Source: an archaeon (GTDB lineage Archaea; EX4484-52; GLR71). Taken from it: a stretch of DNA of 36,299 bases. The notes under the pieces were generated by a model that saw only the letters and a program-made list of their open reading frames with translations, had not been told where the DNA came from and searched no databases. Of the stretch, positions 1-36,299 are shown one piece after another. Where the stretch lies: positions 1-36,299 of the forward strand of contig WTCA01000003.1 of NCBI GenBank assembly GCA_013138805.1, in the 5' to 3' direction. The position numbers and the translations under genes are program-made. Within the stretch, counting starts at the first letter, position 1; the number at the start of each line of letters is the position of its first letter.

Positions 1-2
1 AG

Positions 3-95
3 AGAAAACACTATGCTGCAATTCAAGACACTGATAGAATAAATCAGTACCAAGAGAGGGCCTGTCTTTATAAGATGGCTTTACATGAAGATTGA
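3..95 (+). CDS. Possible 3' end of a gene entering from the left edge
   Basis: The frame starting at base 3 is open from the edge to a TGA at 93-95 and reads about 30 residues with a helical, protein-like composition (RKHYAAIQDTDRINQYQERA...). It would be tail-to-tail with aspS. No domain can be recognised in so short a piece, and a chance open frame of 30 codons is quite possible. Bases 96-173, between this stop and the aspS stop, show no convincing feature. Confidence 0.3.
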   Translation, partial: RKHYAAIQDTDRINQYQERACLYKMALHED

Positions 96-173
96 AATGG
101 TATTCACCACCTACAGAAACACCAGGAGGAGTAAAAAAGGACATAATGTCACCAGAACAGCTCAGATCATATC

Positions 174-1466
174 TTATGGCGTCAATCTTTTCGGGTCTCT
201 TGGGAACAGGCATGCTTCCCTTATGTTTTCTCTAGCTGTCAGGAGCATTGTTATTCTCTCAAGGCCTATGGACCAGCCTGCATGAGGCGGTGCGCCGTAT
301 CTGAAAGTGTCAATATAGAACTTGAAGTTCTCAGGATCCATGCCTTTTGCCTTGAGGCGCTTTATCAGAAGTTCGGGTATATGGATACGCTGGGCTCCGG
401 ACAGGAGCTCTACGCCTCTGAACATGAGGTCAAAGGCGCGGCATATTTTTGGGTCTTTCTCGTCAGGCATTGAATAGAATGCTCTTATGTCTGTGGGCCA
501 TTCGGTTATGTAGAAAGGCTCATCCCAGCCGACAAGTTCGCAGATTTTTTTCTCTGCAGGAGTTGAGAGATCTTCGCCCCATTTTATTTTCATTCCTTCT
601 TTTTCCAGTATCTTGAGGACTTCTGTATATGTTATTTTTTTCAGGGGGAGCTTAGGTATCTTGAAATCTGTGCCGATAAGTTTTAGCTGGCTTTCGCATG
701 TCTTTTTTACATCGCTGAAGATGTTGAATGTGACTTCATCAAGGACATCCATCGCTTCAACGTCTGTGGCAAAGCCCATCTCAATGTCCATCTGGCGTGC
801 TTCTGAAAGATGCCTTACAGTATTTGATTTCTCAGCTCTCCAGACAGGAGTTATCATGCTGACTTTTTCCATACCACCCATGACTGCCATCTGCTTGTAT
901 ATCTGCGGGCTCTGGGCAAGGAATGCTTCCCTGTTGTAGTATGGAATCGGGAAAAGCTCTGCACCGCCTTCTGATGATGCAGCTATGACTCCTGGCGGTG
1001 TTATCTCTATGAATCCTTTGTCTTCAAGGGTTTTTCGGAAAGATCTTATTATCTGATTTTGGATAGTGAATATTGCTCTTACCTCAGGCCTTCTTAAATC
1101 AAGGAACCTGTTGTCAAGGCGGGTGTCAAGGTCTGAGTTCACCTTGCCTGTGGATTCAAGAGGCAATGGAGATTCTGATTCAGATATGATTGTTACTTTT
1201 GTAGGCTTTACTTCCATTCCGTTTGGTGCTCTGTCGTTCTTCTCTGCCTTGCCTTCTACTTCTATCACGAACTCTTTGCCTATGTCTTTTACTTCTTTCA
1301 CTATATTGTCGTCTGTCTCGCCGGTCTTTGCCGTGACCTGGACAAGGCCGTGCATGTCGCGGACTATAAGAAATATCAATTTGCCGAAGTCCCTTATCTC
1401 ATGAACCCAACCTGCGAGTTTTACATTGTCGCCAACTTTCAAGTCTTTGGAATATGTGCGTTCCAT
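174..1466 (-). CDS. aspS: Aspartyl-tRNA synthetase, archaeal non-discriminating type
   Basis: Class IIb synthetase charging tRNA-Asp, and probably tRNA-Asn, with aspartate in the cytoplasm. The N-terminal OB-fold anticodon-binding domain covers roughly residues 1-100, followed by the catalytic domain with AspRS signatures (FLDLRRPE, SPQIYKQ, and the motif 3 region SIGLERI close to the FPRDPKR end). Length 430 aa is normal for the archaeal enzyme. In the anticodon-binding domain the sequence has GWVH (His22) and RAPNG (Pro81). In archaeal AspRS, His and Pro at the equivalent sites mark the non-discriminating form, while Trp and Lys mark the discriminating form. The ORF track starts at a TTG; the ATG at 1466 is preferred because it gives the usual MERTY start and lies about 30 nt from a TATA-like box. 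It is divergent from the PurF-like gene. Confidence 0.95.
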   Translation of the reverse strand: MERTYSKDLKVGDNVKLAGWVHEIRDFGKLIFLIVRDMHGLVQVTAKTGETDDNIVKEVKDIGKEFVIEVEGKAEKNDRAPNGMEVKPTKVTIISESESPLPLESTGKVNSDLDTRLDNRFLDLRRPEVRAIFTIQNQIIRSFRKTLEDKGFIEITPPGVIAASSEGGAELFPIPYYNREAFLAQSPQIYKQMAVMGGMEKVSMITPVWRAEKSNTVRHLSEARQMDIEMGFATDVEAMDVLDEVTFNIFSDVKKTCESQLKLIGTDFKIPKLPLKKITYTEVLKILEKEGMKIKWGEDLSTPAEKKICELVGWDEPFYITEWPTDIRAFYSMPDEKDPKICRAFDLMFRGVELLSGAQRIHIPELLIKRLKAKGMDPENFKFYIDTFRYGAPPHAGWSIGLERITMLLTARENIREACLFPRDPKRLTP

Positions 1467-1496
1467 AACAATCAACTGATAATTGTTAAGAATAGG

Positions 1497-1505
1497 TTTT
1501 TAAAT
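1497..1505 (-). promoter_or_regulatory. TATA box of aspS
   Basis: On the minus strand the sequence reads CATTTAAAA about 31-39 nt ahead of the aspS ATG. This is the usual distance for an archaeal TATA box serving a very short leader. Confidence 0.45.
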
Positions 1506-1550
1506 GTTGGGGGTGTTTTTTGGGGAGATTGTGCAATCAAAAAAATAACA

Positions 1551-1559
1551 TTAAATATC
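1551..1559 (+). promoter_or_regulatory. TATA box of the PurF-like gene
   Basis: TTAAATATC is centred about 25 nt ahead of the ATG at 1579, which predicts a leaderless transcript. No Shine-Dalgarno sequence lies ahead of this ATG, which agrees. Confidence 0.5.
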
Positions 1560-1578
1560 TTTCTGTTGAAATATCATT

Positions 1579-3231
1579 ATGTGTGGCATTGGTGCGATTG
1601 TGCCAAAGACAAGATATTCTTCTTCCATATATAACATGCCGCAGACTGCAAAAGACATCCATCTTTCCCTTACTGAAAGGGGTACATCAAGCTGTGGTTT
1701 GACAGGTATTGAAAACGAGCCAAATAATCAGTTACTTAGCAGGATGAGATATGAAGGCCATTTTGCTGATGCAAAAGCAATGCAAAAATTCTATGAAGGT
1801 ATCAAAAAATTTCAAAAATTAGTATTCCAGACAAGATTCACGACAAACGGTGAGGACAGCCTGCTCAATGCACAACCTATAATCGTATATGCTGATGATA
1901 ATGATGAAAGTATAAATGTATTCAATGGATCTAATATACACCCACCTTATGCAAAAGACCGTTTTGAAGGAAACAATGTATTATGTCTTGCACATAATGG
2001 AGAGATACGAATCCCTAAAAAAGATAAGATATTTTCTGAGAGGGGATATTTTTTTGACGACTCTGAAAACCAGTCAGACAGTATGCTTCTTGCCTCATAC
2101 CTGTTGTCAGGCCTGATGGAAAATGAAGGTGATGTCGCAAAGACTATGAAAGATGCTAGAAATGATGTTAGAGGTACATATTCTATAATAGCTGATGCAA
2201 ATATTGAAGGATTTGAAGGTCTTTTTGCTTATCGATGCGGCAGGCGACCACTTGCAATCGCTAAGACTGATGATTTCTTTGCGCTTGCATCAGAGACAGG
2301 ACATCTTGTCAGTTCAGGAATAGAGGATGAATATGTAAAAACGATAGAATCTGGTGTGCTGCATACATTAATATATGAAAATGATTTAATCTCACACAAG
2401 ACAAAGAAAATCACAGACAAACCGAATCCATACTGTTTTTTTGAAGGACCTGTTTATCTTAAGAATCATTTAAGTGTCTGCGACCCTCTCCCTCCACAAA
2501 TGTTTGATCCAAGCTTTATTGAGGTCTTGAAAGGAAAACTTAAGATTGAAGATTATAACCCTTCTGAAGATGCTATCAATAAATCTCAAAAGAACCATCC
2601 GTGCATGACTGCAAGAGAGCTTATAGGGCAGTGGCTTTTTAGGCTTCGTGGTGATGAGATACCTGAAGCATATAAAACTATTTCAGGTGTTCCACGAAGC
2701 GGTCTTTCTGTTACACAAGGTTTTTCAATGGAATCTATATTACAAGGCAATCCTATACTGAACAGAGAACTTATCACTGCCATCGAATTACGGCGTGATT
2801 TTTTGAATGACCAGAAAGAAAGAGAAAAAACCAGGCCAAAAAAATTAGAATATAGAGATATGCCGGATTATCTTATATTAGGCGAAGACAGTGTTGTAAC
2901 CAGCAGAAACATTATTGATGCCATAGAGAACTGCTATGATAAGGATGCTGAAAAAATCATAGTCATTGTTGGATCCCCTCCTATAATAAAGGCATGTGAT
3001 AATGGCATAAACATGAAATATGGTCATCAATTCCCACAGAAACTATATCCTGATATGCCTGAACAATGGATAAATAACAGGGTTGTAAATAATTTAGATT
3101 TATTTGAGAAAGATGCTGCAAAATATCTTGGCATTGAAAAAGTAATCTATATGCCTCTCAAACCGATTGAGATGCTTCTAGGTCCTGCTTACTCTTATGG
3201 CTGTGTAGGCGGCGGTGGATGCAGCTGCTGA
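1579..3231 (+). CDS. Divergent glutamine amidotransferase/phosphoribosyltransferase, PurF-like
   Basis: Two-domain protein resembling amidophosphoribosyltransferase, which makes phosphoribosylamine from PRPP and glutamine. The N-terminal Ntn-hydrolase glutaminase has the nucleophile Cys2 (MCGIGAI, no propeptide), RGTSSCG at about 35, HNGE at 139-142 and SDS at 166-168. The C-terminal phosphoribosyltransferase half has a VPRSG motif near 371 and a PRPP loop EDSVVTSR near 436, where PurF normally has DDSIVRGT. Cysteines at 286 (CFFE), 473 (KACDNG) and the C-terminal cluster (542, 548, 550) fall where the Fe-S ligands of Bacillus-type PurF lie. At 550 aa it is longer than usual, and the middle diverges. 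No other purine gene is in the window, so it may be a paralogue with a changed substrate. Confidence 0.8.
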   Translation: MCGIGAIVPKTRYSSSIYNMPQTAKDIHLSLTERGTSSCGLTGIENEPNNQLLSRMRYEGHFADAKAMQKFYEGIKKFQKLVFQTRFTTNGEDSLLNAQPIIVYADDNDESINVFNGSNIHPPYAKDRFEGNNVLCLAHNGEIRIPKKDKIFSERGYFFDDSENQSDSMLLASYLLSGLMENEGDVAKTMKDARNDVRGTYSIIADANIEGFEGLFAYRCGRRPLAIAKTDDFFALASETGHLVSSGIEDEYVKTIESGVLHTLIYENDLISHKTKKITDKPNPYCFFEGPVYLKNHLSVCDPLPPQMFDPSFIEVLKGKLKIEDYNPSEDAINKSQKNHPCMTARELIGQWLFRLRGDEIPEAYKTISGVPRSGLSVTQGFSMESILQGNPILNRELITAIELRRDFLNDQKEREKTRPKKLEYRDMPDYLILGEDSVVTSRNIIDAIENCYDKDAEKIIVIVGSPPIIKACDNGINMKYGHQFPQKLYPDMPEQWINNRVVNNLDLFEKDAAKYLGIEKVIYMPLKPIEMLLGPAYSYGCVGGGGCSC

Positions 3232-3252
3232 AGTGATAAGTATGGAAAACAA

Positions 3253-3425
3253 CGGGCTTCAGAAAGCCCATAAAAATGCTAGGCATTTTTAGGGTCCCAA
3301 AAATCTATGATTTTTTAGGACCCGGGTATCTATATGACATTCAATCCTGCGGATTGAAGTCATGGTTTAATTGATGTTGTGTGATGGAGAAACAAAATAT
3401 ATAAAAAATACAACACAATTGAAAA
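3253..3425. repeat. Four-hairpin spacer bounded by a 12-bp direct repeat
   Basis: Four perfect or near-perfect hairpins follow one another: GGGCTT/AAGCCC (3254-3269), a 9-bp stem with 3-nt loop (3271-3291), a long two-part stem GGGTCC..GGACCC (3292-3323), and a bulged stem ATGAC-A-TTCAATC (3334-3363). The segment lies between two copies of TATGGAAAACAA (3241-3252 and 3426-3437), the second overlapping the NUDIX start codon. It could be a miniature mobile element, a structured RNA, or termination signals of the upstream gene. A TATA-like stretch (AAATATATAAAAAATAC, about 3396-3411) probably drives the NUDIX gene. Confidence 0.6.
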
Positions 3426-3426
3426 T

Positions 3427-4015
3427 ATGGAAAACAATCTACCTAAGCCTATCGGACCTGCTGAAGTGATGTATTCGGGAATTATCTTTGATATCATTCA
3501 TCAGAATATGCAGATAGGTAATAAGACAGAAACATATGAAGTGGCCAGGAGATCTCCAGGTGTACGCATAATGTTTGTTAATGACGATAAGATGCTGATA
3601 GCAAAAGAATACAGAGCCGAGATTAGCGGGTGGGATTACAGGCTTCCGGGAGGCAAGGTCTTTGATTCGCTCCGTGAATACAAAGAATATATTGATAGCG
3701 GAGATGAAATAATAGACTATGCATTGAAAGCTGTTGAGAACGAAGGCAGGGAAGAAGCCGGGCTTGTGGCTGATAATATAGAATATTTCTCTAAATCCGG
3801 TTCCGGTGGAAGGACAGTCAACTGGGACCTATATTATTTTGTTGTTGACAAGTTCCATGAAAATGAGGGCGGACAGATGCTTGAGCCGGGAGAGAACATC
3901 ACCTGCGATTGGATGGATTTTGAGGATGTCAGGGCTGTGCCTTGACGGGTCTTTTAAAGAGGACAGGACTGTTGCGAATGTGCTGAAGTTTATTCTGAAG
4001 GCACAGACAAAATAA
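3427..4015 (+). CDS. NUDIX hydrolase with a +1 frameshift near the 3' end
   Basis: NUDIX-family pyrophosphohydrolase, perhaps ADP-ribose or nucleotide-sugar pyrophosphatase-like. A GGK entry to the Nudix box (residues 75-77) and an EGREEAGL core (106-113) are separated by an insertion of about 15 residues, and the usual Arg of the box is Asn105. The first frame ends at TGA (3943-3945) after ..DFEDVRAVP. The +1 frame immediately continues with DGSFKEDRTVANVLKFILKAQTK to a TAA at 4013-4015, which looks like the normal C-terminal helix of such enzymes. With the shift the protein is 195 aa instead of 172. The shift site reads CCT TGA C, preceded by AGGG. It may be a real recoding site, a mutation, or a sequencing error. 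Confidence 0.8.
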
Positions 4016-4043
4016 TATAAACAGCCATCACCTTAATACTCTC

Positions 4044-5186
4044 ATGCATTTTCATCATCACATGCACAAGATTCATCTTCTGAAAAATGAGCTTTCCGAG
4101 GTATACATGAACCTTGCGCTGGAAAGTTTCGCCCTGTCACTCATATCAATATTTGTGCCTATATATATTCTTTCTGTCGGATATTCTTTTGACTACATGA
4201 TTCTTTTCTTCATGATATATTACGGATGCATCGGCATCTTTGCACCAGTCTCCGCTTCTCTTGCGAACAGGTTCGGGTTCAAGCACATCATTCTTTTCAG
4301 GACACCTCTCCTGATTGCGTTTCTTTTAGGGCTTCACAATATAGAGAACCTTATGTTCTCACCTCTTATCCTTGCAGCTTTTGGAGGATTCGGCTCGTCG
4401 CTCTACTGGATATCTATCAACTCAATCTTTGCAAAATACAGTGATAAGATACACAGAGGTACGCAGACAGGAAAGATGGTCTCCCTGCCGCAGCTTGCAG
4501 CTCTTGCCGGACCAACTTTAGGCGGCTTCATAAGCTTCATATACGGGTTCAAGATATTGTTCCTGGTAACAAGCGCAATTATCATAATATCTGTTGTTCC
4601 GCTATTCATGACAAAAGAGACAAAGCCGCATATAAATTTCTCTTTCAGGAAGATGATCAATATCAAGGCGAACCTGAAATATTCCGGATACTTCACTCTT
4701 GACGGTGCAAAATCGGTTGCTTCAGTCATATTCTGGCCGATTTTTATATACTGGGGGCTTTCGGGAAGCACGACAGGCACAGGGTTCGCGCAGACCCTGA
4801 CAGGCATCGGCGTCATCGCATTTACATATTATATAGGCAGGCAGACTGACAAGAAAGGCAAGACATCATTTATCAAGAAAGGTGCTGTGTTCCTGGCTCT
4901 TGTGTGGTTTGCGCGCATCTTTGCAAGCTCATCTTTTGAGTTCTTCATATACAGCCTTCTTGCCGGGTTCTTTACTGTGCTGATTGATGTGCCTTTTCTT
5001 GCCGCAAGCTTTGACCAGGCGAACAAGGAGAACCCTGATGAGTTTGTTGTCTTCCGCGACATCTTTATCGGTTTCGGAAGGTTCGTGTTTTTAGGTCTTA
5101 CTCTTCTTGTGTCTGATGCTGCCATGAAAGTACTTTTAGGTTTCGGTCTTGCCGGGGCTGCGAGTTTGCTATTTTTGTTTTTTTGA
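4044..5186 (+). CDS. Major facilitator superfamily transporter
   Basis: Integral membrane protein of 380 aa with about 11-12 hydrophobic segments and an MFS-like layout: a first half, a cytoplasmic loop near residue 200 (TKETKPH..KMINIKAN), and a second half. The GRQTDKKGK loop near 270 resembles the MFS loop between helices 8 and 9. The substrate cannot be told. The N-terminus is His-rich (MHFHHHMHKIH). The C-terminus stops at the last helix with no tail, and its last 18 bases overlap the convergent gene. A TATA-like AATAATATAAAC lies about 28 nt upstream of the ATG, overlapping the NUDIX stop, so it is probably transcribed separately and leaderless. Confidence 0.8.
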   Translation: MHFHHHMHKIHLLKNELSEVYMNLALESFALSLISIFVPIYILSVGYSFDYMILFFMIYYGCIGIFAPVSASLANRFGFKHIILFRTPLLIAFLLGLHNIENLMFSPLILAAFGGFGSSLYWISINSIFAKYSDKIHRGTQTGKMVSLPQLAALAGPTLGGFISFIYGFKILFLVTSAIIIISVVPLFMTKETKPHINFSFRKMINIKANLKYSGYFTLDGAKSVASVIFWPIFIYWGLSGSTTGTGFAQTLTGIGVIAFTYYIGRQTDKKGKTSFIKKGAVFLALVWFARIFASSSFEFFIYSLLAGFFTVLIDVPFLAASFDQANKENPDEFVVFRDIFIGFGRFVFLGLTLLVSDAAMKVLLGFGLAGAASLLFLFF

Positions 5187-5810
5187 GGATGTACTTAGAA
5201 ATTCATCTAATATATTGTTGAGATTTGGTGCTGAGTCTATTGATTTAAAGATTATTTTAGTATACCATTCAATTCCATCATCATTACATAAATACAGTAA
5301 TTTTGGCACTGTCGTTTCGAGAATCTCACCAAATTCATATGAACTGCAAGCAGATTTTAATGTATCAGCGTCAACAACAACTTTACCTCGTAATTTATCT
5401 ACAAGTTCTTCTAAAAGAGGCAGATTATAGTCAGTTTCTATATACTTACATTTTTTTAATATTGTTTTACCTAAGGTGTTTGATAGGCAGTCATATATAT
5501 CCTGACATTTTAATAATTCGTCTTTAATTGTAAAATCAATATGATCCTGTCCATAGAGATCTTTAACTTTCTCAATCACACTATAAAGGCTATTTATTTC
5601 GACCCATATAGAATATACAGGCATCAATGACTTCTCTTTTGCGTCGGGGAATTCAAAAATAGAATCACCAAAGGCGTAAGCTTCAAGAGATACCTCCATG
5701 ATCCTATCATCAGTTTTTGGATTTATGCCTACCAGATATGACTCTTTACCCGGCGCATTCTGTTCAGTATCTGAAAGGTCTGGTTGCGGTATCAGTATTT
5801 TAAAATCCAT
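5169..5810 (-). CDS. Uncharacterised protein, 213 aa
   Basis: Not recognised. The protein is soluble and acidic, without signal peptide or membrane segment. It has an N-terminal beta-like part and a mostly helical C-terminal half with Cys residues (LLKCQDIYDC, KKCKYIET, SACSSYEF) that form no clear metal motif. The 3' end overlaps the MFS gene by 18 bp. Base composition is more AT-rich than the flanking housekeeping genes, which suggests a lineage-specific or acquired gene. A TATA-like AGTATAAAC about 20 nt ahead of the ATG implies its own leaderless promoter. Confidence 0.6.
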   Translation of the reverse strand: MDFKILIPQPDLSDTEQNAPGKESYLVGINPKTDDRIMEVSLEAYAFGDSIFEFPDAKEKSLMPVYSIWVEINSLYSVIEKVKDLYGQDHIDFTIKDELLKCQDIYDCLSNTLGKTILKKCKYIETDYNLPLLEELVDKLRGKVVVDADTLKSACSSYEFGEILETTVPKLLYLCNDDGIEWYTKIIFKSIDSAPNLNNILDEFLSTSSKKQK

Positions 5811-6136
5811 AGAAATCAGTATGTTTATACTTAGCAGTCATATTTAAATTTATATGCATAAAATTGCTTTTTTTAAAAATATTAGGCATAAATATTGAAT
5901 AACCGAAAACTATATATACTACTTCTACCAATAAACAAATGTTCAATAAAAAGCCTTGAGAAAGGATAATCGATATAGTCGAATTCAGTCGAACCTTATC
6001 GAGACATTTATGAGAAAATTGATATGCGGGACAAACTCCTTCGGCACAGGTCCGTGAAAGATATTGTTTTGGTCCCCGACATCATCAACACACATAAAAT
6101 CAGAGAAAGGATTTAAATCAACCGCTATAATCTTTG
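5811..6136. other. Intergenic region of about 325 bp with a possible gene remnant
   Basis: The left part is AT-rich and holds the promoter of the minus-strand gene. The right part (from about 5979) is less AT-rich and carries an open frame without a stop from 5979 to a TAA at 6114-6116. Its translation (..VEPYRDIYEKIDMRDKLLRHRS..) looks like real protein, but the only ATG in frame (6024) would give just 30 residues. It may be the 3' remnant of a decayed gene. TTTAAATC at 6112-6119 is the likely TATA box of scpA. Confidence 0.4.
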
Positions 6137-6148
6137 ATGGTCATAAAT

Positions 6149-6877
6149 ATGAGAAATTCCGATGAGTCACAGGCATCTATTGAAACTGTTTCTTCTATAC
6201 CTGAAAAGCTCAACAATGACAACATAATAGACTGCCTGATTTCCGGACGATGGGAGGATGTTCTTCTGGGACTTACAAGCGACATGGACCCGTGGGATAT
6301 AGACCTTGTCGTGCTTGCAGAAAGGTTTATGGACTATGTCAGGAAGACCAAGGAAGGGGATCTCAGGATTCCTGCAAAAGTCATACTTACGGCCGCCATA
6401 CTTTACAGGATGAAGGTAGACTCAATCACTGCAGCTGAAGAGATACAGAAAGCAGAAATACTGGAAATTTCAGGAGACTCTTCAGAGAAAGATGATGTTG
6501 ACGCTTCCGGAATAAAGATACCGCCCATAAGCGTGCCTTTGCTCAGAAAGACACAGGGGAAGGTCAGCCTTGATGAGCTTATCAACGCACTTGACAGGGC
6601 GATGACTATCAAGAACAGGAGAGATGCGCGGGAAGTGTTCCAGATAGAGCTTAAGGGGGAAGATATAACCGAGTCTATCGAGGGGCTTTTTGAGAAGATA
6701 TGCGACAGGATATGTGTTGATAAGATTCTTAAGTTCTCAAGCTTTCTTGACAAGTCCGACAGGAAAGATATCTTGCGTAACTTTAATTCTTTACTTCATC
6801 TTTCCAACCAGGAAAGAGTTTTCATAGACCAGCCGGAAATGTTCGGTGAAATATATTTAACTGTTGCGCAACAATAG
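6149..6877 (+). CDS. scpA: Segregation and condensation protein A (kleisin ScpA)
   Basis: Kleisin subunit that bridges SMC heads and partners ScpB in chromosome condensation. The conserved N-terminal ScpA block is clear: a WEDVLLG helix followed by the family signature DPWDIDLVVLAERF, then a basic helix and a variable linker. A C-terminal winged-helix-like end follows (..LLHLSNQERVFIDQPEMFGEIYLT). About 242 aa is a usual length. The track uses a TTG at 6134; ATGs at 6137 and 6149 are in frame, and 6149 fits the TATA box at 6112-6119 best. The last codons lie inside the left copy of the long direct repeat, and scpB follows only after the inserted nuclease segment. Confidence 0.85.
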   Translation: MRNSDESQASIETVSSIPEKLNNDNIIDCLISGRWEDVLLGLTSDMDPWDIDLVVLAERFMDYVRKTKEGDLRIPAKVILTAAILYRMKVDSITAAEEIQKAEILEISGDSSEKDDVDASGIKIPPISVPLLRKTQGKVSLDELINALDRAMTIKNRRDAREVFQIELKGEDITESIEGLFEKICDRICVDKILKFSSFLDKSDRKDILRNFNSLLHLSNQERVFIDQPEMFGEIYLTVAQQ

Positions 6878-6907
6878 TTCTTGTTGTAAGGTGTTGTTTT
6901 TTGAATG
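6842..6907 (+). repeat. Left copy of ~65-bp direct repeat (scpA end / scpB start junction)
   Basis: The sequence matches 8193-8257 with one mismatch and one single-base indel. It contains the last codons and stop of scpA, the 12-bp palindrome TGTTGCGCAACA, an AAGGTG Shine-Dalgarno and a TTG start followed by unrelated sequence. It is interpreted as the left border of an insertion. Confidence 0.9.
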
Positions 6908-7088
6908 ATTCTGTCTCATCTTTTGCCTATGTGATCTGATATGTCTTTCCTGAAAAGGTAATCTTTATTGTTAACTTAAAATTGTTAAGAGAGGACGGGT
7001 TTGTTGTCAATCAGCCAAATTCTATTAAATAGACAGCACCAAAAGTGGTGACGCAATTATATGCATAGATGCTATTGAAAACAAGAGT

Positions 7089-8140
7089 ATGGATAATTCT
7101 GATAAAGCTGTCGAGACTAGATCAGATGGGTATAATCATCTGCTCAAAGATGTGAAATCTATACTTGATATGGGCATTTCTGGTGCGTATAAAGCAGTTG
7201 ACAATATCAAGGTGCAGACATACTGGCAGATAGGAGAAAGAGTTGTGAGGGAGGAATTGCAGCATAAAGATAGGGCTGATTATGGGCATAAAATAATAGA
7301 ACAATTGGCGGCAGACTTGTCATTTTCAAGACGGCTAATGTTTGAAATATTACAATTTTACAGAGAATATCCAATTGTGCATACACTGTGTGCACAATTA
7401 AGCTGGAGCCATTATAGGCTGTTAATTGCGATTGGAAGAAAAGAAGAACGTCTATTTTATGAGACTCAATCTGTCAGGAATATGTGGGCAGTCAGAGAGT
7501 TACAAAAACAAATACATAGCAATCTCTATAACAGGATGAAAAAACACAGAAAGCTGAGCATACCTATACCTATGCAGTCCAAGACCTATATGCCGGAAGA
7601 TGTCTTCAAGGATATATATCATTTTGATTTTCTTGGACTTGAGAAGGGGTATGATGAAACAGAACTTGAGAAAGGTCTGATATCTAATACAGAGAAACTG
7701 CTTCTTGAATTCGGTGCTGACTTTTCAGTTTCAGGAAGACAGAGGAAAGCTATCATTGATGGACAGGTACATGCTGTTGATATTGAACTATACCATAGAA
7801 GCATACCATGTATCGTTCTTGTTGAACTGAAAGTAGGAAGATTTAAAGGCGAGTATATTGGTCAAATGAATAAGTATTGTCAAAGCCATGATATCAAATG
7901 AATTGCTTTGCCATATACATCAAGGCATATTATTTGCCTTGAGTATATCTTAACTGGTATAAGGAGAATAAAAAGCATTCCTGGGAGAAAGATCCGATCG
8001 GGCTTATCATATGCAGGAATAAAGGGAAAGAAGAAGTTCATTATGCGCTTGGCGGCATAAGCAACAAAATCTTTGTTGCTGAATATAAGATGAAATTACC
8101 TTCAGGAGAAGACATCAGAAGAAGATTGAGTGATAATTAA
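7089..8140 (+). pseudogene. YhcG/DUF1016-family PDDEXK nuclease, interrupted near the C-terminus
   Basis: Protein of the YhcG (DUF1016) family: an N-terminal helical DUF1016_N part (residues ~15-155) and a C-terminal PDDEXK nuclease domain. The catalytic core is intact, with Asp231 (VDIELYHR) and the ExK motif Glu246-Leu-Lys248 (VELKVG). The frame stops at 7901 after Tyr263 plus seven foreign residues. The missing end is found downstream in another frame: LNWYKENKKHSWEKDPIGLI... through AEYKMKLPSGEDIRRR to a TAA at 8138-8140. Removing bases 7878-7948 restores a continuous 326-aa protein. A TATA-like ATTATATGC lies about 30 nt upstream of the ATG. The gene sits alone between scpA and scpB in a repeat-bounded insertion. 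It may make a truncated protein or be inactive. Confidence 0.85.
7878..7948. mobile_element. 71-nt hairpin insertion inside the YhcG-like gene
   Basis: Exact removal of these 71 nt rejoins the YhcG-like reading frame. The last 36 nt form a strong imperfect hairpin: ATATAC, one bulged A, TCAAGGCA, a 7-nt loop, TGCCTTGA, GTATAT (7913-7948), ending exactly at the inferred right border. The first part has a second inverted pair CAAAGC/GCTTTG (7881-7886 and 7905-7910). TAT occurs at both borders, so the exact ends are uncertain by up to 3 nt. No coding capacity. Whether it is mobile is inference from the insertion itself. Confidence 0.65.
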
Positions 8141-8192
8141 CTGCCGATTCATATTATTTGATATGAGTATAAAGATTTAGCTTTTTATCTAA

Positions 8193-8257
8193 TTCAGTGA
8201 AATATATTTAACTGTTGCGCAACAATAGTTCTGTTGTAAGGTGTTGTTTTTTGAATG
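8193..8257 (+). repeat. Right copy of ~65-bp direct repeat
   Basis: Near-identical to 6842-6907. This copy carries a duplicate of the scpA C-terminal codons and stop, the palindrome TGTTGCGCAACA, and the functional AAGGTG ribosome-binding site and TTG start of scpB. Its AAATATATTTAAC stretch (8200-8212) is a plausible TATA box, which would let scpB be transcribed independently of scpA after the insertion. Confidence 0.9.
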
Positions 8258-9072
8258 TTAAGAAAAGGCTTATAGAGGCAGCGCTTTTTGTCGCCGCAAA
8301 ACCTCTTTCTCTTGCAGACCTGTATCAGGTGCTGAAGATACCCAAGTCCAGGATAAAGAAAATCATCGATGAGATGAAAGGGCATTATGGCGAGCATGGA
8401 GTCAGGATTGTTGAGGCTGGCGGTCTTTATGAGATGAAGATAAATTCCAGCTTTGAGGAGCATGTCAGCCATCTTGCGCCGCACAAGGATTTCCCTAAGG
8501 CTGTCCTTCAGACGCTATCTCTTATCGCTTACAAGAACCCGGTGAAACAGAGCAATATTGTTTCTGTTCGCGGAAACAGAGCGTATGACCACTTAAAGGA
8601 GCTTGAGGCGAAAGGATTTATCCGGCGAGAGGAATCAGGGCATACCAATATTGTGCATATCACACGGAAGTTTCTTGACTATTTCGGGATTGAGAGCGCA
8701 GAGGAACTGAAAGAATATTTCAGTTCCACACCGATTGATATGATACTTAAGGATGTTGAGGTCAAGGAGAAAAAGGTTGTGAAAGAGGAGGCTGAAGTGG
8801 CTATTGATTCGCGCGATGTGTCTTTTTCTGATGACGGCGAGCTGCCAGAGAAGATGAGGGCTATTGTCGAGAAGAAGAAAGAAGAGATTCTCAAGAGACG
8901 GAAGAAGAAGCCTGTTGAGGATTCTGTTTCAGGTGAGGACAGACAGGATAAAAATATTTCTGAGGATGATGAAAAAACTGAGGAAGATTCTGCAGAAACT
9001 GATAAAGAAGATGATACTGTGAAAGATGATACTCCTAAAAAATTCAAGAGCAGTTTTGATGGTTTGATTTAA
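8251..9072 (+). CDS. scpB: Segregation and condensation protein B (ScpB)
   Basis: Winged-helix partner of ScpA in the SMC condensin complex. The N-terminal LIEAALFVAAKPLSLADL is the ScpB signature, and two winged-helix domains follow to about residue 165 (ALQTLSLIAYKNPVKQSNI.., RGNRAYDHLKELEAKG..). The last ~90 residues are a highly charged Asp/Glu/Lys tail absent from short bacterial ScpBs. The TTG at 8251 is chosen because AAGGTG lies 7 nt upstream and the family homology begins right there; the track's longer start at 8215 would translate the scpA end in the wrong frame. No operon partner lies directly ahead because of the insertion. Confidence 0.85.
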   Translation: MNVKKRLIEAALFVAAKPLSLADLYQVLKIPKSRIKKIIDEMKGHYGEHGVRIVEAGGLYEMKINSSFEEHVSHLAPHKDFPKAVLQTLSLIAYKNPVKQSNIVSVRGNRAYDHLKELEAKGFIRREESGHTNIVHITRKFLDYFGIESAEELKEYFSSTPIDMILKDVEVKEKKVVKEEAEVAIDSRDVSFSDDGELPEKMRAIVEKKKEEILKRRKKKPVEDSVSGEDRQDKNISEDDEKTEEDSAETDKEDDTVKDDTPKKFKSSFDGLI

Positions 9073-9145
9073 GGATAGTGTTACTTATTCTGCGCAACAT
9101 ATCATTTTATATACTTTCCCGTATTAGGTTGATAGTGGATATTTA

Positions 9146-9367
9146 ATGAGCGGATATGACACTGTGCATCTCGGAAAAGGCTCTACGGTTTCTATAAAAA
9201 AGATAATAAGCCCGCACAATGACTTTATCATACAGTTTGATAACCTTACACGGGTGTTCCTGCGTTCTGAGCATATCTTTGAGCTGAAAAGACAGATTGA
9301 CAACCATATGGGCGAGGATGTCGGCGTCGGCGTGAAGAAGAAAGTTGAAGAGGATTCCGGGCTTTAA
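9146..9367 (+). CDS. Small uncharacterised protein, 73 aa
   Basis: Not recognised. A compact protein with beta-strand-like alternation in the first half (TVSIKKIISPHNDFIIQFD), a helix around ELKRQIDNHM, and a charged C-terminus. There is no signal peptide or membrane segment. ATATACTT-like TATA sequences lie 30-38 nt upstream. It stands alone between scpB and tpiA. Composition and a clean ATG support a real gene, but its function is unknown. Confidence 0.55.
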   Translation: MSGYDTVHLGKGSTVSIKKIISPHNDFIIQFDNLTRVFLRSEHIFELKRQIDNHMGEDVGVGVKKKVEEDSGL

Positions 9368-9437
9368 ATTGTTTTTCATTATTCTACAGTATAAAATTTT
9401 TAAAAAATATATAAATATAGAACTATAGTTTTAATCT

Positions 9438-10112
9438 ATGAGCGAAGATATCAGTCCTTTGATTGTCCTTAACCTGAAGACTTATGAGAACGCTACGGGT
9501 AAAAAAGCAGCCATAATGGCAAATGATTTGTGGGAGGCAGCTGAAGTTTATGGTGCGGATCTTGTTGTCGCTGCACAGGCCACAGACATAAACGAGATAA
9601 AAAGACAAGTGCCTGAATTGACTGTCTATGCGCAGCATATTGATTCTTATGGATATGGTGCTCATACAGGACACATTACTGCAGAAGCTATAATCGGTGC
9701 AGGCGCTAGCGGAACACTTCTTAACCACAGCGAAAAAAAGATAGACCATGGCATTCTTGCAGAGACAATAAAAGTTGCACAAGACAGAGGCCTTGAGGTC
9801 ATAGCCTGTGCTGATTCGGTTTTAGAAGCTGAACAAATCGCAGATTTTGGCCCTAATTATATCGCTGTCGAACCTCCAGAACTTATCGGCGGAGATGTAT
9901 CTGTGACGACAAGACCACAACTTATTGTTGATTCAGTTGAAACTGTTCGGAAAGTAGACGAGGGAATAACTGTTCTTGTCGGCGCGGGAGTCAAGACATA
10001 TGAGGATGTGTCAAAAGCTATGGAACTTAAGACTGACGGCGTATTGCTTGCATCAGGAATTACAAAAGCAGAAGATCCGGTGGAAGCTTTTAAAAGGCTT
10101 ATCGGGCGTTAA
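9438..10112 (+). CDS. tpiA: Triosephosphate isomerase, archaeal type
   Basis: Interconverts dihydroxyacetone phosphate and glyceraldehyde 3-phosphate. Catalytic residues are visible: Lys14 (LNLKTY), His97 (LLNHSE) and Glu145 (VEPPELIG). The phosphate-binding loops VGAGVKT and GVLLASG are near the C-terminus. At 224 aa it has the short archaeal length, against about 250 in bacteria. A TATA-like AAATATATAAATATAG lies 18-36 nt ahead of the ATG. gap follows 43 bp downstream on the same strand, so the two probably form a lower-glycolysis/gluconeogenesis pair. Confidence 0.95.
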   Translation: MSEDISPLIVLNLKTYENATGKKAAIMANDLWEAAEVYGADLVVAAQATDINEIKRQVPELTVYAQHIDSYGYGAHTGHITAEAIIGAGASGTLLNHSEKKIDHGILAETIKVAQDRGLEVIACADSVLEAEQIADFGPNYIAVEPPELIGGDVSVTTRPQLIVDSVETVRKVDEGITVLVGAGVKTYEDVSKAMELKTDGVLLASGITKAEDPVEAFKRLIGR

Positions 10113-10155
10113 ATGATATTTTAGAAGAAAATCTTTTATTGAGAAGGTGATTTGG

Positions 10156-11175
10156 ATGGGATATGCAAAGATAGCTGTTAATGGATATGGGACTGTCGGC
10201 AGGCGCGTAGGAACTGCAGTAAATGCGCAGTACGACATGGAGATTGTCGGTGTTGTCAAGACGCGACCTACATTTGAAGCAATGACGGCTATTGACAAAG
10301 GTTTTGATCTTTATGTGCCGGATTCAGATATGATTGGTGCATTTGAGAAAGCAGGAATTGAAGTTGCAGGAACTCTGGATGATCTTCTGGATAAGGTTGA
10401 GATTGTCGTTGACTGCACGCCGAATAAAGTGGGTGCTTCTTATAAGTCACTTTATGTTGAAAAAGGTGTAAAAGCAATATGGCAGGGTGGTGAAGCTCAT
10501 GAGCTGGCAGAATTCAGTTTCAATGCTGAGGCGAATTATGATGATGCTATTGACAGGAATCTGGCAAGAGTTGTCAGCTGCAACACTACCGGGCTTACAA
10601 GAGCGCTTTATCCTCTTGAGCAGGAGTATGGTGTAGAAAAAGCCAGAGCTACTTTGATAAGAAGGGCAGCAGACCCTGGACAGAGCAATAAAGGACCGAT
10701 TAATGCTATTGTTCCTGCCCTTGAGATGCCAAGCCATCACGGGCCTGATGTCAATACAATCATGCCTAATATTGAGATTGCCACAACTGCCGTGAAAGTT
10801 CCGAGTACGCTTATGCATTTGCATGGGCTTACTGTTGCATTGAAAAATGATTTTGAGCCAGAAGATATTGTTGACCTTTATGAAGGAAGACCCAGGATAT
10901 ATCTTGTGTCTGGCGGCGATGGTGTGAGTGACACTGCAAAAATCATGGAGCTTTCAAAAGAACTGGGACGCAGCAGAAATGATATGTTTGAGAATGCGAT
11001 ATGGAAAGACAGTATCAGCAAGTACCAGGGAGAACTGTATTTATTCCAGGCGATACATCAGGAGTCTGACATTGTTCCTGAGAATGTGGATGCTATCCGT
11101 GCTATGTGCGGGCTTGAATCTGACGGCGCGAAATCTATTGCAATGACCAATAAGAAGATGGGTATTGGGAAATAG
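10156..11175 (+). CDS. gap: Glyceraldehyde-3-phosphate dehydrogenase, archaeal type II
   Basis: NAD(P)-dependent phosphorylating GAPDH of the archaeal class. The Rossmann motif NGYGTVGRRV (residues 9-18) and the catalytic Cys142 in SCNTTG are present, followed by the RRAADPGQSNKGP segment typical of archaeal enzymes and HLHGLTV further on. 339 aa is the normal length. The ATG at 10156 is chosen over the track's GTG at 10147 because AAGGTGAT sits about 5 nt upstream as a strong Shine-Dalgarno. This internal ribosome-binding site is what a second operon gene behind tpiA would need. Confidence 0.95.
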   Translation: MGYAKIAVNGYGTVGRRVGTAVNAQYDMEIVGVVKTRPTFEAMTAIDKGFDLYVPDSDMIGAFEKAGIEVAGTLDDLLDKVEIVVDCTPNKVGASYKSLYVEKGVKAIWQGGEAHELAEFSFNAEANYDDAIDRNLARVVSCNTTGLTRALYPLEQEYGVEKARATLIRRAADPGQSNKGPINAIVPALEMPSHHGPDVNTIMPNIEIATTAVKVPSTLMHLHGLTVALKNDFEPEDIVDLYEGRPRIYLVSGGDGVSDTAKIMELSKELGRSRNDMFENAIWKDSISKYQGELYLFQAIHQESDIVPENVDAIRAMCGLESDGAKSIAMTNKKMGIGK

Positions 11176-11236
11176 ATACCCCTCCTTTATTTTTTTCTGT
11201 TTTTTAAAAATATTTTTGGTTTTAAAATCGTTTTTT
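11176..11236 (+). terminator. T-rich terminator after gap
   Basis: Several T-tracts (TATTTTTTTCTGTTTTTT, ATATTTTTGG, CGTTTTTTC) follow the gap stop. Runs of T are the usual archaeal termination signal. Confidence 0.5.
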
Positions 11237-11306
11237 CAATAAGATAGAGGTATATTGTGCTGATTAAATAGAAATTATATATACAAACCAGGCATAAATA
11301 TATTTT

Positions 11307-12257
11307 ATGGATTCTGATAAGATTGTATCTTTTGTTAAAGAGAACAAGATTGTGTCTTTAATCGGTGCTGTTTTGCTTGTTGTTATTTTACTTACAGCCC
11401 TTAATGTGTTAAGTGGATTACGATCTGTACAATATATGAGTAATGCAGATATGATTGGTGCTTCATCATATATGTATGAAAGCGAAGGTATGTCTAAGTC
11501 CGGAGCCAATTTTGCACTGAGAGCAGAGGCTCCCAGTTCCGGCAGTTCATATGTTGAAGTAAAAGAAGGATCCATGACTATCAAGACTGAGAATGCTGAA
11601 GGTGATGCGTCTGCGATTCGCGGGCTTGCTGAAGCATCTGAAGGATATGTTGAGGACTTGAGGAAATATGAAAATGATTATAATCTTAATATAAATATGC
11701 GTGTGAGGATACCATCTGATGATTTTGAAGGATTTGTAGACACTTTGAAGGAAAGGTATGATGACAAGAGTTTCTCTGTTTCATTCTACAGGCTATCTAC
11801 TGAAAGGGAAATTGGTGAGCTTGAAATTCTTGAGACAGCATTCTTGAATTATGAAGAACTCAGAGATAGGACTATGATGATACCTCTTGATGAGAAGCAG
11901 ATCAATCTTTTGTTTGAGATTACAGAAAAGGAGCTTGAGATCAAGAGACTGGAGAGACAATACTCGTCATCCCTTTCAGGCAAAGAGGAGAGAAGCGATT
12001 ATTCAACACTTACTGTTACACTTCAAGAGAAAAAAGAGATAAACATGATGCCTGAGGATTTGGGTGATGAACTTCGTCTTAAGATCAAGAGAGCATTGGA
12101 TGAGATTGCAAACTCACTCATGGACATTGTTACAGGAAGCATTGTTGTGTTTGTTTCTGCTATCAAGTATGTGATCTATTTCATTGTTATTGCTATACCT
12201 TTAATCTTGGGATTCCGTGTAATGAAAAGGATTTATGGGAAGATTTCTAAGATATGA
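11307..12257 (+). CDS. DUF4349-family membrane protein
   Basis: 316-aa protein with an N-terminal membrane segment (residues ~16-38), an extracytoplasmic region and a C-terminal hydrophobic segment (~275-300). The middle matches the DUF4349 pattern: a GSMTIKTEN strand, RVRIPSDDFEGFVDTLKERY, a coiled-coil stretch with Glu/Leu-rich helices, and DYSTLTVTLQEK near the end. The family is envelope-associated and of unknown function. A TATA-like TTATATATACAAAC lies about 30 nt ahead of the ATG. It is convergent with the tRNA, whose 3' end is 3 bp beyond the stop. Confidence 0.75.
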   Translation: MDSDKIVSFVKENKIVSLIGAVLLVVILLTALNVLSGLRSVQYMSNADMIGASSYMYESEGMSKSGANFALRAEAPSSGSSYVEVKEGSMTIKTENAEGDASAIRGLAEASEGYVEDLRKYENDYNLNINMRVRIPSDDFEGFVDTLKERYDDKSFSVSFYRLSTEREIGELEILETAFLNYEELRDRTMMIPLDEKQINLLFEITEKELEIKRLERQYSSSLSGKEERSDYSTLTVTLQEKKEINMMPEDLGDELRLKIKRALDEIANSLMDIVTGSIVVFVSAIKYVIYFIVIAIPLILGFRVMKRIYGKISKI

Positions 12258-12259
12258 AA

Positions 12260-12380
12260 TGCCCCCGCCGGGATTTTCAGACGAAGACTGGAAATGTAGA
12301 AAATCTCCAGATTTTCGAAATTTGAACCCGGGTTACTAGGTCCGCAACCTAGCGTCCTATCCAAGCTAGACTACGAGGGC
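12260..12380 (-). tRNA. tRNA-Arg (anticodon GCG) with a 47-nt intron in the T loop
   Basis: On the minus strand the gene folds as a full cloverleaf: acceptor GCCCTCG/CGGGGGC with discriminator A, D arm with TTGG, anticodon stem CTAGG/CCTAG with loop TTGCGGA (anticodon GCG at 12345-12343, reading CGC/CGU), variable loop TAAC, and T stem CCGGG/CCCGG. The T loop is split. Exon 1 (12321-12380) ends GTTCAAA and exon 2 (12260-12273) begins TCCCGG, joining to a normal TTCAAAT loop. The mature tRNA is 74 nt and CCA is not encoded, so it needs the CCA-adding enzyme found at 17-18 kb. A TATA-like box TTTAAATAATAAAC lies about 25 nt upstream of the 5' end. Confidence 0.92.
12274..12320 (-). other. Archaeal tRNA intron at position 59/60
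   Basis: Intron of 47 nt between tRNA positions 59 and 60. The junctions fit a bulge-helix-bulge: outer helix is the T stem, central 4-bp helix is exon UUCA with intron UGAA, and both 3-nt bulges read AAU with cleavage after AA. The inner helix beyond the 5' bulge is weak, so the motif is relaxed. The intron has its own 7-bp hairpin GAAAATC/GATTTTC. Confidence 0.8.
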
Positions 12381-12400
12381 ATGTATCTATAAGTCGGATG

Positions 12401-12414
12401 TTTATTATTTAAAG
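12401..12414 (-). promoter_or_regulatory. TATA box of tRNA-Arg
   Basis: On the minus strand TTTAAATAATAAAC is centred about 27 nt upstream of the first tRNA base, the expected archaeal spacing. Confidence 0.5.
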
Positions 12415-12455
12415 ATTTCTGCTAAAACAGGATTGTTAACAATTATGGTGATAAT

Positions 12456-12617
12456 ATGTCAAAATGCATAAGCTGCGGAAAAGATGTCTCAAAAGGTGTA
12501 AATTTCTCAAAGTTCAAGTGTCCTAAGTGCCTTGAAGCTGAAATTGTCAGGTGCGACAGGTGCAAGATGCTTGTCAACAAATATACATGCCCTAAATGCG
12601 GGTTTGTAGGACCTTAG
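12456..12617 (+). CDS. Zinc-ribbon protein linked to translation (DUF1610-like), 53 aa
   Basis: This small gene is missing from the ORF track. The ATG at 12456 follows GGTGAT and the frame ends at TAG 12615-12617. It has four CxxC pairs (Cys4/7, 22/25, 33/36, 45/48), enough for two zinc-binding sites, and a Lys-rich surface typical of archaeal zinc-ribbon RNA-binding proteins annotated as functioning in translation. In many archaea this gene sits directly ahead of the aEF-1beta gene, as it does here (25 bp spacing), which supports the call. Probable two-gene operon. Confidence 0.85.
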   Translation: MSKCISCGKDVSKGVNFSKFKCPKCLEAEIVRCDRCKMLVNKYTCPKCGFVGP

Positions 12618-12642
12618 ATAACTTAAAAGAGGTAGATATGAT

Positions 12643-12900
12643 ATGGGTAAAGTCGCGACAACATTCAAACTGATGCCGGAATCTGTGGAAGTGGATCTTG
12701 AGAAAGTTCAGGCAGACATCAAAGAGAAGCTGGAGTGCGTCCAGGATATGAAGATTGAACCTATAGGCTTCGGTCTGAACTCACTTCTTGTGATGGTCGT
12801 CACCGAGGATTCTGAAGGTGGCATGGATGAGATTGAGAACACTTTGACTTCTATTGATGGTGTCAGTGATCTTGAAGCTTTGAGCAGTACGCTGCTTTGA
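12643..12900 (+). CDS. ef1b: Translation elongation factor aEF-1beta
   Basis: Guanine-nucleotide exchange factor that recharges aEF-1alpha with GTP. The 85-aa length and layout match the archaeal family: KVATTFKLMPES at the N-terminus, PIGFGLNSLLVMVV in the middle and a short helix-strand end (ENTLTSIDGVSDLEALS). AGAGGT lies about 9 nt ahead of the ATG at 12643; an overlapping ATG at 12638 is out of frame. It is co-oriented with the zinc-ribbon gene and convergent with the PEP-swivel gene. Confidence 0.92.
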   Translation: MGKVATTFKLMPESVEVDLEKVQADIKEKLECVQDMKIEPIGFGLNSLLVMVVTEDSEGGMDEIENTLTSIDGVSDLEALSSTLL

Positions 12901-12919
12901 TTTCTTTTATTTTTATATA

Positions 12920-14293
12920 TCAAACCAGCCTCTTCAGTTTTTTTACAATACCCCTGTTCGCATCAACACTGACCATGTCGCCGTTCTTCAACGCTCTTGT
13001 CGCCATGCCTGTTCCGACAATGCAGGGGATGCCCATCTCTCTTGAAACTATAGCTGCATGGCTTAATGCACCGCCTTCATCGGTGACAATGGCTGCCGCT
13101 TTTCGCATTGCAATGACATAATCAGGATGGGTGACAACTGCTACAAGAATGTCGCCGTCTTCCACCTTTATGATGTCATGGATTGTTCTGACAATTTTGA
13201 CAGTTCCTGTTGTCCTGCCGGAACATCCTACTGTGCCTTTCAGGCTGACAGGCAACGCTTCTATCTCTATACCGAAATGTTTGATTTCTTTTTCTACATT
13301 GCCTTCTTTGCATATGATATTTCCATTGTTGGCGTAGAGAAGGAAACCTTTTTTTCTTTCATCAAGAACTGAACTGCCTATAATATTTCTGCATTCAAGA
13401 AAATCTATAATCTCATTTTCTGTTAGATAGGCTACCTGCTTGTGTGTTATTCCTGCTCTTTTTGCAATCTCATCAAAAAGCGGACTTGCGTTGAACACAC
13501 CTTTTCTCCTGTAGTCGTCGCGAGCATCCCGTATGTAGGCAAGCTCCCTTATCATCTCAAACATATCTTTCTTGTCTTTCAGTCCGGCAATATTTAGTGC
13601 TTCTTCGAAACTGTATTTTGGATGTTTTATAGGCTCTGCCTTTTTGATAAAGTCGCGCATCCCTTTCAGTGTCCATGGAACCTTATGGATATCAAGGCAT
13701 GAGAGCCATCTGTATTCTTCCCATAATCTTTTGACAGCTTCTGTGTCTTTTACATCAATCTTTGATGCTTTTTCGTTTAAAGTTACAACAGAATTGTGTT
13801 TTATGGGTCTGAAAAGAGCGGCGCGGATGTCTGGGTCTGTATTCTTTACTATCGGATTCATTTTCGCGAACCAATATTCTGCAAGGACGAAGGCGACAAA
13901 AGGGCCGATGAGCGAGTATTCTATTGCTATCTTCTGATATCTTAGATAAAGCTCTTTAATCTCTTCATCGCTTAGATTTGTTAAGTCATAATCAGATATT
14001 TCTTTTGAAACATCAAGATATTGCTTCCCTAAAGAATGGAACAATGCGATAAAAGTTTTCAGCTGTTTCATGTCGGTGCCGAATGTCTTTACGCAGATAC
14101 TGACAAAAAACTGCTTGGCATCTTTCTCTATATAGCAGACAGCGTTGTTGTTTTCGGGGACAAAGATAAGGTCTTCCTCAAGATTTCCGGGAAAGATGCT
14201 GTCTGTCTGTGGACCTATTGTCTTTATGGCTATCTCGCAGTACTGGACGCTGTATTCTCTTGCAAACCAGCGAAGCCATACTTTTTTTGCCAT
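12920..14293 (-). CDS. Stand-alone PEP-utilising (phosphohistidine) swivel-domain protein
   Basis: The C-terminal ~95 residues are the mobile phosphohistidine domain of PEP synthase/PPDK-type enzymes, with the signature GGALSHAAIVSRE and active His412, ending in a DGDxV-like NGDMVSVDANRG. The N-terminal ~350 residues are a helix-rich region that does not look like the ATP-grasp domain, and no PEP-binding TIM barrel follows. It is therefore not a complete PEP synthase. Proteins of this layout occur in archaea with unknown substrate; phosphotransfer through His412 is inferred from the motif. It has its own promoter (TTTTATATTTC about 25-30 nt upstream), divergent from the methyltransferase. Confidence 0.75.
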   Translation of the reverse strand: MAKKVWLRWFAREYSVQYCEIAIKTIGPQTDSIFPGNLEEDLIFVPENNNAVCYIEKDAKQFFVSICVKTFGTDMKQLKTFIALFHSLGKQYLDVSKEISDYDLTNLSDEEIKELYLRYQKIAIEYSLIGPFVAFVLAEYWFAKMNPIVKNTDPDIRAALFRPIKHNSVVTLNEKASKIDVKDTEAVKRLWEEYRWLSCLDIHKVPWTLKGMRDFIKKAEPIKHPKYSFEEALNIAGLKDKKDMFEMIRELAYIRDARDDYRRKGVFNASPLFDEIAKRAGITHKQVAYLTENEIIDFLECRNIIGSSVLDERKKGFLLYANNGNIICKEGNVEKEIKHFGIEIEALPVSLKGTVGCSGRTTGTVKIVRTIHDIIKVEDGDILVAVVTHPDYVIAMRKAAAIVTDEGGALSHAAIVSREMGIPCIVGTGMATRALKNGDMVSVDANRGIVKKLKRLV

Positions 14294-14360
14294 GTATAAA
14301 TATTGTCGGGAAGAAATATAAAACTGTGATTATATAAATTTTTTTAAATAATTGTATAAT

Positions 14361-14963
14361 ATGACGCCTGAAGAGATTATCAAAAAATATTCTGATGCTG
14401 CAAAAGAGTATGATAAGAAAGGTCTGGATTCAGGATACATAGCACACAAGAAGATAGCATTGGCTGTTATTGATGAGCTGAGACTGAAAAATGCAAAGGT
14501 AATTGATCTTGGATGCGGCACAGGACAGAGCTCTGTTGAATTCTTCAATAAAGGGTATGAGGTTACTGGACTTGATATTACGCCAGGTATGCTTGAAGAA
14601 GCAAGAAAATATTCTTTTGAGAAGCTTATCTGCCAGAATCTTGATACTCCGTTAAAAGTAGAAGACAATAAGTTTGACGCTGCCGTACTTACCGGAGTCA
14701 TGGAGTTTATACAGGACCCTCTGGTGCTATTCAATGAGGTCAACAGAGTGCTGAAAGCTAATGGTGTCTTTGCTATTACAATCCCACAGAAGTTTCCTGA
14801 AGGATTAAATATCCCTTTCAAGAGCTATTCAAAAAAAGATATTGAGCCTGTGTTTAAAAAGGCGGGATTTCGGATAATCAGATGTGAAGAATTTTTCGGA
14901 TTTCGGAAATGGGGCAGTGGTGAGGAAATTTTTTATTATGCGTATGTGTTGAGGAAAGATTGA
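14361..14963 (+). CDS. SAM-dependent class I methyltransferase
   Basis: About 200 aa with a Rossmann-like methyltransferase fold. Motif I is VIDLGCGTGQSS (SAM-binding GxGxG), followed by the acidic GLDITPGMLEEAR strand-loop, DAAVLTGVMEFIQD (motif IV region) and the NEVNRVLKANGVFAITIP post-motif. The target is not predictable; ubiquinone/menaquinone-methyltransferase-like folds (Methyltransf_11 type) act on many small molecules. ATG 14361 is preferred to the track's TTG at 14352, with TATATAAATT about 25 nt upstream giving a leaderless transcript. Confidence 0.8.
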   Translation: MTPEEIIKKYSDAAKEYDKKGLDSGYIAHKKIALAVIDELRLKNAKVIDLGCGTGQSSVEFFNKGYEVTGLDITPGMLEEARKYSFEKLICQNLDTPLKVEDNKFDAAVLTGVMEFIQDPLVLFNEVNRVLKANGVFAITIPQKFPEGLNIPFKSYSKKDIEPVFKKAGFRIIRCEEFFGFRKWGSGEEIFYYAYVLRKD

Positions 14964-14986
14964 GAAAAATTTAAAAAAAGAAAAAG

Positions 14987-15016
14987 AAAGGGAAAAGTTT
15001 ACTTCTTTTTCCCTTT
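14987..15016. terminator. Bidirectional hairpin terminator between convergent genes
   Basis: AAAGGGAAAAG and CTTTTTCCCTTT form an 11-bp stem with one bulged base around a short loop. It overlaps the stop of the minus-strand gene and gives A/T-rich runs in both directions. Confidence 0.5.
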
Positions 15017-16639
15017 ATCTTCCAAAACCCTTACACAATCCTGACCTTCAATCGGTGTTCCTCCGAACTCTTCCATCAGGTTGCCTGTTATTGTGAGAGG
15101 AATGGTTTCTCCCATCTCATCTGTAAGGGTTAGTGCAACAACTTCCTGAGTGTCGAACTTAAGCGTCAGATCCATGAAACCGTCGCCGTTCAGGTCATGG
15201 CAGTCGCAAAGCTCTCCCTCGAATGGTGTGGCAACATCTTCGTAGTTCCAACGGACCGGAGCTACTCCATCCGTCCCGGGGTCAAGTTTTATCCGGATTG
15301 AAGCCGGGTCAATTGTTGTGACATCGAAGTCATATGTGCCAAGAACTGCTACAGGCAGTACACCTTTGCTCTTTGTGTTGATCGGGTTAGGGCAGGAGCT
15401 GGGTTTTATATCGACAAAGACCGAAATCATCGGAGTCTCAGGAGACGACTTCTCAAGAGTTAGAAGAGCCCAAGTTGTTATGATAGTCGGGTTTCCTCTC
15501 CCTTCTGAAGAAGATATCCATGAACCGTCTGCCTCTTGCTGGGCAACAATCACATCAGAGAAGTTCTGATACCAGTCTATGCTGTCAAACGTGTCTATGC
15601 CCATATACTCAAGGCCTTTCATGGCAGTGAACATCGCCTGATATTGTGCTGGATCACCTTTCCATCCAGGTGGCTGATTATTTCCGCTTGCATCATCCCA
15701 GTGCCTTGCAAGATAGTCTGTAGCGTCAGTAACCCGTTGTGCGTCAGGCGCATCACCTACAAATGCCATCTCAAAGATGAGATTTCCGGTCTTAAGGATA
15801 TTGGTACCTATAAATATACCTGTATCGCCAATGTTGCGGTACCATGAACCTCCGTCATTTTCATCACCATTAACAGGATCCTGGATGCATCCTATAAATG
15901 CATTCAACTCAGTTTTTACCCATTGAGGTACTGTGCTTCCGAAATCCTCTGCATAAGACAGACCAAGAACGGCATATCCTGTGTTGGAGTTGTCAGGCAC
16001 AGTATTGGAATTGTCAAGCGCCCAGTAATACCATCCACCTTCACCACAATCATTATCACCTGTGTAATCATAATTGTAGTCTGATTGTGCATAAGCAAGC
16101 CAGTCAACCATATCCTGCGCTATCTGTGCCTGTGTCATGCCATCCACCACCGTATTAGGTGCATTAACCACTCTTTCAGGCAATCCGCAAACAGATAGTG
16201 CTGAAAGTCCTATACCTGTAGTATATGAGTTGTAGCCAGACATATAGATACCTACTCCGTTGCCGTTTGAGTCAGGATCATCTATCATTCCTGAAGCCCC
16301 TGCAGTATGGTTCTGAAGCGATAAATCAACAACAGACATCCTGCTATAGAGGTAGTTCAATCCTGCCGTAACATTGGAACTGTATATATAGTCCGGGTCG
16401 TAAGGGTCCAGCCCCTGCTCTTTTGCATACTCGCACAGTTTCAGCAGTGCAAGACCTGTGGTTGCCTCATCCCCATAATAATCAGGCCAACTTCCGTCAC
16501 CTTCCTGGTCGTTTGCCAGCCATTCCAATCCCATCATTATGGAATTATTTATCTCCACTTCTGTGGCTGCACTAACAACTGTTACAGAAGATAAAATCAA
16601 AACTGCAGCCATAGCTAAAGCTAAAATTAATCGTTTCAT
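14999..16639 (-). CDS. Secreted toroid-like (terpenoid cyclase/prenyltransferase fold) protein
   Basis: 546-aa exported protein. Residues 1-25 are a Sec signal peptide with a VSA|AT-type cleavage site. Residues ~30-395 contain repeated helical units with GW/DGSW and TTGLALL/TGYAVLGL motifs (e.g. WLANDQEGDGSW, QQEADGSWISS), as in alpha/alpha-toroid proteins such as squalene-cyclase-like and prenyltransferase-like domains. The catalytic DxDD motif of cyclases is not evident, so an enzyme role is unproven. Residues ~405-545 are a beta-rich domain beginning IKPSSCPNPINTKSKG, found at the ends of many secreted archaeal and bacterial proteins, with an EF-hand-like DLNGDGFMD loop. A strong GGAGGTG ribosome-binding site and a ~110-nt structured leader precede it. 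Confidence 0.75.
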   Translation of the reverse strand: MKRLILALAMAAVLILSSVTVVSAATEVEINNSIMMGLEWLANDQEGDGSWPDYYGDEATTGLALLKLCEYAKEQGLDPYDPDYIYSSNVTAGLNYLYSRMSVVDLSLQNHTAGASGMIDDPDSNGNGVGIYMSGYNSYTTGIGLSALSVCGLPERVVNAPNTVVDGMTQAQIAQDMVDWLAYAQSDYNYDYTGDNDCGEGGWYYWALDNSNTVPDNSNTGYAVLGLSYAEDFGSTVPQWVKTELNAFIGCIQDPVNGDENDGGSWYRNIGDTGIFIGTNILKTGNLIFEMAFVGDAPDAQRVTDATDYLARHWDDASGNNQPPGWKGDPAQYQAMFTAMKGLEYMGIDTFDSIDWYQNFSDVIVAQQEADGSWISSSEGRGNPTIITTWALLTLEKSSPETPMISVFVDIKPSSCPNPINTKSKGVLPVAVLGTYDFDVTTIDPASIRIKLDPGTDGVAPVRWNYEDVATPFEGELCDCHDLNGDGFMDLTLKFDTQEVVALTLTDEMGETIPLTITGNLMEEFGGTPIEGQDCVRVLEDKGKKK

Positions 16640-16750
16640 TTCACATCACACCTCCAAGTGTTATGCCTATCTATCTACAGCCAAGGCTAATCAGAAACTG
16701 TTTTTTTCACTGTCAGGTAACCCCCTCATAACCTGGCAAAAGATAGACAA
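16640..16750 (-). promoter_or_regulatory. Structured 5' leader of the secreted toroid-like protein
   Basis: A TATA-like element (CTATATAATTATAAATG on the minus strand, about 16769-16785) predicts transcription start near 16750, leaving a ~110-nt leader, unusual in this window of mostly leaderless genes. The leader can close with UCUAUCU/AGAUAGA (16741-16747 with 16670-16676) and holds hairpins CAGGU/ACCUG and AGCC/GGCU inside. Downstream, ACAC/GUGU brackets part of the GGAGGUG ribosome-binding site. The layout suggests a riboswitch or protein-binding leader; no known class is recognised. Confidence 0.5.
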
Positions 16751-16923
16751 GCAACAAGTAATATAGACATTTATAATTATATAGTTGACCCACATATAAT
16801 GCTTGATTTATGCATAATATATTCTATTTTTAGAACAAAATATAGAAGATACATTAGAAAAATGAGAGAAGTTTTTGCCGGTCTTTATTTTTTATGCTAT
16901 GATTTTTAATACAATGAAATAAT

Positions 16924-16945
16924 CAGGAATAATCCTGTTTTTTTT
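16924..16945 (+). terminator. Orphan hairpin plus T8 on the plus strand
   Basis: CAGGA-ATAA-TCCTG followed by eight T residues is a textbook intrinsic-type terminator for plus-strand transcripts, but no plus-strand gene precedes it. Bases 16751-16977 otherwise hold AT-rich promoter sequence and no recognisable coding region. Confidence 0.45.
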
Positions 16946-16977
16946 GTATAACTTGCATGTGACCTATTGTCTGAAAG

Positions 16978-18342
16978 CTAAAGATTGTTACGGTCAAGAC
17001 CTTTCCAGAACTCATCCCCTTTTATGTCCAGAAGATCTTTGCCTTCAACAAGCGAAAATCCTTTTTTCATCGAATCTGCAATATTTTTTGGTATCCCCCT
17101 ATCAGCCAAATCCTTTGCGCTGCCGTCAAAGAACCAGGTCAGCATAGACATAATGTCAAAATGCTTTCTCCTGACCTCTGAAACCATGCGGTCGCATTCA
17201 AACCAGATGTTCCCGTATTTTTTTTCAAAATTGTCGCGGTTCACCTTAGGGTCGAAAATCCTCGGACCTGTCATCTTCCTGAACCGGGGGACTGTCGGGC
17301 TCAACAGCTCCAGACCTATACCGCAGTCGCTGTCCGCGAACTCCCAGGAAGAGAGGATTATGAAACCTTCGCTTTCAAGGCTGTCTGATATTCGCCTCCT
17401 GAAACGCCTCAGCTGAGGATAAAGTATGTCCTCTATAAGATCAGGCCGGGACAAACGTATTGCCAGATGATAGGTGCCCCGCTCTTTTGCAGACCTCAAT
17501 ATAGCTTTCACGTCTGTCGGCTTCTCAAGAGGGAAAAAGTAGTTTATTGAAGGGTCTTCCATAAACCTACCTGCGAAATATATGAACTGCGCAAGCTTCT
17601 CGCTGGAAAGCACTGCTGCAACATTCCTGTTCCTGTCTGTAGGGTCTATGAAAATCAGTGGCTGGTCTTTGAACTTCCGCTTTATGGCTTTGTGCTCTGA
17701 CTTCCTATAGCCGTTCTCCATATCCATGATTTCCTGATAGCCCCAATCTTGCGCAGATTTAAGAAGATTTAGGAAAGTTCCGCACTTTATTATGAGAAGT
17801 TCGCAGAGGTATCCGGAAAAACCGTTTGTCTTAAGGTCAGAACCGTACGCACCCATTCCTTTCAGGAACTTCTTCAGAAGCCTGACCTCGTCTGGTTTTT
17901 TTAGCGTGTCGAGCACATATTTTGTGTGGAACGGTGTCCTGTCAACTGAGGACATAAGCTTTTTCGTGGATGTTATCTTATAGGCAGGAACTATCTCTAT
18001 CTCGAAACTGCCGACATGACCTTTAGTGTATGGATGCTCTGCATAGCTGATTACATAGTTGCCGCCGAAACGTTTGAATACATTTTTACCGACATTGAGG
18101 CCTTTCTCCTCAAGGTCTTCCTTCTTTGTCTTTACGGGAAAGAATACGAATATGTCCAGATCCTTGTCTCCTGCGATGAATGTGTTTTTTGCAACAGAAC
18201 CCATGAGCCTGGCGTCAAGTGAATATTTTTCTTTTATAAACTTCTTTATGTCGTCAAACATCATCTGGTTCTCTACGACTTCCTTTGTGTCCGGGCGTAT
18301 CTTTTTCAGGGCGTGCTCAAATATTGTTTCGTATGTATCCAT
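16978..18342 (-). CDS. cca: CCA tRNA nucleotidyltransferase, archaeal class I
   Basis: Adds or repairs the 3' CCA end of tRNAs, needed here because the tRNA-Arg gene does not encode CCA. The nucleotidyltransferase signature is LMGSVAKNTFIAGDKDLDIFV, with Gly48-Ser49 and the metal-binding Asp61/Asp63. The NGFSGYLCELLI helix and IDPTDRNRNVAAVLS segment are typical of archaeal CCA enzymes. At 454 aa it is full length, with central and tail domains present. TATA-like ATAAATATAAACC lies ahead of the start. It is preceded by a divergent operon starting at 18470. Confidence 0.95.
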   Translation of the reverse strand: MDTYETIFEHALKKIRPDTKEVVENQMMFDDIKKFIKEKYSLDARLMGSVAKNTFIAGDKDLDIFVFFPVKTKKEDLEEKGLNVGKNVFKRFGGNYVISYAEHPYTKGHVGSFEIEIVPAYKITSTKKLMSSVDRTPFHTKYVLDTLKKPDEVRLLKKFLKGMGAYGSDLKTNGFSGYLCELLIIKCGTFLNLLKSAQDWGYQEIMDMENGYRKSEHKAIKRKFKDQPLIFIDPTDRNRNVAAVLSSEKLAQFIYFAGRFMEDPSINYFFPLEKPTDVKAILRSAKERGTYHLAIRLSRPDLIEDILYPQLRRFRRRISDSLESEGFIILSSWEFADSDCGIGLELLSPTVPRFRKMTGPRIFDPKVNRDNFEKKYGNIWFECDRMVSEVRRKHFDIMSMLTWFFDGSAKDLADRGIPKNIADSMKKGFSLVEGKDLLDIKGDEFWKGLDRNNL

Positions 18343-18469
18343 GATGATATATGGTTCTTGCTGGTTTATATTTATTGACGGGATTTTGACAGGGGATAAA
18401 ACAATTTTTTGTTAGGCACCACTCATTATATATACTACATTTATCCAAATAAATCATGAGGCAGTGTAT

Positions 18470-18709
18470 ATGGCAGTGAAAACTAAGGCAAAAGGCAAAA
18501 AAAGAGTCCCCATAAAAGCGAAGACAATTAAAAATGTCAAGAAGGCAGCAAAAGCTAAGAAGACAGAGGTACCTGCTGAGAATAAAGTGACAAAAAAGAC
18601 AATGTCTCTCCCTAAAATAAATACATCAAACATGGCGCAGATAATATACATGATAATGATAATAATCTTCCTTGCCTTTGTGATACTCAAATATCATGAA
18701 ATAATATGA
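18470..18709 (+). CDS. Small Lys/Ala-rich protein with one C-terminal membrane helix
   Basis: 79-aa protein. Residues 1-45 are strongly basic and Ala/Lys-rich (KTKAKGKKR, KKAAKAKK), like histone-H1-type tails, and residues ~57-73 form a single hydrophobic helix (IIYMIMIIIFLAFVIL). This predicts a tail-anchored protein with a basic, perhaps nucleic-acid- or membrane-phosphate-binding, cytoplasmic part. ATG 18470 is used instead of the track's GTG at 18464. TATTATATATAC lies about 40 nt upstream. The DUF835 gene starts 10 bp after its stop, so they are probably co-transcribed. Confidence 0.65.
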   Translation: MAVKTKAKGKKRVPIKAKTIKNVKKAAKAKKTEVPAENKVTKKTMSLPKINTSNMAQIIYMIMIIIFLAFVILKYHEII

Positions 18710-18719
18710 CGGTGCTTAA

Positions 18720-19532
18720 ATGGAACCTCTGTTCATGCTTAAATACATTGTAGCATTCCTGTCATTCCTCATACTGCTCTACTCACTGTCGCTCCTCCTT
18801 TACCTTGGCGTAAATATCAGGACGTTTAAGAACAAGGATTTTATAGCAATAATACTTCTTCTGATTGGGCTTCTTGCAATAGGTCAGATAGAAAAAATAA
18901 CAAATGTGCTTTACATAGATTTAGCAAATGTTCTTCTTATGGGCATAATACTGCACATGTTCTCAATAATAAGCCTGTTTCTCATATATTTCTATGTGAA
19001 GAAATCAAAGGATATGCTGGGAAAGATGCTTCTGATAGAGCCTGTAGATGAAGATATAGAGAAGAAAGAAAAGAGGGATTTTGAGCTGGAACATGGAAAG
19101 ATACATATAGTTATTGAGAAGCAGCCAAAGAAAGCATATGACATGTTTGTCGACCAGATCAGGTTCGGAAAAAAAGGAGCTGTCATAACTATAGAGCCTA
19201 AGGATAATATACGGGAAAAATACGGACTTAAGAAGACACCTATAATTGAGATTGGTGCAGATTTCACAAGATATATGCGGATAGAACACATACAGCACAA
19301 GCTTGTGGAATTTATCAAAAAAACGAGGAGCGACGGAGTTATAATTATAGACTGCATAGAGAGGCTTATAACCAACACGTCATTTTCAGAAGTATACCAT
19401 ATGATGCAGGTATTGAGAGACTATGCATCAAAGAACAATTCAATACTCATATTGAGCCTAAACAAGGATACGCTTGAAAAAAGAGAGATTGCGCTTCTTG
19501 AAAGAGAGGCAGACATAATAAAGGGCAATTAG
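18720..19532 (+). CDS. Membrane protein with a C-terminal DUF835 domain
   Basis: 270 aa. The N-terminal ~105 residues form three membrane helices, a charged linker follows (EPVDEDIEKKEKRD), and residues ~120-265 match DUF835 with its GVIIIDCIERLITNTSF core and a closing LEKREIALLEREADII helix. DUF835 is found in archaeal sensor-like proteins, often with histidine kinase or other input domains; here it is joined only to membrane helices. A signalling role is inference. It is the second gene of a tight plus-strand cluster (18470-20201). Confidence 0.7.
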   Translation: MEPLFMLKYIVAFLSFLILLYSLSLLLYLGVNIRTFKNKDFIAIILLLIGLLAIGQIEKITNVLYIDLANVLLMGIILHMFSIISLFLIYFYVKKSKDMLGKMLLIEPVDEDIEKKEKRDFELEHGKIHIVIEKQPKKAYDMFVDQIRFGKKGAVITIEPKDNIREKYGLKKTPIIEIGADFTRYMRIEHIQHKLVEFIKKTRSDGVIIIDCIERLITNTSFSEVYHMMQVLRDYASKNNSILILSLNKDTLEKREIALLEREADIIKGN

Positions 19533-19538
19533 ATTGAT

Positions 19539-19742
19539 ATGTTTCTTAGAAAAAAGATTATCAAAGGACATGAATACTGGTACCTTGTAGAGAACAAATG
19601 GGTGGATGGCAGGTCAAAGCAGAAAGTGGTCAAATACCTTGGCAGCCGCGGCAGCTTTGACATGAGCGAGGTCGTGAAAGCAATCGAGAGAAGCAAGTTG
19701 GCTAAGAAGAATTCAGGCGATAAGATTCAGGCAAACAGTTAA
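19539..19742 (+). CDS. Small uncharacterised protein, 67 aa
   Basis: The start (IKGHEYWYLVENKWVDGRSKQKVVKYLG) resembles the short N-terminal beta module seen at the front of some IS1634-type transposases and in stand-alone archaeal proteins, where the strands end in a KYLG turn. The rest is a basic helix. No transposase catalytic part follows, so a free-standing small protein is the simpler reading. It lies 6 bp after the DUF835 gene and 24 bp before the next, in the same cluster. Confidence 0.55.
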   Translation: MFLRKKIIKGHEYWYLVENKWVDGRSKQKVVKYLGSRGSFDMSEVVKAIERSKLAKKNSGDKIQANS

Positions 19743-19766
19743 ATATGTTTTGCATCAATCATTCTT

Positions 19767-20201
19767 ATGAACAAGATACTTAACATAATGATAGAGAGTA
19801 TGTCATGCGAAAAGAAAAGGCAGCCGTTCGGACCTATCCAGATATCAAGCAACAACCAGATAACAGGGATATCAAAGACAAAGATGATGGACGGCTCTGA
19901 CGGGATTGCTGTAAGCTTTAGGTACACAACACAATACAAGGGAAAAGATGAAGATATAGGCAGTATAGACATTTCAGGAAAAGTGTTCTACAACGGCGAT
20001 AATTTCGAGAAGATAGCAGATATGTGGGACACGGAGAAGAAACTTGATCCTTCTGAATCTGTTAATATAATAAATATCATACTTTCTGAAGCTTCTGTCA
20101 CTGCGGTGATTGTCGCCAACCAAATGAGGCTTCCGCCACCGATACCGTTGCCAAGGGCGAAAGGAAAGATAAGGGAAGTTGACACGAGCTATATTGATTG
20201 A
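19767..20201 (+). CDS. Uncharacterised archaeal protein, 144 aa
   Basis: Not recognised as a named family. The middle is beta-rich (GIAVSFRYTTQYKGKDEDIGSIDISGKV), then a helix (FEKIADMWDTEKKL) and a second helix ending in the distinctive RLPPPIPLPR motif. The pattern of a beta-sheet followed by two helices and a proline-rich end is reminiscent of SecB-like small proteins, but this is a weak fold-level impression. It closes the 18470-20201 cluster. Confidence 0.55.
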   Translation: MNKILNIMIESMSCEKKRQPFGPIQISSNNQITGISKTKMMDGSDGIAVSFRYTTQYKGKDEDIGSIDISGKVFYNGDNFEKIADMWDTEKKLDPSESVNIINIILSEASVTAVIVANQMRLPPPIPLPRAKGKIREVDTSYID

Positions 20202-20269
20202 TTCTTTTATTAAACTTTTGACTATGTGTGAGAGATAAAAATTTAAAAGAATAATCTTCAGTATATACT

Positions 20270-21487
20270 ATGCATCCTCATGATAGGCTGGCAAATATAA
20301 TCAAAGAGAACTTAGATGTTCTTGAAGAGCCCTGTTTTTTCTATGATACTGATTTTGACGGCTGTGCAAGCATGACCGCCCTGGAAAAGATATATGACTT
20401 CCTTAGGATTAGAACGGAATCCTGTCATATAAATTATTCTGATACATCTGCTGCGATAAGGTTTGCGCGTGAAAAGAAGCCGAAAGAGATTATATTTGTT
20501 GATTATGAGCCGCACGAAAAAGAGTTTGAAGAGATATGCAGGCATGCTGAAAATGTGATAATCCTGGGGCATCACCAAAGGCCAGACATCAAAATGCTTG
20601 AAGAGACAGATAAAAGAGTCAAATATCTTAACCCGCGAGATTATTATGATGGGAACAGCAAAAGAAGAGGCCTTCCTATTGTTTATTTTCTTAATAAGGT
20701 TGCAGAGCTGTATGGCGTCGATACTTCTTTCCAGGCATCTGTTGGCCTTAGAGGATATGGTTTTTCCGACCTTGCAAAAGAGATAGAAGAGAAAAAAGGA
20801 TTAGAGGTTGACATAAGGAAAGTACAAAAAATTATAAGTAAAGGTCTCATGCTTGTTTCCTACAGACTTGAATGCTCCAAATATCTTGTTGATGCCCTTA
20901 GATTATCAAAAAACTATGAAGAAAATGCTATGCACATATTATCAGAAAGGCTCAAAAGACCGGATCCTGAAAAAGAACCAAAAGATGTGATATACTTATA
21001 TGAAAGATTAATGGAATCTGCAAAAGAAAATATAGTTATATTTGAAAAAGAAGGAGTTGTAGGCGATCTTTTAGTGTTTCAGCTAAAGCATTCGAACGGA
21101 GATTATTTTGAACAGATAAAGGCATTCCTGCATGACCCGATAAAAAAAGGGCTTCATAATCATGCGACAGACCTGGGATACTATACTAGCTTAAGCATAA
21201 ACTTCATAGGGGGGAAAAGAAAAGCTTCTATGAGAAGTAATAATTATACAATCAATATTGCAGAAATTTTAAAGAAGACTTTTGAAGACCTGCCTGAAAT
21301 TGAACCTAATTTCGGAGGGCATGAGAACTCAGGAGGATTTGTCTGCTGGCAAGAGGTTCTGCCGGATGTAATAACTGCTTTTGCGAACAATTATTTTGAA
21401 GCTACAGAGCAAAATATCAGGATATCAAAAGAAGACTTGAATGGCTTAAATGATAATGATGATGAGCAGAAAGAGCTGAACTGCTGA
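20270..21487 (+). CDS. DHH-family phosphoesterase-like protein with altered DHH motif
   Basis: 405-aa protein of the DHH/DHHA1 superfamily (RecJ, exopolyphosphatase and oligonucleotide phosphodiesterase relatives). Motif I DTDFDG (Asp26, Asp28, Asp30) and motif II VDYE (Asp78) are present. Motif III reads GHH (100-102) instead of DHH. The C-terminal DHHA1 motif is GGHENSGG (349-356). Loss of the first Asp of DHH removes a metal ligand, so activity may be reduced or the role structural, as in GINS-associated or Cdc45-like relatives. AAAATTTAAAAG about 27 nt upstream is a good TATA box, so the gene is probably leaderless. Confidence 0.75.
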   Translation: MHPHDRLANIIKENLDVLEEPCFFYDTDFDGCASMTALEKIYDFLRIRTESCHINYSDTSAAIRFAREKKPKEIIFVDYEPHEKEFEEICRHAENVIILGHHQRPDIKMLEETDKRVKYLNPRDYYDGNSKRRGLPIVYFLNKVAELYGVDTSFQASVGLRGYGFSDLAKEIEEKKGLEVDIRKVQKIISKGLMLVSYRLECSKYLVDALRLSKNYEENAMHILSERLKRPDPEKEPKDVIYLYERLMESAKENIVIFEKEGVVGDLLVFQLKHSNGDYFEQIKAFLHDPIKKGLHNHATDLGYYTSLSINFIGGKRKASMRSNNYTINIAEILKKTFEDLPEIEPNFGGHENSGGFVCWQEVLPDVITAFANNYFEATEQNIRISKEDLNGLNDNDDEQKELNC

Positions 21488-21489
21488 AA

Positions 21490-22554
21490 CTAAATTATTC
21501 TTTCAATTTCCAGATTTTTATAAGCATCCTGCAGATAACCAAGCTCTTCTTTATAGATTTCACGATTTCTCTCAAATATTTCACGAGAGCCTTTAAAGCC
21601 GAAAGTTGCGGCATTTTCAATTGCATCGGTGGTATTTTCAATTGCCCACTCACAGCTTCTCATCCTGCGCCCGATTGATGAATTAAGCTGATCAACAGTA
21701 GTGACGGATATAGGCACAATCTGACGGCCAAACTCTTTTTTAATAGAACTAAACATACCCCCCTCTGTATGGGTAGTCAATGAAGGAAGCATATAAGCGA
21801 TAGGGCTTTTTTTATTGCCGCATATCTCAAGGCTTAAGGAATAAGTGATCAGCTGATTCTCTGAAAGGAAGGTCTCATAAGATGTCAGTGAGGGATTTAG
21901 CTTTACTTCTGCCCACATGTTGTCGCAGAAGTTTCTGCTTAGACAAAAAACAGTATCAGGAATAACTGTTATTTGTGAAGAATCGTTTCTTGGCCTTGGT
22001 GCATATCTTGCTTTGTCAAAATAGGACAAAGTAAGCTGGTACCCTTCGTCTGAAAAATCAAAGAGTCTTTTCTGCATCTTGTTATCAGGAGACCATCTGC
22101 GCTTTTTTATCCAGGAATATTGTTTTCGGCTCTTGATTGATTCAACCATCTGATCATAACATTGTTGATTATAGGTGTATGCTTCATATTCTGCTGTCAG
22201 TTCAGGATTGGCTGAATTGTCAAAACAGGACAGGGACGGCTTAGGGTTTGAGATATTAAGCCTGTATTGAGATGCTTCAACATGAAATGGTATTGCCATA
22301 TCAGCAATGACTGCTTTCTCAAAACTGCTTTCGGTTCTTGGCGGCGTAAGATTCATATAGATTGAAGTAAATGCTTTTCTATTGTCTAAATTTTCAAAAT
22401 TTAGACTAATTTTTGGTGTCGGGAAAGCGACAATCAGTTGGGATCCGAAATAAGGATTTTCAAAGGGCTGCACGATTATCTTTTCAGAATCAGCACCAAA
22501 GCGCCCGTAAAGGTGCTGACATGCCTCATCTGCGAAGTTCTCCATAGAATACAT
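21490..22554 (-). CDS. Uncharacterised protein, 354 aa
   Basis: Not recognised. The protein is soluble, without signal peptide or membrane segment. It has a beta-rich N-terminal half with aromatic and Pro/Asn-rich loops (PFENPYFGSQLIVAFPTPKISLNF) and a helical C-terminal part (EIFERNREIYKEELGYLQDAY). Composition is AT-rich and its neighbours are unrelated. It is convergent with the DHH gene, with 2 bp between stops. Probably lineage-specific. Bases 22555-22758 upstream are extremely AT-rich and hold the promoters of this gene and of the wHTH gene. Confidence 0.6.
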   Translation of the reverse strand: MYSMENFADEACQHLYGRFGADSEKIIVQPFENPYFGSQLIVAFPTPKISLNFENLDNRKAFTSIYMNLTPPRTESSFEKAVIADMAIPFHVEASQYRLNISNPKPSLSCFDNSANPELTAEYEAYTYNQQCYDQMVESIKSRKQYSWIKKRRWSPDNKMQKRLFDFSDEGYQLTLSYFDKARYAPRPRNDSSQITVIPDTVFCLSRNFCDNMWAEVKLNPSLTSYETFLSENQLITYSLSLEICGNKKSPIAYMLPSLTTHTEGGMFSSIKKEFGRQIVPISVTTVDQLNSSIGRRMRSCEWAIENTTDAIENAATFGFKGSREIFERNREIYKEELGYLQDAYKNLEIERII

Positions 22555-22758
22555 AAATGGTATAAGGGCTAAAAATATTTAAATTCAGGAGAAAATATAA
22601 GATATATTTAATAATATATACGATAAATAATATATAATCAAATATAGCAAATGTATACTATATACTTATAAAGCAAAACAACAAGATTAGGAATAGTACA
22701 TAAAACATATAAATACTCAGACAACAAAATATAATTAAGCATCTGGTGGTTGAAAAAC

Positions 22759-23028
22759 ATGAAGAACAATAGCAGTATCAATGAGCTGTTCCTGCATATG
22801 AAACCTGTACAGATTCTTCTCGCTCTCCAGTCAAATCAGGAAAATTATGCATCCACTGTAGCAAAGATTGTTGACTGCACATATTCTCACACTATGAAGA
22901 TTCTTGAGGCATTCCATAAGGAAGATATGGTATCTTTTGAAAAGAAAGGGCGTGTCAAGTTTGTGCGCCTGACAGATAAGGGCAAGAATTTCGCAAGGAA
23001 TTTTGACAAGATAGTCAACAAGATGTAA
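22759..23028 (+). CDS. Winged-helix transcriptional regulator, MarR/ArsR-like
   Basis: 89-aa single-domain DNA-binding protein. A helix-turn-helix spans ENYASTVAKIVDCTYSHTMKILEAFHKEDMV, followed by a wing FEKKGRVKFVRLTDKGKNFA. This is the classic archaeal wHTH pattern. The ATG at 22759 is chosen over the track's TTG at 22750 because GGTGG lies about 10 nt upstream. It ends 3 bp from the gatE stop on the other strand. The target is unknown; the AT-rich divergent region it shares with the 354-aa gene is a candidate site. Confidence 0.7.
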   Translation: MKNNSSINELFLHMKPVQILLALQSNQENYASTVAKIVDCTYSHTMKILEAFHKEDMVSFEKKGRVKFVRLTDKGKNFARNFDKIVNKM

Positions 23029-23031
23029 ATA

Positions 23032-24912
23032 TTATTTCTTTTCTACCATATTACCTACAAGCACAGCTATCTTCTTTCCGTCAAAACGGCCTTTAAGCTC
23101 TGACATAGCCATACCTATCAATGCGCCTTTAGGTGCTTTCGGGTTTTCTGAGATTATCTGATCTATTATCTTTCGTGCATCTTTCTCAGAAAGCGGGGCA
23201 AGACTGTAATTCTTTATGATCTCGTCTGCGAAAAGCTCGGGGTGTCCTGCCTTTATCTTCAGGAACCCGGGAATTGTGTCTTTCAGCATCTTTCCATTGT
23301 CCAGATTGCGGAAAAGATCTTCAAAACCGCTATCATGTATCTTTGATACATCAATCTTATCGCGCTTCTTAAGGTCAGCCAGAGTATTTACAAAGAAGTT
23401 GGCTACGTCTTTAGGTTCCACAACTTTGCAGCTGTCTGATATCTTCTCGAAAAGAACAAGATAGGACGATGATATGATTGCTGATGAAAGCTCGCTGTTG
23501 AGCCCCAGCTTCTGCTCAAACCGTTCTCTTTTAGACTCAAGAGTCTCAGGCATGTCTTTCACAATAGATGCGAGATAACCTGCGCTGACCTTTATTGTTG
23601 CTATATCAGTCTCAGGATACATCCGATGGGCACCTGAAAGCGGGCGGGCATAGCTTGATGTCGCATCAGCATGATTCGGTACTCTTGTCTCTTCGGGCAG
23701 CCCTACAAGGCATTGCCTTGCCCTGTCAAGGACGGATTTTATGGCTTTTTCTGCAGTAGTTTTCGTCTCTGCAATTATAAGGACTAAGTCATCATCTTTT
23801 GCCTGAAGTTTTTTCCTTACAAGGCTGAACTCATGGACAATGCTGTATTTGGACAGGTCTTCATCTGTGTGCAGCATGCCTTTTGCACCGAAAGCTTTCG
23901 CATACTCTGAAAGTTCTTTGCCGAATGTCTTTTTCGGGCATACTTCCCGTTTCAGGACACCTGCAAAACCAGGAAGCTTAAGCGCAAGGACTATTGCGTT
24001 CCTTGATATTAGAGATGATATCAGCTTTGATTTTGTCTTTATGAAAAGATCAGTCACATCTTCCGGATTTGTGCTTATCTTCTTTATGCCTTTCTTATCA
24101 AGCTCGGACTTCAGCGAGTCCATGAACATGTGCCTTTTGACTTCATTTTCCACAAGAAGGTTGAGCCTTGAGAGGTCCTGCCAGCCTTTTATCTCTGTGC
24201 GCGCGCCGTCAAAGATGGATATGTTCACATCCTGACGTATTGAGCCTATACCTCTTTTCATCTGCGGGAAAGATCTTAGAAGCATGCCAATCTTTGATGC
24301 TGTCTCTTTTGCATGGGCGGAATCTTTTATGTCAGGGGCTGTGGTAAGCTCTATCAGGGGAATCCCCAGGCGGCTCAGGGAATAATGAACTTCATCATCT
24401 TTTTTTTCGATTATCTTTGATGCATCTTCCTCAAGAGACATGGACTCAAGATAGACCCTGCCTTTTGATGTATCAAGAAATGATTCCGGGTTGCCCAAAC
24501 CTATGAGTGCAGTTCTCTGGAAACCGCTTGTCGCCGAACCGTCTGTAACAGTCTTTCGCATGACATGGATCTCTTTTGGGATGTTCATCTTCAGGAGTTC
24601 TGCAAAGAGAAGCGCGGTCTTTTTTGCATCTTCGTTTATCGGATGCGGCGGCTCAGCATCCATCTCGACAAGGCATGCTTCATCCTTATACACATGATAT
24701 ATGAAATGGCGTTTTCTTGCAGACTCAAAAAGTGCTGTAATGTCCACATCACCTGTCTCGCCTGCGACAGGCCTTAATTTTCTTCTGACCTGGATGCATT
24801 CATCTTTTTCGGCAAGGGCGCTTGAGCAGCTACAGAAAAGCTTGCCTGTGTCAAGCTCCTGATGAATCTCAAGACCGCATTTGAATCCTAGTTTTTTATA
24901 ATCCAATTCCAT
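23032..24912 (-). CDS. gatE: Glutamyl-tRNA(Gln) amidotransferase subunit E
   Basis: tRNA-binding and kinase subunit of the archaeal GatDE complex, which converts Glu-tRNA(Gln) to Gln-tRNA(Gln). GatB/E signatures are clear: GLEIHQELDTGKLFC, EMDAEPPHP, YLESMSLEEDASK, GIPLIELTTAPDI and SIRQDVNIS. The AspRS-like insertion (about 270-400) that separates GatE from GatB is present, followed by a helical and a YqeY-like tail. 627 aa is full length. Of three clustered starts, ATG 24912 is preferred because GGGT lies 8 nt upstream. The start overlaps the stop of the HD gene, so the genes are translationally coupled. Confidence 0.95.
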   Translation of the reverse strand: MELDYKKLGFKCGLEIHQELDTGKLFCSCSSALAEKDECIQVRRKLRPVAGETGDVDITALFESARKRHFIYHVYKDEACLVEMDAEPPHPINEDAKKTALLFAELLKMNIPKEIHVMRKTVTDGSATSGFQRTALIGLGNPESFLDTSKGRVYLESMSLEEDASKIIEKKDDEVHYSLSRLGIPLIELTTAPDIKDSAHAKETASKIGMLLRSFPQMKRGIGSIRQDVNISIFDGARTEIKGWQDLSRLNLLVENEVKRHMFMDSLKSELDKKGIKKISTNPEDVTDLFIKTKSKLISSLISRNAIVLALKLPGFAGVLKREVCPKKTFGKELSEYAKAFGAKGMLHTDEDLSKYSIVHEFSLVRKKLQAKDDDLVLIIAETKTTAEKAIKSVLDRARQCLVGLPEETRVPNHADATSSYARPLSGAHRMYPETDIATIKVSAGYLASIVKDMPETLESKRERFEQKLGLNSELSSAIISSSYLVLFEKISDSCKVVEPKDVANFFVNTLADLKKRDKIDVSKIHDSGFEDLFRNLDNGKMLKDTIPGFLKIKAGHPELFADEIIKNYSLAPLSEKDARKIIDQIISENPKAPKGALIGMAMSELKGRFDGKKIAVLVGNMVEKK

Positions 24913-24917
24913 CAGCA

Positions 24918-25487
24918 TCAACCCTTATTTGCTTCAATTATCTCCTTATTGTAATTGTCAACAAACAGATTTAAAAAATTTATCTTTTCCTTTGCAAGCT
25001 CAAAGCCTTTCCTTGTAGTAAACCATTCTTCCATTGACGGAAGTATCTTAGTGTTTATTATGTCAAGGCCGCCTTTTATCCCCCAGGACGAGAATATCTT
25101 TGAGATGCCTACCGCACCTATGCGATCAAGATGGTCTGCTTCAAAAAGGATTCCTGCCTCAATTGAGGGGTTGTCCGGAAGCGATTCATGGACTGATATC
25201 ACAGCCACTATCTTTTCTGTCATCCTGTCTGACATGTTCATCTTATTGAGTACATCTTTTGCGAGTTTTGCAGATTCTTCTGCGTGGACCGCAAGATTTT
25301 CAGGCGACATGTCAAGTTTTGACCAGCAGATGTCGTGGAGCCATGCTGAAGATATAAGGATATCCATGTCTGCATCGTCGGTCCTGCCTATAGCTTTGCA
25401 GTATCCGACAACCCTTAATGTATGGGCAAAAGTGTCCTGTTTTTTCGACAATGCCTTTTTTACATAGTCAGAGATGAGAGATTCCAT
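24918..25487 (-). CDS. HD-domain phosphohydrolase-like protein (first of two)
   Basis: 189 aa with HD-superfamily metal residues: His22 (AHTLRV), His51-Asp52 (WLHDIC), His100 (SVHE) and Asp118 (EADHLDRIG). The substrate is unknown. Its stop overlaps the gatE start region, and its ATG follows the stop of the upstream HD gene with no gap, so all three share an operon. It is similar in layout to the neighbouring HD protein but only distantly in sequence, suggesting an old tandem duplication. Confidence 0.75.
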   Translation of the reverse strand: MESLISDYVKKALSKKQDTFAHTLRVVGYCKAIGRTDDADMDILISSAWLHDICWSKLDMSPENLAVHAEESAKLAKDVLNKMNMSDRMTEKIVAVISVHESLPDNPSIEAGILFEADHLDRIGAVGISKIFSSWGIKGGLDIINTKILPSMEEWFTTRKGFELAKEKINFLNLFVDNYNKEIIEANKG

Positions 25488-26066
25488 CTACAGCACATCC
25501 TTTTTTGCAGCCCTTATGAATTCCGAAATCAGCCGGTAATTGTATTCAACCATGTTTTTTGTCTGATCGAAAAAAAGTGAATCATGGCTTTGGGATATAA
25601 ATGTATCCAGAGACTTGAGAATCTGTGTATTCGTTTGCTTAAGGTCTTTAAGGACAGATATATGGCTTAGAAGCCCTCGCGGAGTCAGGCTTTCAGCAGT
25701 CTCTGCGTCATATATTATCTTTTCCTCAATTGTTTTCGGCTTTTCTGACAAGTCCCAGTTTTCCTTTTCATGCAGCTTGATTATTTTTTGGACAGCAATG
25801 CGCAGGCTCTGTGGACACTTGATACCTTTCAGAAAAGCCGCGGCTTTATCTGCGCTGTCAATCGCGTGTGTTGACATATTTGTGCTTTCAAAAGCGATAT
25901 CGTGGAGATATGCAGATAGCTCTATAGTCTTTATGTCGCCGCCCAGCTTTGCTGCAAGAGCGAGAGCTGTCTTCCTTACTCTCCGGGCATGAGGGAAGCC
26001 GTCAACTACATCATCTCCAAGCGTTCTTGAAGCGAAATTCCGGGTCATCAACACAATATCATCCAT
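25488..26066 (-). CDS. HD-domain phosphohydrolase-like protein (second of two)
   Basis: 192 aa with His26 (FPHARRV), His55-Asp56 (YLHDIA), His99 (LHEKENW) and Asp120 (IYDAETAE), the full set expected for an HD metal site. It heads the HD-HD-gatE operon. A TATA-like GCATATACTTTG about 25-30 nt upstream overlaps a 7-bp inverted repeat. Function unknown; context links it to tRNA amidation only by operon membership. Confidence 0.75.
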   Translation of the reverse strand: MDDIVLMTRNFASRTLGDDVVDGFPHARRVRKTALALAAKLGGDIKTIELSAYLHDIAFESTNMSTHAIDSADKAAAFLKGIKCPQSLRIAVQKIIKLHEKENWDLSEKPKTIEEKIIYDAETAESLTPRGLLSHISVLKDLKQTNTQILKSLDTFISQSHDSLFFDQTKNMVEYNYRLISEFIRAAKKDVL

Positions 26067-26078
26067 AGGCAGAACACC

Positions 26079-26099
26079 ATAAGCAAAGTATATGCTTAT
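26079..26099. promoter_or_regulatory. Operator-like inverted repeat over the HD-HD-gatE promoter
   Basis: ATAAGCA - 7 nt - TGCTTAT is a perfect inverted repeat that overlaps the likely TATA box of the operon. This is where an archaeal repressor would block TBP binding. Bases 26100-26281 beyond it hold T- and G-rich sequence and a small inverted repeat TTGCAT/ATGCAA (26255-26272) after the gatD stop, but no gene. Confidence 0.4.
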
Positions 26100-26281
26100 T
26101 ATTTGGAGTGAAAGAAAATAAAGGTTTTGGGTTGTTTTGGGGGTGGATGCGGAGGGATGTGATAGAATATGCTGTATTTTCCCCCCACCAAATCCAGGGT
26201 TTTAAAAGTTGTATAAATAAATGAGTTAACTATCTATAAAAATCTTATGGTATATTGCATAGAATAATGCAAAGATGCGGC

Positions 26282-27652
26282 TTAATACAAAAAAGATTGC
26301 GGCAAAATCTTTTCTGAAAACTCGCCTGCAAGGTTCTTGAGCATCAGGTCTTTTATCTCCTGCTTATCCTGAACTCTTCCAAGGATGCAGCCAAGTTTGA
26401 CATAGGCGGTTTCGGGAAGCATATCCTTAGCAAAGATGACTCCTATTTTTTCCATCTCTACTGCACTTCGGTATACATGAGGATGTGTGGAGCCGTACAA
26501 GGTCTGGGATGCGCTCACAATCGTGACACTTTCATCTGATGCGCGCTCTAATGATTTTTTCCAGGACATATTCTTATCCAGAGGATCCATAGGCACATGA
26601 CCCAGGGCTGTTGTCTGCAGGACTACCCCTTTGTATCCTTTGTCTATGTGCCAGTCAAGAATTTCAGGGCTTATGCCAGGATGGATATTTATCATCGCAG
26701 TCTTTGCCTCAAATCTTGTGTCTGCCAGGACATCAAGGCTGTTGTCTCTTTTCCTGTGATTGCTGTCTATTATGTCAAGCTTGCCGCAGGGATATACTGT
26801 ACCTATAGGCTGTGTATTTATTGGCCGGAATGCATCTCTTCTGGATGTGTGCATCTTCCGCACTTTCGTACCTCTGTTTATAAGGCAGTAATCGTCGTTC
26901 ATTGTTGCGTGCATGACAACTGCGACCTCGGCAATATTACATGTTGCGTATCTTGCTGCGCATATAAGGTTCATTGCGCCGTCAAAGCTTGCGCGGTCAG
27001 GAGACCTCTGGGCACCTACAAGAGCTACCGGCTTGCTGAGATCCGGTAACATGAAAGACAGGGCTGCGGATGTATAGTGGAGAGTGTCTGTGCCATGGGT
27101 GACTATCAACCCTTCTATACCTCTGTTGAGCTCTTTTTCTGCAAGTTTTGCCAGCTTTGCCCATTCTTTTATTGTCATATCCTCGCTTGCCATCCTGAAA
27201 GGCGAAAGTATGGATGTAAGATTGATTATGCTTTTAAGCTCGGGCGTTGTCCTCAGAATCTCTTCAGGTTCCATGAGCATGTGCACTGCACCAGTCTTAT
27301 AGTCTACCCTTGAAGATATCGTGCCGCCTGTTGCAATAAGGGATACTTTCGGCTTTTTTCGGTCAAAGGAAAGGATGCCTTTGCTTTTTGATTTGCCAAG
27401 CTCGAGTTTTTCCTCAGAAATTATGTCATCCTGCGTCTTTTTTCCGGATTTGGATATTGCTGTCTTTTCAGTCACAAGAATACCAGTATTATATCCGCTG
27501 TCCAACTTGAGCGTCAATATGTCTTCTGCGCTGTCGTCTGTCCCGGGCATGAGAATGCCTTCAATCTTTATCTTTCCGTCTGCGACTGCAATCCTTGTAC
27601 CTACATCGATGCTTTTCGATTCAAGAATTTTTTTCAGTTTTCCAGCGTACAT
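26282..27652 (-). CDS. gatD: Glutamyl-tRNA(Gln) amidotransferase subunit D
   Basis: Glutaminase subunit of GatDE, releasing ammonia for amidation of Glu-tRNA(Gln). An N-terminal beta-barrel domain (~1-90) is followed by a type I L-asparaginase-like domain with the nucleophile region IATGGTISS (Thr111) and the second motif THGTDTLHYTSAALSF. The barrel separates GatD from ordinary asparaginases. 456 aa is the normal length. ATG 27652 is chosen over the track's TTG at 27661. Its TATA-like CTTATATATTTAAAAGG lies inside the end of the upstream gene, so it is probably transcribed on its own. gatE is 1.4 kb downstream beyond two HD genes. Confidence 0.93.
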   Translation of the reverse strand: MYAGKLKKILESKSIDVGTRIAVADGKIKIEGILMPGTDDSAEDILTLKLDSGYNTGILVTEKTAISKSGKKTQDDIISEEKLELGKSKSKGILSFDRKKPKVSLIATGGTISSRVDYKTGAVHMLMEPEEILRTTPELKSIINLTSILSPFRMASEDMTIKEWAKLAKLAEKELNRGIEGLIVTHGTDTLHYTSAALSFMLPDLSKPVALVGAQRSPDRASFDGAMNLICAARYATCNIAEVAVVMHATMNDDYCLINRGTKVRKMHTSRRDAFRPINTQPIGTVYPCGKLDIIDSNHRKRDNSLDVLADTRFEAKTAMINIHPGISPEILDWHIDKGYKGVVLQTTALGHVPMDPLDKNMSWKKSLERASDESVTIVSASQTLYGSTHPHVYRSAVEMEKIGVIFAKDMLPETAYVKLGCILGRVQDKQEIKDLMLKNLAGEFSEKILPQSFLY

Positions 27653-27676
27653 AAATATCAAACCTTATGAATTTTT

Positions 27677-28840
27677 CTATTCCGAACCTTTTAAATATAT
27701 AAGCAATGATTTCCCTGAAATGTTAAGCTCTTCTTTCAGCTCATCTTCTGTCTTTGAAGCAAGATCAAAATAGTTCTGCTCAAAGACGCCTGTTATTGTA
27801 GTGGTCACGCCAAGAAGCGTCGCAGGTGTGATGTTATAGGAATAGTATTGAGACAGTGCATTGGTGTAATCGCCTTTATGTATATATACTTCAAAAGTAG
27901 ATGCGTTGACAGTTATCGTGTCTGCATCAATATCTGCCGTGTAATCTGTCAGGTTGCCTATTATGGCGATTGCACCCTTCCTTTCAAGCCCGCTGGCAGA
28001 AGGGTCAACAAGAGGACCATTGTAAAAATCTATTATTGTTATGTTGTTGACAGGGTCATTGTTTGATTCTATATAGAAATTATTGAAATTCTTAAGGTCA
28101 AAAGTGACTGTCTCATTTGTGTCTATGAAGAACTTGGTGGAGTTTACGACAACCCTGACTGTTGTATTTCCGTATATTGCTTTTCCCTCAAGTGATCCGT
28201 TCGTGAAATTGAAGGGGCCTGCTGTAGATAATGTTATGCCTGTACCTGTAAGCTCTTTCTCCTGCGGGGCGCTTAAATCAGGATGATAAATATAAGATAA
28301 TTCCTTGATACCGCCTGTGTCAAAATATAATATCATATTATCGGTTGATATATACTTGTCTGTTGTTCCGTTTATGACATCAAGACCTTTATATACATAT
28401 TTGGATAGGTCTGTGCCTTTAAGGTAAGTGAGATAAAAAGTATTTGGAGGATTTGTTCCGGTGGTGTTGGTCAGGTCAGAGTACCATCTTAAAGTATTTG
28501 TTCCGTTATCGAACTCACTGGGTATCGGGCTGCCGTCAACATATGTTATAGATATTGAATTTATGTCTATCTCCTGAGATGGTGTGAAGTTTATCATTAT
28601 CAGGGTATCACTGACATTCACAGGATTATCTACAAATACAGGAGTCTTATAGATAGTGACAGAAAGACTGCCTTCTATCTTTTCATATATATTTTTTGCT
28701 TCGGCTTTCAGGGAGGATTCAAAAGGTTTTTTAGGCATCAGCTCGGACTGCACGACCATAAAAGTCAATACAATAGCAGATATGAATATGACAAGAGCCA
28801 GAATGCTGCCAATCTGCATCTGTCCTTTTCTAATAGACAT
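27677..28840 (-). CDS. Pilin-like (class III signal peptide) surface protein, 387 aa
   Basis: The N-terminus SIRKGQMQIGSILALVIFISAIVLTF is a short basic leader followed by a hydrophobic helix, as in archaeal type IV pilin-like proteins processed by a prepilin peptidase. The probable cut is after Gly6 of RKG. The remaining ~350 residues are beta-rich, with many N-x-S/T sequons (NVSD, NTTGT, NGTTD, NNIT) fitting an exported, possibly N-glycosylated domain. The C-terminus is a short helix, KTEDELKEELNISGK. It is the last gene of the pilin-like group, 22 bp after the 415-aa gene, with AAGGT about 8 nt ahead of the ATG. Confidence 0.7.
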   Translation of the reverse strand: MSIRKGQMQIGSILALVIFISAIVLTFMVVQSELMPKKPFESSLKAEAKNIYEKIEGSLSVTIYKTPVFVDNPVNVSDTLIMINFTPSQEIDINSISITYVDGSPIPSEFDNGTNTLRWYSDLTNTTGTNPPNTFYLTYLKGTDLSKYVYKGLDVINGTTDKYISTDNMILYFDTGGIKELSYIYHPDLSAPQEKELTGTGITLSTAGPFNFTNGSLEGKAIYGNTTVRVVVNSTKFFIDTNETVTFDLKNFNNFYIESNNDPVNNITIIDFYNGPLVDPSASGLERKGAIAIIGNLTDYTADIDADTITVNASTFEVYIHKGDYTNALSQYYSYNITPATLLGVTTTITGVFEQNYFDLASKTEDELKEELNISGKSLLIYLKGSE

Positions 28841-28862
28841 AAAAATACCTTTGAAACTTATA

Positions 28863-30110
28863 TCATAACAGCTTAATCAGGACATCAGTCAGCCCTCCAG
28901 AAACACCCATATTCTTCACGAGAAGATTATAAGCGCCTGCCTGAAGCTTTACCGATGTCTTGTTTTTAGAGGCATCCGCATATAAGCTTATAGAATCATA
29001 ATCCAGTGTCAGGCGTATCTTATTTTTGGTGTCTATCCCGAAACCGAAACTTGGACTGTACAGATTTTCGAAAGTTCTGTCATTGATGTAATGGATCCTG
29101 TCTGCGATTGTGCCATCCTGTCCGCTGGTGAACACAAGATATATCTTGTTTATCTTGAACGGCTGATTGAGATATATCATGTTTGATGCACTCACTTCTC
29201 CTGTCACCGCGTCATTGTCTGACACAATGGCAAGGACTGTGCCCGCTGTTGCGGACTCTATATATTTTTTTGAATAGTCAAAATCTGATGTTGGTGTCAC
29301 GAAATTTGTGCTTACCACATTGGTCTCAACCCAGTCAAAATACTGAGGGCTTATGACTCTGATCTTGACATAATCTGTGCCGGACTCAAGTATGAAATGT
29401 ATTTCATACTCTATTGTGGAATAGTTGAGATATGCAATAATCTCTGCTGCGCCAAGATTATCACCAAGTTTTTTTGCATCAACATACCCTGTTACCATTT
29501 CAGGTATGCCTGTTATGCTAAATTTTATGTGGTCTAAGACTCCTGAGAAAAGGGTCTTTGAATCATCCTTGAGATATATGTTTTTCAAAAGCTTTGATGT
29601 GTTTATAGCCACATGATCTGTTGAATTTCCAGAGTTGTTGATGTAGACCATGAGGTGCTCATTTTCTAATATGAAATCTGTCGTATTTGCGCCGGCAGAG
29701 ACATTTGTGTTTGAGCTGAAAGTTATATCACCTATCTTTCTTGACGCTCTTGGAGATACTGCCAGGGAATCTGTCTCAATCTCAAAATATAATTTGCCAT
29801 AATCACTTTCAGATATATTTGCTGAATCTATAGTGAATGTGCCTTTACTGAACGAAAGGGGAACTACCCTCTGGGAACGTTCGCTTTCCTGAGCAACAAG
29901 CTCTATATACTGGTTCAGGTAATTCATAGACTCCTGTGCGCTGTCAATGACTACTGTATCCCTGACATCATTCAAGGACGGTATTATGCCGCCCATGATT
30001 ATGGATGTCGTCGTTATTATTATCGCTGTAAATATTACGCCTGAAAGGAGAGGGCTGATGCCTTTCTTTGTATTTGCTACCTTTATCCTGCATGTTTTGC
30101 ATCTATCCAT
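28863..30110 (-). CDS. Pilin-like surface protein, 415 aa
   Basis: After a basic leader (residues 1-17) comes KKGISPLLSGVIFTAIIITTTSIIMGG, a class III signal peptide and hydrophobic helix close to the archaeal pilin/archaellin consensus (KKGISP). The rest is a beta-rich exported region with several sequons and no Cys apart from the leader. The size is much larger than a typical major pilin, suggesting a minor or tip pilin, or a pseudopilin carrying a binding domain. It is separated from the upstream pilin-like gene by a 160-bp spacer with a 12-bp minisatellite. Confidence 0.7.
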   Translation of the reverse strand: MDRCKTCRIKVANTKKGISPLLSGVIFTAIIITTTSIIMGGIIPSLNDVRDTVVIDSAQESMNYLNQYIELVAQESERSQRVVPLSFSKGTFTIDSANISESDYGKLYFEIETDSLAVSPRASRKIGDITFSSNTNVSAGANTTDFILENEHLMVYINNSGNSTDHVAINTSKLLKNIYLKDDSKTLFSGVLDHIKFSITGIPEMVTGYVDAKKLGDNLGAAEIIAYLNYSTIEYEIHFILESGTDYVKIRVISPQYFDWVETNVVSTNFVTPTSDFDYSKKYIESATAGTVLAIVSDNDAVTGEVSASNMIYLNQPFKINKIYLVFTSGQDGTIADRIHYINDRTFENLYSPSFGFGIDTKNKIRLTLDYDSISLYADASKNKTSVKLQAGAYNLLVKNMGVSGGLTDVLIKLL

Positions 30111-30180
30111 CTGACATCACTCATTGCCGGCTCTTAGTTAAAGGTTATGATATTAATTGTCGCCTCTCAATTAAATACAT

Positions 30181-30276
30181 TTATTATGCATCTCATCATA
30201 CATCTCATAATACTTCCCATAATACTTCTCATCGTACATCTTATAATATTTCTCATAATATCTCTCATCATCTCAG
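30181..30276. repeat. 12-bp tandem repeat (minisatellite), seven to eight units
   Basis: Degenerate 12-bp units of the type TCATAATACWTC (plus strand) run without interruption from 30181 to 30264, with a decayed eighth unit reaching the stop of the 198-aa gene. The array lies between two pilin-like genes. It contains stops in the minus-strand frames and is not part of a gene. Confidence 0.85.
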
Positions 30277-30869
30277 CTGTTCTCAACAAGATTTACCCAA
30301 AGGTCCTGCTGTTTCCCCAGCTCAAGCTCGAACACCTCAAATACTTTTCGTGTCGTGTTGAAAGCTATCGGTGAATCAAGCTGTGCGAAATTTATAAGCA
30401 CAGTTATGTTTTCAGAGCCACCGAACACTGAAGAGAAATTCAGTGTAGATTCCGTCCAGGGACCGAGTATCGTTATGTTCCGGCTCTGTGTACCTGTTGA
30501 ATTTGTGATATTTATCTCTATGCTATCAAGAGAATACTGCCTGAAGTTGCCTACAGTTATGTTAAGGTCATCACCCCGAGGCAGGCCTAGAATATAATAG
30601 CCTTCAAGATCCAGGTTATGGTTTTTTGAATATGTATCAAGGAAAACAAAAAAGATGTGCATCTTATCCTCTATGTTTGTGGAATCGGCGCTGTCTGCCA
30701 CAATAACGTTCACGACATAATTGAGCTCAGATTTCATGTTGGTGAACATGTACTGCGTCCGGTCAAGCTCTGCTGTCTGCGAGGGGTACATGAACCGTGA
30801 TGCTAATATCAAAGATGTCATGAATATCAGCACTGCAACGCTTATTATGTAAAACTGCCCTTTTCTCAT
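30273..30869 (-). CDS. Pilin-like surface protein, 198 aa
   Basis: The N-terminus MRKGQFYIISVAVLIFMTSLIL has the short RKGQ leader and hydrophobic helix of a pilin-like protein, similar to the 387-aa protein's RKGQMQIG. The rest contains a helical segment (ELDRTQYMFTNMKSELNYV) and a beta-rich part with sequons (NITV, NITNST, NITIL, NFSS). It starts 3 bp after the 131-aa gene, so the two are coupled. The stop lies at the edge of the 12-bp repeat array. Confidence 0.7.
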   Translation of the reverse strand: MRKGQFYIISVAVLIFMTSLILASRFMYPSQTAELDRTQYMFTNMKSELNYVVNVIVADSADSTNIEDKMHIFFVFLDTYSKNHNLDLEGYYILGLPRGDDLNITVGNFRQYSLDSIEINITNSTGTQSRNITILGPWTESTLNFSSVFGGSENITVLINFAQLDSPIAFNTTRKVFEVFELELGKQQDLWVNLVENS

Positions 30870-30872
30870 AAC

Positions 30873-31265
30873 TTACCACATATATATCAAAAAGACTGTT
30901 GGATCGTATTTATATTCATATCCTGAGACGACATAGCTGAACACATAGACGCTTTCATTATCAGGTATGCCTCCAAACAGGATGCTGTCTGTGTAGTTTG
31001 TGTAACCGACAGTATATTGGTATGTCGGAGGCAATAGAGTCTCAAGAGAATCTGAGAAACCAGTAAGATTTTTCGGATCCGATACGGCAAATTCCCTCAA
31101 CTGATTTGACTTGTCAAGGAACTCATATACCCCGTAAACAGTCTTCACAAGTGCCGGTGACTCTTCTCTCTGCCCTGTGTTCATGGCTGCGACAACAAGA
31201 AAAGATACAAGCAATACTGCAGCAAGCGTCGCTTCAAGTATTCTCACATTGGCTTTCCTTATCAT
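30873..31265 (-). CDS. Pilin-like surface protein, 130 aa
   Basis: The N-terminus IRKANVRILEATLAAVLLVSFLVVA is a short basic stretch then a hydrophobic helix with Glu near its start, a common pilin feature. The exported part is small, with YTNYT and NES sequons. Its size fits a genuine pilin better than its neighbours. It follows the giant surface gene by 13 bp and precedes the 198-aa gene by 3 bp, so all are probably one transcript. ATG 31265 is used instead of the track's GTG. Confidence 0.65.
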   Translation of the reverse strand: MIRKANVRILEATLAAVLLVSFLVVAAMNTGQREESPALVKTVYGVYEFLDKSNQLREFAVSDPKNLTGFSDSLETLLPPTYQYTVGYTNYTDSILFGGIPDNESVYVFSYVVSGYEYKYDPTVFLIYMW

Positions 31266-31278
31266 CACACACAGACCC

Positions 31279-34200
31279 TTAATTTATTGTTGTGCCGACT
31301 GATATATACTGTATGCTTGTCCTTCCGAAACGATCTATCACGATCATCGGAACCTGGACTGTCGATATATCTTTTGCCTGAGTATCCATATATATACCAT
31401 AAAGTGTTGATTCCACGCTGAAAGACAGTATGTCTGAGACTGTCCTGTCACTCAGCTTATCTTCTGTATATGTCTCCTCCCATACATACACTATCTCTAC
31501 TTTCTTTGCACCTGTAGGAATCGTATTGTTAATGAAATATGTGCAATAGACAGTGCGGTTTGAAAGGATAGGCAAGATATCGTTTTTCTGAGGCATTGTG
31601 CAGTTCATATCTATAGCAGGATTATAGCTGTTCAGGTATCTGTCAAATATCTCTGCCCTGACATCATAATCAGCTGTTATGTTCATATTGCCCCTGTTGA
31701 TTATAGTGCCATTCAAGAGTATCATATCATCACCCTCATATTCTGTGCTGTTCAAGGTGACATTGAACCCAGCCCATGGATCGTTCAGAATGGTGAGGTT
31801 GACTGTGGTGTTAATGATGCCAACATTGCACAGGCTGCTGTTCCAGCTTACATTTATAGGGAAAGAATAATTTCCTGGCGGCTGGGTGCGCACAGATGAA
31901 ACTGATATGTTGACTGTATCGTTTTCGCCGGAAGATATGTTTGATATGATTTCAGAATTTCCTATGTTCCACAAGGTTGTGTCCCATATATCATAGGCGC
32001 TGTCTGAATCATCTGCCTGCCCGACAACGACAGTTATGCCTGCAACATCCGTACTGGCATTGAGCGTTACAAAGAACAGTGATTCTGTCAAAGTCTTGAC
32101 GCTATCGGGGGCAGATATCGCAGATACGTTGACATCATCTGCCATAGCTACCGGCGCATATACCAACTGTTCCTGGCTGAAATGACAGGATCTTGAAGCT
32201 GTCGTATCCATAGTTACCCCAACACAGCCGTTTGCCTCGCAGATGAATTCATACCACTGTTCTGTCGCGTTCCAGGATAAGGTTCTTGGACCAACACAGT
32301 TAACACCGCCGCCAGTCATGTCTGCTGTAACAGTGGCTCCTGATATGTTGATATTGTCCATAATGTTCTCATAATTGCAGTAGAACATGAGATGAGTCCA
32401 GTTTGAGATTATCCAGCAATCAAGAGATGTTAAAGTGGGTGATACTGTTATATTGTAACCTGGATCCACCAATACTGAATCAGCTACCTCGTGCAGGTAG
32501 GAGTGGGTTGACTCTGTCCATACATGCCATGTTGACACTTCATCTATGCAGCTTATGTTGAATGTGGTGTTCGCTTCGCCGTTAGTTATAGCAGCCATAA
32601 TGTTCAATGGTATTGATGCCTGAGAGGTATGGCTTTCGTTGTGGAGCTCGAAATAAGTTATGCCAGAGTATATGTTGCTGTCGTTGCCGGGATGACTTAC
32701 ATTGTTGGCATAGTCTGCATAGAGGATGAATGTGACATTATTGTTGGAGTAATATATCTTCCCGAAATCTGTTGTGTTGTATGTTATGCTTATGTCGTCT
32801 ACACTGAACAGGTCTGAGTTGTTCCCATAGTCGCTTGTCTGGTATATCAGACCGTCATATACTCTTACTTTTACATCTATAGGACCCAGCTCCTCATCAG
32901 TCATCGTATCGGGCGGGTTCCATAGGCAGAATCCGACCCATTGCTTGAGGTTCGCTGATGTCCTTGTGCAGTTTTCTGTTATGTTTATTATGTATTCATT
33001 TCCTGTGTCGTCTCTCAATGACATGTTTGTGATGTTCAGGACGAAAGGAATGCCTGAAGATTCATCAGGGTCTGTGATATTTATAGATATGTTTGCTATC
33101 TGATAGGATCCGGAATTCCTGTCTGTAGGGTCAGGTGATTCCAGCAGTGTTATGTTGGGATACTGGTTGAGGTATACAACACCAGACCAGCCTGTTGACC
33201 TGTTCTCGTAGAATTGCTTTGATGAGTTCACAGAAAGGTTCCAGTAGCCGTTAGGGTCTGAAAGCTGGAAAGTGTATGTCGCTGTATAAATTCCGTCAGT
33301 TTCCGGATCGCTGAAGGACAGGATGTGATTGGTATTGTCAGAGTCTGTCAGATATCCTGTCATTACGGCACCGGATATATTGCCTTCCGGTGAGTGGTCT
33401 GATGTCAGATATACGTTTACTGTTACAGTCTCGCCGGGGTTGTATATTTCACCATTGGGTTCCTGCCTATTGTTGTAGAGAGCGCCCCTCACTTCCATCG
33501 TGCTGTTAGGGATACCGTCATCATCATAGCAGCCGTTGCCTCTTAACGCTGTGGCGTTTATTGTACAGTAGCCAGGTTCGCCAAATACAGAGTAATAATA
33601 GTTATCATACGGGTCTATTGTGCAGTTGAAATGGCCTGCTGAGGCATCCCAGGTGCAGTTCTGATCTGCGATGCATGCTCCGTATATTGTTATGTTGGCA
33701 TTGCTTGTGGCACCATCTGAGTCATTGACTGTGATGTTTACATAGCCTATGCTTGGTGCATAAGCTGTTGTCCTGTATATCAGGGCAGGAGTTTCAACCA
33801 TAGTTATTTCAAGCTCGCCCCTGTCGAATGTGACATTCGCTATTGTGTCATCAGTATCTATATCAAGATGACCTATTTCATTGGCGATACATGAAAGGTT
33901 GTATAATTCTCCACATTGCATTGTAGTCGGAATGGAGCAGTTGCCTTCACCATATCCTGTCCAGGTGCAGTATTTATCTGCGGTTGTCGGGCATGAGTTA
34001 ATATTTTCTGAGTTGCCGGGATTGCAGCCGAAGAAACAGTCCACCTTTATGTTCTCTGCAGAATTACCAGAATACAGGGTCGCGTTGAATATAGGTGTTG
34101 CTGTTGTAGTGTTTCCTCCAATCTCAATAAGTGTCAGGTTCACCTCATCATAGCACATAACATTTGAATATTCAAGGCTGCCGTGCTCGCCGTCAGGAGG

Positions 34201-36299
34201 CGATGCTGTGTATGTGTCTGAATTGTGGTCCCAGTCTGTCCTTGGATAACTGCCGACAGAGTTTGAGCAGCCGAAGTCATCCCAGAACATATCCATCAGG
34301 AATGTATATTGGTAAGGTATTGTGAAGACCTGGTTTGGTGCCCACAATGCAGGGAATGCTGATGAGCCGTATGCCTGCGTGGGCTGTACCCCTATATTAA
34401 TTCTGAACAGACCATCCATATCTGTGCCGGTTATCGGCAGTGTTCCTGTGTTGTTCATAGTTGCTTTCATCCATAAGGTGTCGTTAACATCTATGTCAAA
34501 CTGCGCGCTGCAGTCTGTCTCAGATATGTTGACTTCTGTGTCGGAATCCTGCACTATGCAGCCAAGAGATATGGTTGTATAGTTTACTGTGAAGTTTGTA
34601 TAGGCGTCAAAGTCTGTATCTATATTTGGATAACCTAATCTTTCAGCATTGCAGTATATCGTGTTCTCGCCCCGGGTCAGGTTTGGTGCAGGTATCATGC
34701 AGGTCTTTTCATTACCCTGGGAGCCGCTGTATGTGCAAGTGTCTGCTGTGCAGGACTCTATCCTCGGGTTGCAATTAAGGGCGCATGTGACATTGACCAT
34801 ATCGTCAGAATCTATGCTGACATTGAATATCGGGACCAAAAGAGATGTGTTTCCGACCATAGAGACCACAAGCTGTGTTATGTCGTCCACGTCAAACTGG
34901 TAAAGTGATGTGGTGTTGCAGTAGCTGAGACTGTCGCATGCGCGTATGTAGTAGTCTGTGTATGATGCTCCGGAACCGTCAAGTGTGTCTGTCGTATATT
35001 CGCAGGACTTGGCGTTCAGTGTTGTATTGGTGCAGAATGTGGCTGAACATGAAGGATCTTTGCATGCCGAGAAGTTCCAGGTGTCTGCATCTTCAGGTAT
35101 GTCTGAGTCAGAGATGTCTGCGCTGAATGTGAAGGTCTCGCCAATTTCAAAGACTGCTATTGATGGCGGCGATACATTTGAGATGTTGGGCTTTTCATTG
35201 ACATGGACTGTTCCTGTATAGTTCGCCAGATCATAATTTACCTTATGGACAACTGCGATGTATGATATATTCTGGTAGCTGTTCGGTGTGCAGGTGAAAG
35301 TGTAGTTTCCGTCACCTTCATTAGTCATAGCCTGCATAGAACCCTGGCAAGATGCGCCGCCGCCTGAGACATTTATGTATTTTGTTGCGGCCCCGTCCAA
35401 CATGTCGTTTCCGCAGAATGTCTCACTGTAAGCGCATGTTATGTTGAGCTGTGTGCCTGTGTTGATGGGGCTTGCCTCTTCTGTGCAGACAAGCTCTGTC
35501 GGCCTTGTCATGACTGTGATCTGGCAGTTGCTGTTGTCGGTGTCATCAATTGTTGAGCCCTGTCTTGTTGTGCTTCCGCTTACGTTTAAGTGATATGTTG
35601 TTGTTACAGGAACAAAGGTTGGAGTGAATGAACATAGTGTCTGGCCAGTTGAGTTTATGGTGTTGGTGTAGTTGGTGTAGATTAAATTATCTGATGAATT
35701 CAAAAGCTCACAGTCTATATTTCCTCCAGATACTGTGAGGGTGTGTGATGTGTTGAAATATGTTGATACTGTGAATTCTATCTGTGTGTTGCCGCATATT
35801 GACTGGCCGCAGTTATCGTAGCTGAAGTATATATCTTCACCGCAGGCAAGAGTACTGTCATCCCTCTGCCTTGAAAGGCCGTAATTGTCTGTTGCATTGG
35901 TTGTTATGTTTATGCATGTGATGCTGTTTTCGTGTCCGAGGTTGCGGCTGTATGTATATGTGTAACTGTCTATTGTCTGGTAATATGACATTGCATTGAA
36001 GCCGGACCATCCGGACAGGTTCTGCTTGTCCTCTATCACTGAGGCTATGTCAGATGCGCTGTCATAGTCTGTGACATTGAGATATAATATGAAGTTTTCG
36101 GTGAGGTGGTCAATGTCTATATATTCTATAGACTTGTTGTTTATATTGGGTGTCTGGAGCAGGAGTGGATTGCAGTATATGTCTCCTGTTGTGTTTGACT
36201 GTGTCGGATTGACATAGTATTGCTTTGTTGCATCTGCTGTTATGTTCAGATCCATGCAGTCTGCAGGCAGGTTTGAATTGTTCAGGGTGCAGTTCATCT
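31279..36299 (-). CDS. Giant secreted surface protein, N-terminus beyond the right edge
   Basis: At least 1672 codons with no stop up to the window edge; the ATG at 36297 is unlikely to be the true start. The protein is Asn/Thr/Ser-rich with dozens of N-x-S/T sequons and many Cys pairs in the first ~950 residues, then Cys-poor beta-sandwich-like repeats. Two Cys-rich units (residues 478-571 and 723-824) are homologous. A later region (WAGFNVTLNSTEYEGDDMILLNGTIINRGN) resembles CARDB-like adhesion modules. No membrane anchor is seen at the C-terminus. It heads the pilin-like cluster and may be an adhesin or stalk component. Confidence 0.75.
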   Translation of the reverse strand, partial: MNCTLNNSNLPADCMDLNITADATKQYYVNPTQSNTTGDIYCNPLLLQTPNINNKSIEYIDIDHLTENFILYLNVTDYDSASDIASVIEDKQNLSGWSGFNAMSYYQTIDSYTYTYSRNLGHENSITCINITTNATDNYGLSRQRDDSTLACGEDIYFSYDNCGQSICGNTQIEFTVSTYFNTSHTLTVSGGNIDCELLNSSDNLIYTNYTNTINSTGQTLCSFTPTFVPVTTTYHLNVSGSTTRQGSTIDDTDNSNCQITVMTRPTELVCTEEASPINTGTQLNITCAYSETFCGNDMLDGAATKYINVSGGGASCQGSMQAMTNEGDGNYTFTCTPNSYQNISYIAVVHKVNYDLANYTGTVHVNEKPNISNVSPPSIAVFEIGETFTFSADISDSDIPEDADTWNFSACKDPSCSATFCTNTTLNAKSCEYTTDTLDGSGASYTDYYIRACDSLSYCNTTSLYQFDVDDITQLVVSMVGNTSLLVPIFNVSIDSDDMVNVTCALNCNPRIESCTADTCTYSGSQGNEKTCMIPAPNLTRGENTIYCNAERLGYPNIDTDFDAYTNFTVNYTTISLGCIVQDSDTEVNISETDCSAQFDIDVNDTLWMKATMNNTGTLPITGTDMDGLFRINIGVQPTQAYGSSAFPALWAPNQVFTIPYQYTFLMDMFWDDFGCSNSVGSYPRTDWDHNSDTYTASPPDGEHGSLEYSNVMCYDEVNLTLIEIGGNTTTATPIFNATLYSGNSAENIKVDCFFGCNPGNSENINSCPTTADKYCTWTGYGEGNCSIPTTMQCGELYNLSCIANEIGHLDIDTDDTIANVTFDRGELEITMVETPALIYRTTAYAPSIGYVNITVNDSDGATSNANITIYGACIADQNCTWDASAGHFNCTIDPYDNYYYSVFGEPGYCTINATALRGNGCYDDDGIPNSTMEVRGALYNNRQEPNGEIYNPGETVTVNVYLTSDHSPEGNISGAVMTGYLTDSDNTNHILSFSDPETDGIYTATYTFQLSDPNGYWNLSVNSSKQFYENRSTGWSGVVYLNQYPNITLLESPDPTDRNSGSYQIANISINITDPDESSGIPFVLNITNMSLRDDTGNEYIINITENCTRTSANLKQWVGFCLWNPPDTMTDEELGPIDVKVRVYDGLIYQTSDYGNNSDLFSVDDISITYNTTDFGKIYYSNNNVTFILYADYANNVSHPGNDSNIYSGITYFELHNESHTSQASIPLNIMAAITNGEANTTFNISCIDEVSTWHVWTESTHSYLHEVADSVLVDPGYNITVSPTLTSLDCWIISNWTHLMFYCNYENIMDNINISGATVTADMTGGGVNCVGPRTLSWNATEQWYEFICEANGCVGVTMDTTASRSCHFSQEQLVYAPVAMADDVNVSAISAPDSVKTLTESLFFVTLNASTDVAGITVVVGQADDSDSAYDIWDTTLWNIGNSEIISNISSGENDTVNISVSSVRTQPPGNYSFPINVSWNSSLCNVGIINTTVNLTILNDPWAGFNVTLNSTEYEGDDMILLNGTIINRGNMNITADYDVRAEIFDRYLNSYNPAIDMNCTMPQKNDILPILSNRTVYCTYFINNTIPTGAKKVEIVYVWEETYTEDKLSDRTVSDILSFSVESTLYGIYMDTQAKDISTVQVPMIVIDRFGRTSIQYISVGTTIN

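What the first reader, a model, noticed from the sequence alone, without database searches (positions are those of the whole stretch)
6842..8257. Nuclease gene inserted between scpA and scpB, bounded by a ~65-bp repeat of the scpA/scpB junction
The sequences 6842-6907 and 8193-8257 match over ~65 bp with one mismatch and one indel. Each copy holds the scpA 3' end, the stop, a 12-bp palindrome TGTTGCGCAACA, and the scpB ribosome-binding site and TTG start. The simplest reading is that scpA and scpB were once adjacent and a 1.35-kb element carrying a YhcG/DUF1016 nuclease entered at the junction, duplicating it so both genes stay intact. A 65-bp duplication is too long for an ordinary transposon and fits site-specific or Campbell-type integration with attL/attR-like borders, the palindrome being a candidate core. 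No integrase is inside, so a trans-acting enzyme or homologous recombination would be needed.
Basis: partly seen in the sequence, partly recalled or inferred. Interest (0 to 1): 0.75.

Follow-up and report, generated by a model that had tools for sequence, protein, structure and literature searches.

The report
Foreign nuclease gene inserted between scpA/scpB
In one lineage of a tiny uncultured archaeon, a foreign candidate defence (YhcG/DUF1016 nuclease) gene landed between two chromosome-segregation genes and the insertion copied about 62 bp of the host's own junction, so both host genes stayed whole although the nuclease itself is now broken; similar duplications around a few related nucleases elsewhere hint at an undescribed way for single genes to move.

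Summary
Three same-genus genomes, and two same-family ones, have scpA and scpB adjacent with one junction, so the insertion is derived in this lineage. The insert looks foreign (GC3 0.33 versus 0.46-0.49). The palindrome is not a candidate core: it is scpA coding sequence and is not conserved in relatives. The two copies are 98% identical to each other but only 77-82% identical to congeneric junctions. The second copy was therefore probably made from the recipient's own DNA, which favours duplicative insertion (staggered break with fill-in, or template switching) over attL/attR or Campbell integration of a foreign circle. Around other DUF1016 genes, tight direct repeats occur in 7 of 92 loci versus 6 of 277 neighbouring ORFs (p = 0.02; p = 0.05 with plasmid loci added). 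In several the repeat is the end or start of the adjacent gene. That hints at recurrence but does not prove it. No dedicated integrase, excised circle or staggered cut was shown.

The parts
6134..6877 (+). scpA, intact; its 3' end and stop lie in repeat copy 1
   Evidence: Pfam SMC_ScpA E=9.3e-10; 67% identical scpA directly upstream of scpB in congeners
6846..6907 (.). repeat copy 1 (62 bp): scpA 3' end, stop, spacer, vestigial scpB RBS and TTG start
6862..6873 (.). 12-bp palindrome TGTTGCGCAACA, scpA coding sequence (TVAQQ); not conserved in relatives
6908..8196 (+). unique inserted segment (1,289 bp), lower G+C (0.36 against 0.41 for the window)
   Evidence: absent from scpA-scpB of relatives
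7040..7065 (+). promoter-like element of the nuclease (CAAAAGTGGTGACGCAATTATATGCA), weak match to the core of a promoter-like element found upstream of nuclease and SLFN genes in the genus
   Evidence: 7.8 bits, E=0.0049 over 1.5 kb
7089..7901 (+). 5' part of the DUF1016/YhcG nuclease gene (270 aa, ends early)
   Evidence: Pfam DUF1016_N E=2.8e-33, YhcG_C 2-99/157 E=1.4e-27; PADLOC PDC-S02
7878..7948 (.). 71-bp insertion that frame-shifts the nuclease; holds the hairpin CAAGGCA-TATTATT-TGCCTTG; the reading frame continues normally without it
7949..8140 (+). 3' remainder of the nuclease (YLNWYKENKK...RRLSDN*), out of frame with the 5' part
   Evidence: YhcG_C profile 93-153, E=1.5e-12
8197..8257 (.). 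repeat copy 2 (61 bp): vestigial scpA 3' end plus the scpB RBS and TTG start in use
8215..9072 (+). scpB, intact, start inside repeat copy 2
   Evidence: Pfam SMC_ScpB E=1.6e-37

Best explanation
A foreign ~1.29-kb segment carrying one DUF1016/YhcG nuclease gene (a candidate single-gene defence system) with its own promoter-like element was inserted recently, in this lineage only, between scpA and scpB. The insertion copied about 62 bp of the recipient's own junction, as in a target-site duplication: two opposed breaks or nicks about 62 nt apart, the foreign DNA joined in, both sides filled (or, equally, a replication template switch out and back). The long overlap spans scpA's last codons, its stop and scpB's RBS and start, so both host genes stayed intact and the event could survive selection. 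The nuclease was later (or already) broken by a 71-bp frame-shifting insertion. Shown: the repeat, the empty sites, the foreign composition, the broken nuclease, and that the second copy matches this species' junction. Inferred: the break-and-fill mechanism and the survival argument.
For: Single-copy empty sites in G001, G003 and G004, and adjacent scpA-scpB in G007 and G008. The copies match each other at 61 of 62 columns but congeneric junctions at only 77-82%, so the duplicate came from the recipient's own (or a conspecific) junction. GC3 0.33 for the nuclease against 0.49/0.46 for scpA/scpB. No flank similarity to other nuclease loci of the genus and no convincing terminal inverted repeats, so no defined transposon end. 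No integrase inside. Palindrome not conserved. Duplications of different length and sequence that are copies of the neighbouring gene flank DUF1016 genes elsewhere: L116 38 bp = hsdR 3' end, L166 45 bp = integrase 3' end, L158 155 bp = cytochrome gene 3' end, L125 ~44 bp holding an ATG start. That fits a mechanism that copies whatever the target is. Broken nuclease.
Against: No donor, circle or reaction intermediate seen. A 62-nt stagger is long for any well-known break. A site-specific enzyme whose attP came from the same species would leave the same picture. The target lies exactly across a gene junction, which could be specificity rather than selection. One event cannot fix a mechanism.
Confidence: 0.55

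Rival explanations
1. Site-specific integration: the insert is a small cassette or satellite with attL/attR borders, placed by a tyrosine recombinase acting in trans.
For: Long duplications of gene 3' ends (L116, L158, L166) resemble integrase targets that restore a gene end. Two XerA-like tyrosine recombinases are in the genome. DUF1016 overlaps a tyrosine recombinase gene on IncHI-type and Pseudomonas plasmids and follows one in viral contigs L178 and L179.
Against: attP would need 61/62 identity to a junction that differs by about 20% between congeners. Repeat sequences and lengths differ at every locus. No conserved core; the palindrome is not conserved. Every archaeal control genome also has a PF00589 gene, so the two here may be housekeeping XerA.
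Confidence: 0.25
2. Self-mobilising nuclease: the YhcG/DUF1016 protein makes opposed nicks tens of nt apart and its own gene is captured at the cut, a homing-like element with a long target duplication.
For: Tight direct repeats around DUF1016 ORFs in 7 of 92 loci versus 6 of 277 other ORFs in the same loci (p=0.02), and 9 of 86 versus 6 of 369 offset windows (p=0.0004). YhcG was grouped by others with archaeal Holliday-junction-resolvase-like PD-(D/E)XK nucleases (PMC1189080). Many copies in this genus.
Against: Most DUF1016 loci lack repeats (0 of 14 plasmid loci reach the cut-off; adding them gives p=0.05). E. coli yhcG has none and sits at one site. Two of the 7 are an integron-like attC array and a repeated intergenic element (L134, L143). 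No cleavage specificity is known.
Confidence: 0.1
3. Campbell-type homologous recombination of a circle that already carried the scpA/scpB junction from the same species.
For: Gives the same end structure; needs only host recombination.
Against: Needs a prior product carrying the junction next to the nuclease, so it only moves the question back; 62 bp is short for homologous recombination.
Confidence: 0.06
4. Assembly artefact or strain chimera in a metagenome-assembled genome.
For: MAG in 103 contigs; one lesion in the nuclease; reads not available.
Against: Both junctions are inside a 36-kb contig, more than 6 kb from its left end; the repeat is shorter than ordinary reads; the insert is homologous to, but distinct from, the other nucleases in the genome.
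Confidence: 0.04

Closest known systems
DUF1016/YhcG (PF17761 + PF06250) single-gene candidate defence nuclease, PADLOC PDC-S02
   Same: Domain order, length without the 71-bp insertion (326 aa) and family scores
   Different: This copy is frame-shifted and sits between housekeeping genes rather than in a restriction, BREX or mobile-element operon
Integrative elements that target gene 3' ends and restore them (tyrosine-recombinase att sites; general knowledge)
   Same: Long direct repeats holding a gene end; host genes stay intact
   Different: No recombinase in the insert; both copies are of host type; duplication spans the end of one gene and the start of the next; no conserved core
Transposon or IS target-site duplication, casposon included (general knowledge)
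   Same: Second copy made from the recipient's own target
   Different: 62 bp against the usual 2-15 bp; no transposase and no convincing terminal inverted repeats
Integron gene cassette (attC arrays), as at DUF1016 locus L134
   Same: Single gene between direct repeats
   Different: The repeat here is scpA/scpB coding and spacer DNA, present once in relatives; it is not attC

Membership tests
YhcG/DUF1016 nuclease (PDC-S02) | DUF1016_N followed by YhcG_C PDDEXK domain | tested here: met
   Pfam over cut-off for both; PDC-S02 models to E=1.5e-74; the C-terminal end matches in a second frame
YhcG/DUF1016 nuclease (PDC-S02) | Intact reading frame | tested here: not met
   71-bp frame-shifting insertion at 7878-7948; it is a disrupted family member
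YhcG/DUF1016 nuclease (PDC-S02) | Nuclease or anti-phage activity | not testable with these tools
   No experiment; no solved relative found by profile search of the PDB
Integrase-mediated element (attL/attR) | Recombinase gene within the element | tested here: not met
   Insert holds only the nuclease; candidates elsewhere in the genome
Integrase-mediated element (attL/attR) | Single-copy empty attB in relatives | tested here: met
   G001, G003, G004; equally expected for a target-site duplication
Integrase-mediated element (attL/attR) | Core or attP distinct from the target, shared by elements | tested here: not met
   Palindrome only at these two places in the genome and not conserved; repeats differ at each DUF1016 locus
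Transposon with target-site duplication | Short duplication plus terminal inverted repeats and transposase | tested here: not met
   62-bp duplication; best terminal inverted match is weak and internal (score 13); no transposase in the insert
Cassette between the genus promoter-like repeat (R1) | R1 element (78 positions) on both sides | tested here: not met
   No R1 match in the window with default filters; only a weak partial match in the nuclease promoter region

The most novel reading that the evidence does not exclude
YhcG/DUF1016 genes are one-gene mobile elements that move by a not yet described route leaving long (about 40-155 bp) duplications of the target, typically across a gene end or start so that the host gene is restored; the nuclease itself, or a partner recombinase, makes the widely spaced opposed nicks.
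Probability: 0.12. Interest if true: 0.85.

Novelty: new variant of a known kind. Interest (0 to 1): 0.45.

Why it matters
Defence genes turn up as single genes in the middle of operons and it is mostly unknown how they get there. This locus gives a clean before-and-after case (empty sites in the same genus) in which the entry copied 62 bp of the host's own junction and left both housekeeping genes usable. If the weak excess of similar duplications around DUF1016 genes holds up, it points to a general entry route for single defence genes, testable by survey and by a nicking assay.

Tried and rejected
Palindrome as core: rejected. Repeats around nuclease genes of congeners (L060 68 nt at 99%; L061 ~67 bp) first looked like the same event, but they are a promoter-like element (R1) found upstream of nuclease and SLFN/AlbA_2 genes and with many further matches in the genus: rejected as evidence. 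L064 (251 bp at 97%) is a mosaic SLFN N-terminus. L093 repeats on G000:C15 belong to a MITE-like hairpin element, one next to a duplicated map gene end. Other nucleases of the own genome show no flanking repeats. E. coli yhcG: one site, no repeats. A Proteus DUF1016 gene has no match in E. coli. IncHI plasmid loci: int-DUF1016 pairs without tight repeats. Empty sites for bacterial cases L166 and L116 were sought in viral contigs and plasmids; no close relatives, and the genome search could not be centred on them. Another archaeal phylum gave too few loci. 71-bp insertion as a repeated element in the genome: only a 22-bp weak match at 8150-8171; as a BHB intron: nothing clear by eye in the fold. 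Rfam: nothing in 6000-9100. Papers: no description of DUF1016 mobility with long duplications found.

Full report
OBSERVATION. The window is contig C43 of a 1.33-Mb assembly; one genome of the same genus (G005) holds a 3,032-bp contig with the nuclease match at the same coordinates as WTCB01000040, titled Candidatus Nanohaloarchaea archaeon GLR72, so the organism is a small archaeon. The repeat is 62 bp (6846-6907) and 61 bp (8197-8257), 61 matches in 62 columns, one T indel. It is the only repeat of this kind in the window. In 325 kb of the genome only copies linked to a MITE-like element reach similar length and identity.

ANATOMY. scpA (6134-6877) and scpB (8215-9072) are intact and match their Pfam families. 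The unique insert is 6908-8196 (1,289 bp). It holds one gene, DUF1016_N + YhcG_C (PADLOC PDC-S02), with a promoter-like TATATGC element at 7040-7065. The gene is broken: a 71-bp insertion at 7878-7948 shifts the frame, and the rest of the YhcG_C domain follows in another frame. With the 71 bp left out, the frame reads through 326 aa. The insert is poorer in G+C (0.36 against 0.41) and the nuclease has GC3 0.33 against 0.49 and 0.46 for scpA and scpB.

EMPTY SITES. G004 (L007), G003 (L008) and G001 (L009) of the same genus have scpA and scpB adjacent with one junction; so do G007 and G008 of the same family. G002 and G005 gave no scpB match, and the G006 contig ends inside scpB. The insertion is therefore derived in the window's lineage.

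MECHANISM. The two copies agree with each other at 98.4% but with the junctions of G004, G001 and G003 at only 82, 80 and 77%. The duplicate therefore carries this species' own junction. A circle arriving from elsewhere with a ready-made attP of 62 bp would be expected to differ. This favours a mechanism that copies the recipient's target: a staggered break of about 62 nt with fill-in, or a template switch during repair or replication. A conspecific att-type donor remains possible. The palindrome TGTTGCGCAACA encodes the scpA C-terminus (TVAQQ), occurs only at these two places in the genome and is not conserved in congeners (TGTTTCGCAACA, TGTAGCACAACA, TGTTGCTCAACA), so it is not a core. No convincing terminal inverted repeats and no shared flank with other nuclease loci were found. 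Two XerA-like tyrosine recombinases exist in the genome.

IS IT RECURRENT? Up to 80 DUF1016 loci from GTDB genomes and 17 from viral contigs were tested for tight direct repeats around the nuclease ORF: 7 of 92 ORFs against 6 of 277 other ORFs in the same loci (p = 0.02), and in an earlier form 9 of 86 against 6 of 369 offset windows. Adding 14 plasmid loci without tight repeats gives p = 0.05. Thresholds were chosen while exploring, so these values are indicative only. In several hits the repeat is a piece of the neighbouring gene: L116, 38 bp at the 3' end of a type I restriction R subunit gene; L166, 45 bp at the 3' end of a tyrosine-integrase gene; L158, 155 bp at the 3' end of a cytochrome gene; L105, 73 bp between tandem DUF1016 genes; L107, 45 bp intergenic. 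L125 has a ~44-bp repeat holding an ATG start (the downstream copy lies in a short frame that was not annotated) and was outside the tight criterion. L134 is an integron-like attC array and L143 a repeated intergenic element, so they are not evidence. In the window's own order no other nuclease shows such a duplication; the repeats around congeneric nucleases are a promoter-like element widespread in the genus.

ASSOCIATED FACTS. On IncHI-type and Pseudomonas plasmids a DUF1016 gene overlaps a tyrosine recombinase gene, so a link between this family and site-specific recombination exists. Earlier work groups YhcG with archaeal Holliday-junction-resolvase-like nucleases (PMC1189080) and notes DUF1016 on mobile elements (PMC4316617).

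VERDICT. Observation confirmed; interpretation partly supported. Adjacency, insertion and duplication are right. The palindrome core is wrong, Campbell/att integration is disfavoured, and the broken nuclease was missed. The most novel reading, a nuclease family that moves as a single gene and leaves long target duplications, is not excluded but is supported only by a weak statistical excess.

Noticed in passing
L060:3372-3447 and 4553-4626; L061:1902-1978, 3076-3148, 4528-4603 (-); L059, L062, L064, L065: A ~75-bp element (CCAAAAGTCACCCACAAAGGTGTTTACCAAYYTATATGC...CCAATACANTATCAAC) with a TATA-like core lies upstream of nuclease and SLFN/AlbA_2 genes; strong to weak matches in 5 of 7 genomes of the genus. 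Looks like a shared promoter or operator.
   Followed up: partly
L059 (G006:C106) 955-3725, - strand: Three DUF1016 genes in tandem, period ~1,080 bp, 72-84% identical.
   Followed up: no
L202, L203, L206, L201 (plasmids): Tyrosine recombinase gene overlapping a DUF1016 gene by 4 bp, shared among plasmids of Enterobacterales, Pseudomonas and Hydrogenophaga with a common left boundary.
   Followed up: partly
L093 (G000:C15) 9383-10744: MITE-like hairpin element (CTGGCTTCAGAAAGCCAG...GGGTGGCAAGCTTA) in several copies; one lies between two ~50-bp copies of the 3' end of a methionine-aminopeptidase-like gene.
   Followed up: partly
window 7878-7948 and 8150-8171: The 71-bp insertion in the nuclease has a 7-bp-stem hairpin and shares a 22-bp word (86%) with the nuclease's 3' flank; otherwise unique in the genome.
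   Followed up: partly
L003 (G000:C25) 1434-1541: DUF1016 gene remnant upstream of what reads as a grpE-dnaK pair; the genome has five nuclease matches in all.
   Followed up: no
L134:2506-2630 and 3760-3884: DUF1016 gene between two 125-bp attC-like sites (AACAGCGG...CGTTGGC) in a Chitinophagales genome: an integron-type cassette.
   Followed up: no
L198 (Glaesserella plasmid) 910-954 and 2080-2120: DUF1016 gene flanked by terminator-like repeats with GCCGTCTGAA, the neisserial DNA-uptake word, suggesting transfer by transformation.
   Followed up: no
L139:5008-8399: Array of genes after a DUF1016 gene whose starts repeat the same N-terminus (MEQEPILNAHNKEEYPPMHTAG).
   Followed up: no
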